Assembly: GCA_018402085.1 (NCBI GenBank) | Contig: JAGYJM010000002.1 | Span: 1,736,001-1,800,000, forward strand | DNA length: 64,000 nt | Direction of reading: 5' to 3' | Source: Flavobacteriales bacterium | GTDB lineage: Bacteria > Bacteroidota > Bacteroidia > Flavobacteriales_D > Sanyastnellaceae | In this document: piece after piece, positions 1 through 64,000 of the stretch | Layout: each line of letters begins with the position of its first letter | How positions within the stretch are numbered: the stretch's first letter is position 1 | Position numbers and translations under genes: made by a program | The notes under the pieces: model-generated | The model's input: the letters and a program-made list of their open reading frames with translations, nothing else | Database searches by the model: none | What the model was told of the DNA's origin: nothing

Positions 1-1266
1 CTGCTGGCCGAAGATGCCGGGCGCTTCACTTTTCACAAGCTTGATCGTTCTTGCCATTATTTCTGGGACGACGGCACTCGATTCACCGCCTGGGCCGACA
101 AGAAAAAGCTGTCTGATGAGATACAGAAGGTTTTTCAGGTTGACCCGGCCCCTACCCTTCAACACCTTAAGAAAAGTGAGTTCCTCTACCGGTACACGGC
201 CAAACTCTTCATGGAACGCTCCTTGCACAAGATTGGCTCTTACCTCTCAAAAGACGTCTGGGACGCTTTTGTACGGGTGCATCGTCTCCAGCTGAACGAA
301 TCAATGGATGAGGTGAACCGTAAGCGACTCAATCACCCCAAGCTGGTTCAGCTTTTCAACCGCTACGCCACCTACAATGGTTCTGATCCCTACCGCGCAC
401 CGGGTGTGCTCAACATCATACCCCACCTCGAGCATAACATCGGTACTTTCTTTCCGCGCGGAGGAATGTACCAGATTACACAATCCATCTACCAGACTGC
501 CAAAGCCAAAGGAGTCAAGTTTCATTTCAATGAAGGAGCCACGCGCATTGAGGTCAATCAGAAAAAGGTATCTTTTGTTGAAAGCGCAAAACATCGCTAT
601 CCAGCTGATATTGTTGTGTCGAATGCGGATGTGGTGCCTACCTACCGCTATCTGATGAAAGACCAGGAACAGCCCGAAAAGATTCTCAGCCGAGAGAGGT
701 CGAGCTCTGCACTCATCTTCTACTGGGGCATCCAACGCGAATTTCCCCAATTACATCTGCACAACATACTCTTCAGTGACAACTACCAGCAAGAGTTCGA
801 GCACCTTTTCAAAGGAGATCACCCTTTTGAAGACCCTACAGTCTACATCAATATCACCTCGAAATGCCAGCCTAAAGACGCACCCTCGGGCATGGAAAAC
901 TGGTTTGTGATGATCAACGTTCCGGCGAATACAGGTCAAGACTGGTCAAAGTGGATACCTGTCTTGCGCAAAGCCATCATAGAGAAGATCAACAAGAACC
1001 TGAATACGGATATCGAGCCACTCATCGTGACTGAGCACCGTCTCGATCCGCTATCGATTGAGTCGAAAACAGGTAGCTACCAGGGTGCACTCTATGGCAC
1101 CAGCTCGAATGACAAGATGGCCGCCTTTTTACGTCACCCTAATTTCTCAAGCAAAATCAAAGGGCTGTATTTCTGCGGCGGTAGCGTGCACCCCGGTGGC
1201 GGTATTCCACTATGTTTACTGTCTGCAAGAATAGTGGATGATCTAAGCGCCAAGGCACATGAATAA
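1..1266 (+). CDS. crtD: Carotenoid desaturase, CrtD/CrtI family (5' end outside window)
   Basis: The frame is open from the first base, so this is the C-terminal 421 residues of a phytoene-desaturase-family FAD enzyme. The end carries the family's C-terminal FAD-binding segment (FCGGSVHPGGGIPL). CrtI and CrtD cannot be separated by motif alone. I favour CrtD, which introduces the 3,4-double bond in 1-hydroxycarotenoids, because the gene runs directly into a CruF hydratase, its usual pathway partner; this is inference from context. It overlaps cruF by 8 nt, so the two are probably translationally coupled. The substrate is membrane-dissolved. Confidence 0.8.
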   Translation: MLAEDAGRFTFHKLDRSCHYFWDDGTRFTAWADKKKLSDEIQKVFQVDPAPTLQHLKKSEFLYRYTAKLFMERSLHKIGSYLSKDVWDAFVRVHRLQLNESMDEVNRKRLNHPKLVQLFNRYATYNGSDPYRAPGVLNIIPHLEHNIGTFFPRGGMYQITQSIYQTAKAKGVKFHFNEGATRIEVNQKKVSFVESAKHRYPADIVVSNADVVPTYRYLMKDQEQPEKILSRERSSSALIFYWGIQREFPQLHLHNILFSDNYQQEFEHLFKGDHPFEDPTVYINITSKCQPKDAPSGMENWFVMINVPANTGQDWSKWIPVLRKAIIEKINKNLNTDIEPLIVTEHRLDPLSIESKTGSYQGALYGTSSNDKMAAFLRHPNFSSKIKGLYFCGGSVHPGGGIPLCLLSARIVDDLSAKAHE

Positions 1267-1891
1267 GCTGACCAAAGAACAAGTTTCAATTGGTGTGATG
1301 GCTATTCTTCATGCAGTAGGCATCATGGGCTTGTCTTTGCCTGATGAATACAGGCAGTGGTTTGTGCCCCTCACACCGCTCAACCTGGTCATTTCAGCCT
1401 TCTTTGTGCTCCGCCATGAAAGAAGTCCAAAATGGGGCTTGTTCGCCCTTGTCGCCGTCTTAGCCTACAGTGTGGAGGCACTCGGCATTCATACAGGATG
1501 GCCTTTTGGTGACTACTGGTACGGTTCGCCCCTGGGCCCGCACCTCTTTGAAGTTCCGATCCTGATTGGCCTGCTCTGGCTCCTGCTGCTGAATGGTGCC
1601 GCACATTGGGCCAGGCGAATCACAAAAAGCAAAGGCGGGCAAGTCGTTATCGTAGCTGGTATGATGGTCGCACTTGATTTCCTGATCGAACCGGTGGCCG
1701 TTGAATTAAACTTCTGGACCTGGTACGGCGTCGATATTCCCCTGACAAACTATGCCGGCTGGTTCGGAACTGCACTCATCCTTGCCGCCTTGCTGCAAAC
1801 GAATCCTAAATTTGGAAACAACCGCGTTGCAGGCTTGTTCTTCTGGATACAAACTGCTTTCTTCCTCGCATTAAACATTTTGTTGCAATGA
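1259..1891 (+). CDS. cruF: Carotenoid 1,2-hydratase, CruF family
   Basis: A 210-residue integral membrane protein with about six to seven hydrophobic segments. It matches the CruF/bisanhydrobacterioruberin hydratase family (DUF422), with the typical G.WPFG.Y.Y...LGP stretch near residue 80 and a DFLIEPVA segment near residue 137. The family adds water to the psi end of carotenoids to make the 1'-hydroxy group of myxol- and saproxanthin-type pigments. The ATG lies inside the end of crtD, and the last codons overlap crtZ in an ATGA, so four crt genes form one operon. Confidence 0.85.
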   Translation: MNKLTKEQVSIGVMAILHAVGIMGLSLPDEYRQWFVPLTPLNLVISAFFVLRHERSPKWGLFALVAVLAYSVEALGIHTGWPFGDYWYGSPLGPHLFEVPILIGLLWLLLLNGAAHWARRITKSKGGQVVIVAGMMVALDFLIEPVAVELNFWTWYGVDIPLTNYAGWFGTALILAALLQTNPKFGNNRVAGLFFWIQTAFFLALNILLQ

Positions 1892-2367
1892 GCGCAGCAC
1901 TTATCATCACAGGCACCTTTTTCTTCATGGAATTCATGGCGTGGTTCACCCATAAATACGTCATGCACGGTTTTATGTGGTATTTCCACCGTGACCATCA
2001 CGTTCCTGAACCAGGATTCTTCGAGAAAAACGATGTGTTCTTCCTGATTTTTGCCATTCCCAGCTCCCTCTGTTTCATTTTCGGATCTATGAACGGCTTT
2101 GACTTCCGCTTCTGGATAGGCACAGGTATTGCGCTCTATGGCATCTGTTATTTCCTCGTGCACGATGTGCTTATTCACCGTCGCTTCAAGTGGTTCGATA
2201 AAACCACCAATGTGTACTTCCGAGCGATCCGAAAAGCCCACAAGGTGCACCATAAGCACCTCGGCAAAGAAGAAGGTGAATGCTTCGGTATGCTCGTTGT
2301 TCCTGTGCGATACTTTCGCGAGGCAAAAGCCTCGGATAGGCGGAAACGTGCTAATGCAGGAGGCTGA
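1888..2367 (+). CDS. crtZ: Beta-carotene hydroxylase (CrtZ type)
   Basis: A 159-residue membrane protein of the fatty acid hydroxylase/sterol desaturase superfamily. The di-iron histidine motifs are all visible: HKYVMH and HRDHH near residues 22-40, and HKVHHKH near residues 118-124. The family hydroxylates carbon 3 of the beta-ionone ring. The ATG overlaps the cruF stop and the TGA overlaps the crtYcd start. The last 20 residues are odd: the peptide EAKASD is encoded by one copy of the dispersed stem-loop (2319-2340), giving a basic tail beyond the conserved domain. Confidence 0.9.
   Translation: MSAALIITGTFFFMEFMAWFTHKYVMHGFMWYFHRDHHVPEPGFFEKNDVFFLIFAIPSSLCFIFGSMNGFDFRFWIGTGIALYGICYFLVHDVLIHRRFKWFDKTTNVYFRAIRKAHKVHHKHLGKEEGECFGMLVVPVRYFREAKASDRRKRANAGG
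2319..2340 (+). repeat. Stem-loop element copy 1 (inside crtZ)
   Basis: CGAGGC / AAAA / GCCTCG followed by GATAGG. The stem is a perfect 6 bp, and this is one of two copies with GATA in place of GATG. It is read in sense as E-A-K-A-S-D at the C-terminus of CrtZ. Confidence 0.8.
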
Positions 2368-3101
2368 TGGATAACAGCTATCTCTACCTACTGGTAAACC
2401 TTGGCAGTATCGCCGTGCCGGTGGCTCTCAGTTTTGACCAAAAAGTAGCCTTCTACAAAAAATGGAAAGCCTTCTGGCCGGCCAACCTCATTACCCTCGC
2501 CTTCTTCGTCACATGGGATGCCTTTTTCGAACACGCAGGTATCTGGGGTTTCAATGATACTTACCTCCTCGGACCGCGCATCTTCGGTCTGCCCGTTGAA
2601 GAATGGCTCTTCTTCATTTGCGTTCCATACGCATGTGTGTTCCTTTACGAAACCTTCAGAACGTGGATTCCAGGCTACCCCTTTAAAAAATGGGGTCAAC
2701 CTACACTCGTAGCAGTCTTTCTGCTTTCCATCTTTCTGGTGATTCGCTATCCCGATCGCTACTACACATTCTACACCGCCCTGTTCACCGCCCTGGGCAT
2801 AGCCGCACTGTGGCGCTCAAAACCGCAATGGATGGGCTGGTTCGCCTTCTCTTATCTGATTATCCTGATTCCTTTTCTAATCTCCAATGGCATCCTTACA
2901 GGCATCGAATTCTGGAACTATCCTGTTCTCAATGCTGCTCCTGATGGGGTTACAGATCAGATCGTCTGGTACAACAACGACCACAACCTCCGATTCCGGA
3001 TACTTAGCGTACCCATTGATGACACACTCTATGGTTTCCTGCTGATCGGAATGAATGTGGCTATTTATGAAGTTCTCATCAAACGCTACCAGCTCAGGTG
3101 A
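2367..3101 (+). CDS. crtYcd: Lycopene beta-cyclase, fused CrtYcd type
   Basis: A 244-residue polytopic protein made of two lycopene-cyclase domains in tandem. Each half carries the acidic signature of this family: PVEE near residue 76 and PIDD near residue 217. This is the membrane-embedded heterodimer/fungal type of cyclase, not the FAD-dependent CrtY or CruA. It closes a beta-ionone ring on lycopene. It starts at the A of the crtZ TGATG junction. Its 3' end overlaps the opposing phosphatase-family gene by 16 nt. Confidence 0.87.
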   Translation: MDNSYLYLLVNLGSIAVPVALSFDQKVAFYKKWKAFWPANLITLAFFVTWDAFFEHAGIWGFNDTYLLGPRIFGLPVEEWLFFICVPYACVFLYETFRTWIPGYPFKKWGQPTLVAVFLLSIFLVIRYPDRYYTFYTALFTALGIAALWRSKPQWMGWFAFSYLIILIPFLISNGILTGIEFWNYPVLNAAPDGVTDQIVWYNNDHNLRFRILSVPIDDTLYGFLLIGMNVAIYEVLIKRYQLR

Positions 3102-4183
3102 GCTTCTACCGGACGATGATCGCTGTGCCGAACTTCATGCGTCTCAAAGTGCTCCACTCTCATTCCCCGACTATGCATCACATAGTCTATTCTGAAGAAA
3201 GGAAGGCTTCCGATGTAAGTACTGCCCAGCCCGTTGCCACCTGAAACGAAGGCATCTTCGAGGTGCGACGCAAATAACTCATACGCATATGAAACAGGCG
3301 TGTCATTGAAATCGCCACACACCACCACCGGGTGTGGTGAAGACGCAATGTGAGCAGCGATTTTCTCAGCCTGCGAAGCCCTCTTCCTGAAGGCCCTTGT
3401 CAGTCGATCAGCCAGGCGCTTTGCATCTTCCGGATCCGGCCCCTGTTCCATCGCTTCATAATCTTCCTGCTGAAAACGGATACTGGCCAGATGGGCATTG
3501 TACACCCTGAGGGTATCTCCATCAACTAAAATATCCGTGTAAATGCAGAAGTTATTGGCATCCGATTCAAAAGCAAGATCACCACTTTCAACAATGGGGT
3601 GTTTCGAAAAGGTCGCAACACCAAAATACTGCTTGCCGGTCATCTCGTGGGTGTAACGCTCGTGCACGTGTACATTATCTAGAAATTGCACGAGGGTATC
3701 TTTCGTGTCAAAAATCCCTTTGCGGTCAGTGTGATAGAATTCCTGAAAGCACAGCACATCCACGCGGTGTTCATCCAGAAAATCAAAGATCTTGTCACGT
3801 GTTGCACTTCCTTCTGACCAGTTGTACAGGTCAAAAATGCGCACGTTATAGGTCATCACACTCACACGGTGGGTATTTTTCGCTTTTTCTTGTTCGCGCG
3901 AAAACGCGCGGATGCGAACAGTGCGCTCAATGAAATCAGCCTGGATGATAAAAACCGCGATGATCGCCACTAACAAGAACCAACGCCTGCGCAGCAAGCT
4001 GTAAACCAATCCGAGCACCGCAAGAAAAAACCAGACGGGATAACCCAATCCGAAAAAAGCTAAGTACTGGGCACTGTTCGGAGATACCGATACCGCAACC
4101 GCCCCCAACACCATACCGAGCAAACCAATGAATGCAAATACACGTAAGATTCCGCCCGGGAGCTTACGAACAAGTCGTTTCAT
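3086..4183 (-). CDS. Membrane-anchored endonuclease/exonuclease/phosphatase family protein
   Basis: 365 residues. The first 85 contain about three membrane helices. The rest is an EEP (DNase I-like) domain: MTYNVRIFD near residue 109, FQEFYH with the metal-binding Glu, GDFND near residue 290, and a C-terminal SDHRPV with the catalytic Asp-His. The family cleaves phosphodiester bonds in nucleic acids or phosphoesters; the substrate cannot be told here. It lies 2 nt after a rhomboid gene, as last gene of the mutL operon. A dispersed stem-loop copy in antisense encodes the IRAFSRE stretch after the membrane helices. Confidence 0.85.
   Translation of the reverse strand: MKRLVRKLPGGILRVFAFIGLLGMVLGAVAVSVSPNSAQYLAFFGLGYPVWFFLAVLGLVYSLLRRRWFLLVAIIAVFIIQADFIERTVRIRAFSREQEKAKNTHRVSVMTYNVRIFDLYNWSEGSATRDKIFDFLDEHRVDVLCFQEFYHTDRKGIFDTKDTLVQFLDNVHVHERYTHEMTGKQYFGVATFSKHPIVESGDLAFESDANNFCIYTDILVDGDTLRVYNAHLASIRFQQEDYEAMEQGPDPEDAKRLADRLTRAFRKRASQAEKIAAHIASSPHPVVVCGDFNDTPVSYAYELFASHLEDAFVSGGNGLGSTYIGSLPFFRIDYVMHSRGMRVEHFETHEVRHSDHRPVEAHLSW
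3891..3920 (+). repeat. Stem-loop element copy 2 (inside EEP gene)
   Basis: Core CGCGCG / AAAA / CGCGCG + GATG at 3895-3914. Outer arms TGTTCGC and GCGAACA are also complementary, making a longer imperfect palindrome. It lies antisense to the host gene, which reads it as I-R-A-F-S-R. Confidence 0.8.
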
Positions 4184-4185
4184 GA

Positions 4186-5097
4186 TCAGAGTTCCTGGCT
4201 GTTACGGAAAAGATAGTCTTTCTCATCTTTAGTCAGGCTATCATAGCCTGACTTGCTGATCTTGTCAAGAATGGCATCGATCTTCTCCTGCCGCGTCTTC
4301 TTCTCTGCATTGTAGTCTTCATCAGTGCGGTAAGACTTCTGTTTCGGCTTACGTTTGTACTTGACCTTCATGGCCGGACGGCCTTTTCCGACATTCACGA
4401 CCCGATCCAACAACCGCTCAAACCATGCCCCAATGTCGCGGCCTCTTCGCATCTGATACATCAGTGCAAATCCGTATGCGGCGCCACCGAGGTGACCGAT
4501 CGAACCTCCGACATTTGAAGAGCTGCCAAGTGCCAGGTAGTCAAGCAATACATAGAAAATTGCCACGTACTTCAACTTCACAGGCCCCACAAGAATCAAA
4601 CGGATTTCCATATCCGGAAGGTAAGTGGCGGTGCCGACGAAAATAGCCATGACGGCAGCTGAGGCACCGAGAGCGGTGCTTTTCACTTCTGAAAAAACCG
4701 GTAGCAGATTGTAAGCGAGAAAAAAAGTGACAAAGCCTGCCAGTCCGCCGAGCAAGTAAGTAGCCAGCAACTTCCGGGCACCAAAGTATTCGTGAAAAAT
4801 GCGCCCTAAAAACCATAGAAAAAGCATGTTGAACAGGATGTGAAACAACCCATAATGGGTAAACATATGAGTCAAGATGCTCCATGGGCGAAGCAGCAAT
4901 TCTCCGGCATCAGAAGTTGTTGCGAGGTAAAAATAACTGCTGTTCACAGGATGCAACCAGGCGATGCCTCCGAGAGAAGCTATGATTGCAAAGGTGCGCA
5001 ACACGAGGAAAACCGCAAGGTTCACCATGATAAGACGAATGAGCATCCCGCCCATCCGCCAGCGCATTAAGATCTCTTCTTTAAAACTGTTCGCCAT
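4186..5097 (-). CDS. Rhomboid family intramembrane serine protease with cytoplasmic tail
   Basis: 303 residues from the chosen ATG. Six or so membrane segments carry the rhomboid dyad: GASA (Ser146) and GHLGG (His202). The soluble tail of about 70 residues is basic then helical and resembles the tail (DUF6576 type) seen on Bacteroidota rhomboids. ATGs 6 and 57 nt upstream are possible. I prefer MANSFKEE because upstream sequence is occupied by a dispersed stem-loop and is not family-like. It cleaves transmembrane substrates within the membrane. It sits in the mutL operon after a second rhomboid. Confidence 0.87.
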   Translation of the reverse strand: MANSFKEEILMRWRMGGMLIRLIMVNLAVFLVLRTFAIIASLGGIAWLHPVNSSYFYLATTSDAGELLLRPWSILTHMFTHYGLFHILFNMLFLWFLGRIFHEYFGARKLLATYLLGGLAGFVTFFLAYNLLPVFSEVKSTALGASAAVMAIFVGTATYLPDMEIRLILVGPVKLKYVAIFYVLLDYLALGSSSNVGGSIGHLGGAAYGFALMYQMRRGRDIGAWFERLLDRVVNVGKGRPAMKVKYKRKPKQKSYRTDEDYNAEKKTRQEKIDAILDKISKSGYDSLTKDEKDYLFRNSQEL

Positions 5098-5100
5098 ATC

Positions 5101-5120
5101 CATCCAGCGCTTTTGCGCTG
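5101..5120 (-). repeat. Stem-loop element copy 3 (just upstream of a rhomboid start)
   Basis: On the minus strand CAGCGC / AAAA / GCGCTG + GATG. It ends 4 nt before the favoured ATG of the downstream rhomboid gene, so it probably forms a hairpin in the 5' untranslated region. Confidence 0.8.
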
Positions 5121-5196
5121 CCTGACTTACTGCAACGATCGTGCCGCAGAACAAAAATGTTCACGTCGTCAGCGATTTCCACGTATTCAACCGCTC

Positions 5197-5880
5197 TCAG
5201 TAAAAAGTGTTTCGTTCGCGCTGCCACTTTTTCAGCATAATATACCCGAAAAGCATGCCCCCAAGGTGAGCAAAATGTGCCACGTTCGACCCCGGATTGC
5301 TGAAGCCCATAAAGAGCTCGATCGCACCGTAGATGAACACAAATACCTTCGCTTTAATAGGAATCGGTGGGAAAAGAAGCATCAACCGGGTGTTGGGAAA
5401 CAACATCCCGAAGCCCAGCAAAATACCGAACACCGCACCAGATGCCCCTACCACAGGAATCCCGTAAAACATGCCGTAGAGCCTGTCATCCGGGAAATCC
5501 ACTCTGTCAGGAAAAATGCGACCCGTGATTTCAAATATCTGCCAGGCATTTACGGCTTCATGCAGAAAAAACGCGCCTAATCCACAGACAAAGTAGTAAA
5601 TCAGAAAGCGTCGTGAACCCCAGGTGCGCTCAAGGGCCACCCCAAACATGTACAGGGCGAACATATTGAAAAAAATGTGGGCAAAGCTCACGTGGCTGTG
5701 CATGAACATGTGGGTGACGATCTGCCAGGGCTGAAACATGGGAGATCCCGGATAAAACGCTCCAAACTGCTGCGTTAGAAAAGGAAGCGGACCATCACCG
5801 CCGATCACTTTCGTCGCCAGAAAAAAGATGACGTTAATTATAATCAGGTTCTTAATAACCGGCGTTGTGGGCTGCAGCAT
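5197..5880 (-). CDS. Rhomboid family intramembrane serine protease
   Basis: 227 residues, compact six-helix rhomboid without a long tail. Catalytic Ser147 lies in GASGAVFG and His205 in AHLGG. The HMFMHSHVSFAHIFFNM segment near residue 57 matches the conserved loop and helix 2 of the family. It starts 2 nt after mutL and is followed, about 100 nt on, by another rhomboid. Two rhomboids behind mutL is a gene order I recall from other Flavobacteriia, so they are probably co-transcribed but functionally separate from mismatch repair. Confidence 0.9.
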   Translation of the reverse strand: MLQPTTPVIKNLIIINVIFFLATKVIGGDGPLPFLTQQFGAFYPGSPMFQPWQIVTHMFMHSHVSFAHIFFNMFALYMFGVALERTWGSRRFLIYYFVCGLGAFFLHEAVNAWQIFEITGRIFPDRVDFPDDRLYGMFYGIPVVGASGAVFGILLGFGMLFPNTRLMLLFPPIPIKAKVFVFIYGAIELFMGFSNPGSNVAHFAHLGGMLFGYIMLKKWQRERNTFY

Positions 5881-5882
5881 AC

Positions 5883-7709
5883 TTATTCAAATTTCGACGC
5901 AAGGTCGTCGGGCGTAAATGTAACAATTGCCGGACGTCCTGTCGGACTATAATTCGGCACTTCGCAAGCAAATAAGCTATCAATGAGGTGGCGCATTTCC
6001 CGGGGTCTCAGTACTTGTCCTCTCCGAATGGCTCCTCCACGAGCCAGACCTAATGCCACACGGTTCAGCCCTTTGTCGGCAGCTTGCCTGCCCGTCTGTA
6101 ACTCGACAAGCACGGCATCAAGCAGCTCTTTGGGCTCTTGCTGAGCAACATCCGCCGGAAGTCCTCGAACGATCAAGTCATTTCGGCCAAACTCGTCTAT
6201 GTCAAAACCCATTTCCTGAAGCTCAGTCAGGGCGCTTTTCAAAAGATCATGATCGCTGACAGATAAGCTCAAATGCTGCGGATACAACAGCTGCTGACTC
6301 TCAACGTTCTCACGGTTGCGGTCATACTTTTCATAGAGGATCCTTTCATGTGCACATTGTTGATCCAGCACGATCATGCCACTTTTGATCGGCGCTACCA
6401 CATAAGCACGACCGATCTGAAATACCGGAGCTTCATGTGCGACGTGATCTGCCTCCTGCTCCAGAGGCATCATCTCCCGTTGTTCTTGCCGGCTGCGCTC
6501 ATCGTCGAGTATCTTATACACCTCACGCCAACTTCCTGCACCGCCGGTTTGAAGACCACCGCCTTCTCGCCCGCCGAGCCCGGTAGAGGGCTTGCGGTCT
6601 GAATCAAAAGGATTGTAATTCGGATTTACCTGAATCTGTGGTTCACGTATCGGACGGTCTTTATCTGGCATACCGATGTTCAACGAAGACTCCTGGTCAA
6701 AGTCAAGTGTTGGAGAAACCTGAAAGCGACCGAGTGCGCGCTTCACTGCCGCACGGAGAATGGTATAAATCGCACGTTCTTCCCTGAACTTAACCTCCGT
6801 TTTATTGGGGTGTACGTTCACATCAATTTGAGATGGGTTAACATCCAGAAAGAGCACATACATGGGGTGTTGACCCTGCGGGAGCAGCCCCTCCATGGCC
6901 TTACTCACTGCGTGATGAAAGTAGCTGTGCTTGATGAATCGGTCATTCACAAAAAAGAACTGCTCGCCTCTGGTTTTTCTGGCAAATTCAGGCTTGCCTG
7001 CAAAGCCGGTGATCCTCACAACATCTGTCTCTTCTTCAACCGGCAAAAGGCGCTCGTCATGCTTTTGTCCGAAAATACCTACCACCCGCTGACGCAGCGA
7101 TCCGGCATTCAGGTGATACACCTCATTGCCGTTGTGATGCAGTGACATGCTAACGCCCGGATGCGCCAGTGCCACGCGCTGAAACTCATCCATAATGTGG
7201 CGCATTTCAACCGTATCAGACTTCAGGAACTGACGGCGCGCAGGAGTATTGTAAAACAGGTTGCGAATGGCGAAAGACGATCCCACTGCGCATTGCACCG
7301 GCTCGCATTCTTTGATGTCTGAATCTTCAACTCGCACCCGGGTACCTACCTCCTCTTCGCGCAAACGGGTTTTTAGCTCAACATGCGCCACAGAGGCGAT
7401 AGACGCGAGTGCCTCACCTCGAAAACCTTTGGTGCGAAGGTTGAACAAGTCTTCAGACTGTGAAATCTTCGAAGTAGCGTGGCTCTCAAAGGCCATTCGG
7501 GCGTCATTGGTGCTCATGCCGCAGCCATCATCAATCACTTGAACAAGGGTGCGCCCACTGTCTTTCACAATGATGCGCACAGATTGTGAACCTGCGTCAA
7601 TGGCGTTCTCAAGAAGTTCTTTCACCACTGAGGCCGGACGTTGAATCACTTCTCCGGCCGCGATCTGGTTAGCGACATGGTCAGGTAATAGTTGAATGAT
7701 ATCAGCCAT
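5883..7709 (-). CDS. mutL: DNA mismatch repair protein MutL
   Basis: 608 residues, normal for MutL. The N-terminal GHKL ATPase motifs are clear: ENAIDAG near residue 34, DDGCGM at 60-65, TKGFRGEALASI at 93-104, NTPARR at 154-159. A linker of about 90 residues precedes the C-terminal dimerisation/endonuclease domain. The metal-binding motif, normally DQHA-x2-E-x4-E, reads DQQCAHERILYE at 449-460, so Asp and both Glu are kept but His is Gln. MutL couples MutS recognition to strand removal. It overlaps the upstream 111-residue gene by 8 nt. Confidence 0.96.
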   Translation of the reverse strand: MADIIQLLPDHVANQIAAGEVIQRPASVVKELLENAIDAGSQSVRIIVKDSGRTLVQVIDDGCGMSTNDARMAFESHATSKISQSEDLFNLRTKGFRGEALASIASVAHVELKTRLREEEVGTRVRVEDSDIKECEPVQCAVGSSFAIRNLFYNTPARRQFLKSDTVEMRHIMDEFQRVALAHPGVSMSLHHNGNEVYHLNAGSLRQRVVGIFGQKHDERLLPVEEETDVVRITGFAGKPEFARKTRGEQFFFVNDRFIKHSYFHHAVSKAMEGLLPQGQHPMYVLFLDVNPSQIDVNVHPNKTEVKFREERAIYTILRAAVKRALGRFQVSPTLDFDQESSLNIGMPDKDRPIREPQIQVNPNYNPFDSDRKPSTGLGGREGGGLQTGGAGSWREVYKILDDERSRQEQREMMPLEQEADHVAHEAPVFQIGRAYVVAPIKSGMIVLDQQCAHERILYEKYDRNRENVESQQLLYPQHLSLSVSDHDLLKSALTELQEMGFDIDEFGRNDLIVRGLPADVAQQEPKELLDAVLVELQTGRQAADKGLNRVALGLARGGAIRRGQVLRPREMRHLIDSLFACEVPNYSPTGRPAIVTFTPDDLASKFE

Positions 7710-8037
7710 TCTTAAAGGTATCGAGCACTTTTTTGAAATTAGTGGTTTCAGCCCATTGAAGCCCTTTATAGAGCAAATAAATTAGGATAACCAGGATGAC
7801 AATGGTGCGAAAAGTCGCCCACAGGTTAGCGTCTGAACGCTTCTTGCGCCGGCTGCTGAAACGAATGCGCTCAGGCACGGCCTGCACGTCTTCTCCTCTC
7901 TCTCGCGCAATTTCGGCATCCAACCGTTTCTTCCGCTCCTCGATTTGTTCCTCTTCCGGGCGGTAGTAGGGCGACCGAAATTGAAAGCGTCGGGGTTCAG
8001 AACGTACATTGCGGAAGAAAAAGCGAGGTACTTTCAT
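7702..8037 (-). CDS. Small basic single-pass membrane protein upstream of mutL
   Basis: 111 residues with no enzyme motif. The first 70 are highly charged (many Arg, Lys, Glu). One hydrophobic helix follows near residues 82-95 (TIVILVILIYLLY) and then a short tail. Proteins of this shape commonly precede mutL in Flavobacteriia; some databases label them riboflavin synthase subunit beta, which nothing here supports. A TACCTTTG -7 box lies 11-18 nt upstream, so this gene probably heads the five-gene mutL operon. Confidence 0.75.
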   Translation of the reverse strand: MKVPRFFFRNVRSEPRRFQFRSPYYRPEEEQIEERKKRLDAEIARERGEDVQAVPERIRFSSRRKKRSDANLWATFRTIVILVILIYLLYKGLQWAETTNFKKVLDTFKNG

Positions 8038-8047
8038 AAAGAAGCCT

Positions 8048-8055
8048 CAAAGGTA
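8048..8055 (-). promoter_or_regulatory. -7 promoter box of the mutL operon
   Basis: TACCTTTG on the minus strand matches the Bacteroidota -7 box TAnnTTTG. The predicted start is about 8041, a few nt before the ATG at 8037. No clear -33 TTTG is seen. Confidence 0.5.
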
Positions 8056-8083
8056 ACGAAGTTCAAGCGAGCTTTCGTACCCC

Positions 8084-9313
8084 TCAATATGCTTTGGCCA
8101 GCGTCTCGAGCGCTTTTTCAGGAGCAGCTGCACCGGGGTAGAATGACAAAACGCGCTGAATAACTTCATCAACGATGGAATCGGGGCAGGATGCACCGCT
8201 GGTGACTATAATTCGTGGCTTATCACAGTCAGGAAGATAACCTGTGCTCAATACCTCCTCTTTTCGGTGTATATCGTAGTGATTGATTTCACTGTCTGAG
8301 ATCAGGTGCTCAGCCATCTGGATAAAAAACGTCGGCATTGCCTCCTCGCAAAGCTCAACGAGGTGTGAAGTGTTGGAGCTATTATACCCACCCACCACGA
8401 TCGCCAGATCTGCGCCTTCTTCCAGCAGCCCTTTCGTCGCACGCTGATTGTCATTAGTCGCGTAACAGAGTGTGTCACGTGTATCGGCAAAATGCTGCTT
8501 CAGCTCGCCTTCACCGTGCAAATCGAGCATCACTTGTTTCAGATAGTCAGCTATTTCCTGGGTTTCTTCGGCGAGCATAGTCGTTTGATTGACGACGCCT
8601 AACCGATCGAGGTGCCTCGCAGGGTCGAAACCTTCGCTGGTGCGTCCGTTGAAATACACCTCAAAGTCACTTAATGGCTTTTCACCGCGAATAAACCCTT
8701 CAAGAATTTTTACCTCGTCCAGGTTTTTGACCACCACGGCCGCACCGTGCTGCCTGGCATGCGAGAAGGTGGCACGGGTCTCTTCATGTTTAGGCTTCCC
8801 ATGTATCACGATGGTATAGTCGTCTGACCCCAGCTTCAGTGATCGCTTCCATACCTTTTCAACGAACGGACAAGTGGTGTTGTAGCTCTGCACACCGATG
8901 TTGTGTGCTTTCAGGTAAGCTTCAATTTCAACCGTAGTACCAAATGCAGGCACGATCACGATATCTTCAGGCGTCAAGCTGTCAAACGGTATCAGTTGGT
9001 TTCCGTAAGTATCTTGAAGAAACTGCACCCCCCTGCTCTGAAGATCATCATTCACCGCCTGGTTGTGAATCATCTCACTCAGCAAAAAAATTCGCTTCCC
9101 GGGGTTCTCATTGATTGCCCGATATGAAATCTCAATGGCATTCTCTACTCCATAGCAGAAGCCGAAATGGCGAGCCAACAGCACCTGCAGCCTGCCAAAG
9201 TCAAGCACGCTTGGCGTAAAATCCTGCTTGCGAGGGTCAGTGGTTTTACGCAATTGCTTCACGCGACTAATGATCGGTGAACGGTAAGTTGTGGGGATTT
9301 CGAAGCTTCTCAT
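8084..9313 (-). CDS. ispH: 4-hydroxy-3-methylbut-2-enyl diphosphate reductase
   Basis: 409 residues, the long IspH/LytB form found in Bacteroidota, cyanobacteria and plants. The three Fe-S cluster cysteines are Cys53 (FGFCYGV), Cys148 (NTTCPFV) and Cys283 (DTLCYATNDNQ). The VNQTTML and GGYNSSNT substrate motifs are present. It makes IPP and DMAPP in the last step of the MEP pathway, which feeds the carotenoids encoded at the window start. It is transcribed alone from a TACCTTTG box. Confidence 0.96.
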   Translation of the reverse strand: MRSFEIPTTYRSPIISRVKQLRKTTDPRKQDFTPSVLDFGRLQVLLARHFGFCYGVENAIEISYRAINENPGKRIFLLSEMIHNQAVNDDLQSRGVQFLQDTYGNQLIPFDSLTPEDIVIVPAFGTTVEIEAYLKAHNIGVQSYNTTCPFVEKVWKRSLKLGSDDYTIVIHGKPKHEETRATFSHARQHGAAVVVKNLDEVKILEGFIRGEKPLSDFEVYFNGRTSEGFDPARHLDRLGVVNQTTMLAEETQEIADYLKQVMLDLHGEGELKQHFADTRDTLCYATNDNQRATKGLLEEGADLAIVVGGYNSSNTSHLVELCEEAMPTFFIQMAEHLISDSEINHYDIHRKEEVLSTGYLPDCDKPRIIVTSGASCPDSIVDEVIQRVLSFYPGAAAPEKALETLAKAY

Positions 9314-9330
9314 ACCTCATTTTAACCATT

Positions 9331-9338
9331 CAAAGGTA
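9331..9338 (-). promoter_or_regulatory. -7 promoter box of ispH
   Basis: TACCTTTG on the minus strand, matching TAnnTTTG. The predicted start is near 9324, 11 nt before the ispH ATG. Confidence 0.5.
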
Positions 9339-9390
9339 GCAATGTTCGACACGTAATGGCTTCACTCTTCTGGTCTATTGATGTGGCGCA

Positions 9391-9453
9391 TGTGTTCGCG
9401 TTTTCAGCGTTCTTCTTTTTTGCTTTCGCCGTAAAAACGGCGGATGCGAACAC
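9391..9453 (+). repeat. Stem-loop element copy 4 (intergenic)
   Basis: Core CGCCGT / AAAA / ACGGCG + GATGCGAAC at 9427-9451. Outer arms GTGTTCGC (9392-9399) and GCGAACAC (9446-9453) are perfectly complementary over 8 bp. It lies in the 3' region of the minus-strand lipoprotein gene, between it and ispH. Confidence 0.8.
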
Positions 9454-9457
9454 GCTC

Positions 9458-10009
9458 CTAACGAAGCAAGCCGCGGCAGTAAGACTCGAGTTTTCCTCGC
9501 CGCCTCAATTTGCGCAGCGCACGAATGTCATCGTCTTTCTTGTAGCCCTCTACGCGGCTGGCCACATCCGCAATTACCTGCAGTCCGGCAACGTGCGCTG
9601 CCACAGGATCTACCGCCTGTGCAGGTTTCCCCAGTTGATAGGCAGCCATACCGTGCAACATAGGAAAAAGCAACTCAGGATACCTTTCCAAAAAAGGTAA
9701 CGCCTCCGGTTGCAGTTCTATGATGATGTCAGGATGTCCGCTCAGCCACACCAGCACAAAGGCATTCAATCGCTGCCTTGCCTCCAGGCATTCATCCAAC
9801 GAATGCGTGCTGAGCCACACCAACGCATCCGACGCTTTTGCGTCGCTTTCACGGTAATCTGCAACCACCTCAAACGATTGATCATCCGGCAGCTTCGGAG
9901 CCTCACACTGGCCACAAGCCCATAGTGGCAAGCAGCACAGAAGTAACAGCCCAAACTCAGCGGATCGTCGTTTCAGTAAAGCGGATGCTATAGGATTCGA
10001 GCTCTTCAA
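9458..10009 (-). CDS. Putative lipoprotein, unknown function
   Basis: Not recognised. The only in-frame ATG (10051) would overlap the upstream gene by 95 nt. I give the TTG at 10009. A CTG at 9976 would give a textbook lipoprotein signal (KRR, then LLLLCCLPLWAC with the lipobox Cys). The mature part is about 145 residues, helical in appearance, with no known motif. It overlaps the saccharopine dehydrogenase stop, so it is probably translationally coupled. One stem-loop copy is read in sense as D-A-K-A-S-D. Confidence 0.6.
   Translation of the reverse strand: MKSSNPIASALLKRRSAEFGLLLLCCLPLWACGQCEAPKLPDDQSFEVVADYRESDAKASDALVWLSTHSLDECLEARQRLNAFVLVWLSGHPDIIIELQPEALPFLERYPELLFPMLHGMAAYQLGKPAQAVDPVAAHVAGLQVIADVASRVEGYKKDDDIRALRKLRRRGKLESYCRGLLR
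9826..9845 (-). repeat. Stem-loop element copy 5 (inside lipoprotein gene)
   Basis: On the minus strand CGACGC / AAAA / GCGTCG + GATGCG. It is read in sense as D-A-K-A-S-D-A by the host gene. Confidence 0.8.
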
Positions 10010-11282
10010 GAATCGGATGGTAGATTTCAGGTAAGATAGGTAAATGTACACCGCTCAACGAGAGCTGACCGTTAAGGATCATCTTGGCAGCGATGCCTAC
10101 AGGCAGCCCCACGGTTTCACTCATCGCCGTATATGTTTGCGTTTCACCGATTGCAACCATTGAGCTGTGCACCTCGTGCTCCTGACCATCTTTCAGATAG
10201 TCAAAGCGGTGCCACATGACAATCATGTCTTTATCGTCTGGTTCCAATTTCCACTTGTCTTCAAGCAGATGCTGGAGCACTTTTGCAGGAGTTGCATGCT
10301 CAAGTCCGACTGGCGTATTCTCAAAAATACCGGTCCACCTCAGCATTTCCATCACCTCTTCACTGAGGTTAAGAAAGTTCTGTAGTTTCTCCTCCACAGG
10401 TAGTTCCGGATCGTACATCAGAAAGGCGTTGATAAAGTCGCGCCAGGACATTTTGCGGCAATCAACCTCAAAATCTTCAGTGGTGATACCTAGCTGTACG
10501 AACACATTCCAGGCCTCACAGAAGCCTTTGCCCCGAAGGGTTCCTCGGTAAATGGTGGGCACGTTTTCCAGTCCGTAGGTCTTACGATAAGACAAACTGT
10601 CTCGGTTAGCATAGCCCTCAAAGGTGCCATAGCCTTCAACATCAATGTCTTTATAACGCTCAAAGATTTTATGAATCGGGATGTATTTCAGCCGGTTTTG
10701 TTGAATGTACTGGGCAGTCCCCCCCATGCCGGCCATGATTACATTGCGCGGATTCCAGGTGAATTTATAATGCCACGGATTGTTATCGCTCTCGGGAGCG
10801 ATAAGACCTCCGGTAAATGACTCAAAACGGATCAGCTCCCCCCCTTTCTTCTGAATGTCGTGAATGATCTTCATAGCACTCATGTGGTCAATACCCGGAT
10901 CAACCCCCATTTCATTCAGGAGCAGCACTCCTTTGGCCTTTGCTGCTTCGTCAAGCGATCTCATTTCTTTGGAAATGTAACTTGGGGTAATGAGCGGTAC
11001 TCCGAAATGAATGGCATCACCGGCCACATCGATGTGCATTGAAGCCGGCAACATGCTGATCACCAGATCAGCACCTGCGATCAGTTCGCGCCTTTTTTCA
11101 CTGTTCCCGGCATCAAAACCGGTAGCATCACCACGTTGATGACCATTAATTTTAGACCTTGCCAATGCCTCATCCCGGTCAGCAACCAACACTTCCCAGC
11201 CTTCTGCTTCGCTTTCATTCAGCAGGTAACGCAACAGCGAAGAACTTGATCTTCCTGCGCCTATCACTACAATTCGCTTCAA
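9957..11282 (-). CDS. Saccharopine dehydrogenase family protein
   Basis: 441 residues. An N-terminal Rossmann fold starts at VVIGAGRSSSSLLRYLL and is followed by the family's C-terminal catalytic domain (NEMGVDPGIDHMSAMKII near residue 125). It resembles the Lys9-type saccharopine dehydrogenase (glutamate-forming), which acts with aminoadipate semialdehyde in lysine metabolism. A paralogue using another substrate cannot be excluded. No lysine-ketoglutarate reductase gene is next to it. It is the first gene of a two-gene unit with the lipoprotein at 9458. Confidence 0.85.
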   Translation of the reverse strand: MKRIVVIGAGRSSSSLLRYLLNESEAEGWEVLVADRDEALARSKINGHQRGDATGFDAGNSEKRRELIAGADLVISMLPASMHIDVAGDAIHFGVPLITPSYISKEMRSLDEAAKAKGVLLLNEMGVDPGIDHMSAMKIIHDIQKKGGELIRFESFTGGLIAPESDNNPWHYKFTWNPRNVIMAGMGGTAQYIQQNRLKYIPIHKIFERYKDIDVEGYGTFEGYANRDSLSYRKTYGLENVPTIYRGTLRGKGFCEAWNVFVQLGITTEDFEVDCRKMSWRDFINAFLMYDPELPVEEKLQNFLNLSEEVMEMLRWTGIFENTPVGLEHATPAKVLQHLLEDKWKLEPDDKDMIVMWHRFDYLKDGQEHEVHSSMVAIGETQTYTAMSETVGLPVGIAAKMILNGQLSLSGVHLPILPEIYHPILEELESYSIRFTETTIR

Positions 11283-11380
11283 TTGAACTTCTCTTTAGAT
11301 TGCGGTCAAATATAGCCTTTCACCCTTGGTTGGCGTTTCTGTACCGAAATAGTTACCAAAAAACTGTGGAAGACAATTTT

Positions 11381-11395
11381 TGGCACGAGAATTGA
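11381..11395 (+). promoter_or_regulatory. Sigma-54-like -24/-12 element upstream of DUF4476 gene
   Basis: TGGCAC, 5-nt spacer GAGAA, then TTGA, one base off the sigma-54 consensus TGGCAC-N5-TTGC. The -24 T lies 58 nt before the ATG, exactly as upstream of the PQQ-propeller gene at 60488. Confidence 0.4.
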
Positions 11396-11438
11396 AAGGA
11401 AGTAATAAACCGTAATTTAGTCACAAATTTTTGGCACT

Positions 11439-12386
11439 ATGAGACAACTTACTCTTATCATGATCACAGCGTTGCTCTCAGGCAACGCATTCGCACAGTC
11501 TGCTAACGGCGTGTTCTTCTCCGAATTTGGCGAGAAGTTCATCGTCTACATCAACAATGTTCAGCAGAATGACGAGTACAGCGCGAACGTGCGCGTAGAA
11601 GACATTGCGCAAGACTTTGTTCAGGTGCGCATTGACTTCGAAAGCGACGAGTACCCCGATTTCCAGGCGAACGCCGGTTTCGAGCGCGGACAAGAGACCA
11701 CTTACCTGGTGAAGAAGAACCGCAAAGGTGAGTATGTACTTCGAGCTCGTGGCTTTATGCCAATCGCTGATGCCCCTCAGCCTGAAGCTCCTGCAGAACC
11801 GGCCGTTGCCCCGCAACCTGCCCAGCCGGTAACGCCGGCCCCGAGTGGCACCAAAACCACTACCACCACTACTACTACCACTAAAGGTGGAGACGGAGAC
11901 GTTGGTGTTAAAATGGACACGCCCGGGGGTAGCATCTCCATCAACATTGATGCTCCTGACATGGACACCGAGATGGAAATCACCGAGACACGCACCGAAA
12001 CGGTAGTAACTGAATCGTACGTAGAAGAACCGCAAGGCAGAATGACCCGTTCACAAGAAAGCGCGGTACCCGGTTACAACGGTCCGTTTGGCTGCGACTG
12101 GCCCACCGATGATGCCGGTTTTACCCAAATGAAGAAGTCTATCTCAGGTAAGACCTTTGATGACGCAAAAATGACTGTTGCCAAGCAAGCTACACGAAAT
12201 AAGTGTCTTACTGCTTCGCAGGTCAAAGAAGTGATGGCCATCTTCACTTTTGAAGAAGATAAACTGGAGTATGCCAAGTTTGCATATGATTACACATACG
12301 ATCAGGGTAATTACTACATGGTGAATGATGTCTTTGATTTCGAGTTTACCATTGACGAACTCAATGAGTACATCGAAAGCAAGTAG
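11439..12386 (+). CDS. DUF4476 domain protein, secreted
   Basis: 315 residues with a signal peptide (LTLIMITALLSGNAFAQ). Residues 20-105 form a beta-rich domain. A Pro/Ala and Thr-rich linker follows, including a run of about ten Thr. The C-terminal ~95 residues from GPFGCDWP match DUF4476, a helical domain found in many Bacteroidota envelope proteins, of unknown function. It heads a cluster of envelope lipoproteins (12416, 13789, 15226), 29 nt before the next gene. It has a sigma-54-like element upstream. Confidence 0.85.
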   Translation: MRQLTLIMITALLSGNAFAQSANGVFFSEFGEKFIVYINNVQQNDEYSANVRVEDIAQDFVQVRIDFESDEYPDFQANAGFERGQETTYLVKKNRKGEYVLRARGFMPIADAPQPEAPAEPAVAPQPAQPVTPAPSGTKTTTTTTTTTKGGDGDVGVKMDTPGGSISINIDAPDMDTEMEITETRTETVVTESYVEEPQGRMTRSQESAVPGYNGPFGCDWPTDDAGFTQMKKSISGKTFDDAKMTVAKQATRNKCLTASQVKEVMAIFTFEEDKLEYAKFAYDYTYDQGNYYMVNDVFDFEFTIDELNEYIESK

Positions 12387-12415
12387 AACGAACGGTAGCT
12401 TACAATTTTAAAACT

Positions 12416-13792
12416 ATGAGAATTCTCCTGCACTGTATCTTGATTCTGTTCGTTGCGGCTATCGCTTCGGGCTGCGCCACTTCTCGGTCGTTCTCGAAAA
12501 AGGGTTTAAAACTCGAAGAGGCCGGATTGTTAGAGGAGGCTGCACGCATGTACTATACCTCGCTGCAGAAAAACCGCACGAATGTAGATGCAAAGATCGG
12601 AATGAAGAATACAGGGCAGGTGGTTCTCAACAACAAGCTACAGGAGTTTGTGCAGCTCAAGTCTTTTGACAAAAAGAAAGAGGCGGTAGCCGCATGGGAA
12701 GATGCACTTAACTACAGCAATCGTGTGTCAAGTCTGGGGGTAGAACTCACCGTGGCGGAGTTCTACATGAAAGACTACGAAGACATGGAGCTGGCGTACA
12801 TTGAAGAATTATATGACGAGGGCCTGGCTTTGATGGACAGTGGTGAATACGAGAAGGCTGAAGCTCGTTTCAAAGAAATTGCGCGGCTTGACCCTGAGCA
12901 TAACGAAGCTACCGATATGGCTGACGTGGCTTACTGCGAGCCGTTTTACAAAGCCGGTAAAGAAGCTTTTGAACTCGGGAACTACCGTGAGGCATACGAG
13001 AACTTTGACAGCGTGATCGGGAGGGTTCCTATGTACAAAGATGCAGCGGCATATCGTCAAGAATCTCTTGACCTCGGCTTGTTCACTGTAGCCCTGCTGC
13101 CCTTTGAAAACGCGACCACTCGAAACGGTCTTGATGCAAAAGTGGAGGCCTATGCGCTTGAAGCCATGACCGGAGTGAAGGATCCTTTTCTGAAGGTGGT
13201 AGACCGTGCCAATATGGAGCTGATCCTTGAAGAGCAAAAACTCGGGCTGAGCGGCGTAATTGATGAAGAATCTGCTGTGAACGTAGGTGAACTGATCGGA
13301 GCACAGGCGATTCTCACCGGAACAGTGCTCAGCTATAGCCCGGTAGAAGGAGATGTGCAGCGCAGCATGCGCGAAGGCTTTGAACGTTATAGCGTTAAAC
13401 GGTTGAACCGTGAAACCAATAAGTACTACTTTGAAACGAAATACCGCAAAACGAACTACCAGGAATTTACCCGTCAAAATACCGTTTCGGTGTCATTTCA
13501 ATACAAGGTGATCTCCCTCAAGACCGGTGAGATTATCAAGTCACGCATCATTGAGCAGTCTGAAACGAGCACGGCCACATGGGCAGAATACGACGGGGAA
13601 CTGCAAAACCTCTTTCCGATAAGAGGTAATGGCGTCAATACGAACATGCGCGCACAGCAGCAGCTGCACGCACTGATGGGCGCTCAGCGTACCCCGATGA
13701 CTACTGATCAACTCACAAATGATGTGTTTCAGAGTGTGACAAGACAAATGAAAAATGAAGTAGGTACGCTGATCAGAGATTTGGTGAAGTGA
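12416..13792 (+). CDS. CsgG-like lipoprotein with helical-repeat N-terminus
   Basis: 458 residues. The lipobox is IASGC with Cys20. Residues 30-220 are helical and TPR-like (EEAARMYYTSLQKN; YEKAEARFKEIARLDPEH; YREAYENFDSVI). From about 222 a CsgG/LpoB-like domain begins: VALLPFENATTRNG, VVDRANMELILEEQKLGLSG, GAQAILTGTVLSY. CsgG proteins make outer-membrane oligomers or channels; which role applies is unknown. It overlaps the next gene by 4 nt (GTGA), so the two products are probably made together and may act in one complex. Confidence 0.83.
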   Translation: MRILLHCILILFVAAIASGCATSRSFSKKGLKLEEAGLLEEAARMYYTSLQKNRTNVDAKIGMKNTGQVVLNNKLQEFVQLKSFDKKKEAVAAWEDALNYSNRVSSLGVELTVAEFYMKDYEDMELAYIEELYDEGLALMDSGEYEKAEARFKEIARLDPEHNEATDMADVAYCEPFYKAGKEAFELGNYREAYENFDSVIGRVPMYKDAAAYRQESLDLGLFTVALLPFENATTRNGLDAKVEAYALEAMTGVKDPFLKVVDRANMELILEEQKLGLSGVIDEESAVNVGELIGAQAILTGTVLSYSPVEGDVQRSMREGFERYSVKRLNRETNKYYFETKYRKTNYQEFTRQNTVSVSFQYKVISLKTGEIIKSRIIEQSETSTATWAEYDGELQNLFPIRGNGVNTNMRAQQQLHALMGAQRTPMTTDQLTNDVFQSVTRQMKNEVGTLIRDLVK

Positions 13793-15165
13793 ATAAGATA
13801 CTCAAACATACCGTATACATAATGCTCCTCTTGCTGGTGGCATCCTGCACACCCAACAAAGAGGTAGCGATGACCCCTGAACGACCAATGCCAGATTGGG
13901 TGCGGTCAAGGCCAATCAACCCTGCCTATTACATTGGTGTAGGCTCGGTATCGAAAAGGATTGAACCTGTTGAATACGCTTCTGTAGCCAAGAAGAATGC
14001 GCTGAATGATCTGACCAGTGAAATACGGGTGACGGTAAAAAGCGAGAGTTTTCTCAATACGATGCAGGTCAATAAACAGGTTCAGGAAGAATTCAATTCA
14101 ACCATCGCCACATTCTCTGACGAAGAAATTGAAGGCTTTGAAATCGTAGACAACTACGAGACAGAGACCGACTATTGGGTATTTTATCGCTTATCGAAAG
14201 CCCGGCACGAACAGATCCGACAAGAGAAAAAAACGGCGGTCATGCGCGCTGCATATGACCACCTGCAGCGGGCCAGGCAAGCGCGTGAAGACGCAAACGT
14301 CACTGGTGCAGCTGATGCGTATCTGCGCGGTTTATTCGAAATGAAAGAATACTGGAATGACGTCAATCGTTTCTCCGAAAATGGCAACGATATCTACCTC
14401 GATAACCAGATTTTTCAAGAATTCAAGTCACTTGTCAGCAAGGTCAAACTTGCGGTAGAACCGGCTGAAATCATGCTGAACGCTGATAATAGTTTTTCAC
14501 AGGAAGTTCGTGTATATGCAAAGCTCGACGGTAAGCCGGTCAGCAGTTTGCCTGTGACCTACACCTATGACAACGGCAAATACCGCAATGAATTTGAACG
14601 AAAAACCGATGGCACAGGAGCATTGACCATTCAGATCGGGGATGCTGATCTCGCTAAACCAAACAACCAGCTCGAGGTTTTTCTTACTGCTACCTCTCTT
14701 GAGCCGCAAGATCTTGACCGAAAGCTGATGGATCCGCTTGTGGAAGGCACACGTTCAAGTACAACGGTGGTTCCAATTCGTACCGAATTACCCAGCGTCT
14801 TCTTCAAAGTGAAAGAGTTTAACCTCGGCGAAGACCTCGGCACAGAACGCCTTGCAGCTCCATTGCGCGAAGCCATGAGCAATAAAGGCTTCAGATTTAC
14901 TACATCTGAAGAGAAAGCCGACTATATTGTGACCATTGAAGGCGCCACCCGAGAAGGAGGAACATCTCAAGGATTTCATGTAGCTTACCTTGATGTCGAT
15001 TACGCCGTTAGCGATAGAAAAGGCAATATGTTGCTTCAGAATAGCGAAAACAATATCAAAGGACTGCAACTGAACTCCAAATCTGCCGGACTGGAAGCCT
15101 ACAAAAAAGCAAGTAAACGAATTGAAAAAGAGATCGTTGATGATATTCTAGACGCCATTTTTTAA
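13789..15165 (+). CDS. LPP20-like lipoprotein
   Basis: 458 residues starting at GTG within the previous stop. The lipobox is LLVASC with Cys20. The segment PDWVRSRPINPAYYIGVGSV and the following Ala/Lys-rich helix match the LPP20 family, whose members often sit beside CsgG-like proteins. Beta-rich segments follow, including an Ig-like stretch near 240-300, and a C-terminal domain resembling CsgG-associated folds. Its job is unknown; the tight coupling to the CsgG-like gene suggests a shared envelope complex. Confidence 0.78.
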   Translation: MNKILKHTVYIMLLLLVASCTPNKEVAMTPERPMPDWVRSRPINPAYYIGVGSVSKRIEPVEYASVAKKNALNDLTSEIRVTVKSESFLNTMQVNKQVQEEFNSTIATFSDEEIEGFEIVDNYETETDYWVFYRLSKARHEQIRQEKKTAVMRAAYDHLQRARQAREDANVTGAADAYLRGLFEMKEYWNDVNRFSENGNDIYLDNQIFQEFKSLVSKVKLAVEPAEIMLNADNSFSQEVRVYAKLDGKPVSSLPVTYTYDNGKYRNEFERKTDGTGALTIQIGDADLAKPNNQLEVFLTATSLEPQDLDRKLMDPLVEGTRSSTTVVPIRTELPSVFFKVKEFNLGEDLGTERLAAPLREAMSNKGFRFTTSEEKADYIVTIEGATREGGTSQGFHVAYLDVDYAVSDRKGNMLLQNSENNIKGLQLNSKSAGLEAYKKASKRIEKEIVDDILDAIF

Positions 15166-15169
15166 ATTT

Positions 15170-15184
15170 TGGCACGATTTTAGA
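15170..15184 (+). promoter_or_regulatory. TGGCAC motif upstream of LPP20-like gene
   Basis: TGGCAC, spacer GATTT, then TAGA: the -24 half is perfect and the -12 half poor. It lies 56 nt before the ATG at 15226. A 17-nt stretch around it, AATTTTGGCACGATTTT, is identical to one upstream of the gene at 51089-52144. Confidence 0.35.
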
Positions 15185-15225
15185 TGTACACAAAGCAACA
15201 AACTGTTAATGCAAAACCAAGGGAT

Positions 15226-15819
15226 ATGAAAAAACTGACTGCAACCCCGAGTATGCTCCTTATGATGTTCATGGCCTTCGCCATCGTAACCACAACAGGA
15301 TGCAAAGGAAAAAAAGAAGTTGAAGAGCCGAAGCCGGCAGGCGAGGTGCTGATCAACGAGTACTGTTCAGGTGCGAAGTACATGTCTGACTCTGAAGCCT
15401 TCCGCGCAAGTGCTACAGGAGAGAGCATGAGCCGCGAAACAGCAAAGAAGATTGCTCGCTCAAATGCGGAATCGAGACTTGCACGTTCAATCGGCGTGAC
15501 CATTCAAGTGGTAACTGACAACTACGTCAATTCTACCAAATTCAATAACAAAGAGGAAGCCACGAACACATTCAATGAATTGGCTCGTGCTACCATCGAC
15601 GAAGAACTCCGAGGAGCAGTCGTCATCTGCGAAGAACTCACGCAAAAGCCAGATCAGAACTACGTGAGCTACATCGCCATCGAACTCTCAGGAGACGAAT
15701 TGGCCCGCGCATACAGCGAGCGCCTGTCAAACGACGAGCGCATCAAGGCAGAGTACAACTACGAAAAGTTTAAAGAGACTTTCGAAAAGGAAATGGAGCG
15801 CATCGGTAACGAGCAATAA
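15226..15819 (+). CDS. LPP20-like lipoprotein, short
   Basis: 197 residues from the ATG at 15226. An upstream ATG at 15184 adds 14 residues that do not resemble a signal peptide. The lipobox is TTTGC with Cys26. An Ala-rich helical stretch (SRETAKKIARSNAESRLARSIGV) is like the LPP20 core and also like part of the preceding gene. The C-terminus is charged and helical. A strong terminator follows, closing the envelope cluster that begins at 11439. Confidence 0.78.
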   Translation: MKKLTATPSMLLMMFMAFAIVTTTGCKGKKEVEEPKPAGEVLINEYCSGAKYMSDSEAFRASATGESMSRETAKKIARSNAESRLARSIGVTIQVVTDNYVNSTKFNNKEEATNTFNELARATIDEELRGAVVICEELTQKPDQNYVSYIAIELSGDELARAYSERLSNDERIKAEYNYEKFKETFEKEMERIGNEQ

Positions 15820-15845
15820 CGCCAGATCCAAAATAAACCGCTTTC

Positions 15846-15876
15846 AAACCCGGGTCGACTTGACCCGGGTTTTTTA
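15846..15876 (+). terminator. Rho-independent terminator after lipoprotein cluster
   Basis: Perfect 10-bp stem AACCCGGGTC (15847-15856) with GACCCGGGTT (15862-15871), loop GACTT, followed by a T run. Confidence 0.85.
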
Positions 15877-15929
15877 TTTCTGAAGATTTGCGCTTTACTA
15901 TATTTGAACTTGCCTATAATGATTCTGAC

Positions 15930-18452
15930 ATGACAAAGTTCTTCATACTCCTGGCCGGCTTCCTCTTCTCTATCAATACCCGGGCGCAAATCTATGGTGA
16001 GGTGATCTATGGATGGGATTTTTCAGATGGGATTCCGGACGGTTGGGAAAACGGCAGTGAAAGTGGTATTGCCCAGTGGGAATATCGCGGTGTTGATACC
16101 AATCCTGACAATACGGTAGCTTCTCAAGGATCATGCGGTGGAAACAGTGTCATCGTTGACAGCGAAACGTCTGACAATGGTTTCGTAATCTTCGATTCTA
16201 ACTACTGGGACGATCCCATAGGTCCGTGTGGAAATATCGGATCCGGCGAAGACCCCGGCCCGCACACCGCTTGGCTCACCACCGAAACTCTTGACTTTTC
16301 AGACTACAGTGCGGTGGTACTCACCTTCAGGCAACAGTACAGACATGAACAAGCAGAAAGCCGCGTGCTTGTTTCACTTGACGATGGTGAAACATGGGAA
16401 CCCGTACTTAGCAACCCCGGAAATTTTGCATTTAGCGATCCCGGAGTCTGGGGCACAGCGAACCTGTCTGACATTGTTTCGGGGGAGAGCAACGTTCGTA
16501 TCAAATTCGAATTTGATGGATTTTACTACTGGTGGATGCTCGATGACATTGCATTGTACATCCCTAATGACAATGACCTTCTCATCGAAGGGGTACAATT
16601 CACAAATTACGATGGTACCAATCCACCCGCGGGTTTCGGAGACATGGAGTACGATTCCTGGCCTTCCATGATGCTTCCCGACTTCAACTTCTCTGCCACG
16701 GGTGCTAATATCGGCGGACTTCAACAGACCGGGGTGGTGATGAATGTGCGGATCACCAACTCCTCGGATGAATTTATCTTCAGTCAAGATACAGAACCAG
16801 TGGATCTGGTTCCCGGCCAAGCCCAGCAATTTGCGCTGCAAGCATCCTATTCTCCGCCATCGATTATTGATGATTACACCATTCGCTTCCAAATTTCCCA
16901 GGATCAAGATGAGGAGGCACCTGCAAATAACCAGCTCTTCAAAACATACAGCGTCACCGAATTCACCTATGCCAGAGATAAAGGCCCGGCTGACAACCTT
17001 TACATCCCGGGAGGCTTCTTTGCCGACATCCCCGTTGAGGTGGGCAACATATACGAGTCAACGGTTCCAAACCTCCGTTTCCACAGCATTGGTGTGGGCC
17101 TTGGCGAAGGCACACCGGTGGGTTCGCAAGTTTATGGAATTGTCTATGACGCCGGGCTCGACATGATCATCACTCAAACTGAACCCTACACCGTGAATGC
17201 GTGGGATATTAACGGTATTGGTGACGAGAGAATCGTTCACCTCGAATTACCTGAAGACCTGCTTACAGTTGCTGACACGCTCTACACCGTACTGGTCGGT
17301 TCGGCATCAGACGCCCCCCTCGTCATTGCACGAAGTGGTGCCACCGTGAGTCAGGAGTCTGTGATCAATGCCCCCGAAAATAATAACCTTGCCTACCTTC
17401 TCAGGGCTCCACTGGTGCGTATGCACCTCTTTCCTGAAAACGTTGTGCCCGGCTGCACTGACGTTGCCGCTGCTAATTTTGAACCAGCAGCAGATACTGA
17501 TGACGGATCATGCCGCTATCCGGGATGCACTGATGAAAGTGCTGACAACTATGATCCGCTGAGTAATTTTGAGGATGCCTCCTGCGTTTTTTCGGGCTGT
17601 ACCGATCCCGAAGCCTCTAATTATGATCCCATTGCTACCGTTGATGACGGTTCATGTGCTTACCCTGGCTGCACTGATGAGAACGCCAATAACTATGAAG
17701 AAACAGCCAATGTAGATGACGGCTCATGCGAGTACAATGAAGCATTTCTTTCAGCGAGCACATTAAGTGGCTGTGCACCACTCACAGTCAATTTCACGAA
17801 TCAGACCGACGTGGTTGACAACGGTACATGCAGTTTCACCCTGAATGGAGAGCTGATCCTCAGCACATGCGAAGAAGCCTTCGAGCTGACTTTCGAGAAT
17901 CCCGGTAGTTATGAAGTGACTTACATCTATGCCGTAGATGACTTTGAGTCGTCATTTACCCTTGATGTCATCGAAGTATTCGAAGTTCCTGCAGAACCAC
18001 TCGTGGTCTTCGATAGCGAAGCCAACACCTTGACATGCAATGGCTGCGAAACCGCTGCACAAATCATCTGGTACCAGAATGGCGAAGAATTCATCATAGG
18101 TGAGGCACAAATCACCATCATAGACAGCGGTGATTACAGCGTTGAAATTGTGACGGAGGAAGGATGTAGCTCTATCAGCGAAGAAGAATTTTACGTCATC
18201 ACCGGAGTAGAAACGATTCAACTATCTTCAGTACTGGTCTATCCCAACCCTGCCAACAGTTATGTGAATGTGCAAACCGACCAACGCTTTCACGAGGTGG
18301 AGTTGCTGAGCAGTAGGGGACAATTGTGCCGGACATTCGGTGCCATGGAAGGCCAACAAATCTTGTCAGTTGAAGGAGTCTTACCCGGGCTGTACATTCT
18401 CCGCATGCGCAATGACCACCTCATCTTACAGCGTCCGCTGATGATTCACTAA
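15930..18452 (+). CDS. T9SS-secreted protein with thrombospondin-like GCTD repeats
   Basis: 840 residues from MTKFF, whose hydrophobic stretch ending INTRAQ is a signal peptide; the upstream ATG at 15888 lacks this shape. Residues 20-220 resemble a beta-sandwich (choice-of-anchor/MAM-like) with DDGETW and a WWMLDDIAL strand. Near 505-605 there are four Cys repeats of the form GCTD..A.NY.P.A..DDGSC.Y, a calcium-binding-looking motif common in marine Bacteroidota. A PKD/Ig-like region follows. The last ~80 residues (VYPNPANSYVNV ...) are a T9SS type A sorting domain, so it is exported and probably anchored on the cell surface. Ligand unknown. Confidence 0.88.
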   Translation: MTKFFILLAGFLFSINTRAQIYGEVIYGWDFSDGIPDGWENGSESGIAQWEYRGVDTNPDNTVASQGSCGGNSVIVDSETSDNGFVIFDSNYWDDPIGPCGNIGSGEDPGPHTAWLTTETLDFSDYSAVVLTFRQQYRHEQAESRVLVSLDDGETWEPVLSNPGNFAFSDPGVWGTANLSDIVSGESNVRIKFEFDGFYYWWMLDDIALYIPNDNDLLIEGVQFTNYDGTNPPAGFGDMEYDSWPSMMLPDFNFSATGANIGGLQQTGVVMNVRITNSSDEFIFSQDTEPVDLVPGQAQQFALQASYSPPSIIDDYTIRFQISQDQDEEAPANNQLFKTYSVTEFTYARDKGPADNLYIPGGFFADIPVEVGNIYESTVPNLRFHSIGVGLGEGTPVGSQVYGIVYDAGLDMIITQTEPYTVNAWDINGIGDERIVHLELPEDLLTVADTLYTVLVGSASDAPLVIARSGATVSQESVINAPENNNLAYLLRAPLVRMHLFPENVVPGCTDVAAANFEPAADTDDGSCRYPGCTDESADNYDPLSNFEDASCVFSGCTDPEASNYDPIATVDDGSCAYPGCTDENANNYEETANVDDGSCEYNEAFLSASTLSGCAPLTVNFTNQTDVVDNGTCSFTLNGELILSTCEEAFELTFENPGSYEVTYIYAVDDFESSFTLDVIEVFEVPAEPLVVFDSEANTLTCNGCETAAQIIWYQNGEEFIIGEAQITIIDSGDYSVEIVTEEGCSSISEEEFYVITGVETIQLSSVLVYPNPANSYVNVQTDQRFHEVELLSSRGQLCRTFGAMEGQQILSVEGVLPGLYILRMRNDHLILQRPLMIH

Positions 18453-18632
18453 TCAGGCAAACCAGCGGAAAAGCAGATATACCAGGCACAACAGAAACAT
18501 AAGAAAAGATATCTTGTTGATGCCGTGCATTACACGCAGGTTCAGGTTGTTCTCATTCTCTTTCTTAAAGAGATTGAGCGGGTTGATATAGTAGAGAACT
18601 TTCTTAAAAAACACAGGATCCGTTTTGGTCAT
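18453..18632 (-). CDS. DUF6728 family small membrane protein
   Basis: A 59-residue ORF starting ATG ACC AAA ACG and ending TGA at 18453. Its stop abuts the stop of the opposing T9SS gene. The first 30 residues are polar. Then comes LRVMHGINKISFLMFLLCLV followed by YLLFRWFA, one membrane helix. The MHGINKIS segment is characteristic of DUF6728, a small protein family of Bacteroidota with unknown function. It lies downstream of ridA on the same strand, 24 nt away, and is probably co-transcribed with it. Confidence 0.82.
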   Translation of the reverse strand: MTKTDPVFFKKVLYYINPLNLFKKENENNLNLRVMHGINKISFLMFLLCLVYLLFRWFA

Positions 18633-18656
18633 AACCGTTGGTATTCCGCTTTGTTC

Positions 18657-19040
18657 TCACTTTTGCTCAAAGGCTATGGCAGATATCTCAACGCGCACCC
18701 CTTTGGGTAGGCCGGCGACCTCTACTGTCTCACGCGCCGGATAGTTGCCTTCGAAGTATGTGCTGTAAACCTCATTCACCTCTTTGAAGAGGTTCATATC
18801 AGAGACGAAGATACTCACTTTCAGCACTTGCGGGAATCCACTTCCTGCCGCTTTCAACACCTCTCCCAAGTTCTGCATGACCCTGTGTGTTTCTTGCTGA
18901 ATGCTGCCCTGCTTGAGCTCTCCACTGTCGGCGTCAATGGCGATTTGCCCGCTCGCAAAGACCAGTCCGTTGTACTTGACCGCCTGATTGTACGGACCAA
19001 TAGGCGTTGGCGCAGCTTTCGTCTGAATGATTTCTTTCAT
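18657..19040 (-). CDS. ridA: RidA family enamine/imine deaminase
   Basis: 127 residues from MKEIIQTKAAP. An upstream ATG at 19061 is less likely because it lies within the promoter box. The family motifs are present: PIGPYNQAV, GLVFASGQIA, and PARETVEVAGLPKGVRVEISAIA with the catalytic Arg. RidA hydrolyses reactive 2-aminoacrylate-type intermediates released by PLP enzymes, relevant here given the PLP enzymes encoded further on. It diverges from the amidotransferase gene with only 31 nt between starts. Confidence 0.93.
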   Translation of the reverse strand: MKEIIQTKAAPTPIGPYNQAVKYNGLVFASGQIAIDADSGELKQGSIQQETHRVMQNLGEVLKAAGSGFPQVLKVSIFVSDMNLFKEVNEVYSTYFEGNYPARETVEVAGLPKGVRVEISAIAFEQK

Positions 19041-19058
19041 TGCTGTAATTTTGCTCTT

Positions 19059-19066
19059 CAAAAGTA
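19059..19066 (-). promoter_or_regulatory. -7 promoter box of ridA
   Basis: TACTTTTG on the minus strand. The predicted start is near 19052, 12 nt before the ATG at 19040. Confidence 0.5.
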
Positions 19067-19071
19067 AGCGA

Positions 19072-19698
19072 TTGCGGATTCTTCTTATCGATAATTACGA
19101 CTCCTTCACTTTCAATCTGGCGCACTACCTGATGCAATCCGGTGCGTCTGTTGAGGTGCATCGAAATGATGCGATCCCCGCTGAGATCATGGGAGTGTAT
19201 GACGCCGCGGTGCTCTCTCCTGGTCCGGGCATTCCCGAAGAAGCCGGAGAAATGATGTCATTTATCCGGCGCTTTGCGCCGAAAATACCCCTATTGGGAG
19301 TGTGCCTTGGCCATCAAGCCCTTGCTGAACACTTCGGGGGCAAGATTGTCAACATGACCTCAGTATGTCACGGAAGCAGCACTGAATGCAAGGTCGTAGC
19401 AGATGATCCTCTCTTTGAAGGACTATCAGCCGCTTTTGAGGTCGGGCATTACCACTCATGGATGGTTGATGCAGATCAGCCCGGAGCCGATATTTCGATC
19501 ATCGCTAAGAACACACCCGGCTGGGTGATGGCTATTCGGCACAAATATCTGCCTTTGCATGGCGTGCAATTTCACCCTGAATCAGTGATGACACCGGAAG
19601 GACAGCGGATCATCAATAATTGGGTTTCCTTTGCAGAGACCTATCGGACTAGAGGCCATGACCGGAAGAATGATTCAGTTGAACCTGTAGGGGTTTAG
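19072..19698 (+). CDS. Anthranilate/aminodeoxychorismate synthase glutamine amidotransferase subunit
   Basis: 208 residues from a TTG that gives the classic N-terminus (M)RILLIDNYDSFTFNL. The ATG at 19027 would overlap ridA and add a non-family extension. The class I amidotransferase triad is visible: nucleophile Cys in GVCLGHQAL, and His-Glu in HGVQFHPES. It supplies ammonia for chorismate amination in tryptophan or folate synthesis. No trpE or pabB is next to it, so TrpG and PabA cannot be separated. One stem-loop copy in antisense encodes I-R-R-F-A-P. Confidence 0.9.
   Translation: MRILLIDNYDSFTFNLAHYLMQSGASVEVHRNDAIPAEIMGVYDAAVLSPGPGIPEEAGEMMSFIRRFAPKIPLLGVCLGHQALAEHFGGKIVNMTSVCHGSSTECKVVADDPLFEGLSAAFEVGHYHSWMVDADQPGADISIIAKNTPGWVMAIRHKYLPLHGVQFHPESVMTPEGQRIINNWVSFAETYRTRGHDRKNDSVEPVGV
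19264..19281 (-). repeat. Stem-loop element copy 6 (inside trpG/pabA gene)
   Basis: On the minus strand CGGCGC / AAA / GCGCCG + GATA. It is the most divergent copy, with a 3-nt loop and GATA. The host reads the antisense as I-R-R-F-A-P. Confidence 0.65.
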
Positions 19699-22319
19699 TT
19701 CAGGATCCCGTTCTGACCTCGACGTGCCTGAAGTTTGAGGTCTTGCAGCAACGAAGACTTCACATTGAGTTGCAGACTGAAGCTCTGACGAATGCCAAAA
19801 GGTATCCAATTAAAGGTGAGTTCCCAGCAGTGCAAATCCCAGTAAAGATTTAGCTGAGTAGAAGTGAATTGTCCGGCTACGAGATCGTAACCGCTGTCAA
19901 AACCGATCTTCCAGCGTTCGAGAACCGTAAAATCACCGCGAAACATAATGCTCTGAGTGATGCGGTCTTGGTCGCTCTGCGCGGCGACATCCCATTGCCT
20001 GTTGAGGTCAAGCGTATAGCTGAGACGGAGCGACCACGGTATATTGAAATCTACAAACTGGTCGCTGTTCTGCTCAATGGCCTCAAGCTGTTCTTCTGTA
20101 GCGTTGCTCTCATCGCGCTCACCACGACGCTGCTTACTTCTGATATTCATATTCAGTGCCACTGATGCTGAGCGAAGCCGCAATAGCTGTCTCCCAGATT
20201 CAGCCATAAATGCATCAATTTCACGTCCGAGACTATCGCGCTGATATGCAGAGTAGATGGAGCCGACGTTCATCGTGAGGTTATTGAAGAGTGTGGTGAA
20301 CCCGCGCACTGAGATCGGTGCTAGATTCAAAGAATCAGCTATCATATTGTAGCTGCTCGAAACGATGAAATTCTCGATCAGCTTGACTTTTTTCGTCGCC
20401 CCTCTTCCCTTCTCCCGGTCAAGGGTTTTCATTTCGAGGTTATTGGAGAGCGAGAAATTGAGGTTGAACTGTTCATTTGTATTTCCGGGTCGAAATCGTG
20501 CCGCATCAAAGGTGGTATACGATTGCAAGTTGCCCTCTTCCCCATCGAAATAGAAGCGGTTACGGTTGAATCGCGGCACATATGACACCCCTGCTTGAGG
20601 CGTAACTACATGTCGGATGGCTTTCAGTCGTTTTGACTTTCTGAAGTTGAAGGTACCGTAAAAGCGAGTGTTGAAGCTACCGCTGGCTCTCCAGTCGCGG
20701 GCAGAGCGGAAGCCGCTGAGGGTATCGGTTTCGAAAGCTCCAGTAGCTTGATCCTGCACTTCATCTACGTATTTGAAGGTCCAGTATTCATTGTAGCTGA
20801 AATTAGGTGTGAAGCTTACAAAGCCAATTTTCCCCTGGGTTGAGAGCGTGGCGCTTTGGCGAATGCCATTTTGCGAGCTTCGTGAGAGTTCACTTGCCTG
20901 ATCCCAGCGAATGTTCTTCACATCTTCCCGCAAGAGGTTTTCAAAATTTGCCGAGTAGGTCAATCCGATTTTATCGTACCACTTGCGGCTGGGTGTTTTT
21001 CTTCCAAAGAGCTTTGAAACCGGCAGATTGGTGCGATTTCGGTTGAGTGTAATACCGGGAAGCAGCATTTCCACATTACCGGTGGAAGAGTTTTGCGAGT
21101 GCCTGGCATTGACTGCAACGCTGTATGGTGTTCCGGGAAAAGATTTGCTCCATTGGGCGCTCGATGTGAAAGTATTGGAGAGGAACTCGGTTTGTGAACT
21201 GTTAAGGTTGTTCCGGAAGTTATTGGCGGTACCGAAGTTGATGTTGGTTGAAAAATTCGAGTTTGGTCGTGCTTTGGGGTCCTGCCTGTGATTCCAGCGG
21301 ACAAAGAACTCTGTTGCCTTAGAGAAATCCGGCAATTCGGGGATTCCCTGGCGGATGACCGTTCGGGAGATATTGAATGAGCCATTAAATTTGTAGCGCT
21401 TCCGATAGTTGGTGATGTTTCTGAGGCTCCAGCTTCCTCTTGAATAAATGTCACCTAAGATCCTCGTGTCAACCGTTCTTCCGATTGGAAAATAATATCC
21501 TCCGTCTTTGAGAAAGAAACCGAGGTTATTCGCGTTGCCATATCCTGGAAAAACCACCCCGTGTGTGCTTTCGTTCTTCGTAGGAAACCATGCAAAGGGC
21601 AACGCGAGCGGTGTAGGTACTTTCCGGATTTTCATGTACAAGGGCCCGCTCACCACCTTCTCATCAGGAACGATAATCGCCTTGCTCAATTGAAAGTGAA
21701 AGTGCGGGTTCTCAGCGTCGCAAGTCGTGAATTTTCCGTCTTTGATATGGATCCACTCATTGGTATGCCGCTTTGAGCTGCCGGCGTGAAATACGGCTTC
21801 TCCCTCCTGGGTTACAGCAACCTTACTGAAGCCTTTCTGAGACTTAAAGTTATAGCAGAGGTACTCTTGCGTAAAAGACTGGCCCTCATCATCAAATAGC
21901 GGCTTACCTGTAAGCACACCGGTTGAATCGGGAACGCCGGTCGCACAGGCTTCACTTGCGCCAAAATCATACTCGATGAATGCGGCTTCCAGCGTCATTT
22001 TTTCATACTTCACAACTGCGCTACCGTAGAGCCTGACCTTGTTGTTGATGGCGTCAAAAACGATAGAGTCTTGCGCGTCGTAGAAAATGCTTGCATTTAT
22101 TGCCGCTTCACTTTGCACCGTCACACTATCAACGCCTGTGCTATCGTTTGAAAGAAGAAGCCCCTCCTGACTGACGATCAATGAATCGGTCTGGGCGGGA
22201 ACCGCCGTGGTGTCAGATTGAGCGAATGAGTGAACCACCCCTATTATCAACAGCAGCGCGAGGATAATTCGGCGAAGACCTGCCGTATCCGGGTGAACGT
22301 TCATTTTACCTTTGACCAT
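19695..22319 (-). CDS. lptD: LptD-like LPS assembly outer-membrane protein
   Basis: 874 residues from MVKGKMNVHPD; MNVHPD at 22304 is as likely. The signal peptide is IILALLLIIGVVHSFAQ. Residues 80-260 form the periplasmic OstA/LptA-like beta-taco (VRLYGSAVVKYEKMTLEA; THGVVFPGYG). The rest is a long beta-barrel with alternating strands, ending in a hydrophobic strand. LptD inserts lipopolysaccharide into the outer leaflet. The Bacteroidota form is longer than E. coli LptD. It diverges from the amidase gene and converges with the amidotransferase gene with a 4-nt overlap. Confidence 0.88.
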   Translation of the reverse strand: MVKGKMNVHPDTAGLRRIILALLLIIGVVHSFAQSDTTAVPAQTDSLIVSQEGLLLSNDSTGVDSVTVQSEAAINASIFYDAQDSIVFDAINNKVRLYGSAVVKYEKMTLEAAFIEYDFGASEACATGVPDSTGVLTGKPLFDDEGQSFTQEYLCYNFKSQKGFSKVAVTQEGEAVFHAGSSKRHTNEWIHIKDGKFTTCDAENPHFHFQLSKAIIVPDEKVVSGPLYMKIRKVPTPLALPFAWFPTKNESTHGVVFPGYGNANNLGFFLKDGGYYFPIGRTVDTRILGDIYSRGSWSLRNITNYRKRYKFNGSFNISRTVIRQGIPELPDFSKATEFFVRWNHRQDPKARPNSNFSTNINFGTANNFRNNLNSSQTEFLSNTFTSSAQWSKSFPGTPYSVAVNARHSQNSSTGNVEMLLPGITLNRNRTNLPVSKLFGRKTPSRKWYDKIGLTYSANFENLLREDVKNIRWDQASELSRSSQNGIRQSATLSTQGKIGFVSFTPNFSYNEYWTFKYVDEVQDQATGAFETDTLSGFRSARDWRASGSFNTRFYGTFNFRKSKRLKAIRHVVTPQAGVSYVPRFNRNRFYFDGEEGNLQSYTTFDAARFRPGNTNEQFNLNFSLSNNLEMKTLDREKGRGATKKVKLIENFIVSSSYNMIADSLNLAPISVRGFTTLFNNLTMNVGSIYSAYQRDSLGREIDAFMAESGRQLLRLRSASVALNMNIRSKQRRGERDESNATEEQLEAIEQNSDQFVDFNIPWSLRLSYTLDLNRQWDVAAQSDQDRITQSIMFRGDFTVLERWKIGFDSGYDLVAGQFTSTQLNLYWDLHCWELTFNWIPFGIRQSFSLQLNVKSSLLQDLKLQARRGQNGILN
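22307..22314 (+). promoter_or_regulatory. -7 promoter box upstream of the amidase operon
   Basis: TACCTTTG on the plus strand, inside the first codons of divergent lptD. The predicted start is near 22321, 60 nt before the amidase ATG. Confidence 0.4.
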
Positions 22320-22380
22320 AGTGCCGAAACGGCGACCAAAGCTACGATAAACAAAAAAATCGCAGCATAGGTGTACACCG

Positions 22381-23583
22381 ATGAAGAAGATCAAAATTTC
22401 AAACGGTAAACGAATCGCAGCCAGCTTTCTTGTACTGGCCTACATTCTTTTTGTGAGCTTCACTCCGGAGGAGCCGACGGGCGTGGTGCGCACCATCATT
22501 CTAGACGCCGGGCACGGAGGGAAAGACCCCGGAAACCTCGGCACGGGCAGATACAAAACGACAGAAAAGGATATTACGCTTGATGTTTCTCTCAAACTCA
22601 AAGCCTACCTCGAAGAGGAGTACCCGAATATCCGCATTGTGCTGACGCGTGATGACGATGCTTACCCTACCTTGAATGACCGGGTAGAACTGGCCAATCG
22701 CAATGCAGCAGACCTGTTCATTTCCATTCATTGCGACGCCTTCACTCGTCCGTCTGCCAAAGGTTCCAGCACCTTTGTCATGGGAATGCACCGTTCGGAA
22801 GAAGCGTTGCGTGTGGCCATGAAAGAGAACGCTTCCATTTTCAAAGAAGAAAACTACGAGGAGCAATACAGTTTTGACCCAAACGATCCCGACACCTATA
22901 TCGCAATGACTCTGCGGCAGAACACTTATCTTGATCAAAGCCTGCTGCTCTCGTCTTATATCCAGGAGCAATTTCGGGAGCGGGTAGGCAGGGTTGATCG
23001 CGGCGTGCGGCAGGCCGGGTATTACGTCATCTGCTTCACAACCATGCCAAGTGTGCTCGTTGAACTGGGTTTTCTGACCAACAACGAAGAAGAAGACTTT
23101 CTGAACAGCGATGACGGCAAAGTTTACATGGCTTCAGCGATATTTCGCGCTATTCGCGATTACAAGAACAAGATGGACGAGGCAGGAGCCATTATCGTTG
23201 ATGCAGAAGAAGTGCTCAAGCCTGTTGAGCATGAAGAAGCGATTGAGGTACCAGCGGTTGACCGCGCAGAAGCGCGGGATGACCAATTGTGGGCCAGCCT
23301 CATTGTTTCTGAGAAATGTCGAGGTGTACGGTTTCAGGTGCAGATCGCCACGTCTTCGGAGCCCATTCCGTTGAAATCTGAACACTTTAACGGGCTGTCT
23401 GAGGTAGATGAGTACCTTAGCAACGGCTTGTACAAATATGTCGCCGGGTGTACCAAAGACTACAATAAAGCCCGCGAGATGCAGGAAATTTTGCGAACCA
23501 ACGGTTTTGACGGAGCTTTCGTAATTGCCTTTAACGGCGATCAGCGAGTTACCCTGCAGGAAGCTCTCGATGAACTGCGATAA
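22381..23583 (+). CDS. N-acetylmuramoyl-L-alanine amidase
   Basis: 400 residues with one N-terminal hydrophobic segment. The amidase_3 zinc ligands are His45 (DAGHGG), Glu62 (TTEKDI) and His117 (SIHCDA); the catalytic Glu is Glu228 (VLVELGFLTN). About 90 C-terminal residues (RFQVQIATSSEPI ...) resemble a SPOR-type peptidoglycan-binding domain, which would target the enzyme to the septum. It cleaves the stem peptide from the glycan during cell separation. It is followed 12 nt later by the MCE gene. Confidence 0.92.
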   Translation: MKKIKISNGKRIAASFLVLAYILFVSFTPEEPTGVVRTIILDAGHGGKDPGNLGTGRYKTTEKDITLDVSLKLKAYLEEEYPNIRIVLTRDDDAYPTLNDRVELANRNAADLFISIHCDAFTRPSAKGSSTFVMGMHRSEEALRVAMKENASIFKEENYEEQYSFDPNDPDTYIAMTLRQNTYLDQSLLLSSYIQEQFRERVGRVDRGVRQAGYYVICFTTMPSVLVELGFLTNNEEEDFLNSDDGKVYMASAIFRAIRDYKNKMDEAGAIIVDAEEVLKPVEHEEAIEVPAVDRAEARDDQLWASLIVSEKCRGVRFQVQIATSSEPIPLKSEHFNGLSEVDEYLSNGLYKYVAGCTKDYNKAREMQEILRTNGFDGAFVIAFNGDQRVTLQEALDELR

Positions 23584-23595
23584 CGAAGAGACAAT

Positions 23596-24645
23596 TTGAA
23601 AGGCGTTTCGAAAGAGTTTAAGATTGGTATCATTGTGATCGTGTCACTGGTACTGCTCGTGATCGGGATTAACTACCTGAAAGGAATCAACCTTTTTATT
23701 CAACAGCGGTCTTTCTACTCGGTCTACGAGAATGTAGACGGACTGGGGCCATCTAACCCCGTGGTGCTGAATGGTTTTAAGGTAGGTCAAGTCAGCAATG
23801 TTGACTTTCACCCTTCCGGAGACGGAAGTCTGGTGGTGAAGTTCAACATCGATCAGAAAGAGCTGAAAATACCCTCAGATTCAAAAGCCAAGATATTCAG
23901 TTCTGACTTTTTCGGTTCAAAAGCAATTGAGCTCATCATGGGTGATTCTGCCATCTACGCTGAGAACGGTGACACCCTGGATTCTGAGATTCAAGTCGGA
24001 CTGGCGGAGGCCGTGAGGATTGAGCTGATTCCTCTAAAGAATAAAACCGATCAACTTATTGAAGGGGTAGATGACATTCTCGAAAACCTGAAGCAAGTCT
24101 TTGATGACGATGCGACCAAAGGCTTGCCCAAAGTGTTTGAAAGTCTGCAACGCACCATGGAGACCCTCGAGAAAACCACCCTGCGGCTTGATACCACCGT
24201 TGCACGCAACAGCTCTACGATCGACGGTATTTTTGACAATGTTTACAGCATCACCGATAATCTCGAGAAGAATAACGAGAAGCTCAGCAACATCATCACC
24301 AACTTTGACGCTGTCAGTGACTCACTCGCCCGACTGGAGCTTTCTGCTACCCTTCAAAAGGCTGACAGTGCGCTGAGTACCTTCGCCGAAGTGGCCACTA
24401 AAATCAATGATGGCGACGGCACGATCAGCATGCTGCTCAATAACGACACTCTGCATACAGCTCTATTGCAAACCAATGAGGAGGTGCAATACCTGATCAA
24501 TGATCTTTACATGAACCCCTGGAGGTATGTGAACGTTTCTATCTTTGGAAAGAAGCAGAAATCAAAGTTCTCTAAACGCGAACTCAAGCAGCTCCGTGAC
24601 CTGGTTGATGAACAACTTCAAAACGGCTCGGTTTCTGAAGAATAG
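23596..24645 (+). CDS. MCE/MlaD family lipid transport protein
   Basis: 349 residues from a TTG start. One membrane anchor (IGIIVIVSLVLLVIGINYLKG) is followed by the MCE domain (YSVYENVDGLGPSNPVVLNGFKVG) near 45-120, then a long helical region with heptad-like spacing. MCE proteins form rings that shuttle phospholipids between membranes with an ABC transporter. No mlaE or mlaF is in this window. It sits between the amidase and the Fe-S gene, 5 nt apart, as in other Bacteroidota. Confidence 0.88.
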   Translation: MKGVSKEFKIGIIVIVSLVLLVIGINYLKGINLFIQQRSFYSVYENVDGLGPSNPVVLNGFKVGQVSNVDFHPSGDGSLVVKFNIDQKELKIPSDSKAKIFSSDFFGSKAIELIMGDSAIYAENGDTLDSEIQVGLAEAVRIELIPLKNKTDQLIEGVDDILENLKQVFDDDATKGLPKVFESLQRTMETLEKTTLRLDTTVARNSSTIDGIFDNVYSITDNLEKNNEKLSNIITNFDAVSDSLARLELSATLQKADSALSTFAEVATKINDGDGTISMLLNNDTLHTALLQTNEEVQYLINDLYMNPWRYVNVSIFGKKQKSKFSKRELKQLRDLVDEQLQNGSVSEE

Positions 24646-24650
24646 ACGTT

Positions 24651-26027
24651 ATGATTGCACAGATACTTTTTATTCTGGTGCTTGCAGCAGGCATTTTCCT
24701 GTTTGCACGCCGCATCCGGGAAATACGCAGAAACATTGGTCTCGGCCGATCTGAAGAAAGGAGCGACCAGGCTGGAAAACGCCTGAAAGTAATGACGCTT
24801 GTTGCGCTGGGCCAGTCTAAGATGGTCACACGTCCGGTTGCCGGACTCATGCACATTCTGATTTACGTAGGATTCATTATCATCAACATCGAAGTTCTAG
24901 AGATCCTGATTGATGGTGTTACCGGTCACCACCGGATTTTCGCCTCAATGGGCATGGGTTCGCTATATGATGTGCTGATTGCCTCCTTTGAAGTATTGGC
25001 TGCAGGTGTATTGTTGGCTTGTGTGGTTTTTCTGATTCGAAGGAACCTCATGAACATCCGGCGTTTTCACGCCGCTGAAATGACTTCCTGGCCGAAATCA
25101 GACGCGAACATTATTCTCGTGGTTGAAATCTTATTGATGTTCGCATTTCTAAGCATGAATGCAACCGACTCTATACTTCAGGATCGTGTAGCGGAAATGC
25201 AAGAAAACAATGAACCCGTCAGCGAAGCGCTCAGCCACTACATTGACGCGGGATCCTTTCCGGTGAGTGATGCCTTCTTCCGCCCAATGTTTGAGGGCAT
25301 AGAAAGCAATGCTACCCTTATGAATGTGGAGCGCTTTATGTGGTGGTTTCACATCGTGGGCATTCTTGCATTTCTAGTGTATGTGCCTTATTCTAAGCAC
25401 TTTCACATATTCATGGCCTTCCCGAATACATGGTACAGCAAGCTAGATGCCATCGGAAAAGCATCTAACCTGAAGAGCGTCACCAATGAGGTAAAGTTGA
25501 TGCTTGACCCTAACGCGGATCCATTTGCAGCGCCGGCGCCAGACCCAAATGCAGACCCGATCAAATTCGGAGCCAAAGATGTGCAAGACCTGAGCTGGAA
25601 ACAGCTTTTTGACGCTTACACTTGCACTGAATGCGGAAGATGCACTTCTGTTTGTCCGGCAAACCAGACAGGTAAGCTATTATCGCCGCGTAAAATCATG
25701 ATGGACACACGTGACCGTTTAGAGGAAGCCGGTGAAGACCTCGATGAGAGCGGCAATGTGAAGACCGATGGAAAGACGCTCTTACGAGATTACATCAGCG
25801 AAGAAGAACTTTGGGCCTGCACCACCTGCAATGCTTGCGTAGATGCTTGTCCGGTCAATATTGACCCGGTCAGCATCATCATCGATCTCCGCCGCCACCT
25901 GATCATGGAAGAAAGTAAATCGCCTGAGAGCATCACAGCGATGTTCAATAACGTTGAAAACAATGGAGCTCCGTGGGCCTTTCCCGCTGCAGATCGCGGA
26001 AAATGGGCCGAAGAAATGGAAGCCTAA
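24651..26027 (+). CDS. Membrane-bound 4Fe-4S oxidoreductase
   Basis: 458 residues. The N-terminal half has about five membrane helices with His residues that could bind haem, resembling NarI/HdrE-type anchors. The C-terminal half carries two 4Fe-4S motifs: CTECGRCTSVCP and CTTCNACVDACP. It pairs with the downstream cysteine-rich protein, an arrangement like HdrDE, passing electrons between quinone and an unknown partner. One stem-loop copy in antisense encodes N-I-R-R-F-H-A-A. The same NI.RF context occurs in homologues as I recall them. Confidence 0.85.
   Translation: MIAQILFILVLAAGIFLFARRIREIRRNIGLGRSEERSDQAGKRLKVMTLVALGQSKMVTRPVAGLMHILIYVGFIIINIEVLEILIDGVTGHHRIFASMGMGSLYDVLIASFEVLAAGVLLACVVFLIRRNLMNIRRFHAAEMTSWPKSDANIILVVEILLMFAFLSMNATDSILQDRVAEMQENNEPVSEALSHYIDAGSFPVSDAFFRPMFEGIESNATLMNVERFMWWFHIVGILAFLVYVPYSKHFHIFMAFPNTWYSKLDAIGKASNLKSVTNEVKLMLDPNADPFAAPAPDPNADPIKFGAKDVQDLSWKQLFDAYTCTECGRCTSVCPANQTGKLLSPRKIMMDTRDRLEEAGEDLDESGNVKTDGKTLLRDYISEEELWACTTCNACVDACPVNIDPVSIIIDLRRHLIMEESKSPESITAMFNNVENNGAPWAFPAADRGKWAEEMEA
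25054..25073 (-). repeat. Stem-loop element copy 7 (inside Fe-S gene)
   Basis: On the minus strand CGGCGT / GAAA / ACGCCG + GATG. This 20-mer is identical to copy 12 in rocD. The host reads it antisense as I-R-R-F-H-A. Confidence 0.8.
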
Positions 26028-26032
26028 ACCTG

Positions 26033-26836
26033 ATGACCATGGCAGAAAAAATTCAAGTTCCCACAATGGCTCAAATGGCCGCCTCCGGAGAAGTACCTGA
26101 AATTCTCTTCTGGGTGGGTTGTGCCGGCAGCTTTGATGACCGCGCAAAAAAAATCACCAAAGCGATCGTGCGAATACTTCACCATTGTGGCGTCAAATAT
26201 GCTGTGCTTGGGGCTGAGGAGAGCTGCACAGGCGACCCTGCGAAGCGCGCCGGTAATGAGTTTCTGTATCAGATGCAGGCTATGCAGAACATTCAGGTAC
26301 TCAACGGTTATGAAATCAAGAAAATCGTGACCGGATGTCCGCACTGCTTTAATATCATGAAAAACGAGTATCCTGAACTCGGCGGCACCTATGAGGTGGT
26401 GCACCACACACAACTGATCAACGACCTTATGAAAGAAGGCCGTCTTCAGGTAAAAGACGGTGGTAGTTTCAAAGGAAAACGAATCACCTTTCATGACCCT
26501 TGTTACCTCGGACGGGCAAATGATGTCTATGAGGCGCCTCGCAAAGCTCTTGAGCAGCTCGATTCGGAGCTGGTAGAAATGAAGCGCTGTAAATCGAAAG
26601 GGCTCTGCTGTGGAGCGGGCGGGGCGCAGATGTTTAAAGAAGCTGAGCCGGGTAACAAAGAAGTCAATGTAGAGCGAACGGAAGATGCCCTTGAAGTGTC
26701 TCCGAACGTCATTGCCACCGGATGTCCGTTCTGCAACACCATGATGACAGATGGCGTGAAGAACTTCGAAAAAGAAAGTGAAATTGAGGTAAAAGACGTC
26801 GCGGAACTGATTGCAGAAGCCGCTGACCTGATCTGA
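26033..26836 (+). CDS. Cysteine-rich CCG-domain oxidoreductase (HdrB/D-like)
   Basis: 267 residues from ATG ACC ATG GCA; the second ATG at 26039 is equally good. Two CCG-type cysteine domains are visible. The first has GCAGS, ESCTGD and TGCPHCFN; the second has HDPCYLGR, GLCCGAGG and TGCPFCNTM. These bind a non-cubane or 4Fe-4S cluster in heterodisulfide reductase and lactate/glycolate oxidase subunits. It starts 5 nt after the membrane Fe-S protein, its likely partner. The physiological donor or acceptor is unknown. Confidence 0.87.
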   Translation: MTMAEKIQVPTMAQMAASGEVPEILFWVGCAGSFDDRAKKITKAIVRILHHCGVKYAVLGAEESCTGDPAKRAGNEFLYQMQAMQNIQVLNGYEIKKIVTGCPHCFNIMKNEYPELGGTYEVVHHTQLINDLMKEGRLQVKDGGSFKGKRITFHDPCYLGRANDVYEAPRKALEQLDSELVEMKRCKSKGLCCGAGGAQMFKEAEPGNKEVNVERTEDALEVSPNVIATGCPFCNTMMTDGVKNFEKESEIEVKDVAELIAEAADLI

Positions 26837-26905
26837 TCACTCCTCTGCCCCATCGCCCCTCGTGAAAGACCGCAGAATGTGCTGCGGAGGCGCGGCTATT
26901 TGGCT

Positions 26906-26913
26906 ATCTTTGG
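26906..26913 (+). promoter_or_regulatory. -7 promoter box of fabG
   Basis: TATCTTTG, a full match to TAnnTTTG. The predicted start is near 26920, 15 nt before the fabG ATG. Confidence 0.5.
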
Positions 26914-26934
26914 CCGAATCAGAAAGCTTGATGC

Positions 26935-27681
26935 ATGAAACTACTTGATGGAAAAGTGGCTCTCATCACGGGAGCGTCCCGCGGGATCGGGAAAGGAATT
27001 GCAGCTACATTTGTTCGGCATGGGGCTACCGTTGCCTTCTCTTACCGTTCATCAGATGACAAAGCGAAAGCTTTGGAAGAAGAACTTGCTGCGCAGGGCG
27101 GAACCGTCAAAGGCTTTCGTTCTGACGCCGCAAAATTCGACGAGGCTCAACAACTTGTTGATGCTGTAGTGAATGAATTTGGCACCATTGATATCCTGGT
27201 TAATAATGCGGGCATCACGCGCGACAACCTTCTTATGCGGATGTCTGAAGAGCAGTGGGATGAGATCATGGAAGTGAACCTTAAATCGTGCTTCAACCTG
27301 ACGAAGGCCGTCATGCGCACCATGCTCAAGGCCCGCAGTGGATCTATTATCAACATGAGCTCTGTGGTGGGTGTGAAAGGAAATGCCGGACAATCGAATT
27401 ACGCCGCATCAAAAGCAGGCATCATTGGTTTCAGCAAATCTGTTGCCGCAGAACTGGGGTCGCGAAATATTCGCTGCAACGCTATCGCACCCGGCTTTAT
27501 CGAAACAGAAATGACCGATGCACTCGATGATAAGGTGGTACAGGAATGGCGTGAAGCGATTCCTCTCAAGCGCGGCGGGTCAACTGAAGACGTCGCCAAC
27601 CTCGCCCTCTTTCTCGGCTCTGATATGAGTGCCTACATCACCGGGCAAGTCATCAATGTAGATGGTGGAATGCTCATGTAA
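26935..27681 (+). CDS. fabG: 3-oxoacyl-[acyl-carrier-protein] reductase
   Basis: 248 residues, standard FabG length. Short-chain dehydrogenase motifs: TGASRGIG at 12-19, NNAG at 90-93, Asn116, Ser142/143, and Tyr156-Lys160 in YAASK. The C-terminus (ITGQVINVDGGMLM) is typical of FabG, so I prefer this over a generic SDR. It reduces beta-ketoacyl-ACP with NADPH in fatty acid elongation. It is followed 13 nt later by a VWA membrane protein that may share its transcript. Confidence 0.9.
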   Translation: MKLLDGKVALITGASRGIGKGIAATFVRHGATVAFSYRSSDDKAKALEEELAAQGGTVKGFRSDAAKFDEAQQLVDAVVNEFGTIDILVNNAGITRDNLLMRMSEEQWDEIMEVNLKSCFNLTKAVMRTMLKARSGSIINMSSVVGVKGNAGQSNYAASKAGIIGFSKSVAAELGSRNIRCNAIAPGFIETEMTDALDDKVVQEWREAIPLKRGGSTEDVANLALFLGSDMSAYITGQVINVDGGMLM

Positions 27682-27694
27682 GCCCTAACTGACC

Positions 27695-29782
27695 TTGGAA
27701 ATAATCTTTGAACACCCCTCCTGGCTTATTCTTGTCTGTGCCCTCAGCGCGGCCTTACTTGCCGTATTTCTCTACCGGCGTGATCGACTCAATCGGCACA
27801 TTGGGGCAGGCCTTCGGGTGTTTCTGGGATTCATGCGATTTGTGGTTTACTTCCTTGTTGCAATATTCTTGCTGCATCCACTGGTCAAGAGCACTGAACA
27901 AGAAACGGAAGAACCGGTCATTGTCATCGCACAGGATAACAGCGAATCCGTCATGCTGGCTGCTGACTCCTCTTATATGCGAACCCAGTGGAAGACTGAA
28001 CTGGAAAGGCTGAAACAAGAACTTGAAGCAAATTACCAGGTCAGAACCTTCACCTTTGGCGATCGCCTGAACGAGGGGATGGACAGCCTCCTTTTTCAAG
28101 AGAAAACCACCGATCTCAGTGCGCTCTTCGACGGACTCTACAACCGGTTTAGTAACCGGAATCTTGGCGGAATCATCATCGCAAGTGACGGTATCTATAA
28201 CGTAGGTAAAGACCCCCGTTACACAGGAAAAAAGCTCAATGCCCCCATCTTTACCGTGGCACTGGGCGACACTACCCAAAAACGAGATATACGCGTTGCT
28301 GATGTTGCTAACAACAAACTGGCCTATCTCGGCAACACCTTTCCTATTGAAATAGCGGTAGAAGCGACCAAAGCTGCGAATCAACGAAGTCGCCTCGATA
28401 TCGTTCACAACGGCAAGATTGTCTTCACAGAAGAACTTACCTTCAATGGTTCATATGCCCTCGAGACGCGTAGGGCGCTCATTGAGGCAGATGAGGCCGG
28501 ACTTCAGCGCTACACCATTCGGATGTCTCCGCTTGAGAATGAAGAGCGTGTAGCAAACAATGTCCGCGATGTATTCATTGAAGTGCTCGAGACCCGCCAG
28601 AAAGTGCTCATGCTGACGGCAGCTCCCCACCCCGATATTAACGCGATGCGCGAAGCAATTGCGAGCAACTTAAACTACGAAGTAGAAGTTGCATTAGCGC
28701 GTGAATTCGATAAGAACCTGGAGCCTTACAGCCTGATCATATTTCACCAACTGCCAGGCGGGCAGCCGAATGAAAACCGGTGGGTTGATGCCGCACTCGA
28801 ACAAGGAAAATCTAGTCTTTTCGTGTTGGGCAGCCAGACCAACTATAATCGCTTCAATGATTTGAATCTCGGCTATGCCTTACGCGGATATAGAGGCACG
28901 GCCAACGATATTTACGCCAGCTATGCAGAGGGATTTCCTTATTTCAAGCTGAACGAGCAGCAACAACGTCTCTTTCGCGAACTGCCCCCCCTCAGTGTAC
29001 CAGCCGGTGACTTCGAAACTGCTGCCGGCGCAGTGCATCTGTTGAGCCAGCGCGTAGGAATGATCGAGACAGATATGCCGCTCTGGTCGTTCAATCAGGT
29101 GCAAGGGGAAAAAATCGGACTGATTGCCGGCGAAGGTATCTGGCGCTGGAGAATGGTCAGTTACCTTCAGCAAGAGAGCCATCGCCCTTTCGATGAGTTG
29201 ATGTCAAGCATGGTGCAATACCTCGCAAGCCGCGAAGACCGCAGGCAATTTCGCATTGACGCGCCCCGCGACGTGCTTGAAAACGAACGAATTATTTTCT
29301 CCGCTGAGGTGTACAACGACAGTTACGAATCGATCACTGATCCGGAGGTTGAGCTATCACTCACCTCAGAAGAAGGAGCAGAGTACACCTTCACCTTTGG
29401 CCGTGCCGGTAATTTTTACCGACTGGATGCCGGAATGTTGCCGGTTGGCGATTATGAATGGACCGCAAGCACACGGATATCCGGTCGCAGTCAGAAATTA
29501 CAAGGACAACTTACCGTGGCACCGGTGCAACTTGAGAGTGCGAACACCGTTGCAGATCATGGTCTCCTTTTTGCGTTGGCAGACGAAAATGGAGGTCAGA
29601 TGACCTACGCAGGGCAACTCAATGAGCTACCTGCTATGATTGAGGCTTCAGGCGAAGCAGTAGCACTTACCTATGAGCGAAGCAGCCTGATTGACCTCAT
29701 CAACTGGCAATGGCTTCTGTTCCTTTTACTGACACTCTTATCTGCTGAGTGGCTGATCCGAAAACGCAGTGGTTCTTACTGA
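27695..29782 (+). CDS. VWA-like membrane protein, unknown function
   Basis: 695 residues from a TTG. Two N-terminal helices (to residue 62) and one near the C-terminus (WLLFLLLTLLSAEWLI) place residues 65-670 outside or in the periplasm. Residues 76-200 look like a von Willebrand A domain with a MIDAS-type DNSES at 81-85 and SDGIYN. A glutamine-amidotransferase-like/ThuA-like region and a beta-sandwich domain follow. The overall build matches a conserved Bacteroidota family related to BatA-type proteins. Partner unknown. Confidence 0.72.
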   Translation: MEIIFEHPSWLILVCALSAALLAVFLYRRDRLNRHIGAGLRVFLGFMRFVVYFLVAIFLLHPLVKSTEQETEEPVIVIAQDNSESVMLAADSSYMRTQWKTELERLKQELEANYQVRTFTFGDRLNEGMDSLLFQEKTTDLSALFDGLYNRFSNRNLGGIIIASDGIYNVGKDPRYTGKKLNAPIFTVALGDTTQKRDIRVADVANNKLAYLGNTFPIEIAVEATKAANQRSRLDIVHNGKIVFTEELTFNGSYALETRRALIEADEAGLQRYTIRMSPLENEERVANNVRDVFIEVLETRQKVLMLTAAPHPDINAMREAIASNLNYEVEVALAREFDKNLEPYSLIIFHQLPGGQPNENRWVDAALEQGKSSLFVLGSQTNYNRFNDLNLGYALRGYRGTANDIYASYAEGFPYFKLNEQQQRLFRELPPLSVPAGDFETAAGAVHLLSQRVGMIETDMPLWSFNQVQGEKIGLIAGEGIWRWRMVSYLQQESHRPFDELMSSMVQYLASREDRRQFRIDAPRDVLENERIIFSAEVYNDSYESITDPEVELSLTSEEGAEYTFTFGRAGNFYRLDAGMLPVGDYEWTASTRISGRSQKLQGQLTVAPVQLESANTVADHGLLFALADENGGQMTYAGQLNELPAMIEASGEAVALTYERSSLIDLINWQWLLFLLLTLLSAEWLIRKRSGSY

Positions 29783-30008
29783 TCGTTGGGCACGTTCACT
29801 TTTTAATCTGATTCGTTTTAAGTTCATTTGAAAGGTGCGTGCTTCGGTGTAGTTTTGGCAGCACTTACTCCATCTGCTCGAATCGTTCATGCTCAGCTTG
29901 AATGCATAGAGTAACCGAGAGGATTTAATGACGCAAGGTCTCCTGATCTTGACGAATGACAGCACAGATGACACGTGGTCACCGATATGGAAATATTGAT
30001 AACTAAAG

Positions 30009-30028
30009 CATCCGGCGCTTTTGCGCCG
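30009..30028 (-). repeat. Stem-loop element copy 8 (upstream of YdcF gene)
   Basis: On the minus strand CGGCGC / AAAA / GCGCCG + GATG. It ends 8 nt before the YdcF ATG, in the zone where a ribosome would bind. Confidence 0.8.
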
Positions 30029-30036
30029 AAACACCT

Positions 30037-30666
30037 ATGATACGCTCAAAACTACTGAGGCGCTTCTTGCGTGTATTCGCTGGTATTATGGGAGTGGCCA
30101 TCGTTCTCTTTTTACTGCGTACCCCCCTTCTGCGCGGAGCAGGAGATTTTCTTGTGGCTGACGACCCCGTGAAACATTCAGATGCGCTGGTCGTGCTTGG
30201 TGGCAACAGCTATGAACGCGGCGCTGCAGCAGTCAAGCTCTGGGAAGCGGGTATGACGAATCATGTGATATGCACAGGCGGCAACGTGCCGGTAAATTTT
30301 CTTGCCATCGATACCATGATCTATGAGGCGCATGTCACTGAATCGATGCTCATCAAGCGTGGCGTGCCGGCTGAGCATATAACGGCTTTAACGGGCAGTA
30401 CGAGCACCAAAGAAGAGTCTGAAGAAGTCAGTGCCTGGTGCCGTAAGCGATCAATAGATACACTTACTGTAATCAGCAGTGCGATGCATCTCAGGCGTGT
30501 GCGTATGGTATTTGAGGAGGCCTTTGCTGAAAGCGGGGTAAACGTACGCTTTTATCCTGCGGCACCGAAAAGCTACACCACGGATGCCTGGTGGAAGAGC
30601 GAAGAAGGTTTGATCATGGTAAACAATGAATACGTTAAGTACTTCTATTATTTGTTGAAGTACTGA
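30037..30666 (+). CDS. YdcF/ElyC family protein (DUF218)
   Basis: 209 residues. One N-terminal membrane helix (VFAGIMGVAIVLFLL) is followed by a DUF218 domain: SDALVVLGGNSYERG near 48, AGMTNHVICTGG near 71, and TSTKEESEEV near 121. The E. coli relatives (SanA, ElyC, YdcF) are envelope proteins linked to cell-wall integrity; their reaction is not settled. Both gene ends coincide with stem-loop copies in opposite orientation, and the stop codon TGA is part of the downstream copy. It may therefore be a recently gained unit. Confidence 0.87.
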   Translation: MIRSKLLRRFLRVFAGIMGVAIVLFLLRTPLLRGAGDFLVADDPVKHSDALVVLGGNSYERGAAAVKLWEAGMTNHVICTGGNVPVNFLAIDTMIYEAHVTESMLIKRGVPAEHITALTGSTSTKEESEEVSAWCRKRSIDTLTVISSAMHLRRVRMVFEEAFAESGVNVRFYPAAPKSYTTDAWWKSEEGLIMVNNEYVKYFYYLLKY

Positions 30667-30683
30667 GCAAAAGCTCAGGATGC
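30663..30683 (+). repeat. Stem-loop element copy 9 (at YdcF stop codon)
   Basis: CTGAGC / AAAA / GCTCAG + GATGC. Bases 2-4 of the left arm are the TGA stop of the YdcF gene. It is in inverted orientation to copy 8 at the other end of the gene. Confidence 0.8.
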
Positions 30684-30711
30684 AAAAAGCCGCTCGTGAG
30701 CGGCTTTTTTT
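30684..30711. terminator. Bidirectional terminator between YdcF and rpmB
   Basis: AAAAAGCCGCT (30684-30694), loop CGTG, AGCGGCTTTTT (30699-30709). A-run and T-run flank the stem, so it can end transcription from both converging genes. Confidence 0.82.
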
Positions 30712-30735
30712 ATGTAGTAACAAATGAGTTCGGGA

Positions 30736-30975
30736 TCATTCAGAGAATACGCCTTTCTGCTTTGCGCGTTTGATGGCTTCTTCTACACCTATTTTGTTGA
30801 TCGTGCGGAGTGCAGAGGCGCTCACACGCATCTTCACCCAGCGATCTTCAGACGGAAGGTAGAAGCGCTTGTCAATGAGGTTTGGGTAAAAACGACGCTT
30901 GGTTTTACGGTTCGAGTGGGAAACGTTGTTTCCGACCATCACTTTCTTCCCGGTAAGTTGACATACGCGTGCCAT
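30736..30975 (-). CDS. rpmB: 50S ribosomal protein L28
   Basis: 79 residues from [22 protein letters not shown], the canonical L28 start; the upstream ATG at 31017 adds a non-family peptide. The protein is basic throughout and ends [17 protein letters not shown]. In many Flavobacteriia rpmB is followed by rpmG and a DUF4295 gene, but here a terminator follows directly. The upstream gene on the same strand is cinA, 54 nt away, as in other members. It has its own -7 box. Confidence 0.96.
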
Positions 30976-31024
30976 GATTCTTCTCTTTTTAAAGGTGCTT
31001 CCCAAAAGGGAGTGCAAAGAAACG

Positions 31025-31032
31025 CAAAATTA
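31025..31032 (-). promoter_or_regulatory. -7 promoter box of rpmB
   Basis: TAATTTTG on the minus strand, overlapping the cinA stop. The predicted start is near 31018, 43 nt before the rpmB ATG. Confidence 0.45.
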
Positions 31033-32292
31033 GTCATTCTGCAAAGACTCGATCGCTAAAATTTCGGTGCGAAGAAGGCCCAATACCCTGCGAATCGAAC
31101 GTTGGATATTTCGTTCGCGATCGTGTCCGAACCGGCATTCCTCGGAGACGGTGCGATGCGGCCCAGCAACTGCAATCCATACGAGACCGACTGGTTTTTG
31201 ATCTGTTCCTCCGGCGGGTCCGGCGACGCCACTTGTTGCCAATCCGAAATCCGCCCCCATTCGCTGCCTTACTCCCTCGGCCATTTCACAGACGGTTTGT
31301 TCACTCACTGCGCCATGTGCATCGAGTGTTTGCTGTGCCACACCGAGCTGTTCTTTCTTAATCCGATTATGGTAAGCGACCACGGATCCCATGAAATAGT
31401 CAGAGCTGCCCGGAATCTTGGTCAAAGAAGCTGCGACACCTCCACCGGTGCAGCTTTCTGCCGTTGCAAGGGTCAACTTCTTTTCTCGCAGCATCTTCCC
31501 TACTGCTTCTTCAATGGGATGGTCGCCGATGGCAAAAACATACTCACCGGCGAGGTCAAGAAATTCTTGTGCTTTGCGAAAGACCTTTTCCTGAATCGCT
31601 TTTTTATCTTTCCCGACGGCAGATAGCCTGACCTTGACAATACCCGGCGAAGGCAGATATGCGAGATGAATATCTTCAGCTTCAAGGCTATTCTCCCAAT
31701 CGGCTACCTTATCAGCCAGCAGGCTCTCACCGATGCCATGGGTCATGATGGTATGATGCTCTATGTGCGGAGCCTTGAAGTGTCTTTTGAATCGCTCGAT
31801 CAGGTGATCCGTCATAATGCCCTGCATCTCATAGGGCACCCCTGGCATCGAAACAAACACCGTTCCGTTGCGTTCGAACCACATTCCCTGTGCTGTGCCT
31901 CGTGTGTTTGGAACAGGCTCGCATGCCGCGGGTAATTCAGCCTGTTTGCGGTTGACGTCAAGTACTGGAATACCCCTCATCTCAAACCACTTCTCAATAC
32001 GCTCACGAATAACATCATGCATTACCAGGTGCGTATCAAAATACTCGCAAAGCGTTTGTTTAGTAATGTCATCTTTCGTTGGGCCGAGCCCACCTGTCAT
32101 TATTACCAACTCTGCTCTGGGCTCAGACTCCGCCAATGCCCACAGAATATGTTCACGCGTATCTGCGACACTCGTGATCTGGCGAATGTGAATACCGATG
32201 GCATTGAGATGCCTTGCGATCCATGCAGAATTGGTATCGACTGTTTGCCCGATGAGTATTTCGTCTCCAATCGTAATTATCTCTGCATTCAT
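31030..32292 (-). CDS. cinA: CinA: nicotinamide-nucleotide amidohydrolase / competence-damage protein
   Basis: 420 residues from MNAEIITIGDEILIGQTVDTNS, the usual CinA start; the open frame extends 42 codons upstream without family resemblance. The N-terminal MoaB-like domain has MTGGLGPTKDD near 70. The C-terminal deamidase domain has TAESCTGGGVAASLT and ATSGVAGPAGGT. The C-terminal domain converts NMN to nicotinic acid mononucleotide in NAD recycling; the N-terminal domain can act as an ADP-ribose pyrophosphatase. A near-consensus -7 box (TACCTTCG, 32316-32323) lies upstream. Confidence 0.94.
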   Translation of the reverse strand: MNAEIITIGDEILIGQTVDTNSAWIARHLNAIGIHIRQITSVADTREHILWALAESEPRAELVIMTGGLGPTKDDITKQTLCEYFDTHLVMHDVIRERIEKWFEMRGIPVLDVNRKQAELPAACEPVPNTRGTAQGMWFERNGTVFVSMPGVPYEMQGIMTDHLIERFKRHFKAPHIEHHTIMTHGIGESLLADKVADWENSLEAEDIHLAYLPSPGIVKVRLSAVGKDKKAIQEKVFRKAQEFLDLAGEYVFAIGDHPIEEAVGKMLREKKLTLATAESCTGGGVAASLTKIPGSSDYFMGSVVAYHNRIKKEQLGVAQQTLDAHGAVSEQTVCEMAEGVRQRMGADFGLATSGVAGPAGGTDQKPVGLVWIAVAGPHRTVSEECRFGHDRERNIQRSIRRVLGLLRTEILAIESLQND

Positions 32293-32418
32293 AGGTGGGG
32301 TTGCGCTTGAGAGCACGAAGGTAAGGCTTTCATTAAGCTTTAGGCTCTGCTTACGGCCACTGCTAACTATCTTGCAACATCTTACGGCACAATATTTGGT
32401 GCACATTAAAAAAAACAC

Positions 32419-33141
32419 ATGAACCGAATTGCATTCATTCTCGCGCTCTTCACCCTTTGCTCTTGCGCTAACCTTGAAGATTTGAACGAAGTACTCAAGC
32501 CTGTTACAGGGTCAACAGGAAACCCTGAACTTTCCAGAGATGAAGTTGCCCGCGGACTCAAAGAGGCACTTGAGCGGGGAACACAACAAGCGGTTTCAAC
32601 TGCCGGGGTGAACGATGGGTTTTATCGAAATCCGAGCCTGTTCATCCCCTTTCCTGAAGAAGCGATCAAAGTGAAAGAAACCGCTCAACAGTATGGCCTT
32701 GGGGGGCAGGTAGATCGTTTCGAAGAAAATTTGAATCGTGCCGCAGAGCAAGCTGCTGCCAAGGCCGCACCAATTTTTATCGACGCCATTCGCGGCATGA
32801 GTATCCAAGATGCTTTTGGCATCCTGAACGGTGACGATAATGCGGCTACCGTTTATCTGCGTCAGCAAACGGGAAATGAACTCACCGCAGCCTTTCGTCC
32901 GGTCGTGCGCGAGGCCATCGAGAAAGTAGAACTGACACGTTACTGGCAGCCGCTGATCGCCAAATACAACGCAGTAAATTTCTTAACAGGCGGCGACGAT
33001 ATTGACCCCGATCTTGAAGCCTACGTGACCGGTCGAGCCATTGACGGTCTGTTCATTCATGTTGCTTCAGAGGAGAAAAAGATTCGTGAGAACCCTTCTG
33101 CCCGGGTCACAGATTTGCTCAAGAAGGTCTTTGGTTCATAA
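32419..33141 (+). CDS. DUF4197 lipoprotein
   Basis: 240 residues. The signal ends in LCSCAN with lipobox Cys16. The mature protein is almost wholly helical: SRDEVARGLKEALERGTQQAVS near 40, NPSLFIPFPEEA near 73, MSIQDAFGILNGDDNAATVYLRQ near 130. This is DUF4197, a periplasmic family with no assigned function. It has AATATTTG, one base off the -7 box, 21-28 nt before the ATG. The divergent cinA gene starts 127 nt upstream. Confidence 0.88.
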   Translation: MNRIAFILALFTLCSCANLEDLNEVLKPVTGSTGNPELSRDEVARGLKEALERGTQQAVSTAGVNDGFYRNPSLFIPFPEEAIKVKETAQQYGLGGQVDRFEENLNRAAEQAAAKAAPIFIDAIRGMSIQDAFGILNGDDNAATVYLRQQTGNELTAAFRPVVREAIEKVELTRYWQPLIAKYNAVNFLTGGDDIDPDLEAYVTGRAIDGLFIHVASEEKKIRENPSARVTDLLKKVFGS

Positions 33142-33212
33142 ACGGCAAGGCGAAACTGCGCAATCTTTGAGTATATTTAGGATGTTGTAAGAACCAAAAC
33201 CTTCTGAGACTT

Positions 33213-35087
33213 ATGAAAAGTATCTATGCTACCATGCTGGCGGTGGGTATTTCTATATCTGCACTCGCGCAGTCAAATGCACCGCAGCTACCTGTTGAAA
33301 GGCGTATTGCCCAGCCAATGCCACAGGTTAAATTAACCGGTTTCGAACAAGCGGTTTCGGCTGAAGGCCCCAGCTTTCGTCCGCCTCTATCCTCTACCTA
33401 CACAACACGCGATGTCACCATCGAGCAAAACCTGATTGGATTTACGGAATACGACCTCCAGAGCAACGCCTCGATTGACAATCGGTTGATTCTCAAAGAC
33501 GGCGAAGTACGCGCCGCCTGGACGATGAGTCTCGATGCGGGCTTCGGTGATCGAGGAACCGGATTTAATGAATTTATTGGCGGTTGGGATGTGGAGCCTT
33601 ACGAGCGCATTGAGAGCATCCGAACCGGGTGGCCTTCACTTGTTGAAACGGCAGACGGGCGTGTACTGGCAATCTCACATAGTTCGATAGACGCACCCCT
33701 TCATATTGCCTACCGCGATGCAGGATCGAGTACATGGCAAGAAACCGAGCTCAACATCGGCGATACTCCCGGTCACTTATGGCCTCGCGTGGCGGTTGGA
33801 GGACCCGATGGAAATACCATCCACGTCATCTGTATCTCCACACCGGAAGGGAATGACGGAGCGCTTTATGAAAACCAAAATGGTGCGCTTCTTTACTTTC
33901 GATCGCTTGACGGCGGTGACACCTGGGACATCGAAAATCAAACATTCGACGTGCTCGATTCAACACAGTTTATCGGATTCACCGGGGATACCTATCAAAT
34001 TGATGCCACTGGCGATCAGATGGCTTTCGCCGTATTTAATGACCTGAGAGACAGCTTTGTGATGATCTCGGATGACAATGGTGAAACCTTCGAATACCGC
34101 TCGCTGGTTGACTTTCCGGTTGACCTTTATGAAGTGAACGATGGTTTACCGAACGACCAGGGAGAAGATTTTAATGAAGACGGCATCTTTCAGGAATACT
34201 TCAACTGCGACGGTGCAGGAGATGTACTCATTGGAAACGACGGCACAGTGCATGTGTTCTACGGTGAAATGTACTACATGGATGATGTACTCGACGATGA
34301 AGGCTTCTCCTATTTTCCTGGAGTAAACGGTCTGGCCTATTGGAACGATACAATGGACGATAACATGCGCGAGACCATTGCTTTTGCCTATGATATAGAT
34401 GGAAGCGGAACATGGGATATTGATGAAATCGCTCTCTATTTCGTGAGTGCGGCCGGAATGCCAAGTGCCGCACAAGATGCAGATGGGAATATCTACGTAA
34501 GCTATAGCGCCATCATGGAATCACACTCTACCGGCACTCAGAATTACCGCCATATTTACATCGTGCGTTCTGAAGACGGCGGCGCTACCTGGAACTCAGA
34601 AACCGCTTGCAATGTGACACCTGACGCCGGATTTGACTTTTTCGAATCCGTTTTTGGTTGCCTGGCTGATGATGTTGACGACAACCTTCACCTTGTTTAC
34701 CAGCGAGATTTTGAGCCCGGTCTATCTGTTCGTGGCGATGAAGATCCGGTTGATCTAAATGACATAATATACCTGCGCATTCCTGTTGCAGACCTTCCCA
34801 ATTGTGATGAAGGTGAAGAAATCGTATACACTTCGGTGGATGAGCCCTTCAACAGCGACGCCCTGAATGTATTTCCAAACCCGGCCAACGATCAGCTCAA
34901 CATGGTGCTAGACAGCAAGCAGGAAACACTCGTGCAGCTCTTTGACATCAGCGGTAAAGAAGTGTTGAATGAAACCGTTAACCGCAGCTTCTCTACATTT
35001 GATGTGAGTGCGCTTGACGCCGGAGTCTACATCCTTCAGCTTTCGCGCGGCACATATACGCACCAGCAGCGTGTAACCATTCAATAA
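33213..35087 (+). CDS. T9SS-secreted protein with sialidase-like (BNR) repeats
   Basis: 624 residues. The signal peptide is SIYATMLAVGISISALAQ. Asp-box type repeats typical of six-bladed sialidase/exo-alpha folds recur: SLDGGDTWD, SDDNGETFE, SEDGGATWN. Between them are acidic DxDxD-like stretches that could bind calcium. No catalytic set can be assigned, so the enzyme activity is open. The last ~75 residues (LNVFPNPANDQLNMVL ... GVYILQLSRG) are a T9SS type A sorting domain. It is a single gene ended by a bidirectional terminator. Confidence 0.87.
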   Translation: MKSIYATMLAVGISISALAQSNAPQLPVERRIAQPMPQVKLTGFEQAVSAEGPSFRPPLSSTYTTRDVTIEQNLIGFTEYDLQSNASIDNRLILKDGEVRAAWTMSLDAGFGDRGTGFNEFIGGWDVEPYERIESIRTGWPSLVETADGRVLAISHSSIDAPLHIAYRDAGSSTWQETELNIGDTPGHLWPRVAVGGPDGNTIHVICISTPEGNDGALYENQNGALLYFRSLDGGDTWDIENQTFDVLDSTQFIGFTGDTYQIDATGDQMAFAVFNDLRDSFVMISDDNGETFEYRSLVDFPVDLYEVNDGLPNDQGEDFNEDGIFQEYFNCDGAGDVLIGNDGTVHVFYGEMYYMDDVLDDEGFSYFPGVNGLAYWNDTMDDNMRETIAFAYDIDGSGTWDIDEIALYFVSAAGMPSAAQDADGNIYVSYSAIMESHSTGTQNYRHIYIVRSEDGGATWNSETACNVTPDAGFDFFESVFGCLADDVDDNLHLVYQRDFEPGLSVRGDEDPVDLNDIIYLRIPVADLPNCDEGEEIVYTSVDEPFNSDALNVFPNPANDQLNMVLDSKQETLVQLFDISGKEVLNETVNRSFSTFDVSALDAGVYILQLSRGTYTHQQRVTIQ

Positions 35088-35105
35088 AGACACCCCTTTA
35101 ACAAG

Positions 35106-35134
35106 AGAAAAGCCGGCTTGAAGCCGGCTTTTCT
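35106..35134. terminator. Bidirectional terminator between T9SS gene and psd
   Basis: AGAAAAGCCGG (35106-35116) pairs with CCGGCTTTTCT (35124-35134) around a 7-nt loop. A and T runs on both sides suit the converging genes. Confidence 0.82.
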
Positions 35135-35151
35135 ATTCATGCTCTCTAAAG

Positions 35152-35805
35152 TTACGAAGGAAGTGTGGCAAGGATTGTTTTCTTCCCTTGAACCTTATCA
35201 TCGATTTTACAGTGAACTTGAGATTCAACAGGAAGCAGTATGTCTACCCTACTTCCAAACTTGATAAACCCCACCTCTTCGCCTATCGCTACTTTCTGAC
35301 CAACCTCCACATAGTAACAGATACGTCGGGCGACCGCACCTGCGATCTGCCTGAAAAGCACTTCATGCCTGCCCGTGCCTACCACGATAGTTGATCGCTC
35401 ATTCTCTTCAGAACTCTTCGGATGCCAGGCTACGAGGTATTTTCCTTCGTGGTACTTAACATACTTCACTTCACCAGATACGGGCGACCATTGAGCATGC
35501 ACATTCAGGGGTGACATAAAAACGGATATCTGAATGCGCTCATCTTTGAGGTATTCCTTATCAGTGACTTTTTCGATGGCCACCACCTTGCCATCAGCAG
35601 GACAGAGCACATCCGAGGCTTTTGCCTCGAAAAACCTTTTGGGAATGCGGAAAAACTGCGCCACCAGCAAGAATAGCATAAGACAGATACCTATGACCGT
35701 ATAGATAAGCCAGGTGGATGCCAGCAAGAGCGTGAGCACAATAATTGCGGCCAGAAAAAGGCCCCAAACGACCAGAATCTTATTTCCTTCTCGATGGAGG
35801 TACAT
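35152..35805 (-). CDS. psd: Phosphatidylserine decarboxylase, short (archaeal-like) type
   Basis: 217 residues. Two membrane helices lie in the first 50 residues. CPADGKVVAIEKV near 68 and the self-cleavage site in KFGSRVDILLP near 185 mark the family; Gly-Ser cleavage yields the pyruvoyl prosthetic group. It makes phosphatidylethanolamine. It overlaps cdsA by 1 nt, so two successive steps of phospholipid synthesis are coupled. The stretch FFEAKASDV is encoded by a stem-loop copy in sense. Confidence 0.95.
   Translation of the reverse strand: MYLHREGNKILVVWGLFLAAIIVLTLLLASTWLIYTVIGICLMLFLLVAQFFRIPKRFFEAKASDVLCPADGKVVAIEKVTDKEYLKDERIQISVFMSPLNVHAQWSPVSGEVKYVKYHEGKYLVAWHPKSSEENERSTIVVGTGRHEVLFRQIAGAVARRICYYVEVGQKVAIGEEVGFIKFGSRVDILLPVESQVHCKIDDKVQGKKTILATLPS
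35610..35629 (-). repeat. Stem-loop element copy 10 (inside psd)
   Basis: On the minus strand CGAGGC / AAAA / GCCTCG + GATG. The stem is identical to copy 1 in crtZ, and the encoded peptide E-A-K-A-S-D is also the same. Confidence 0.8.
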
Positions 35806-36626
35806 CAGCTTAATTTAATAAGGTACAAATATGCGCTTACCATCGGAACTGACAGCAAAATTCCGTCAAAACGATCGAGAACGCCGCCATGCCCGGGCAG
35901 AATGCGCCCTGAATCTTTCACACCGCATGATCTTTTCAGCACACTTTCAAGTAAATCGCCTGCATTTGAAAAAACCGCGATAATAGCGGCAATCACCATC
36001 CAGTCTGACCTGCGCAGCGCACCTGTAAATTCTTGCATCCACCATGCGGTGATGAAAGCTAAGATGACCCCTCCGAAAAAGCCTTCAATGGTTTTACCCG
36101 GTGAAATTGCCGGGGCAAGTTTGTGCTTTCCGATCAGACGACCGGTTAAGTATGCACCCGTGTCGTTGATCCATAAAATGACAAAGAAGCCCAGTACGAT
36201 TGCACCATTGAAATACCCCTCATTAAAGGCAAGTACAGAGAGCAAGGCAAAGGGAAAAGTGATCCAGATTTGCGCAAATAAGTCATAAGCCAGCGTGGCA
36301 ATTCCTTTGGGCTTACCTCGTAATACCAGACGTAGCGCAAAAAGCCCCCATACGGGAAGTGCCAGAAAGATATAAGCCCCTTCTGTGAGCCCCATTGAAG
36401 CCAGCGTAATTGACACGTGAAGCACTATGGAAAGAAAGATCTGCAGACTGAGTGGTGAGGTTTCTACCTTGGCTAACGTAAGCATCTTATGGTATTCACT
36501 AATGCCGATTACTGCAGCGATGAGCGCCAGCCCGGCAAGTGACCACTGACTCAGCAGAAATGCGGCTGAAAGAGCGGCTACAAAGACGATGCCTGTGAGG
36601 CTGCGCTGCAACAATTCACTCATCAC
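35805..36626 (-). CDS. cdsA: Phosphatidate cytidylyltransferase
   Basis: 273 residues with about eight membrane helices. The CdsA signature is near the C-terminus: SPGKTIEGFFGG near 172 and GDLLESVLKRSCGVKDSGRILPGHGGVLDRFDG near 215-248. It makes CDP-diacylglycerol, the precursor for phosphatidylserine used by psd next door. It overlaps the DUF2007 gene by 11 nt upstream and psd by 1 nt downstream. Confidence 0.95.
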   Translation of the reverse strand: MMSELLQRSLTGIVFVAALSAAFLLSQWSLAGLALIAAVIGISEYHKMLTLAKVETSPLSLQIFLSIVLHVSITLASMGLTEGAYIFLALPVWGLFALRLVLRGKPKGIATLAYDLFAQIWITFPFALLSVLAFNEGYFNGAIVLGFFVILWINDTGAYLTGRLIGKHKLAPAISPGKTIEGFFGGVILAFITAWWMQEFTGALRRSDWMVIAAIIAVFSNAGDLLESVLKRSCGVKDSGRILPGHGGVLDRFDGILLSVPMVSAYLYLIKLS

Positions 36627-36819
36627 TCAGCTTTGAGAGCAAAAAGTTGGTCTTCACCACATCCTCGTTTCGCACATACAACTCAATTTCTCCAAAGAGG
36701 TAGCTACTATCCTGCTTATTCAATTGAATGACAGGGATTTCGTTGCTTTCGAGGAGGTGTTTAACCATCGAAACGTAAGGCAATTTGCTTCCGGTATGCA
36801 CCTTCACCCAGCCCTTCAT
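36616..36819 (-). CDS. DUF2007 family small protein
   Basis: 67 residues resembling DUF2007 (putative signal-transducing protein): WVKVHTGSKLPYVSMVKHLLESNEIPVIQLNKQDS, an alpha-beta fold like PII-type or ferredoxin-like small domains. Function unknown. It is wedged between ftsH (4-nt overlap) and cdsA (11-nt overlap), an order I recall from other Flavobacteriia, which suggests a conserved operon linking proteolysis and membrane lipid synthesis. Confidence 0.85.
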   Translation of the reverse strand: MKGWVKVHTGSKLPYVSMVKHLLESNEIPVIQLNKQDSSYLFGEIELYVRNEDVVKTNFLLSKLSDE

Positions 36820-38939
36820 TCATTATTCTTGTCGGCTTCTGTCGGGTTTTCTCCTTCTTCGCTTCCTTTTTCTTCTGATGGATTCGAAGCAGAAGCTATG
36901 GGTGGTGAAACAGGGCGATCGTCATCGTCTTCGGCGTCGTTGTCATGATCACTGCCGCTGCCATTCGCGCCTGCATTATCAGCATTTGCCACAGAAGGTG
37001 TATCCTCGTTTTTGCCCTTGGTCACCGGGTATGTTTCGATCTTGCCGAAAGGACGCTGGCCGATGATTTCTTCGAGGTCTTCTTTAAAGATTACCTCCTT
37101 TTCGAGAAGCTTTCGCGCGAGCGCATTGAGCTTGTCTTTATTCTCCCTCAACAATTCTTTCGCTTTCTCGTATGCGGTTTCGATGATCTTGCTGGCCTCT
37201 TCATCAATGATACGGGCGGTCTCTTCGCTGTATGGTTTTGTGAAACTCTGTTCTCCCCTGCTGTCGTAATAGCTGCGGTTACCAATACGCTTATTCAAAC
37301 CGTAAACAGACACCATCGCGTAGGCTTGCTTGGTAACTTTTTCAAGGTCACTCAGCGCACCTGTGCTGATCTTGCCAAAGGTGATTTCTTCAGCAGCGCG
37401 TCCTCCCATGGCAGCGCACATTTCATCGAAGATCTGTTCGGTGGTAGTAATTTGTCGCTCTTCAGGAAGGTACCATGCAGCGCCCAGGCTTTGACCGCGC
37501 GGCACAATGGTTACCTTCACAAGCGGTGATGCATGTTCAAGTAACCAACTCACCATTGCGTGGCCGGCTTCATGAAAAGCGATGGTCTCTTTTTCTTTGG
37601 GAGATATGATTTTATTCTTCTTTTCAAGCCCACCAATAATTCGGTCAACGGCATCGAGAAAGTCTTCGCGGGTAACGATCTGGCGGTTCTTACGTGCTGC
37701 AATGAGTGCAGCTTCATTACAAATATTGGCTATATCTGCGCCGGAGAAACCGGGGGTTTGACGAGCCAGAAAATCTACATCGATAGAGGCGTCTGCTTTG
37801 ATCGGGCGGAGGTGAACTTCAAAGATCGCCTTGCGCTCATTGAGATCAGGCATATCAACGTAGATCTGACGGTCAAAACGGCCTGCACGCATAAGTGCCT
37901 TGTCTAATACGTCTGCGCGGTTCGTGGCAGCGAGAATGATTACTCCGCTGTTGGTTCCGAAACCGTCCATCTCTGTCAGGAGTTGGTTCAGTGTATTTTC
38001 TCGTTCATCATTCGAACCAATGTTCATGTTTTTACCGCGGGCCCGGCCGATGGCATCAATTTCATCAATGAAGATGATGGCAGGTGCCTTTTCCTTTGCC
38101 TGCTTGAACAAATCGCGTACCCGTGAGGCTCCAACTCCGACAAACATTTCTACAAAGTCAGAACCGCTGAGGGAGAAAAACGGCACTTGCGCTTCACCTG
38201 CCACGGCTTTCGCGAGCAGAGTTTTGCCTGTTCCGGGAGGCCCCACAAGCAGCGCTCCTTTAGGTATTTTAGCTCCCAACTCGGTATATTTCGTAGGCTT
38301 TTTAAGGAAGTCAACAATCTCCTTTAGTTCTTCTTTTGCACCGTCAAGACCGGCAACATCATTAAAGGTGACATTTGTTCCTTTGCCTTTCTCGAAGAGT
38401 TGTGCTTTCGACTTACCAATATTGAAAATCTGACCGCCGGCTCCTCCGCCACCGCCGAGGCGGCGCATTAGCACGACCCATACAACAATTAAGATACCGA
38501 GGAAAATAATCCACGTTACAATCTGTTGGCCCCATTCATTCACCGGCTCGTAAGCCAACGTGAAATTGTGTTCTTCCTGAAGCTCCTTAATTTCTTTTCG
38601 ATATTCATCGCCGGGAGGCAACCAAAAAGTATAGTCTGCGCTTGAGAACACACGTTGCAGTGCCTGGTCATCGCCGTTTGAACGGGATGCGCTGTCACGT
38701 GCTTCAGGTTTCAGCCATACCGTGACCCGTTCGCCAGATTGCAGAATGCGGTCTACGTTACCACTGCGGGCTTCTTCTCTGAATTTCTCGTACGTAATGC
38801 GTTTACCGCTTGAACCACTGTTGAACATCAACATGGCAATCAGCACTGCACCGATGATGGCATAGATCCAGTAAAAATTCATCGGCCGCTTCGGCTGCTT
38901 ACCGTCTTTCGGTTCGTTATTCTGTTGATCGCTTGACAT
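36816..38939 (-). CDS. ftsH: ATP-dependent zinc metalloprotease FtsH
   Basis: 707 residues. Two membrane helices (near 22-40 and 140-158) flank a periplasmic domain. AAA motifs: Walker A GPPGTGKT at 233-240, Walker B IIFIDEIDAIG at 288-298, then the second region of homology. The protease zinc site is HEAGH at 456-460. A long acidic low-complexity tail of about 70 residues (DHDNDAEDDDD ...) ends the protein. FtsH degrades unassembled or regulatory membrane proteins, including lipid-A enzymes in other bacteria. Confidence 0.97.
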   Translation of the reverse strand: MSSDQQNNEPKDGKQPKRPMNFYWIYAIIGAVLIAMLMFNSGSSGKRITYEKFREEARSGNVDRILQSGERVTVWLKPEARDSASRSNGDDQALQRVFSSADYTFWLPPGDEYRKEIKELQEEHNFTLAYEPVNEWGQQIVTWIIFLGILIVVWVVLMRRLGGGGGAGGQIFNIGKSKAQLFEKGKGTNVTFNDVAGLDGAKEELKEIVDFLKKPTKYTELGAKIPKGALLVGPPGTGKTLLAKAVAGEAQVPFFSLSGSDFVEMFVGVGASRVRDLFKQAKEKAPAIIFIDEIDAIGRARGKNMNIGSNDERENTLNQLLTEMDGFGTNSGVIILAATNRADVLDKALMRAGRFDRQIYVDMPDLNERKAIFEVHLRPIKADASIDVDFLARQTPGFSGADIANICNEAALIAARKNRQIVTREDFLDAVDRIIGGLEKKNKIISPKEKETIAFHEAGHAMVSWLLEHASPLVKVTIVPRGQSLGAAWYLPEERQITTTEQIFDEMCAAMGGRAAEEITFGKISTGALSDLEKVTKQAYAMVSVYGLNKRIGNRSYYDSRGEQSFTKPYSEETARIIDEEASKIIETAYEKAKELLRENKDKLNALARKLLEKEVIFKEDLEEIIGQRPFGKIETYPVTKGKNEDTPSVANADNAGANGSGSDHDNDAEDDDDRPVSPPIASASNPSEEKGSEEGENPTEADKNNE

Positions 38940-38956
38940 AAATACGTTTATCGTCG

Positions 38957-39331
38957 TTATACCCCTTGCTCATATTCCTCTACCGCTGCGTCAGCCCACA
39001 AATCTTCAAGGGCGTAGAACGGACGAGCTTCTTTGTAAAAGATGTGCACAATGACATTGGTGTAATCGAGGAGTATCCACTCTGCGTTTTGTACACCTTC
39101 AATATGCCAGGGTCCTTCGTTGAGTTCTTTTAATGTTTTTTCTTCTACTTTTCTCGCAATCGCTTTTACTTGCGTATGCGAGTTCGCATGGCATACCACG
39201 AAATGGTCGGCCATTGCCTGGGGCAGTTCGCGAAGGTCAAGACTACGCACGTCTTCACCCTTCCCGTCATGTATTGCATTAACTACCGTTTCTACTAATT
39301 GTTCTCCTGTGACGTTGTTTGTTTCTCTCAT
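38957..39331 (-). CDS. rsfS: Ribosomal silencing factor RsfS
   Basis: 124 residues. Typical RsfS/Iojap features: DLRELPQAMADHFVVCHANSHTQVKAIARKVEE near 29-63 and WILLDYTNVIVHIFYKEARPFYALEDLWADA at the end. It binds L14 and blocks subunit joining in stationary phase. It lies 17 nt upstream of ftsH on the same strand and shares its promoter region with divergent birA. Confidence 0.95.
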   Translation of the reverse strand: MRETNNVTGEQLVETVVNAIHDGKGEDVRSLDLRELPQAMADHFVVCHANSHTQVKAIARKVEEKTLKELNEGPWHIEGVQNAEWILLDYTNVIVHIFYKEARPFYALEDLWADAAVEEYEQGV

Positions 39332-39353
39332 TCAGCCCCATTTGGGTTGATTG

Positions 39354-39361
39354 CAAAAGTA
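39354..39361 (-). promoter_or_regulatory. -7 promoter box of rsfS-ftsH operon
   Basis: TACTTTTG on the minus strand. The predicted start is near 39347, 16 nt before the rsfS ATG. Confidence 0.5.
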
Positions 39362-39408
39362 ATACATTTAATCCCTTCAAGACCGCACCCATTGCGGACA
39401 AGCCATCG

Positions 39409-40152
39409 ATGGATACCTTGTATACCGGACATAACCTCATCCGCCTTCAGCGCGTTGATAGTACTAACAATTATGCTGCCAAATTGATTCAAGCGAACAA
39501 ATGGGCAGATGGTACCGTCATTGTGGCAGAAGAGCAATTAGCCGGTCGTGGTCGGAATCGCAAAGACTGGCTCAGTGAACCGGGGAAAAACCTGACCTGT
39601 AGCTTTATGTTCAAGGTTTTCAGTCTGCCTGCCAAACATGCATTTGTTTTGAATGCAGCAGCCTCTCTGGCAGTATGTGACGCCTTATTAAAATTCGCAC
39701 CAGCTCTGAATGTCCGCATCAAGTGGCCGAACGACGTGTTTATCGATGATCAAAAAGTGGCCGGACTTCTCATTGAAAGCCAGATCAGGGGTGCTTTCGT
39801 TGAAAGTGCCATTGTGGGCATCGGACTGAATGTCAACCAGACCGCGTTTGAATTTCCACGTGCCGGCTCCATCGCTTTAGCCACCGGGCAGGCATGTGAT
39901 AAAGATGTACTGCTCACACTTTTGTGTAGTGCACTTGAACAAAACATGCTCCGGCTCAAGTCAAGTCCGCAACACCTTATGTCACGGTACAATGAATTTC
40001 TTTACGCCCTCAGGAGTGAGCGTACGTTTCTGATACGTGGAGAAGAAGTTGCTGCGCGCTTACTTTCCGTCAGAAATGACGGGATGGCTCGGTTTGATAT
40101 TCGAGGCAGCGTTTATTCCTGTGAACTTGATGACGTCATTTGGCGCTGGTGA
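39409..40152 (+). CDS. birA: Biotin--[acetyl-CoA-carboxylase] ligase
   Basis: 247 residues from MDTLYTGHNLIRL; the open frame extends 90 nt upstream into the rsfS start region without family resemblance. The biotin-binding loop GRGRNRKDW near 54 and IKWPNDVFIDDQKVAGLLIE near 105 are clear. There is no N-terminal DNA-binding domain, so it is a ligase only and not a repressor. It attaches biotin to the acetyl-CoA carboxylase carrier protein. Its stop is directly next to the stop of the opposing SRPBCC gene. Confidence 0.94.
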   Translation: MDTLYTGHNLIRLQRVDSTNNYAAKLIQANKWADGTVIVAEEQLAGRGRNRKDWLSEPGKNLTCSFMFKVFSLPAKHAFVLNAAASLAVCDALLKFAPALNVRIKWPNDVFIDDQKVAGLLIESQIRGAFVESAIVGIGLNVNQTAFEFPRAGSIALATGQACDKDVLLTLLCSALEQNMLRLKSSPQHLMSRYNEFLYALRSERTFLIRGEEVAARLLSVRNDGMARFDIRGSVYSCELDDVIWRW

Positions 40153-40554
40153 TCAGCTGTACTTCTTCTCGAGTCGGTCAGCGATGAAATCGAAAAGATT
40201 CTTCAAAGGCTTTTCAACCATCATGCGCATGAAGGCATTTACCTTGAGGTTGCTGATCAGTCCGGCCTGAGTCCCACCTTCTACGTCGTCAAACCGAATA
40301 TCAAGGTCAAAATCGATCGGAGAATCTTCATCAGAGGTCAGCTGAATATGCGATGGAGAATCCAATTGCTGGTGCTTGAGGCCTACTTTATAACCGCCGG
40401 TAACTTTGAAAGAGCAGTGCGATTCTTCGCCCTGCCAATCAGAAATATTGTCTTTGGGCAGCAACTCGTGCAGGTTTCGAAGGTCTTTGACGAAATTAAA
40501 TACGTCTTCACGCGACGCCTTTACGGTTACTTTTTTACTTTCAATCGTTGCCAT
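40153..40554 (-). CDS. SRPBCC (START-like) domain protein
   Basis: 133 residues from MATIESKKVTVKASREDVF; the ATG at 40590 would overlap pyrE. The START/SRPBCC helix-grip pattern is visible: an N-terminal strand and VFNFVKDLRNLHELLP, then GLKHQQLDSPSHIQL, and a long C-terminal helix. The family binds hydrophobic ligands in a cavity; the ligand is unknown. It lies 7 nt behind pyrE, and I recall the same pairing in related genomes. Confidence 0.85.
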   Translation of the reverse strand: MATIESKKVTVKASREDVFNFVKDLRNLHELLPKDNISDWQGEESHCSFKVTGGYKVGLKHQQLDSPSHIQLTSDEDSPIDFDLDIRFDDVEGGTQAGLISNLKVNAFMRMMVEKPLKNLFDFIADRLEKKYS

Positions 40555-40561
40555 ACTGCAT

Positions 40562-41203
40562 TCAATTGCCCCATTCTGCAGGGTTTGCACGCCAGCTCTG
40601 TAGTCTTTCTACAGTATTCATGCTTATATACTCAGCTGATACTGCATGTTTCAGCAGGGTTTCATAATTCGTCAGTGTATGCAATGCGACACCGGCTTCT
40701 TCAAAATTCTGTCTTGCAACATCGAAGCCGTAAGAAAAAATAGCCACCATTCCCTTTACCGTTAATCCCGACTTTCGGAGCACGTCTACCGCACTGAGGC
40801 TGCTCTTCCCTGTTGAAATCAAGTCTTCAATGACCACCACAGACTGCCCCGGCTCTACAGCCCCTTCAATGCGATTACCCAAACCATGACCTTTCTCCGC
40901 CGATCGCACATAAACGAAAGGTAAGCCCAGGTCTTGTGCGACCAGCGCGCCTATAGCGATCCCTCCTGTGGCTACACCGGCAATAAGATCGGGCTTTCCG
41001 TACTCCTCATTGATTATATTCACAAACTCCTGACGGATGTAAGTTCGAATCTTCGGGTAAGAAAGCGTCTTCCGGTTATCGCAATATATCGGCGACTTCC
41101 AACCGGAAGCCCACGTGAAAGGTTGATCGGGCCTCAACTCAATGGCTTTAATTTGAAGCAGGAATTCTGCTACCTTTAAACCTGACTCCTCCTGGACATT
41201 CAT
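40562..41203 (-). CDS. pyrE: Orotate phosphoribosyltransferase
   Basis: 213 residues. FTWASGWKSPIYCDNRKTLSYP near 25-45 and the PRPP-binding VVVIEDLISTGKSSL near 118 identify PyrE. It joins orotate and PRPP to give OMP in pyrimidine synthesis. The start lies only 8 nt from the start of the divergent NUDIX gene. The TACATTTG box at 41209-41216 predicts transcription starting at or next to the ATG, so the mRNA may be leaderless. Confidence 0.96.
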   Translation of the reverse strand: MNVQEESGLKVAEFLLQIKAIELRPDQPFTWASGWKSPIYCDNRKTLSYPKIRTYIRQEFVNIINEEYGKPDLIAGVATGGIAIGALVAQDLGLPFVYVRSAEKGHGLGNRIEGAVEPGQSVVVIEDLISTGKSSLSAVDVLRKSGLTVKGMVAIFSYGFDVARQNFEEAGVALHTLTNYETLLKHAVSAEYISMNTVERLQSWRANPAEWGN

Positions 41204-41208
41204 AGCCG

Positions 41209-41216
41209 CAAATGTA
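41209..41216 (-). promoter_or_regulatory. -7 promoter box of pyrE
   Basis: TACATTTG on the minus strand, overlapping the start codon of the divergent NUDIX gene. The predicted transcription start is at 41202 plus or minus one, at the pyrE ATG itself. Confidence 0.5.
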
Positions 41217-41850
41217 TAAAGTTTTCATCTCCAACCGTCTCATAATTATCAGCCAGCGAAGCGCAGGCGCCATCACGTTTAAAAGCGGCACCCTTCACTT
41301 CCATTGTGCTGATAAAGATGACTTGAAGCGCATTATCGGATACCTCGATAGCGACGAGCAGATCTCGCAAGTGCACATTTACAACCAACAACCTGAAGTG
41401 CTTTTCAGGTGCCTGACCGAACTCTACGAAGTCATCGAGGCGGCCGGCGGTCTGGTATATAACAATGAGGGGCGGTGGTTGCTCATCCACCGAAGAGGTC
41501 ACTGGGATCTTCCGAAAGGAAAAATTGACTCCGGTGAAACCAAAGAAGAAGCGGCTGTTCGAGAAGTAGCTGAAGAATGTGGCATTGCGCCCCCCGAAAT
41601 AGAGGTAGAGCTACCTACCACTTATCATACCTATGAACTCGACAATGGCACTTCTGTACTGAAACCTACCTATTGGTTCAAAATGCGCTCTTCAGACCCG
41701 TCTCCCCTCATGCCTCAAATCGAAGAAGATATTGAACGGGCGATATGGGCTTCTGATGAAGAAGTTGCCGGGTACGCTGCAAATGCTTATCCGAATATTC
41801 GTGAATTATTTCACGCTGCGGGCATCATTGACGATCCCGCCAAGGATTGA
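41212..41850 (+). CDS. NUDIX hydrolase
   Basis: 212 residues. The Nudix box at 103-125 fits G-x5-E-x7-R-E-V-x-E-E-C-G-I exactly (GKIDSGETKEEAAVREVAEE then CGI). An N-terminal ~75-residue alpha-beta extension is shared with Bacteroidota homologues. It hydrolyses a nucleoside diphosphate linked to some group; the substrate is not predictable. Its promoter must lie inside pyrE. The 3' end overlaps the opposing thioredoxin-fold gene by 26 nt. Confidence 0.92.
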   Translation: MYKVFISNRLIIISQRSAGAITFKSGTLHFHCADKDDLKRIIGYLDSDEQISQVHIYNQQPEVLFRCLTELYEVIEAAGGLVYNNEGRWLLIHRRGHWDLPKGKIDSGETKEEAAVREVAEECGIAPPEIEVELPTTYHTYELDNGTSVLKPTYWFKMRSSDPSPLMPQIEEDIERAIWASDEEVAGYAANAYPNIRELFHAAGIIDDPAKD

Positions 41851-43351
41851 ACTCACGCGTATCGCCTCCGGCTGCCTTCACCAGCATTCGTTCTGCTCCT
41901 TCTGAAGGAGAAAGCGTTTGAGAAGCGTATAGTCGATTGTCTGGTCGTATCATAAAAAAAGCAGGTACCGTTCGAAGGTCAAAGCTTCTTCGCAGACGCG
42001 GATCTGTACCCGCCTGTGCAAACATCCAGTCTTGACCGGGGTGTGTCGCCAGGTAATTTCGCATGGCATCAGGATCTTCATCCATCACGAGGGTCACAAA
42101 CCGAATCTGTCGTCCATGCCGACGATGTAAATCCTCTAAGAGCAGCAACTCACGCTGCGATGCAGCGCTTTCCAGGATCACCACTGACAAGTAAATGTGC
42201 GATCCCTCTAAGGTGCTTAAATTGACCCTTTCAGAGCGGTGATCGAGCAAGGTAATATCCGGCAAGAAATCATCTGAGTAAACGGTACCCTCTATGAGTT
42301 GTTCTTTCAATCGGCGAACCAACAGCTCTTGCTCTGGCTCTGCTTCGAGCTTATTCAGCATGCTGATGACCCCGTTGCGGTAGACCACATCTTCGTGCCA
42401 CAAGTTTCGGGCGGCAAGCAAAATCAAAGCATCCCGGCCTTCAGGGCGGCCATAAAGAGGATAATCCACCAGGGCATCCCTCGCTTTTGCGAGGTCACCG
42501 GTCTTAACCGCATTGAACAAAGCACTTACCTTCACGTCAGGATGCGACGTCATCAGCTTATGAACCGACTCAAAAAGCCGCACCGATTCGGGGTTCCACC
42601 ACTGGCAACCGTCTCTCGGAAGGTAAGCTGCCCAGACCTCATGCGGTGAGCGGCCAAGGCTGAGATCGAGCAGCCCGAGCGCAGCATTCAGCAAATGTGA
42701 CGTGCATGTGTCGGGGTGATGTATTAAAGGGGTGTTCAGAGATGTTTTGAGGTGAGTAAAGCGTGAATTCACGCTATCGATAAGGGCTCTTTTATCTGCC
42801 TTGGTAAGCGAATCACCCGATTCAGTGACCATATTGGTACTCAAGAGCTCTTCTTTGTGCATCGAACGAAAACCGCTAGATCCCGCACCAAAATACCGCG
42901 CCAGGTCGTAGGTGCTCTCGCCGATCACTTCAAGATAGCGCTGATTGAAATCAGCCAGGATCAAATTGGGGTCATCTTCAGGAGTATTCTTAATATAGAG
43001 CTCAAATGCATTCTCATTCAGTCGCTTTGCGACCGCATCTCCTGGTACATGCAGTTCGAGCTCGACCGTTTGTTCCGGGCGAATGAAAAGATCCGTTTGC
43101 CAGGCGCCCGAAACAATGGTGATCAACTCGGTGTGCAGCACATCTGCTTGAATACTGAAAGAACCATCTTCACCAATGGTCACCTGATCTTCAATGAACC
43201 AGCGTTCACTTAGATGATCATAATAGCGCAAGATGTAGAGCTCACGCCCCTCCAGGCCTTTGACAGTGCCGCGAATGATGCTTTGAGCCGCGAAGAACTC
43301 AGCGGGTAAGCTCAGACACAGGAATACGATCAGGAATAAACTGCGAGACAT
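41825..43351 (-). CDS. TlpA-like exported protein lacking the CxxC motif
   Basis: 508 residues. The signal peptide is LFLIVFLCLSLPAEFFA. A DUF4369-like beta domain lies near 25-110, followed by a helical middle. A C-terminal thioredoxin-like domain from about 360 runs: DFLPDITLLDHRSERVNLSTLEGSHIYLSVV. Where thioredoxins have WCxxC, this reads ILESAASQ, so it cannot do disulfide exchange and is probably structural or binding. Start overlaps coaD by 53 nt. One stem-loop copy is read in sense as L-A-K-A-R-D. Confidence 0.75.
   Translation of the reverse strand: MSRSLFLIVFLCLSLPAEFFAAQSIIRGTVKGLEGRELYILRYYDHLSERWFIEDQVTIGEDGSFSIQADVLHTELITIVSGAWQTDLFIRPEQTVELELHVPGDAVAKRLNENAFELYIKNTPEDDPNLILADFNQRYLEVIGESTYDLARYFGAGSSGFRSMHKEELLSTNMVTESGDSLTKADKRALIDSVNSRFTHLKTSLNTPLIHHPDTCTSHLLNAALGLLDLSLGRSPHEVWAAYLPRDGCQWWNPESVRLFESVHKLMTSHPDVKVSALFNAVKTGDLAKARDALVDYPLYGRPEGRDALILLAARNLWHEDVVYRNGVISMLNKLEAEPEQELLVRRLKEQLIEGTVYSDDFLPDITLLDHRSERVNLSTLEGSHIYLSVVILESAASQRELLLLEDLHRRHGRQIRFVTLVMDEDPDAMRNYLATHPGQDWMFAQAGTDPRLRRSFDLRTVPAFFMIRPDNRLYASQTLSPSEGAERMLVKAAGGDTREFNPWRDRQ
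42475..42494 (-). repeat. Stem-loop element copy 11 (inside TlpA-like gene)
   Basis: On the minus strand CCTCGC / AAAA / GCGAGG + GATG. It is read in sense by the host as L-A-K-A-R-D-A. Confidence 0.8.
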
Positions 43352-43769
43352 CTCCTTGGTTTCTCAGTATTTCACGAACAATCGTCGAATTTATTGCTGC
43401 ATATTCCGGGTCTGTGAACAAAATAACCGTCTCGAGGTGTGGTGCCATGTACTTGGTCATCTGCGCGATGGTGCGTTCATACTCAAAATCACCACCGTTT
43501 CTCACCCCCCTCAGCAGAAATGACGCCCCTACTTTCTTACAGTAATCAATGGTCAGACCCTCATAGTCATCTACGTCTACATTCGGCAAATCACTGAACA
43601 CATCAACGAGCCACGCGCGCCGTTGGTCGAGCGAAAACATGCTTTTCTTCGTAGAATTACTGCCAATGGCAATGGTGACATGATCGAAGAGTAAGCTTGC
43701 ACGGCGCACAATGTTCTCATGACCTTTCGTAATAGGATCAAACGACCCGGGAAAAACAGCTTTTCTCAT
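43299..43769 (-). CDS. coaD: Pantetheine-phosphate adenylyltransferase
   Basis: 156 residues. FPGSFDPITKGHENIVRRA at 6-24 carries the nucleotidyltransferase (T/H)xGH motif. RGVRNGGDFEYERTIAQMTKYM near 90 and NSTIVREI near 129 complete the CoaD set. It makes dephospho-CoA, the penultimate step of CoA synthesis. It overlaps rsmD by 4 nt, a pairing seen in many bacteria. Confidence 0.95.
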   Translation of the reverse strand: MRKAVFPGSFDPITKGHENIVRRASLLFDHVTIAIGSNSTKKSMFSLDQRRAWLVDVFSDLPNVDVDDYEGLTIDYCKKVGASFLLRGVRNGGDFEYERTIAQMTKYMAPHLETVILFTDPEYAAINSTIVREILRNQGDVSQFIPDRIPVSELTR

Positions 43770-44308
43770 GGCTTATCAAAGTTAAAAAAACTGAAGTGGA
43801 CGTGTCCGTACCTGCGGTAGTCATCAAACCCGTGCTGATCTTCAAACTGCAGATCCGGACCGTGTTCCAGAACGAGAACACCCTTTGGGGCAAGGATTCC
43901 GGTTTGGGCGATGAGGTGCGGCAGTTCGGGCAGCCCGGGGTGATCAAAAGGAGGGTCTGCAATAATGATATCGAATGATCCCGGCATTTTTGGCAGTATT
44001 TTAAACACGTCACCCTGAACCACCTGCACGCAGCCTGGCGCGAGCACCTCTGCACTCGTGCGAATGAAATGCACTGCCGCTCCTGTTTTCTCAATGGCCG
44101 TGACCCTTTTGGCGCCGTGACTGAGAAGTTCATAGGTCATAGCTCCTGTGCCTGCAAACAGATCAAGGCAGGTACTCCCTTCCATTTCTGCGCGAAAGCG
44201 CAGGATGTTAAACAGGCTCTCACGAGCGAAATCGGTCGTAGGCCGACCTTTGAATGACGCGGGTGGTTTAAAGCGTCGCCCCTTGAATTTACCACTTATG
44301 ATACGCAT
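43766..44308 (-). CDS. rsmD: 16S rRNA (guanine(966)-N(2))-methyltransferase
   Basis: 180 residues. MRIISGKFKGRRF start, RPTTDFARESLFNIL near 26, SAM-binding DLFAGTGAMTYELLSHGA near 49-66, and the catalytic DPPF near 118. It methylates G966 of 16S rRNA during 30S assembly. It overlaps coaD (4 nt) and DUF3822 (13 nt). One stem-loop copy in antisense encodes the I-L-R-F-R-A peptide after the first conserved helix. Confidence 0.94.
   Translation of the reverse strand: MRIISGKFKGRRFKPPASFKGRPTTDFARESLFNILRFRAEMEGSTCLDLFAGTGAMTYELLSHGAKRVTAIEKTGAAVHFIRTSAEVLAPGCVQVVQGDVFKILPKMPGSFDIIIADPPFDHPGLPELPHLIAQTGILAPKGVLVLEHGPDLQFEDQHGFDDYRRYGHVHFSFFNFDKP
44188..44207 (+). repeat. Stem-loop element copy 13 (inside rsmD)
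   Basis: CTGCGC / GAAA / GCGCAG + GATG. It is antisense to the host, which reads it as I-L-R-F-R-A. Confidence 0.8.
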
Positions 44309-45144
44309 CGGTACTGGTTGAGCAACGACATAAATGCCTGTTTGCGTAAAGCCCCTAGTGCCATCGTCACCTTAGGCATCTCAAACCCAAAGTGAATTTG
44401 AAGTTTCGGATAGTATTTTCGGAAGAGCTTAAAGCGCTCTCCGGCAATCTCAATACCTCCTGAAAGGTACAAGGTGGTTTCCTCCTGTGGCAGTCCGAGT
44501 GTGCTGAACACATTGCTCAATGCATACAAGGCGTCTGCGTCGCCTTCAATATCGTAGCGATTCACCAGTAGCAGCTCTTTATGGCCGGCCACACACACCT
44601 CTACAAAACTTTCTGATAGGTCAGCATAGACTTGCGGCGAACGATCAAAGCGGTTTCGACGCATCACAGCGTCAATAAGCAAGTGTGTATTCGCATACAC
44701 ACGTGCCGAAGGAAAGTACCTTAACACAAGCTCTTCCTCATCGGTGAGCGGGGTGTACAAAAGCACAGCTTTGATCACATCCACGGAGGTGTGGCGCACC
44801 TGAGCATCCTCATCGATGCAATGCGACAGAGATAATAGCCGCTGAGCGTTATCCGGCTGAAAAAGCCCCGATGGCACCAAAGTATAGGGAACCCCCCGAT
44901 GTGTGAGTGTCACGCCGTTAAAGGAGCCTTGACAATAGGGCCATTCACTAACAAATTTCTTAAGATCATGAACATGACCAAACCTGAGGGATCCCACTTC
45001 GAGAATGAGATCCTTATCGCTGTCAATCACAGCCCACTGAAAGGTATCGGGATCAAGCTGAAGACTCAGGTGCGCGCGACGCTGTTCGTCAAGAGTGAGC
45101 GTGTGATCCTTCAGGCAGAATACGGTATCATTTCCAGTTACCAT
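44296..45144 (-). CDS. DUF3822 family protein
   Basis: 282 residues. The sequence fits DUF3822, a Bacteroidota family with an actin/hexokinase-like fold: LSLQLDPDTFQWAVID at the N-terminus, then YADLSESFVEVCVAGHKELLLVNRY near 180 and LYLSGGI near 233 in positions like the phosphate loops. Function unknown. In this phylum it commonly precedes rsmD and coaD as here. It overlaps both neighbours, so it is in one operon from 46006 to 41825. Confidence 0.85.
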   Translation of the reverse strand: MVTGNDTVFCLKDHTLTLDEQRRAHLSLQLDPDTFQWAVIDSDKDLILEVGSLRFGHVHDLKKFVSEWPYCQGSFNGVTLTHRGVPYTLVPSGLFQPDNAQRLLSLSHCIDEDAQVRHTSVDVIKAVLLYTPLTDEEELVLRYFPSARVYANTHLLIDAVMRRNRFDRSPQVYADLSESFVEVCVAGHKELLLVNRYDIEGDADALYALSNVFSTLGLPQEETTLYLSGGIEIAGERFKLFRKYYPKLQIHFGFEMPKVTMALGALRKQAFMSLLNQYRCVS

Positions 45145-46006
45145 CTGTATGCGGTTCAGTGAGTGAACCGAAGCGGAGGGTGTCTTTTTTCACCTTATCA
45201 CGACCGAAGGGATGCGGATCTTGCACAAGAATCGTGGGTTGTTTGACCCCGCCTTGTTCAACGAAGTCTGTTTTCACAATAAAACGTCCTCCTTTGAACG
45301 GTGCGAAAGGCAGTGAATCGAGGTAAACCGGCGGCAGCTTTTTCTCTTTGCGGGCTACCGAAGTGAAGTTCTCCGCATAAAAAGAAGTGTACAGCGTGTC
45401 AATGATTTTGTATGCGGTTCGGTTCTGGTCAATATCTTCAAGAAAAACCTTGGCATCATAGCCGAGCATCGCAGCTACAGAATCTACCTCATTCCGGCGC
45501 AGCACATACCCCTTGTCGTAATAGTCCACTTCACTGAGGCTGTCGTGAAACGTTCCCATTTTAAAAGGAATAGGCACTACATCTTTCTTGATCCAAGAAA
45601 GCAGGGTGTCGAAGTTTTCAGTGTACTTGCCATTGAAGTCTGCGAAGGCTTCCTGCGCATCGCGAATATCTTTTAAGCGCTGAATTGTACGTGCCTCAAT
45701 GCGGGATTTTTGCTCCTGAAAGTCGATTTCACTCGTTATTGACTCCACTAATACGTAAGCGAGTGCTGCAGAAAATAAGACACCCAGCACCATCAGAACC
45801 TGGCTCAATGAGCTGCCGAATTTACCCATAACAGGAGGCGCGATCAGGATTCCCACCACAACCAGGGTGATGGAGGCGATCAACATTTCAGTGGGTTGAC
45901 TCTCGAGTTCATCGCTCCCGAGGTACTTGGCAAGGAAGAAAAAGCCGAGAGCGACCAGAAGAATTGTGATAACGTACTGTCCTATTGACTTGGTGAACTT
46001 TTCCAT
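45128..46006 (-). CDS. Conserved membrane protein, unknown function
   Basis: 292 residues. Three hydrophobic segments lie in the first 95 (VITILLVALGFFFLA; MLIASITLVVVGILIAPPV; VLMVLGVLFSAALAYVLV). A helical soluble part follows (RLKDIRDAQEAFADFNGKYTENFDTLLSWI) that looks like the pilin-like fragment of secretion proteins, and then a beta-rich end. I do not recognise a named family. It overlaps DUF3822 by 17 nt and heads the operon. Confidence 0.7.
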   Translation of the reverse strand: MEKFTKSIGQYVITILLVALGFFFLAKYLGSDELESQPTEMLIASITLVVVGILIAPPVMGKFGSSLSQVLMVLGVLFSAALAYVLVESITSEIDFQEQKSRIEARTIQRLKDIRDAQEAFADFNGKYTENFDTLLSWIKKDVVPIPFKMGTFHDSLSEVDYYDKGYVLRRNEVDSVAAMLGYDAKVFLEDIDQNRTAYKIIDTLYTSFYAENFTSVARKEKKLPPVYLDSLPFAPFKGGRFIVKTDFVEQGGVKQPTILVQDPHPFGRDKVKKDTLRFGSLTEPHTDGNWK

Positions 46007-46129
46007 ACGGCAGTATTAAGTGCGTTTTGCAGGTACAAAGCCCGACAAACTTACAACATTTTGTATTTCCTGAACGCCAGGATCAGACAAGATAGCTTCT
46101 AAGGCTGTACAAGGTTTCTGCAATTATTT

Positions 46130-46330
46130 CAATCAGCGGTATGCAGAAAAATGACCCACGGGTGTGACCTCCGGTTGCAAGCGCCGTCAAAAGGGTGGTC
46201 ACTCAGCACAGTGGCTGACTGAATGCCAGTGTATTTCAACCGGATCAACTGCGGCAGGGAATGTGGCTATGTAAAAGATCTGCTGCCTGGAGAGACCAGC
46301 AGACGCCCTGCCGCTCCGGTTGGAAACCAT
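46130..46330. ncRNA. Candidate structured RNA, class unknown
   Basis: The gap 46007-46414 has no ORF worth calling. Within it is a long folded segment. Two perfect stems stack: 46237-46244 with 46315-46322 (8 bp) and 46251-46259 with 46306-46314 (9 bp), separated only by a 6-nt bulge on the left. A 6-bp apical stem (46280-46285 with 46297-46302) lies inside. A separate 6-bp stem pairs 46164-46169 with 46197-46202. It lacks the RNase P, SRP, tmRNA and TPP signatures. Strand is undecided: it could lie upstream of ndk or upstream of the divergent 46006 operon. Confidence 0.5.
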
Positions 46331-46377
46331 TGCTAACAGAATTGAGTGCTGTTCCTGTTATTCGTTTATTTTAATTG

Positions 46378-46385
46378 TACTTTTG
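46378..46385 (+). promoter_or_regulatory. -7 promoter box of ndk
   Basis: TACTTTTG followed by C, full match to TAnnTTTG. The predicted start is near 46392, 23 nt before the ndk ATG. Confidence 0.55.
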
Positions 46386-46414
46386 CGGCGATTTTTAACA
46401 AAGCAGAAGAAGCT

Positions 46415-46834
46415 ATGGCTGGTACCAAGACATTCACCATGATCAAACCTGACGCCACAGGCGCAGGTCACACAGGCAAAATCATTGACCGAATCATTGG
46501 CGCAGGATTCTCCCTCAAAGCAATGAAACTGACCCAACTTACCCGAGAAGACGCAGAATCGTTTTATGCCGTTCACCGCGAACGTCCGTTCTTCGGAGAA
46601 CTGGTGGAGTACATGACCTCTGGTCCGATTGTAGCTGCAATCCTCGAAAAAGATAACGCGGTTGAAGACTTCCGCACCCTGATTGGAGCCACCAACCCGG
46701 CTGAAGCCGCTGAAGGCACTATTCGCAAAGAATTTGCAGAATCGATTGCTGCCAATGCAGTGCACGGTTCTGACAGCGATGAGAACGCTGCCATTGAAGG
46801 CGCATTCTTCTTCAGCACCCGAGAGACGGTGTAA
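46415..46834 (+). CDS. ndk: Nucleoside diphosphate kinase
   Basis: 139 residues from [19 protein letters not shown]; the ATG at 46346 lies upstream of the promoter box. Conserved NDK elements: TMIKPDA at 8-14, [16 protein letters not shown] near 55-70, RTLIGATNP near 88, and the active-site His in NAVHGSDS near 116. It equalises NTP and dNTP pools. It is single and ended by a terminator. Confidence 0.97.
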
Positions 46835-46861
46835 GTCAAGTTGAACATAGAATCAGAAGAG

Positions 46862-46886
46862 AGCCCCGCAGTTCGCGGGGCTTTTC
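46862..46886 (+). terminator. Terminator after ndk
   Basis: AGCCCCGC (46862-46869), loop AGTTC, GCGGGGCT (46875-46882), followed by TTT. The 8-bp stem is perfect. Confidence 0.8.
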
Positions 46887-46993
46887 AATTCATCGAAAAT
46901 GCGAGGATTGTGCACATCTATGTGACTATTGTCATAAATAACGCGCAGTATAATTTCCAACTTTGACCTGAATCTTTTTGCCGTTGTACCCCT

Positions 46994-48238
46994 ATGGAAA
47001 GAATAAAAGTTGAAAACCCCGTCGTAGAGCTCGATGGAGACGAAATGACGCGAGTGATCTGGAAGTTCATCAAAGACCGACTTATCCTCCCCTACCTCGA
47101 TATTGACATTAAGTATTACGATCTCAGCATTCAGAAACGTGATGCCACAGATGACCAAATCACCGTGGATGCTGCTGAAGCGATCAACCGCTACAAAGTA
47201 GGAATCAAATGCGCTACAATCACACCCGATGAAGTCCGTGTCAAAGAGTTCGGCCTCAAAAAAATGTGGCGTAGCCCTAACGGAACCATTCGCAACATCG
47301 TGGGGGGCACCGTATTCCGTGAACCCATTATGATCGGAAATGTGCCCCGTCTCGTGCCCGGCTGGAAAAAACCCATTTGCATCGGTCGCCATGCCCACGC
47401 CGATCAATACAAGGCCACAGATACCGTGATTAAAGGACGCGGCAAACTGACTATGACCTTTGAAAATGAAAATGGTGAAACCCAAAGCTGGGAAGTATAT
47501 AACTTCGAAGGTGACGGAGTTGCCATGAGTATGTACAACACCGATGAGTCGATCTACGGTTTCGCACGCTCTTGCTTCAATCAGGCAATCGAGAAAAAAT
47601 GGCCGCTCTACCTGTCAACTAAAAATACCATTCTCAAAGCTTACGACGGACGTTTCAAAGATATCTTCGAAGAGGTGTACCAGAACGAGTTTAAAACGAA
47701 GTTCGATAACATCGGCATCACCTATGAGCACCGACTTATTGACGATATGGTGGCCGCTGCGCTGAAGTGGGACGGTGGCTTTGTGTGGGCCTGCAAGAAC
47801 TACGATGGAGATGTGCAGTCGGATATCGTGGCTCAGGGGTTTGGTTCCCTCGGCCTGATGACCTCCACTCTCGTAACACCTGAAGGAGATGTCATGGAGG
47901 CTGAAGCCGCACACGGAACCGTTACCCGTCACTTTCGAAGGCATCAGCGAGGTCAAAAAACCAGCACCAACCCGATTGCATCTATTTTTGCATGGTCTCG
48001 CGGACTTGATTTTCGCGGGAAGCTTGATGACAATCAAGACCTGCGCGCCTTTGCAGGTGCCCTCGAAGCAGTATGCGTAGAGGCCGTGGAAGCAGGACAG
48101 ATGACCAAAGACCTTGCTCTGCTGATTTACGAAGACAAGATGACTGAAGAGCACTACCTAACAACGGAGGCTTTTCTGGATGTGCTCGATCAGCGACTGT
48201 CTGAAAAGGTGAAGAACATCTCTTCAATGAAAATCTGA
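46994..48238 (+). CDS. icd: NADP-dependent isocitrate dehydrogenase, eukaryote-like type
   Basis: 414 residues. [23 protein letters not shown] and [31 protein letters not shown] (substrate binding, near 95-113) and [12 protein letters not shown] mark the homodimeric type II NADP-IDH found in eukaryotes and some bacteria, distinct from E. coli Icd and from the large monomeric enzyme. It makes 2-oxoglutarate and NADPH in the TCA cycle. It is a single gene converging with the helicase gene. Confidence 0.95.
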
Positions 48239-48248
48239 ATGCCGGCAA

Positions 48249-49691
48249 TTAGCCGAAGAATTCATCGCTGAAGTTGAGCAAGTATAGTTCTTTCTGCGAC
48301 CGCGTAAATGCGGTATAAAACCAGCGCAATAGTGATGTATCGAGCATCTCTTCGGTTAGGTAGCCCTGATCCACTATAACGGCCGGCCACTGCCCACCTT
48401 GTGACTTGTGGCAGGTTACGGCATAGGCAAATTTGATTTGGAGCGCATTGTAGAAAGGATCAGCCATGATCGCCTTATGGATCTTTTTTCGGTTGCCAAG
48501 GTCGCGGTAATCTTCGGCAATGCGCTGATACAGTTCTTTCTGTCCGTTAAAGCCTAGATTCGCCTGTTCCATATCGAGTACATCGAGCATGACTTTCACC
48601 TCAACCGGCTTAAATTCAGGGTAATCTATAAGTCGAACAGTCAAATCAGCGAAACGAAAGCCATGAAATTCCTGCCGCTTATTCACCCGCTGTACTTCGA
48701 GGGTGTCACCATTGGCCAGAAAAGAAGTGGGCGCATCTTTATATTCACTCAACCAGTGGTAGTTATTACGCACCACCATCAGCAAGTCACCGGCTGATAT
48801 TTCTTCCTCCTTCCATAAGATACGCTGACGAACTTCTTTATTGAATAAATTGGCTCGCTTGTTAGATCGCGTGATAATAACGGTATCGTACTCTCCATAT
48901 CTACTGAAAAGGCTTTCAAGGGTTTCCTGCAGTTCGCTCCCCTCCAGACGAATGAGGTCATTAAAGCCTGCATTCAGCCTGGGAAAACCACTCCCGCCCG
49001 ATGTGACCTGCAAGCGTAGTGTATTGGCATTATATAGTATACCACTGTCGAGCTCCTGGCGCACCACTTCATTCAGCTCGAGGGCTGCAATGGTAAGGTG
49101 ATAATGTCGCTCGAGGTATTCGGCTGAGAGTGCCGGACTCTCATCGCTGCCCACCGGAGGGAGCTGCGCACTGTCTCCGATCAGCAACAGGCGACAGCCT
49201 TCGCCGCTGTAGATATACTCCATAAGGTCATCCAGCAAATCATAAGGTTCACTGTATCCTGAATTTCCCGTTACCGCTGCTCCGGCTGCAATCATAGAGG
49301 CCTCATCTACTATGAAAAGTGCGTTCTTATGCCGGTTCGCCGATAACGAGAAACTCATGCTGCCCTCCCCACCGGTCTGTCGGTAGATGGTTCGATGGAT
49401 CGTGTATGCCGGATGATCAGAAAACGATGACAACACCTTTGCTGCTCGTCCGGTCGGCGCCATCAGCACCACCTTCCTGCGCAGTCCTTTAAGTGTTTTT
49501 ACAATCGCACCGGTAACGGTCGTCTTGCCCGTACCTGCATAGCCTTTGATGATGAGCGCACAACGTGACTTTTCGGAGAATAAAAACTTTGAAAAGACAT
49601 AAAGCAGCCGTTCCTGGCCCGCCGTAGGCGTGTGCGGAAAATTCATCCGTAAACGTTCTTCAAACTCTCTGATATCCATTTTCTGAGCCAT
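48249..49691 (-). CDS. RecD/Dda-like superfamily 1 DNA helicase
   Basis: 480 residues from MAQKMDIREF; ATG at 49679 is equally likely. Walker A GYAGTGKTT near 47, LMAPTGRAAKVLS near 74, VDEASMI near 120, GDSAQLPPVGS near 166, and the C-terminal UvrD-like AYAVTCHKSQGGQWPAVIVDQGYL and YTAFTRSQKELYLL. It is a stand-alone 5'-3' helicase of the RecD2/Dda type without RecB or RecC partners; the exact role is open. The -7 box predicts transcription starting at 49691. Confidence 0.9.
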   Translation of the reverse strand: MAQKMDIREFEERLRMNFPHTPTAGQERLLYVFSKFLFSEKSRCALIIKGYAGTGKTTVTGAIVKTLKGLRRKVVLMAPTGRAAKVLSSFSDHPAYTIHRTIYRQTGGEGSMSFSLSANRHKNALFIVDEASMIAAGAAVTGNSGYSEPYDLLDDLMEYIYSGEGCRLLLIGDSAQLPPVGSDESPALSAEYLERHYHLTIAALELNEVVRQELDSGILYNANTLRLQVTSGGSGFPRLNAGFNDLIRLEGSELQETLESLFSRYGEYDTVIITRSNKRANLFNKEVRQRILWKEEEISAGDLLMVVRNNYHWLSEYKDAPTSFLANGDTLEVQRVNKRQEFHGFRFADLTVRLIDYPEFKPVEVKVMLDVLDMEQANLGFNGQKELYQRIAEDYRDLGNRKKIHKAIMADPFYNALQIKFAYAVTCHKSQGGQWPAVIVDQGYLTEEMLDTSLLRWFYTAFTRSQKELYLLNFSDEFFG

Positions 49692-49697
49692 GCCCCG

Positions 49698-49705
49698 CAA
49701 AGGTA
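49698..49705 (-). promoter_or_regulatory. -7 promoter box of the helicase gene
   Basis: TACCTTTG on the minus strand. The predicted transcription start, 49691, coincides with the first ATG, so the message is either leaderless or begins at the ATG at 49679. Confidence 0.5.
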
Positions 49706-49763
49706 GGCTTATCGTAGATCGATCCCACTGCGGTGAATAGTAAACAAACTCCCCGCGAAATCG

Positions 49764-49771
49764 TAGTTTTG
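49764..49771 (+). promoter_or_regulatory. -7 promoter box of rocD
   Basis: TAGTTTTG on the plus strand. The predicted start is near 49778, 24 nt before the rocD ATG. Confidence 0.5.
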
Positions 49772-49801
49772 TAACAACCTGTATGTAGAATCTCAGAAGA
49801 T

Positions 49802-51085
49802 ATGTCAGAAGCTGTAGGCACAAAAATGAACTCCGAGCAAGCGATGGCGCTCGAAAACAAGCACGGAGCGCACAATTATCACCCTCTTCCCGTAGTGCTC
49901 GACCGCGGTGAAGGCGTATTTATGTGGGACCTCGAAGGAAAGAAGTACTACGACTTTCTATCAGCTTACTCTGCCGTGAATCAGGGCCACTGCCATCCCC
50001 GTATTGTCAACGCCATGAGTGCACAGGCCGGAAAGCTTTGTCTCACTTCCCGTGCATTCTACAACAGCGCACTTGGTCCCTACGAGAAGTATGTCACTGA
50101 ATACTTCGGTTTCGATAAGGTACTCCCCATGAACTCGGGCGCAGAGGCCGTAGAAACAGCCCTCAAGATATGTCGCAAATGGGCGTATGAGAAACAGGGT
50201 ATGAAAGCCGAAGATACCGTCATTCTGGTGGCTGATCAAAACTTTCACGGACGTACAACTACCATCATTTCTTTCTCTACAGACCCTGATTCACGTGATA
50301 ATTTCGGACCGTATACGCCAGGTTTCGTGGTCGTTCCTTATGATGACCTCAACGCTCTCGAGACCGCTTTGAAAACGTATAATGTGGCCGGTTTTCTCGT
50401 TGAACCTATTCAGGGTGAAGCCGGCGTGAAAACGCCGGATGCGAACTACATCCCTCAAGCCGCAGCGCTTTGCCGAAAGCACGGAGCACTGTTTATCGCT
50501 GACGAAATTCAGACAGGTATTGCCCGCACCGGATCGTTGCTCGCCGTTTGCGGAAACTGCAACTGCGAAAGACATTGCGAGCGTCAGGAAACCTATACCC
50601 GCCCCGATATTCTGATTCTTGGAAAAGCCCTGTCGGGAGGATGTTACCCGGTGTCGGCCGTACTGGCTGATGACGATATCATGATGGTCATTAAACCCGG
50701 TGAACACGGGTCAACTTTCGGTGGAAATCCGATTGCAGGTGAGGTGGCCATTGCCGCGCTCGATGTAGTCAAAGACGAAAAACTCGCCCAAAACGCTCGT
50801 CATTTGGGCAATATCTTCCGAGCAGAAATGCAAAAGCTGATTCAAGAGACAGACCTCATTCAGCTTGTGCGCGGAAAAGGACTCCTGAATGCGATTGTGA
50901 TAAACGATACTCCTGACAGCTCAACGGCCTGGGATATTTGCATAGCACTCAAGGATAACGGACTGCTTGCAAAACCCACACACGGCAACATCATTCGTTT
51001 CGCCCCGCCGTTGGTAATGACCGAAGAACAACTAATGGAATGCGTTTCAATCATTCGCGAAACCATTCTCAGCTTCAGAAAATAA
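49802..51085 (+). CDS. rocD: Ornithine--oxo-acid transaminase
   Basis: 427 residues, class III aminotransferase. [20 protein letters not shown] near 23, [12 protein letters not shown] near 103, [13 protein letters not shown] near 228, and the PLP lysine in [11 protein letters not shown] near 276. It turns ornithine to glutamate semialdehyde. An insert with [13 protein letters not shown] near 251 adds four close cysteines, which many homologues lack. A sense stem-loop copy encodes G-V-K-T-P-D-A-N where relatives have a similar peptide of the same length. Confidence 0.94.
50422..50446 (+). repeat. Stem-loop element copy 12 (inside rocD)
   Basis: CGGCGT / GAAA / ACGCCG + GATGCGAAC. The first 20 nt are identical to copy 7 in the Fe-S gene. 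It is read in sense as G-V-K-T-P-D-A-N. Confidence 0.8.
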
Positions 51086-51088
51086 AAA

Positions 51089-52144
51089 TTAGTAATCGAT
51101 CAGAATAGATTCGTTTCGGTCAAGTGCAGTGCTGATCATAAAGCGTTCGCGCCTCAACCCTGAGCGAAACTCACAGGCCGCAGTGTTTGGAGAAATACGT
51201 CCCTCATTGTGGGCGTAAATGACGACTTCATTTTGCCCTTCTTCAAGCTGAATTTTGATCTTCTTCTTCTTTTTGGTGAGCGCATAGTAAGCCAGCACAT
51301 ATTGACCGTTCACCATAACCGAAATGGTGTCACCATCTATTTCAGCGTTGTCGTACAACTTGAGCACAACTTTCTCACGCTTTGACTTGAACTGCCTTTT
51401 CACTCGTGTCTCACGCTGCATAAAAGCATAAAACTCTTTAGGTGGAACTACCGTAGGGGTGCGGTATGGCTTGTGCCCACGAACATCCAGCATCATGCGC
51501 ATCTTTACGCCGAAGAAATTTGGCATGCCTTCAGCGGTCGTAACCTCCGGACCTTCTTTCCGAAAGGTGGTCAGGGTAGTGCCCCCCCCGCCAAAGTTAT
51601 AGTGGTAAGTGAGCGAGAGACTGATATTGCCATTATCCAGATTTTCAGCAACCCCAATGCCCGGAGCTATAAACCAGCGCACCGGTCCGAGAGTGATGGT
51701 TTCAACTACCTGCGAACCTAAATCTTCACGCATTGACTCACCCTCCGAAAAGGGAATGTACCCGAAATCCATATCGAACTTCAGAAAGCTCCCAGGATAC
51801 TTCTTGCGTGGAATCTGGTAGAAGAAATTTGTTCTGTACTGCACTATAGCGTGCATGAAGGCGTACTCTACAGGGCCGTTTCCGAATTGATAGTAATCGA
51901 GCAAAGCACCAAATTCGAGGGTCCCTCCGATTCGCTCTTTGTAGCGAAAACCTATACCGGCTTGTCCGGTCATTACACCACCAAGTCCTTGTCGCCATGT
52001 AACCCCCTGGGCGATGTCCATGCGGGCAAGGTTAGGCCCCCCCGTAAAGCCAAAAGGAATCGACAAACGCCAATCACTTTGTGCCAGGGTGCCGGTGCAT
52101 AGGCACACTGCGATCAAGACTGTTATGGTAAGGCGAAAGTTCAC
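51089..52144 (-). CDS. Exported protein with beta-barrel-like N-terminus and Ig-like C-terminus
   Basis: 351 residues from a GTG preceded by an in-frame TAA. The signal peptide is LTITVLIAVCLCTGTLAQ. Residues 20-220 show alternating strands rich in Gly and aromatics, like an outer-membrane barrel. Residues 250-351 (VVLKLYDNAEIDGDTISVMVNGQ ... ESILIDY) match a short beta domain repeated in many Bacteroidota outer-membrane proteins. Function unknown. The sequence just upstream shares a 17-nt TTTTGGCACGA block with the 15226 gene. Confidence 0.72.
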   Translation of the reverse strand: MNFRLTITVLIAVCLCTGTLAQSDWRLSIPFGFTGGPNLARMDIAQGVTWRQGLGGVMTGQAGIGFRYKERIGGTLEFGALLDYYQFGNGPVEYAFMHAIVQYRTNFFYQIPRKKYPGSFLKFDMDFGYIPFSEGESMREDLGSQVVETITLGPVRWFIAPGIGVAENLDNGNISLSLTYHYNFGGGGTTLTTFRKEGPEVTTAEGMPNFFGVKMRMMLDVRGHKPYRTPTVVPPKEFYAFMQRETRVKRQFKSKREKVVLKLYDNAEIDGDTISVMVNGQYVLAYYALTKKKKKIKIQLEEGQNEVVIYAHNEGRISPNTAACEFRSGLRRERFMISTALDRNESILIDY

Positions 52145-52157
52145 ATTTTAAAAAGAA

Positions 52158-52172
52158 GAAAAAATCGTGCCA
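52158..52172 (-). promoter_or_regulatory. TGGCAC motif upstream of 51089-52144 gene
   Basis: On the minus strand TGGCAC, spacer GATTT, then TTTC. One base off at the -12 half. It lies only 28 nt from the GTG, so a sigma-54 start would leave almost no leader; its role is less certain than at 11381 and 60430. Confidence 0.3.
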
Positions 52173-52175
52173 AAA

Positions 52176-53543
52176 TTAACCCATCGCTGCAATCAGGTCA
52201 TGACGCGTAATGATATGGTGCCCCCCTTCTTTCAGTTCTACCAAAACTGCCGGTATCTCTTTGCTGATCATTGATGAGATTGTCTCAAGCGTAGCATCTT
52301 CAGAAACGACCGGAAAAGGTGCCTGCATGACTTCCGAAACGGGTCTGGTCATCAGGTCAGGATGATCGATGAGTTTTTCGAAGACATGACGGTCATCAAC
52401 AGATCCAATAATCTTTCCTTCTTCAATAACAGGCAATTGGCTGATATTATACTGGCGCATTTTTTGCACCACGCTATCAATGAGTTCGCCGCTGTAGCAC
52501 ATCATCAGCGGCACGTCACGATGGCCTGAAATCAGGTCTTTTGCTGCTTTGACATTATCTGCCAAAAAGCCGCGCTCGCGCATCCAGTCATCGTTATAGA
52601 CCTTACCTACATAGCGGGAGCCATGATCGTGGAACAAAACGACTGTTACTGAATGTTCATCCAGTTCATCTTTCAATTGGCGCAAGCCCTGAAATGCAGA
52701 ACCGCATGAGTAACCAATCAGCAAACCTTCTTGACGCGCAAGCTCACGCGCAGCCAGTGCGCCGTCTTTATCGGTCACTTTTTCAAAGTGGTCGATCAAT
52801 GAAAAGTCAACGTTCTTCGGGAGAATATCTTCACCAATACCTTCAGTGATGTACGGATAGATCTCCTTTTCATCAAATTCACCCGTCTCGTGGTACTTCT
52901 TGAAGACAGAGCCATATGAATCAACGCCCCAGATTTTGATTTCAGGGTTTTGCTCTTTCAGGTATTTGGCGACCCCAGAGATGGTTCCGCCTGTACCTAC
53001 TCCTACGACGAAGTGAGTGATACGTCCTTCGGTTTGTTCCCATATCTCGGGTCCTGTACTTTCGTAATGCGCTTGCCGGTTGGCGAGGTTGTCGTACTGA
53101 TTACACCAAATGGAGTTTGGTGTTTCTTTATGCAGGCGCTCGGCAACAGAATAATAGCTATCAGGATGATTGGGGGCAACGTTGGTTGGGCAAACGATCA
53201 CTTGTGCGCCCATTGCGCGCAAGACATCAAACTTCTCTTTCGATTGTTTGTCACTGGAGGTACAAATCAGTTTGTAGCCTTTGACAATGCATGCGAGAGC
53301 GAGTCCCATACCGGTATTTCCGGAGGTGCATTCAATAACAGTGCCTCCCGGCTTCAGACGTCCTTCGGCTTCAGCATCTTCAATCATTTTGAGAGCCATA
53401 CGGTCTTTTACCGAATGACCAGGATTGAAGTACTCGACTTTCGCGAAAACCTCTCCGGGAATGTCTTTTGCAATCCTGTTAAGGCGAATCATCGGTGTAT
53501 CGCCGATGGCTTCTGTGATGTTGTTAAATGTACGCTTACTCAT
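52176..53543 (-). CDS. Cystathionine beta-synthase
   Basis: 455 residues. The PLP fold-type II catalytic domain has the Schiff-base lysine in HSVKDRMALK near 43-52, SGNTGMGLALA near 74 and GTGGTISG near 178. Two CBS domains follow (about 335-455: MRQYNISQLPVIEEGKIIGSV; PVSEVMQAPFPVV). This layout is that of CBS enzymes, which condense serine or its acetyl ester with homocysteine. A cysteine-synthase activity cannot be excluded. The -7 box predicts transcription starting at the ATG. Confidence 0.9.
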   Translation of the reverse strand: MSKRTFNNITEAIGDTPMIRLNRIAKDIPGEVFAKVEYFNPGHSVKDRMALKMIEDAEAEGRLKPGGTVIECTSGNTGMGLALACIVKGYKLICTSSDKQSKEKFDVLRAMGAQVIVCPTNVAPNHPDSYYSVAERLHKETPNSIWCNQYDNLANRQAHYESTGPEIWEQTEGRITHFVVGVGTGGTISGVAKYLKEQNPEIKIWGVDSYGSVFKKYHETGEFDEKEIYPYITEGIGEDILPKNVDFSLIDHFEKVTDKDGALAARELARQEGLLIGYSCGSAFQGLRQLKDELDEHSVTVVLFHDHGSRYVGKVYNDDWMRERGFLADNVKAAKDLISGHRDVPLMMCYSGELIDSVVQKMRQYNISQLPVIEEGKIIGSVDDRHVFEKLIDHPDLMTRPVSEVMQAPFPVVSEDATLETISSMISKEIPAVLVELKEGGHHIITRHDLIAAMG

Positions 53544-53550
53544 TGCGCCC

Positions 53551-53558
53551 CAAAGGTA
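53551..53558 (-). promoter_or_regulatory. -7 promoter box of cystathionine beta-synthase gene
   Basis: TACCTTTG on the minus strand, inside the short gap to the upstream permease gene. The predicted transcription start 53544 is next to the ATG at 53543. Confidence 0.5.
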
Positions 53559-53565
53559 TGTATTC

Positions 53566-55074
53566 CTAATCGAAGCGGATGGCTTTCACCGGTTCGATCT
53601 TCGCTACATAAAGCGCAGGCAACAGCATAAAGAGCGTGCAAATCACAAACGTCACCAACTCTACCTGGAAAATGTAAAGCCAGTTGAACTCAATTGGCAC
53701 CTTATTTACGTAGTAGCTCTCCGGATTCAGACCAACGAGACCGGTCTGCTGCTGAAGGAAGGCCAATCCGAAACCTGTCAGGTTTCCGATGAGCATTCCA
53801 AGGCCGATGATGCGGGCTGCATGCCTTACGAAAACCAGCACCACATCACGGTCTCGCATACCAAAGGCTTTCAGCATTCCGATCATATTGGTTCGTTCAA
53901 GAATAATGATCAGCAAAGCAGAGGTCATATTCACGACCGCGATGAGAATCATCATGTAAATGATCAAATCCACATTAAGGTCAAGCATTTCAAGCCACGA
54001 AAAGATCTCCGGATTGCGGTCAGCCACATTCTGAACCTGTAAGTAATAAGGCACTTTATAAAAGAGCTCATCGCTCATAGGTATTAGATCTTCATACCGG
54101 TCAATCAACACCTCAAAGCCTCCTGCATAAAATCGACTGCTGCCTCCTGTTGTCATGCTTTCTGTGCGATAAGAACACGGCATGCTGTCTGGCGAAGCGT
54201 AGCGGAAGTGCACAATGGCCGTATCGGGAAGAGAACGGTCGCGGTCATGAACGATCACTGTGAAAGTCGTGTCTCCTTTCAAGCTCACTTGGTGTGGTCC
54301 TTTCCCTTTCAGATCGGTACCCGGCCAGTTGTACCGAAGATCTCCCCGTCCACCGAAACCAAAAGCTTCAATTCCGACTGTTCCACTCTTGCATGAGTCA
54401 GATACTAAAAGTTGAGCTTCTATGCCCCACTGGTTGATCCGCTGAATGTGTGCAATATCTATAAAGACAAACTGCTCGTCAAACTCTTTGAGTCCGGTTG
54501 AATAGATGGTAGTGACGGTAAAGTTTCTCGGCCGGATATCGCCCTCTTCGAGCACAAAGTAGAGTGTGACTTTATCACCGATGCCGATCTGCATTCGTTT
54601 ACTGGTCCATTGCGAGATCATCAAGTCAGACGAGGCACCCTCTGTATGGAGGTTGAGCGCTTCACCTTCCAATATTTTATCTTCGAAAAACGACCAGTCG
54701 AAATCTTCACCTATACCTTTAATAATGCAGCCCTGCAGGTCGTCACGCGTCTCCATGATTCCGGGCTTGGTGGCAAAAATCTGGATATGTCTTACCCCCT
54801 CCATGTCAGATAGCTCTGGATAAAAATCCTGATCGATCTCGAGGCGCGAGCTCTCCCGGTTGTAGGTTTGTTCAGTATTGACAATTTGAAAATGCGCCCC
54901 GAATCCGATCACTTTTTCGCGCACTTCGCGCTGAAAGCCAGTGACAATGGCAACTGATACAATCATCAAGGCTACACCAATCGCCACACCAGCAGTGGCG
55001 ATAAACACCACAGGTTTTGACAGTTTACCGGATCCGGATCCGGCCATTCGGGAGGCAATGAAACGAATGATCAT
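53566..55074 (-). CDS. ABC transporter permease, LolC/LolE family
   Basis: 502 residues from MIIRFIASRMAG; the open frame runs 50 codons further without family resemblance. The layout is MacB/LolE-like: one N-terminal helix (VVFIATAGVAIGVALMIVSVAIVTGF), a large periplasmic domain, then three helices near 370-490 with the FtsX core. About 60 residues in the periplasmic part with Cys (SDSCKSGTVGIEAFGFGG; SPDSMPCSYRTES) are longer than usual. It probably moves lipoproteins from the inner membrane; the ATPase is not in this window. Confidence 0.85.
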   Translation of the reverse strand: MIIRFIASRMAGSGSGKLSKPVVFIATAGVAIGVALMIVSVAIVTGFQREVREKVIGFGAHFQIVNTEQTYNRESSRLEIDQDFYPELSDMEGVRHIQIFATKPGIMETRDDLQGCIIKGIGEDFDWSFFEDKILEGEALNLHTEGASSDLMISQWTSKRMQIGIGDKVTLYFVLEEGDIRPRNFTVTTIYSTGLKEFDEQFVFIDIAHIQRINQWGIEAQLLVSDSCKSGTVGIEAFGFGGRGDLRYNWPGTDLKGKGPHQVSLKGDTTFTVIVHDRDRSLPDTAIVHFRYASPDSMPCSYRTESMTTGGSSRFYAGGFEVLIDRYEDLIPMSDELFYKVPYYLQVQNVADRNPEIFSWLEMLDLNVDLIIYMMILIAVVNMTSALLIIILERTNMIGMLKAFGMRDRDVVLVFVRHAARIIGLGMLIGNLTGFGLAFLQQQTGLVGLNPESYYVNKVPIEFNWLYIFQVELVTFVICTLFMLLPALYVAKIEPVKAIRFD

Positions 55075-55364
55075 CGGGCGCAAGATAGCACTGTTCTGCG
55101 GTGTACAGTCTGCCGTCAGCCGACTATCGGCTACATTATATGTAACCCGTCTTTTCCGAAGTCTTGCCTGTAACTTTTCGCTGCTTACCTGAGTTTTTTC
55201 CTTGCTCACAAGGGTATGCTGCACAAGGTCTGCTTATGGTACTAGGTGCGAAACGAACCTCATCGGGCGGAAGTATTTCTTAAAACTCAACCTTGTAGAA
55301 AGGATTGTTTGTCCCGGTTTCCAAAAGACGTTCAATTTGGCTCAATTTTTGACCTTTGCTTCAT

Positions 55365-56591
55365 ATGCGATGGATCACAGTAATAGTTAGCATCCTGCCA
55401 TTTCTGGCAGTAGCCCAACTTCAGGTTAATGAAGTGAACATCAACGCACTTAAAGTGAACCCTGACATTGAAGTAGGCGCTGAGCAGCTTGAGCAGTACC
55501 TTCCGATGATTCAAGGCAAACGTGTGGGGCTGGTGGCGAATCATACTTCATTGGTACCTCATCGGACCGGATATACACATCTCGTAGATACGCTTTTGGC
55601 ACGTGGAGTCGGAATTCAGGCGGTTTTTGCACCTGAACATGGATTCAGAGGGGATGCAGGTAATGGTGAGCGTATTACAGACGGACGAGATGCGCAGACC
55701 GGACTGCCAGTTCGCTCATTGTATGGCAAGACGAAAAAGCCGACGCCAGCAATGCTCGCCGATATTGACATATTGCTCTTTGATATGCAGGATGTAGGCA
55801 CACGTTTTTACACCTACCTCTCTACGATGCATTATGTACTTGAAGCTGCGGCTGAAGAGGGCTTACCGGTTATTGTGCTTGACCGTCCTAATCCGAACGG
55901 TTTTTATGTTGACGGCCCCATACTTGATGCCGAATACAGCTCTTTTGTAGGAATGCATCCGATACCGGTAGTTCATGGTATGACGTTGGGCGAGCTCGCT
56001 AAAATGATAGTAGGAGAAGAATGGCTAAAGAATAAGGTTCAACCTGAACTGATAGTGATTCACTGCAAGAACTATCACAAATCAGACCTGTACGAACTTC
56101 CTGTAGCACCAAGCCCGAATCTTCCAACGATGACATCCGTGTACCTGTATCCATCGCTGTGCTTCTTTGAGCCAACGGCAGTAAGTGTGGGCAGAGGCAC
56201 AGATTACCCGTTTGAGCTATATGGGTATCCTGGAATGAAGTACGGGGCATTCACCTTTACGCCGGAGTCTCGCCCCGGCAAATCACTGCGCCCAAAGCAC
56301 GAAGGCATCGTTTGTTCGGGGCAGCGTTTGACAGAATTCGGGAGTTTTTATTTCCATGCGAACAAGCGATTGTACCTCCAATGGCTGATTGCGACTTACA
56401 ACGAACACGAGAAAAAGGATGACTTCTTTACGTCCGCTTCGTTTTTTGACAAGCTGGCGGGTGGACCATCGCTTCGAAAACAACTGGAAGCCGGAACGGA
56501 TGAGCGCGAAATCCGTGCATCATGGGTTGAAGGACTTCAGGATTTCAAGTCAAAGCGAGCACCCTACCTCGTCTATCCGGAAACTCGATGA
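55365..56591 (+). CDS. DUF1343 protein, NamZ-like exo-beta-N-acetylmuramidase
   Basis: 408 residues from ATG CGA TGG; a TTG 9 nt upstream is possible. The signal peptide is ITVIVSILPFLAVAQ. Family motifs: GKRVGLVANHTS near 47, FAPEHGFRGDAGNGE near 86, SLYGKTKKPTPAML near 117, FDMQDVGTRFYTYLSTM near 136, DRPNPNG near 167. Characterised NamZ enzymes release terminal N-acetylmuramic acid from peptidoglycan fragments, so a role in cell-wall recycling is likely. Confidence 0.9.
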   Translation: MRWITVIVSILPFLAVAQLQVNEVNINALKVNPDIEVGAEQLEQYLPMIQGKRVGLVANHTSLVPHRTGYTHLVDTLLARGVGIQAVFAPEHGFRGDAGNGERITDGRDAQTGLPVRSLYGKTKKPTPAMLADIDILLFDMQDVGTRFYTYLSTMHYVLEAAAEEGLPVIVLDRPNPNGFYVDGPILDAEYSSFVGMHPIPVVHGMTLGELAKMIVGEEWLKNKVQPELIVIHCKNYHKSDLYELPVAPSPNLPTMTSVYLYPSLCFFEPTAVSVGRGTDYPFELYGYPGMKYGAFTFTPESRPGKSLRPKHEGIVCSGQRLTEFGSFYFHANKRLYLQWLIATYNEHEKKDDFFTSASFFDKLAGGPSLRKQLEAGTDEREIRASWVEGLQDFKSKRAPYLVYPETR

Positions 56592-56830
56592 TGGTTTGAG
56601 AGCCAAAGGAGCGGGGCAGGTCATTGTAGATTTGCACGATTGTGCAGCCATGAATGTATTCTGACGGGGCCTGAGGGTTGAACTTCGACCGGAAAAGGAA
56701 TTGCTTCCGGTAAAAAAGTTTTTCTCAATTGTTAAAATAAGCCAATGTCTTGTGCGTTAAAGGTAGCAGAGAACCCTAACCCCGCGGAGGTAAATTGCTA
56801 ATTTCGCGCCGATCTTCCGCAGGACAACGA

Positions 56831-57706
56831 ATGAAATCGATTAAACGACTCCTTTTTGCAGGAATTCCGGCTCTTTTGCTGGCAGGTTGCGACCTGATCA
56901 ATCCATCAGAGCCTCTTCCCGCTTACCTGGTCATTCCTGACTTTGAATTTGAGACGAATCTTGAAACAGAGGGTAGTGATTCAGAGCGGATCACAGAGGT
57001 ATGGGTATTTGTGAACAGTCAAATGCTTGGTGCTTATGAGCTACCTGCAGAAGTTCCGGTATTGGCTGAGGGCAGCGCACAGGTTGATATTTTTCCGGGA
57101 ATCAAAAACAACGGAATCGCAGGTTCTCGGATTATCTATCCATTCTACGCTCCTTATTCTACCACGGTTAGTCTTGAGCCTCTTGAAAAAGATACCATTC
57201 TGCCCAGCTTCGTTTACAAAGACAATGCGACCATTCAATCGGTAGAAGATTTTGAAGAGGGAAATGTGTTCACGATCGATAACTCGGCGGGATCCATTAC
57301 CCGAATCACCGAACCGGAACTCGTATTTGAAGGTGAAGGAAGTGGTTACGCCACGGTGCAGGCCGGAGAGGGAATCCTCCAGTTTCGGACAAACGAGCAA
57401 CAGTATCCGATACCGGTAACCCGCTTGTCATGGATTGAAATGGATTACCGTTGCAATAATTCATTTGCGGTAGGACTTATGGCTTACGACAACGGGCAAC
57501 TGATCAAAGAGGAGATCATTATTGTGCTTTTCCCTACCGATGAGTCAGGTGTACCGGAGTGGAATAAAATTTACATTGAGACCAGCCAGCTGGCGGCGTC
57601 TACGCTCGGCGCAGATTACTTTGAAATGTACTTTCAATCGTTTGTTGACAGCGGCAACGAAGCATCTGAAATCTGGCTCGATAATATAAAACTGGTTTAT
57701 TTCTGA
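56831..57706 (+). CDS. Lipoprotein, unknown function, upstream of sugar transferase
   Basis: 291 residues from MKSIKRLLF; the ATG at 56795 adds a non-signal extension. The lipobox is LLLAGCDL with Cys20. The mature part is beta-rich and acidic, with a jelly-roll-like C-terminal half (WIEMDYRCNNSFAVGLMAYDNGQ ... IWLDNIKLVYF). I recognise no named family. It shares the ATGA overlap with the sugar transferase gene, so it may be part of surface polysaccharide or envelope assembly; that is inference. Confidence 0.75.
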   Translation: MKSIKRLLFAGIPALLLAGCDLINPSEPLPAYLVIPDFEFETNLETEGSDSERITEVWVFVNSQMLGAYELPAEVPVLAEGSAQVDIFPGIKNNGIAGSRIIYPFYAPYSTTVSLEPLEKDTILPSFVYKDNATIQSVEDFEEGNVFTIDNSAGSITRITEPELVFEGEGSGYATVQAGEGILQFRTNEQQYPIPVTRLSWIEMDYRCNNSFAVGLMAYDNGQLIKEEIIIVLFPTDESGVPEWNKIYIETSQLAASTLGADYFEMYFQSFVDSGNEASEIWLDNIKLVYF

Positions 57707-59118
57707 TGAACAAGGGGCTCCAGGTCATTAAATACCTGCTTGCAGACTGGCTCAGTGCTTCGGCAGCCTGGACTGTGCTCTATATTTTCCGAAAGAAAGT
57801 GATTGAGTCGAACAAATTCGGATTTGACGTACCGATAACCTTCGACGAGAAATACTACTACGGCCTCTTATTGATACCGGTATTCTGGGTGACCCTTTAT
57901 ACGATGATGGGGCACTACCGGCAGATTTATCGGCGGCATCGACTGAAGGAACTGAGTCAGACGCTATGGACCAGTGCGTTTGGGGTGATCCCTTTATTTT
58001 TTGTGTTGCTTCTAAACGATGAGATCACTTCATATCGTGACTACTACCAGTCTTTACTGGTGCTTTTTGGCGCTCATTTCCTGCTGACCGTCACTTTTAG
58101 ACTGATCCTTACTACGCGAACTGTCAAACGGATTCACCGTGGCGATATAGGCTTTAACACGCTCGTGGTAGGAGGAAATGAGCGTGCACTCGGTTTGTAT
58201 GATGAAATCAGCTCAATGCGGAAATCTCCCGGTTTCAAGTTCCTCGGCTTTGTGCGTGTGAATGGCAAAGACGACATGCTGAGTGAGCACATGCCGTGTC
58301 TCGGTCAATACCAACGACTGCCAGAGATCATCCGCTACAAGCAGATTCAAGAGGTGATCCTTGCCGTTGAGTCTTCTGACTATAGAGAAATCGGTAGTAT
58401 TCTGAATCTTCTGGAAGGGGAGAATGTCAAGGTAAAGATCATTCCAGACATCCATGATATTTTGCGAGGGTCAGTAAAAATGACAAGCATATTCGGTACG
58501 CCATTAATTGAGGTTAATCAGGAGATCATGCCTGCCTGGCAGTTTTCTCTAAAGCGCGTGATGGACATTCTGCTTTCACTTGTGGCCATTGTTGTCCTCT
58601 CTCCCGTTTACCTGACACTGGGCATTTTAGTGAAGCTCAGCTCACCGGGTGCTGTATTCTTTGTTCAGGAACGTATTGGTCATCATGGAAAGCCTTTTAA
58701 CATCATAAAGTTTCGTACGATGGTAAAGGACGCTGAAAAGAATGGTCCGCAGCTCAGCAGCACTAATGATCAGCGCATCACACGTATCGGACGATTCTTG
58801 CGCAAAACCCGACTTGATGAATTGCCTCAGTTTTTCAACGTACTCAGGGGTGAAATGGCACTGGTTGGACCAAGACCTGAGCGGCAGTATTACATTGATC
58901 GCATTGTTGAGAAAGCACCGCATTACCGGCACCTGCATAAAGTGCGTCCGGGCATCACCTCCTGGGGACAAGTGAAGTATGGCTATGCCGAGAACGTAGA
59001 TCAGATGATTGCGCGTTTGAAGTACGATCTGCTATACATCGAGAATATGAGCTTAGCGGTTGACATTAAAATTCTGTTCTACACCGTGCTGATTGTACTC
59101 AAAGGAAGCGGGAAATAA
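57706..59118 (+). CDS. Polyprenyl-phosphate sugar transferase (WcaJ/WbaP type)
   Basis: 470 residues. Four membrane helices in the first 130, a CoA-binding-like Rossmann domain (TLVVGGNERALGLYDEISS near 155), one more helix, and the catalytic bacterial sugar transferase domain: KRVMDILLSLVAIVVLSPVY near 282, ERIGHHGKPFNIIKFRTM near 320, LRKTRLDELPQFFNVLRGEMALVGPRPER near 364-392. It starts polysaccharide or glycan synthesis by loading a sugar phosphate onto undecaprenyl phosphate. No other glycan genes are in view. Confidence 0.93.
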   Translation: MNKGLQVIKYLLADWLSASAAWTVLYIFRKKVIESNKFGFDVPITFDEKYYYGLLLIPVFWVTLYTMMGHYRQIYRRHRLKELSQTLWTSAFGVIPLFFVLLLNDEITSYRDYYQSLLVLFGAHFLLTVTFRLILTTRTVKRIHRGDIGFNTLVVGGNERALGLYDEISSMRKSPGFKFLGFVRVNGKDDMLSEHMPCLGQYQRLPEIIRYKQIQEVILAVESSDYREIGSILNLLEGENVKVKIIPDIHDILRGSVKMTSIFGTPLIEVNQEIMPAWQFSLKRVMDILLSLVAIVVLSPVYLTLGILVKLSSPGAVFFVQERIGHHGKPFNIIKFRTMVKDAEKNGPQLSSTNDQRITRIGRFLRKTRLDELPQFFNVLRGEMALVGPRPERQYYIDRIVEKAPHYRHLHKVRPGITSWGQVKYGYAENVDQMIARLKYDLLYIENMSLAVDIKILFYTVLIVLKGSGK

Positions 59119-59307
59119 ATCCTTCAACGGCCACCCTCGACCCATCAACCTTTTACTGCCCGCTGGCACCAGCGAACAACCCAAATTCGTGGATCATCCC
59201 CTGAAGGTGCACAATGCTTTGTGCGCCTGGCATTGTTCATTCAAAAAAGCAACACAGGTATTCGCTGCAACCATCAACCATTAACGATCAGCAATCAACA
59301 GATTACC

Positions 59308-59315
59308 TACCTTTC
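59308..59315 (+). promoter_or_regulatory. Possible -7 box of the 59331 gene
   Basis: TACCTTTC, one base off TAnnTTTG. The predicted start is near 59322, 9 nt before the ATG. The 212-nt gap before this gene holds nothing else I can identify. Confidence 0.3.
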
Positions 59316-59330
59316 GGGAAACTTTCAACC

Positions 59331-59684
59331 ATGACACAATCTGTTTACAAACTAATGATTGGTGCATCTGCACTGATTGCGAGTGTTGCTTTTCTGATTT
59401 TGGTATCCTGTAATGGCTTTGCAGACAATGCCAATACCCCTGACCCGACTGCTGACACTTCAAATGTTTCAATACCTGCGCCGGTGCCAGGAATGGAAGG
59501 GGGCGGCAGCGGAAACTATCGTATGGCCTTTCAGACCGGAACTTCAAACAACGGCACCTGGTACTGGCAAGTATGGGTATACAATATCCACAACGGCAAC
59601 TACAAAGCGTATTACTGGAGTCCGCAAGACCAGGTATGGCTTGAAAACTTCGATGGAAGCAAACCTCTTCCAGACCTCCCGTAA
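59331..59684 (+). CDS. Small lipoprotein, unknown function
   Basis: 117 residues from MTQSVYKLMIG. The lipobox is LILVSCNG with Cys25. Residues 30-60 are Pro/Thr/Gly-rich. The rest is aromatic-rich with a YWQVWVYNIHNGNYKAYYWSPQDQVW stretch that looks like a beta-sheet domain. Not recognised. No partner gene is adjacent: the sugar transferase is 212 nt upstream and tmRNA follows. Confidence 0.65.
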   Translation: MTQSVYKLMIGASALIASVAFLILVSCNGFADNANTPDPTADTSNVSIPAPVPGMEGGGSGNYRMAFQTGTSNNGTWYWQVWVYNIHNGNYKAYYWSPQDQVWLENFDGSKPLPDLP

Positions 59685-59772
59685 GCTACGCGCCCGGCCG
59701 TTTTACTGTCTTTCTGTCAGATTTATCTCTATATTTGCCGGCTTCCCTGATACGTAGATGATTGGAATGATC

Positions 59773-59802
59773 TTTGCGTACAATAGGGGAAACCGATCTT
59801 TG
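59773..59802 (+). promoter_or_regulatory. Promoter of ssrA (-33 and -7 boxes)
   Basis: TTTG at 59773-59776, an 18-nt spacer, then GATCTTTG at 59795-59802, one base off TAnnTTTG. Transcription would start 7 nt later at 59809, exactly the first base of mature tmRNA. This agreement supports the use of the -7 rule elsewhere in the window. Confidence 0.65.
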
Positions 59803-59808
59803 ATTTAT

Positions 59809-60210
59809 GGGGCTGAACTGGCTTTGACAGCGAGATGAATGGCTGAGCAAGCACGTCGAGGGTTTCGTGTTTTACCTCGTTAAACACAGGGCACAAGTCA
59901 GAAATGACAACACTTCTTACGCACTCGCAGCGTAATCAGGTCTCAGACCGATACGCCTAATTCCAGCCCTCAATAGGGCGGAACGAGTTGTCCGGTATGC
60001 AGGTTATGTTCCTATCCTGTATGCAATCGGGCATCGAACAAATGGAACTAGCGAAGTGCGGGTCTGACGCGCTTAGCGAAAATAATCCAGACTAAGCTTG
60101 AGCTTGGAATGCCGTATTCCGTACTCAGGTCGAAAATTAATTTACGGATAAGCGTGTAGAAACCTTAGAGATTCCTCGTTTGGACGCGGGTTCGACTCCC
60201 GCCAGCTCCA
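59809..60210 (+). ncRNA. ssrA: tmRNA
   Basis: 402 nt. The 5' end GGGGCTG pairs with the 3' CAGCTCC to form the tRNA-like acceptor. The T-arm GGTTCGACTCCC is intact. CCA is not encoded beyond the discriminator A. The tag frame before its stop reads NDNTSYALAA, using AAT GAC AAC ACT TCT TAC GCA CTC GCA GCG TAA (from 59905). Aligned with E. coli the resume codon would be AGA, one codon earlier, giving RNDNTSYALAA; this call is by alignment only. It rescues stalled ribosomes and marks the product for ClpXP-type proteolysis. Confidence 0.95.
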
Positions 60211-60215
60211 CTATC

Positions 60216-60243
60216 AAAAAGCCCCGCGTTTGCGGGGCTTTTT
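60216..60243 (+). terminator. Terminator after ssrA
   Basis: AAAAAGCCCCGC (60216-60227), loop GTTT, GCGGGGCTTTTT (60232-60243). A perfect 12-bp stem including the A/T run, starting 6 nt after the RNA's 3' end. Confidence 0.85.
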
Positions 60244-60429
60244 GATTGTTGATAGTGGGTGGTCGATTGCTGATCTCTGACCTTCCCTAAATTGACCTGA
60301 CCACTTTCACCATTGATCTTCAGTACCCGTCGTTCATTTTTTTGGCTCGTCACGCAGTGAATCCCACTCCCTCCCCCGTGTTAAGCTTCAATGAAAAAAG
60401 GAGCAGTGCATTCGGTGAACCGCTATTTT

Positions 60430-60444
60430 TGGCATCATTGTTGT
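60430..60444 (+). promoter_or_regulatory. Sigma-54-like -24/-12 element of the 60488 gene
   Basis: TGGCAT, spacer CATTG, then TTGT, one base off TGGCAT-N5-TTGC. The -24 T is 58 nt before the ATG, the same distance as for the DUF4476 gene. Confidence 0.4.
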
Positions 60445-60487
60445 ATAGTAAAGATTGACCAATAACACTCATCTAAATCACAACTCT

Positions 60488-62440
60488 ATGAAAAAACGAC
60501 TACCCTTCATGCTCGCTGCCGCACTGGTAGCCTTCTTGCCGGCCCTCGTGCAGGCGCAACTCTCTTCAAGCTGGGAGTACGCGATTAACGGAAACCTCCA
60601 ATGGCAAAAGGTAAGCTCATCTGGTAATTACCTCCTTGCTACCGATCAGGCCCTGGTAGCCCTTGACCAGGAAAGCGGACAGGAGATCTGGTCAAACAGT
60701 AACCTTACAGGTTACGCCGAATCTGAGATTCGCGAAATGGCGGGTTCTCCCCTTTTCGTCGCCCAGAAAGAAAATCGTATTCGCATCCTCAACCCGTTCA
60801 GCGGCGAAGTGCTCTTCGATACCGAAGCAGCAGGCATTGGAACCCTCGAAACCAATACGTTTCTGCCAAAGTCTAACGGACTCTTCGTTTCAGGCACAGC
60901 TGCAGATGGCGAGCAACCACGCATGATCATGGTCGATATCGCTTCGGGCAACACCCGCTGGGAGATTGCCGAAGACTTCGGCCGCATCATCTCTGTCAAT
61001 GAACTTGACGCCAACTCGATGATCTTTACCACCCTCTTCACAGTTTATCGGCTCAACACCAAAACGGGTGAACTCATCTGGAAACAGGCTACGTCTGCTG
61101 ATGCAGCAGCAATGCAAGACAACCCTCTCGGAGCCGTCCTTCAGGGCATGGCTGAAGAGATGACTGCTGATATGAACTTCGTGATCCGCTATTTCCAGGA
61201 TACAGAAAAAGGTGTCTTCATCATCGTGGCTGAAAAGGAAATCCCAATGGAAAGCCAGGATGGCAAAGTCACTTACACTTACAAAAACACTTACACCCCA
61301 TTCAATCTTGAAACCGGTGAGCGTCTTTGGAATACTACCGTTGAACTCGACGGGAAAATCGGAGACCTCGCATTTTACAAAGAAGGCTTCATCGCACTTC
61401 CCGATGACGGCAAGCGCACCGCCATCAACTACTACACATTCGCTAGTCCTGAAGGACAATGGGGTAAGAAAGGTCGTGGAACCAAGATCAAGGGTGGCGT
61501 CTACAACCACCTCACCTACCCGAATGGCATCCTGCTCATCAGCCGCTCAGGTGATGACAGCTACCTCGATTTCCTAAAGCCAGAGATGGGCGAGATGGCC
61601 TTTGAGAAGCCTGTAAAAATTAAAGGACAAGTTGTTCAAACCATTGAAAGCGCAAAAGGTATCGCTTACCTCACAACCGCTGAGTTTAACATCCTCGACA
61701 TCACCACCGGTGAGACCCTGCTTGACAAAGCAATCGAAACCTCTCCGGCGCTGACTAAACTCGATAGTAAAACGCTTTTTGCGTATAATACCAAAGGCCG
61801 CACAGTCGTGAAAGTTGATATCGACGGGGCTACCGCATCGGAGATCTACGCTGACAAGATTAAACTCGAAGGAAAAGAAGAGGTTACCGGACTAGAGCTC
61901 ACCGAGAATGGCATCCTGCTTTCATCAGACCAGAACCTTGTGATGCTCAACAAAGACGGCAGTTTACTGTATCAGGCGTATCACCCGGCACCGCGTGAAT
62001 CAGGACTCAAACGCGCGTTGCTTTATGCACAGGCTGCACGTGCAGCTTATATCAGTACGGCCTCATACATGGCTTCCGGCGTGATGCAGGCCGCGTCGGC
62101 AGAGGTTTCAGAAGAAGATGCTGTCAGTGGCGCAGTTGTCGGCGGATTGGGAGTGGCCTACGAAGAACTAGGAGACCAGGCAGGTGATTTCGCCAAGAAG
62201 TCATTCCAGCAGGCTCAGGCACGATTTAAGGCCACGGCACAAGCGCGCGACTTCGCTGTAATGCTTACTGAGCAAGACAAAGAAAACAAGCTCGCCAAGG
62301 TTAGCAAAGCAAACGGTGAAATTCAGGCAACCGTTAATCTCGGCAAAGAGAAAGATCCGAAATATGCAATTGACGAGGTAACCGGACGCATCTTCGTCGA
62401 TGCCAACGGTAAGGTTGTCTGCTACGAACTGACGAAATAA
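60488..62440 (+). CDS. Exported PQQ-like beta-propeller protein
   Basis: 650 residues from MKKRLPFMLAAALVAFLPALVQAQ, a clear signal peptide; the frame opens 11 codons earlier with no ATG favoured. Repeated blade-like motifs with Ala-Leu-Asp and G.E.W (LVALDQESGQEIW; RLNTKTGELIWKQ; FNLETGERLWN) show a PQQ/BamB-type propeller across about 50-520. A C-terminal Ala-rich segment follows near 535-590. It probably binds envelope proteins rather than catalysing; role unknown. It has the second sigma-54-like element at 58 nt. Confidence 0.8.
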   Translation: MKKRLPFMLAAALVAFLPALVQAQLSSSWEYAINGNLQWQKVSSSGNYLLATDQALVALDQESGQEIWSNSNLTGYAESEIREMAGSPLFVAQKENRIRILNPFSGEVLFDTEAAGIGTLETNTFLPKSNGLFVSGTAADGEQPRMIMVDIASGNTRWEIAEDFGRIISVNELDANSMIFTTLFTVYRLNTKTGELIWKQATSADAAAMQDNPLGAVLQGMAEEMTADMNFVIRYFQDTEKGVFIIVAEKEIPMESQDGKVTYTYKNTYTPFNLETGERLWNTTVELDGKIGDLAFYKEGFIALPDDGKRTAINYYTFASPEGQWGKKGRGTKIKGGVYNHLTYPNGILLISRSGDDSYLDFLKPEMGEMAFEKPVKIKGQVVQTIESAKGIAYLTTAEFNILDITTGETLLDKAIETSPALTKLDSKTLFAYNTKGRTVVKVDIDGATASEIYADKIKLEGKEEVTGLELTENGILLSSDQNLVMLNKDGSLLYQAYHPAPRESGLKRALLYAQAARAAYISTASYMASGVMQAASAEVSEEDAVSGAVVGGLGVAYEELGDQAGDFAKKSFQQAQARFKATAQARDFAVMLTEQDKENKLAKVSKANGEIQATVNLGKEKDPKYAIDEVTGRIFVDANGKVVCYELTK

Positions 62441-62457
62441 AAACAGAAATCACTTAG

Positions 62458-62488
62458 AAAAAGGGTGCCGCAAGGTGCCCTTTTTTAT
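62458..62488 (+). terminator. Terminator after the propeller gene
   Basis: AAAAAGGGTGCC, loop GCAA, GGTGCCCTTTTTT. The stem needs two adjacent G-U pairs in RNA, with a GNRA tetraloop. Confidence 0.7.
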
Positions 62489-62509
62489 TATCAGCATTTC
62501 GATCTGATT

Positions 62510-63460
62510 CTATCTTCCAAAAAGGTACATCACGCCGATTTGTCCGGCTATAATCACACTTGAAATTCTGACTTGATCGTTCTGAACGAGCGGCGACATC
62601 GGTGCTGCGCCGCGCAAGTCTGCATTGATCCACCATCTGCGATCCATTTGCCAGCGGGCGCCCGCACTGACCCAGGGCGTGAACAGCAGCGAACGATAGC
62701 TTAGAGACTGGCTTGATTCAACGAGGTAATCGTTGCCAAGATCAGGCAGAAAAATGAAGTCAGGAATCTCTCCTTGCAGATGAATGCGCAGATCAACTCC
62801 TGCGCAAAAGCGCAGGATGGTTTTTCGTGATACTTCGCGCTCAATTCCTACGCCCACAGGAATGCGAAGCCATGAACTCCGATAAGGGTCGTCGAAGATA
62901 GTCGTAGAAAGGGTATCTGTTTCTGATCCGATATCAAATCTGAACAACAGGATCTGATCCAGGGCGTCATCTTCAAAGCTGGCAAAAGTGAAGAGGCTGT
63001 CATCGATAGTGTTGGGGTCAAATGCGAGGTTCTTGCCATTGAGATAATCTATACCCGCTCCGGAAGTGACAAACCACCCTTTTTTCCCAATCTTACGCTC
63101 ACCGTAAATCTCGAAACCTACACCACTGCCGAGCCTACTGTCAGCGCCGAGGTAAGCGTTCAAGCTGCTGAAAGCACCCTCGGTTGAAGTGGATATCTCA
63201 TCAAAAGGGAGATAGCCGGTGGCTCTGAATCCCGCACGGAACTCACCGAGGCGCATCCTTTTCTTCAGCCGCTCAGTGGGCTCAAGCCGTTCTCCCGGAA
63301 TACCGAGGGTGTCATATACCACCTCTCTTTCAACGATAAGTTTCTTGCCGCCAATAATGATGGTGTCAGCGCATAAAGTCACGCCGGCACTCGCACCAGG
63401 CGAAGCTATCATTGTCAATAAAAAGAGCAGTGCACAGAGGTGACTGCTCTTTGTTATCAT
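62510..63460 (-). CDS. Outer-membrane-like protein, unknown function
   Basis: 316 residues from MITKSSHLC; the ATG at 63484 is also in frame. The signal peptide is ALLFLLTMIASPGASA. About 60 residues of a charged periplasmic segment lead to alternating amphipathic strands (RAGFRATGYLPF; SGVGFEIYGER; SSWLRIPVGVGIERE; AGQIGVMYLFGR), consistent with an eight-strand barrel ending in the usual aromatic-hydrophobic strand. Follows the partial gene at the window end. A stem-loop copy is in antisense, read I-L-R-F-C-A. Confidence 0.7.
   Translation of the reverse strand: MITKSSHLCALLFLLTMIASPGASAGVTLCADTIIIGGKKLIVEREVVYDTLGIPGERLEPTERLKKRMRLGEFRAGFRATGYLPFDEISTSTEGAFSSLNAYLGADSRLGSGVGFEIYGERKIGKKGWFVTSGAGIDYLNGKNLAFDPNTIDDSLFTFASFEDDALDQILLFRFDIGSETDTLSTTIFDDPYRSSWLRIPVGVGIEREVSRKTILRFCAGVDLRIHLQGEIPDFIFLPDLGNDYLVESSQSLSYRSLLFTPWVSAGARWQMDRRWWINADLRGAAPMSPLVQNDQVRISSVIIAGQIGVMYLFGR
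62800..62820 (+). repeat. Stem-loop element copy 14 (inside outer-membrane gene)
   Basis: CTGCGC / AAAA / GCGCAG + GATGG. It has the same outer arms as copy 13 with loop AAAA. It is antisense to the host, which reads I-L-R-F-C-A. Confidence 0.8.
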
Positions 63461-63514
63461 ATGTTTATAAATGTCAGCATTCATCGGGAGTCGTCCGCAA
63501 CGGACGAAGATAGG

Positions 63515-64000
63515 CTAATCTTCTTTTTCAACGCTGACCTTCACAGGAAGCGTGAGGAAGATGGTTTCCTGATCTGACTGAAGGTCTTGCACCAGCTTAC
63601 TCAGGTCAGGCTGTGCTGCACGCTGCAACCAGTCGTTCGGAAGCTGACGTGCTTCCAATCGCTCGACCTTATCTGTTTCAACAACAGAGGTTTCCAATGT
63701 TTCCTCTTCTGCTTTTTTGTCGGTAGACGTTGAAGGGGCGTCCGGACAAATTGAATGGGGTGCTTCTTCACCGCTTGCCAATGTCACAACTTCTTTCTCC
63801 GAAGTCGACAATGTCTGTGGTGTACTGCCTTTCGGATTGGTTTTCGCGGAATTCGCGATTGAAGTTTCAGGTGTTTTCGCTGTCTTGACAGCGTTCGAAG
63901 CAACGCTCGCTACGGCTGTTTCCTGCAGCTCTTCAGTCAGGGTATTCATCGCCGCTGTCTTGCGTTCTACCGAGATGTCAAAGGCGTCTTCACCCGCTGC
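63515..64000 (-). CDS. Unrecognised protein, 5' end outside window
   Basis: The frame stays open to the window edge, so 161 C-terminal residues are visible; the ATG at 63949 is internal (it follows FDISVERKTAAM). The sequence is low-complexity: Ser/Thr/Ala/Glu-rich from 25 to 125, with no Trp until QLPNDWLQRAAQ near the end, then LPVKVSVEKED. No motif is visible. It could be the tail of an anti-sigma or regulatory protein encoded before the outer-membrane gene, but nothing here decides it. Confidence 0.55.
   Translation of the reverse strand, partial: AAGEDAFDISVERKTAAMNTLTEELQETAVASVASNAVKTAKTPETSIANSAKTNPKGSTPQTLSTSEKEVVTLASGEEAPHSICPDAPSTSTDKKAEEETLETSVVETDKVERLEARQLPNDWLQRAAQPDLSKLVQDLQSDQETIFLTLPVKVSVEKED

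Follow-up and report, generated by a model that had tools for sequence, protein, structure and literature searches.

A conserved hairpin RNA upstream of ndk in one family of Flavobacteriales, a candidate ECF-dependent small RNA directed at the mRNA of its own sigma factor

The gap upstream of ndk and its hairpin

The DNA analysed, hereafter the window, is a stretch of 64,000 nucleotides (G000:C2:1736001-1800000) of the 3.78 Mb genome of a Flavobacteriales bacterium, named G000 in the comparisons below. In the window, the gene ndk, for nucleoside diphosphate kinase, faces a divergent cluster on the minus strand (43299-46006), which encodes a 292-aa protein with no family at the cut-off, a DUF3822 protein, a PF03602 (RsmD-like) methyltransferase and a CoaD-like cytidylyltransferase. 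The gap between them measures 409 nt, from the minus-strand ORF at 45128-46006 to the ATG of ndk at 46416, one more than the 408 bp reported by an earlier inspection of the letters alone (the sequence-only reading). The only Rfam match at gathering level in the whole window is a tmRNA at 59809-60213 (RF00023, 139.6 bits), which was missed by ARAGORN. The features of the gap and of its ndk side are the following:

46046..46053, minus strand: TAAGTTTG, -7 box of the putative divergent promoter, invariant in a four-genome alignment
46163..46169, plus strand: TGTGACC, -35 element of a candidate ECF-sigma-type promoter (TGTGACY-N15-CGTC in 10 of the 13 genomes with the RNA)
46185..46188, plus strand: CGTC, -10 element of the same promoter; start of transcription expected at about 46194-46196
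46195..46340, plus strand: putative sRNA of about 130-145 nt, a conserved block in 13 genomes; both ends approximate
46237-46244 with 46315-46322, plus strand: CAACCGGA with TCCGGTTG, outer helix of P1, 8 bp; other sequences form it in the relatives
46245-46250, plus strand: TCAACT, one-sided bulge of 6 nt
46251-46259 with 46306-46314, plus strand: GCGGCAGGG with CCCTGCCGC, inner helix of P1, 9 bp, with covariation
46263..46268, plus strand: GUGGCU, invariant and complementary to sigma leaders, proposed seed against the sigma-factor mRNA
46278..46303, plus strand: apical hairpin P3, with the 7-nt loop UGGAGAG at 46288-46294 (consensus KGGAGAG)
46378..46385, plus strand: TACTTTTG, -7 box (TAnnTTTG) of the putative promoter of ndk itself, downstream of the RNA
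46416..46834, plus strand: ndk, a neighbour outside the RNA

The stem of 8 + 9 bp with its one-sided 6-nt bulge is present where the sequence-only reading had placed it, and the apical stem was confirmed as well (TCTGCTG at 46279-46285 with CAGCAGA at 46297-46303, 6-7 bp). The hairpin at 46227-46335 is predicted to fold with -47.1 kcal/mol, against a mean of -31.1 for shuffled sequences (z -4.57), and none of 200 shuffles was as stable. The full 211-nt segment is less extreme, with z -2.39 on the plus strand and z -2.76 on the opposite one; since both strands fold about equally well, the strand is not given by thermodynamics alone. The segment is also richer in G+C, as had been noticed, with 0.49-0.55 against 0.37-0.43 in the immediate flanks. 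The separate 6-bp 5' stem of the same reading did not hold, as its best candidate, GTGACC at 46164-46169 with GGTCAC at 46197-46202, overlaps the conserved -35 element, so that its 5' arm would lie upstream of the expected start and probably outside the RNA. A switch-like arrangement, in which TCCGGTTG at 46170-46177 pairs alternatively with CAACCGGA, was rejected because positions 46170-46177 are the promoter spacer.

In the predicted fold of the window the internal loop is one-sided, with about 19 nt on one strand and 2 on the other. No U-run follows the hairpin in the window, nor in G008, G017, G034 and G080; at least four T were found by eye directly 3' of the hairpin, or within 1-2 bases of it, in 8 of the 13 genomes (G001, G002, G003, G007, G013, G026, G027 and G032). 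A reading of the hairpin as the intrinsic terminator of a gene was rejected, since the upstream gene is on the opposite strand.

Conservation, covariation and spread of the RNA

On comparative grounds, we have little doubt that the gap contains a conserved RNA gene. When the ndk upstream regions of G000, G001, G002 and G003 were aligned, they shared a conserved block containing TGTGACC, CGTC, GTGGCTAT and GGAGAG; the hairpin motif was next recognised in G013 and G032, and then in G027 and G008. As the 5' arm of P1 was put out of place when MAFFT aligned the core without adjustment, the core alignments (A4, with 8 genomes, and A5, with 10) were padded with N to hold the register. In A5, made by hand with the structure in mind, which favours that structure, and covering 10 of the 13 genomes (G017, G026 and G080 were left out), the 21 pairs give 188 cells, 86.2% of which hold standard pairs against 64.6 in shuffles. 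Changes on both sides occur in 17 of the 21 pairs, for a total of 40 cells, against 13.7 cells in the shuffles, with 0 of 500 reaching 40, and at most 10 double-change cells were left when the partner was slid by 1-3 columns. Both-sided changes touch 8 of the 9 pairs of the inner helix of P1 and 9 of the 12 pairs of P3 in these 10 genomes, and the outer helix forms across the folds with sequences that differ between genomes. Comparative folding in relatives, one of the checks named by the sequence-only reading, brought out compensatory changes in the helices.

Model R1 recovered the RNA in G007 and G026, both outside its building set, and gave a weak match in G034 (23.4 bits, E 0.044). Model R2 recovered G017, G026 and G080, all of them outside its own building set. 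Over the family of the window, R2 matched 13 of 114 genomes, in 6 of 21 genera, with one match per genome, a pattern for which a repeat or mobile element was rejected. All the matches were in this same family also over the order (at least 11 of 245 genomes, among the best 20 candidates per listed genome) and over the class (at least 3 of 396, among the best 12 candidates per listed genome), under strict filters that may miss weak relatives. By DNA similarity, the whole gap compared with 60 genomes returned its own copy and only two 28-nt matches around the ndk promoter box. The search of Rfam (release 15) gave no match in the gap, in line with the lack of known RNA motifs noted before, and nothing over gathering in the loci of 12 other genomes, of which 6 were scanned permissively and 6 at gathering; the permissive scans returned a chance snoRNA match in the gap and sub-threshold matches elsewhere in the loci. 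The proposal of a structured, lineage-specific RNA was right, as indicated by the covariation, the conserved block and the matches limited to one family.

Two loop sequences are invariant in the 10 aligned genomes, GUGGCU, which by eye is present in the other three too, and GGAGAG. Folds were predicted for 8 of the 13 genomes. Seven of them leave GGAGAG almost entirely single-stranded, and the eighth, that of the window, pairs part of it; GUGGCU is variably exposed, being largely paired in G003 and partly in others.

A putative ECF-type promoter and its motif elsewhere

The motif TGTGACY-N15-CGTC upstream of the RNA begins 85-97 nt before the RNA core in the seven genomes measured. According to the excerpted text of PMC9723704, the ECF promoters of F. 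psychrophilum characteristically carry CGT in their -10 region, and we consider it very likely, from the motif and its distribution, that the RNA is under the control of an ECF-type promoter. As this conserved promoter points along the plus strand, the suggestion that the gap holds a leader of the divergent operon is wrong-stranded. The three genomes of genus g12 (G013, G032 and G080) keep the RNA upstream of ndk without an ECF-type promoter, the motif being absent there, and in G013 and G032 part of GUGGCU is taken up in an additional small hairpin within the internal loop.

In the 10 RNA-bearing genomes with the promoter, the motif was found at 54 sites against 23 for a reversed control; the motif had been defined from 10 of these sites, the promoters of the RNA itself, and 44 are left without them. 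In G000 alone the strict motif is not enriched (3 sites against 3 in the control), and its sites precede the RNA and a coiled-coil gene or, in one case, lie inside an ORF. A looser form (N14 or N15, any base after TGTGAC) has 12 sites in G000, and its control 17; five of the 12 sites fall between genes, including those of the RNA, of an ECF sigma gene (N14), of the coiled-coil gene and of one secreted-protein gene.

The downstream genes were read at 28 of the 54 sites and at two G000 loci. An ECF sigma gene lies exactly 27 nt downstream of the motif in G001, G002, G017 and G034, and secreted proteins that by eye are coiled-coil-like follow it in G000, G002, G017 and G034, with no Pfam match for the one of G000. 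Other genes bearing the motif encode MscL (mscL, G017), an outer-membrane barrel protein (G008), an M48 peptidase (G027) and a zinc peptidase (G003), and several other sites examined are within ORFs or ahead of unrelated genes.

In 10 of the 29 family genomes without the sigma gene, not matched in size and composition, 4 sites were found against 8 in the control, and in G043, also without a sigma ortholog, 0 against 3. In G053 and G059, two genomes outside the family that have the sigma gene, the figures are 3 against 1 each; one of the G053 sites belongs to an mscL-like gene, and one of those of G059 to a coiled-coil-like gene. In this comparison the motif thus goes with the ECF sigma.

The candidate sigma factor

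In G000, the sigma gene runs from G000:C2:2173873 to about 2174322-2174375, apparently starts with UUG and is preceded by the motif (14-nt spacer). Sigma-70 regions 2 and 4 were recognised in its protein, which reaches the cut-off of TIGR02937 and of none of the more specific models listed. Genes for MscS-type channels follow on its 3' side, an arrangement found also outside the family, in G053.

With the first 150 residues of the G002 sigma protein as the query, clear orthologs were detected in 10 of 60 genomes (E 4e-49 or better, 53-100% identity), eight of them in the family (G000, G001, G002, G007, G008, G017, G027 and G034) and two outside (G053 and G059); the next matches were at 6.5e-32 (a second gene of G008), 5.8e-25 (G039), and 5e-18 and weaker. 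All the 10 orthologs have the motif upstream with N14 or N15, with one mismatch by eye in G007, and at 8 of the 10 loci the next gene is MscS-type-channel-like, with Pfam run on one protein of G000 and one of G002. The open reading frame is not full length in G017, where it runs into channel-gene-like sequence, nor in G059, where it has an in-frame stop, which could reflect assembly errors or decay.

The RNA is present in 8 of 8 family genomes with the sigma gene and in 4 of 29 without it (Fisher 1.3e-5, a test that ignores relatedness). The four are G003, G013, G026 and G032; in G003 and G026, which are draft genomes, the RNA has its promoter and a sigma ortholog was not detected.

Complementarity between the RNA and the sigma leader

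The sigma leader measures 27-31 nt between the CGTC box and the UUG start, the latter deduced from conserved N-termini, and the 5' UTR of the mRNA would therefore be perhaps 20-25 nt long. Just before the start, the leader is complementary to the invariant GUGGCU. UAGCC or GCCAC was found in 7 of the 7 sigma leaders tested and in 17 of 495 background leaders, which were taken from ATG-started ORFs of at least 150 aa and, coming in many cases from related ndk neighbourhoods, are neither independent nor genome-wide. The sigma leader of G002 was left out of this comparison as it is one base from that of G001. By eye, neither UAGCC nor GCCAC is present in the sigma leaders of G053 and G059, genomes in which no match to the RNA was found.

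The contiguous complement is 9 bp long in G001 and G002, 10 bp in G008 and G027 and 10 bp in G034, where it is shifted (GGCUAUAGUU), 7 bp in G017, 6 bp in G000 (7 with one G-U) and 6 bp in G007. When compared by length with 2,000 mononucleotide-shuffled leaders, p was at most 0.017 in 5 of 7 cases, 0.09 in G000 and 0.10 in G007; judged by energy, the pairing of G007 had p 0.57. Among the 495 background leaders, those matching as long were 1 for G001, none for G008, G027 and G034, 21 for G017, 51 for G000 and 44 for G007. The pairs of RNA and leader from the same genome averaged 8.3 bp and -16.5 kcal/mol, against 7.0 bp and -13.9 kcal/mol for cross-genus pairs. As the own pairs are only slightly better, what these data describe is a conserved complementarity, and coevolution is suggested rather than proven. 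We think it fairly probable, from this complementarity, that GUGGCU pairs with the sigma mRNA; feedback on the sigma would follow as an inference, weak in the genome of the window itself.

Alternative explanations

The same ECF-dependent sRNA could have the mRNAs of envelope proteins as its main targets, reached through KGGAGAG, with GUGGCU serving the structure or a protein and the match in the sigma leader being incidental or secondary. The invariant GGAGAG is unpaired more consistently than GUGGCU (7 of 8 folds), the RNA persists in genus g12, in which G013 and G032 are without the sigma, and in G002 one of the secreted-protein genes with the motif has CUCUCCC in its leader; however, the similar leader of G027 showed no CUCUCC match, and a complement of GUGGC or GGCUA is present in all the 7 sigma leaders tested, against 17 of the 495 background leaders. 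We regard this explanation as rather unlikely. Also, an RNA that is real and ECF-controlled could act without base pairing, by encoding a small peptide or by binding a protein, for which the invariant loop sequences would be a suitable site, but the compensatory changes in the helices are those of a structured rather than a coding RNA, and we regard this reading as very unlikely.

The position of the RNA, on the same strand upstream of ndk in 11 of the 13 genomes (in G080 by eye), together with the attenuator-like U-run after the hairpin in 8 of 13, would suit a cis-acting leader, attenuator or riboswitch of ndk, and a riboregulator of ndk had indeed been among the proposals of the sequence-only reading. 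Yet a TAnnTTTG box separates the RNA from ndk in 8 of the 11 genomes, the three g12 genomes having no match to the pattern, and in G007 and G026 the gene 3' of the RNA is not ndk but a permease-like gene, the RNA of G007 lying about 9 kb from ndk; the permease-like gene has a sub-threshold match to the MacB periplasmic domain and is probably an ABC permease. With a separate promoter box for ndk and the RNA placed elsewhere in two genomes, the RNA does not appear to be the leader of ndk, a role that we consider highly improbable. A 6S-type RNA, sequestering RNA polymerase, was another of the proposals, and the length, the long interrupted hairpin and the free-standing gene agree with it. In 6S RNA an open central bubble mimics a promoter; here the internal loop is one-sided, the promoter is of the stress type, the loop sequences are invariant and the RNA is patchy, being found in only 13 of 114 family genomes. 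No match to the 6S or 6S-Flavo families of Rfam was obtained, with RF01685 giving 0 matches in the own genome in a search whose controls were silent too. The 6S proposal is, on this evidence, barely plausible.

A model for the ECF-dependent sRNA

The explanation that we favour, at roughly two chances in three and from comparison of genomes, is that of an ECF-dependent, trans-acting sRNA that feeds back on its own sigma factor. A stand-alone sRNA of roughly 140 nt would be transcribed on the plus strand from the ECF-sigma promoter at 46163-46188. Its fold would be a single long hairpin with interruptions; of its two invariant elements, GUGGCU is in the region of the internal loop and KGGAGAG at the apex. 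We infer that the responsible sigma is the ECF factor at G000:C2:2173873-2174322, which has an MscS-type channel gene next to it. Membrane or envelope stress, possibly osmotic, would activate this sigma, which would then transcribe the sRNA along with its own operon and other envelope genes; the GUGGCU of the sRNA would pair immediately before the UUG of the sigma mRNA, and the pairing could block translation of the sigma or promote decay of its mRNA, so that the response is damped. The KGGAGAG loop would probably be used for other targets or for a protein.

Membrane tension or osmotic stress is suggested as the signal because channel genes adjoin the sigma gene, and the motif is also present before mscL in G017 and, by resemblance, in G053. 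For the whole chain as a one-step autoregulatory loop, in which a membrane-tension ECF sigma drives an sRNA that acts on the sigma's own start site, in a new RNA family of a branch of Bacteroidota, we would give even odds. The regulon of the sigma and the channels would seem to be older and the sRNA a later addition, as G053 and G059, of a related family, have this regulon with neither the sRNA nor the target site detected. Since the promoter, the candidate sigma, the seed and the target site are all supplied, the feedback loop can be tested directly.

Comparison with known systems

Envelope-stress regulons with a noncoding arm have been described in Proteobacteria and Fusobacteria. In Enterobacteria, the sigmaE-dependent sRNAs MicA, RybB and MicL form the noncoding arm of the envelope-stress ECF regulon and dampen the response; MicA and RybB act on porins, and these sRNAs use a 5' seed and Hfq. 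What the RNA of the window would have in common with them is the proposed role as the noncoding arm of such a regulon and the damping of the response, with no relation of sequence or structure claimed; it differs in its proposed seeds, which are in an internal and an apical loop, and in its proposed target, the sigma mRNA.

FoxI and FoxJ of Fusobacterium nucleatum, which are not Proteobacterial, are described in the excerpted text of PMC11005410 as sigmaE-dependent sRNAs whose overexpression lowers rpoE. FoxJ, of about 156 nt, was first misannotated as the 5' UTR of the next gene; both differ from the RNA of the window in having C-rich seeds and the porin target fomA, and in belonging to another phylum (PMC11005410, same excerpts). 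StsR of Rhodobacter sphaeroides, according to the excerpts of PMC8307010, pairs near the start codon of the mRNA of the ECF sigma rpoE in a negative feedback; it differs in being transcribed by RpoHI/RpoHII, which makes the loop indirect, in its length of 72 nt, and in a pairing that begins 10 nt downstream of the start codon.

In the Bacteroidota open-access literature, as represented by excerpts, no sRNA is reported to repress its own ECF sigma, and the nearest case is a predicted anti-sigma target (PMC10861873). This is BTnc353 of Bacteroides thetaiotaomicron, with computationally predicted targets in a mechanosensitive-channel gene and in the anti-sigma gene of an ECF operon, and proposed by its authors, in the same excerpts, as a putative regulator of the ECF system (PMC10861873). 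Its targets are predicted only, with the anti-sigma and not the sigma among them, and the likeness to the RNA of the window is one of description. Rfp18 and other sRNAs of F. psychrophilum are structured, and Rfp18 is conserved in the genus and tied to proteases, as given in the excerpted text of PMC9723704, where the ECF-type promoter motif SM6 of this organism has a CGT box at -10. Rfp18 is likened to the RNA of the window by description only, the matches of R2 being confined to the window's family. Set beside these systems, the RNA near ndk is a putative small regulatory RNA not described before, and it would illustrate how what looks like the 'leader' of a housekeeping gene may turn out to be a stress gene in its own right.
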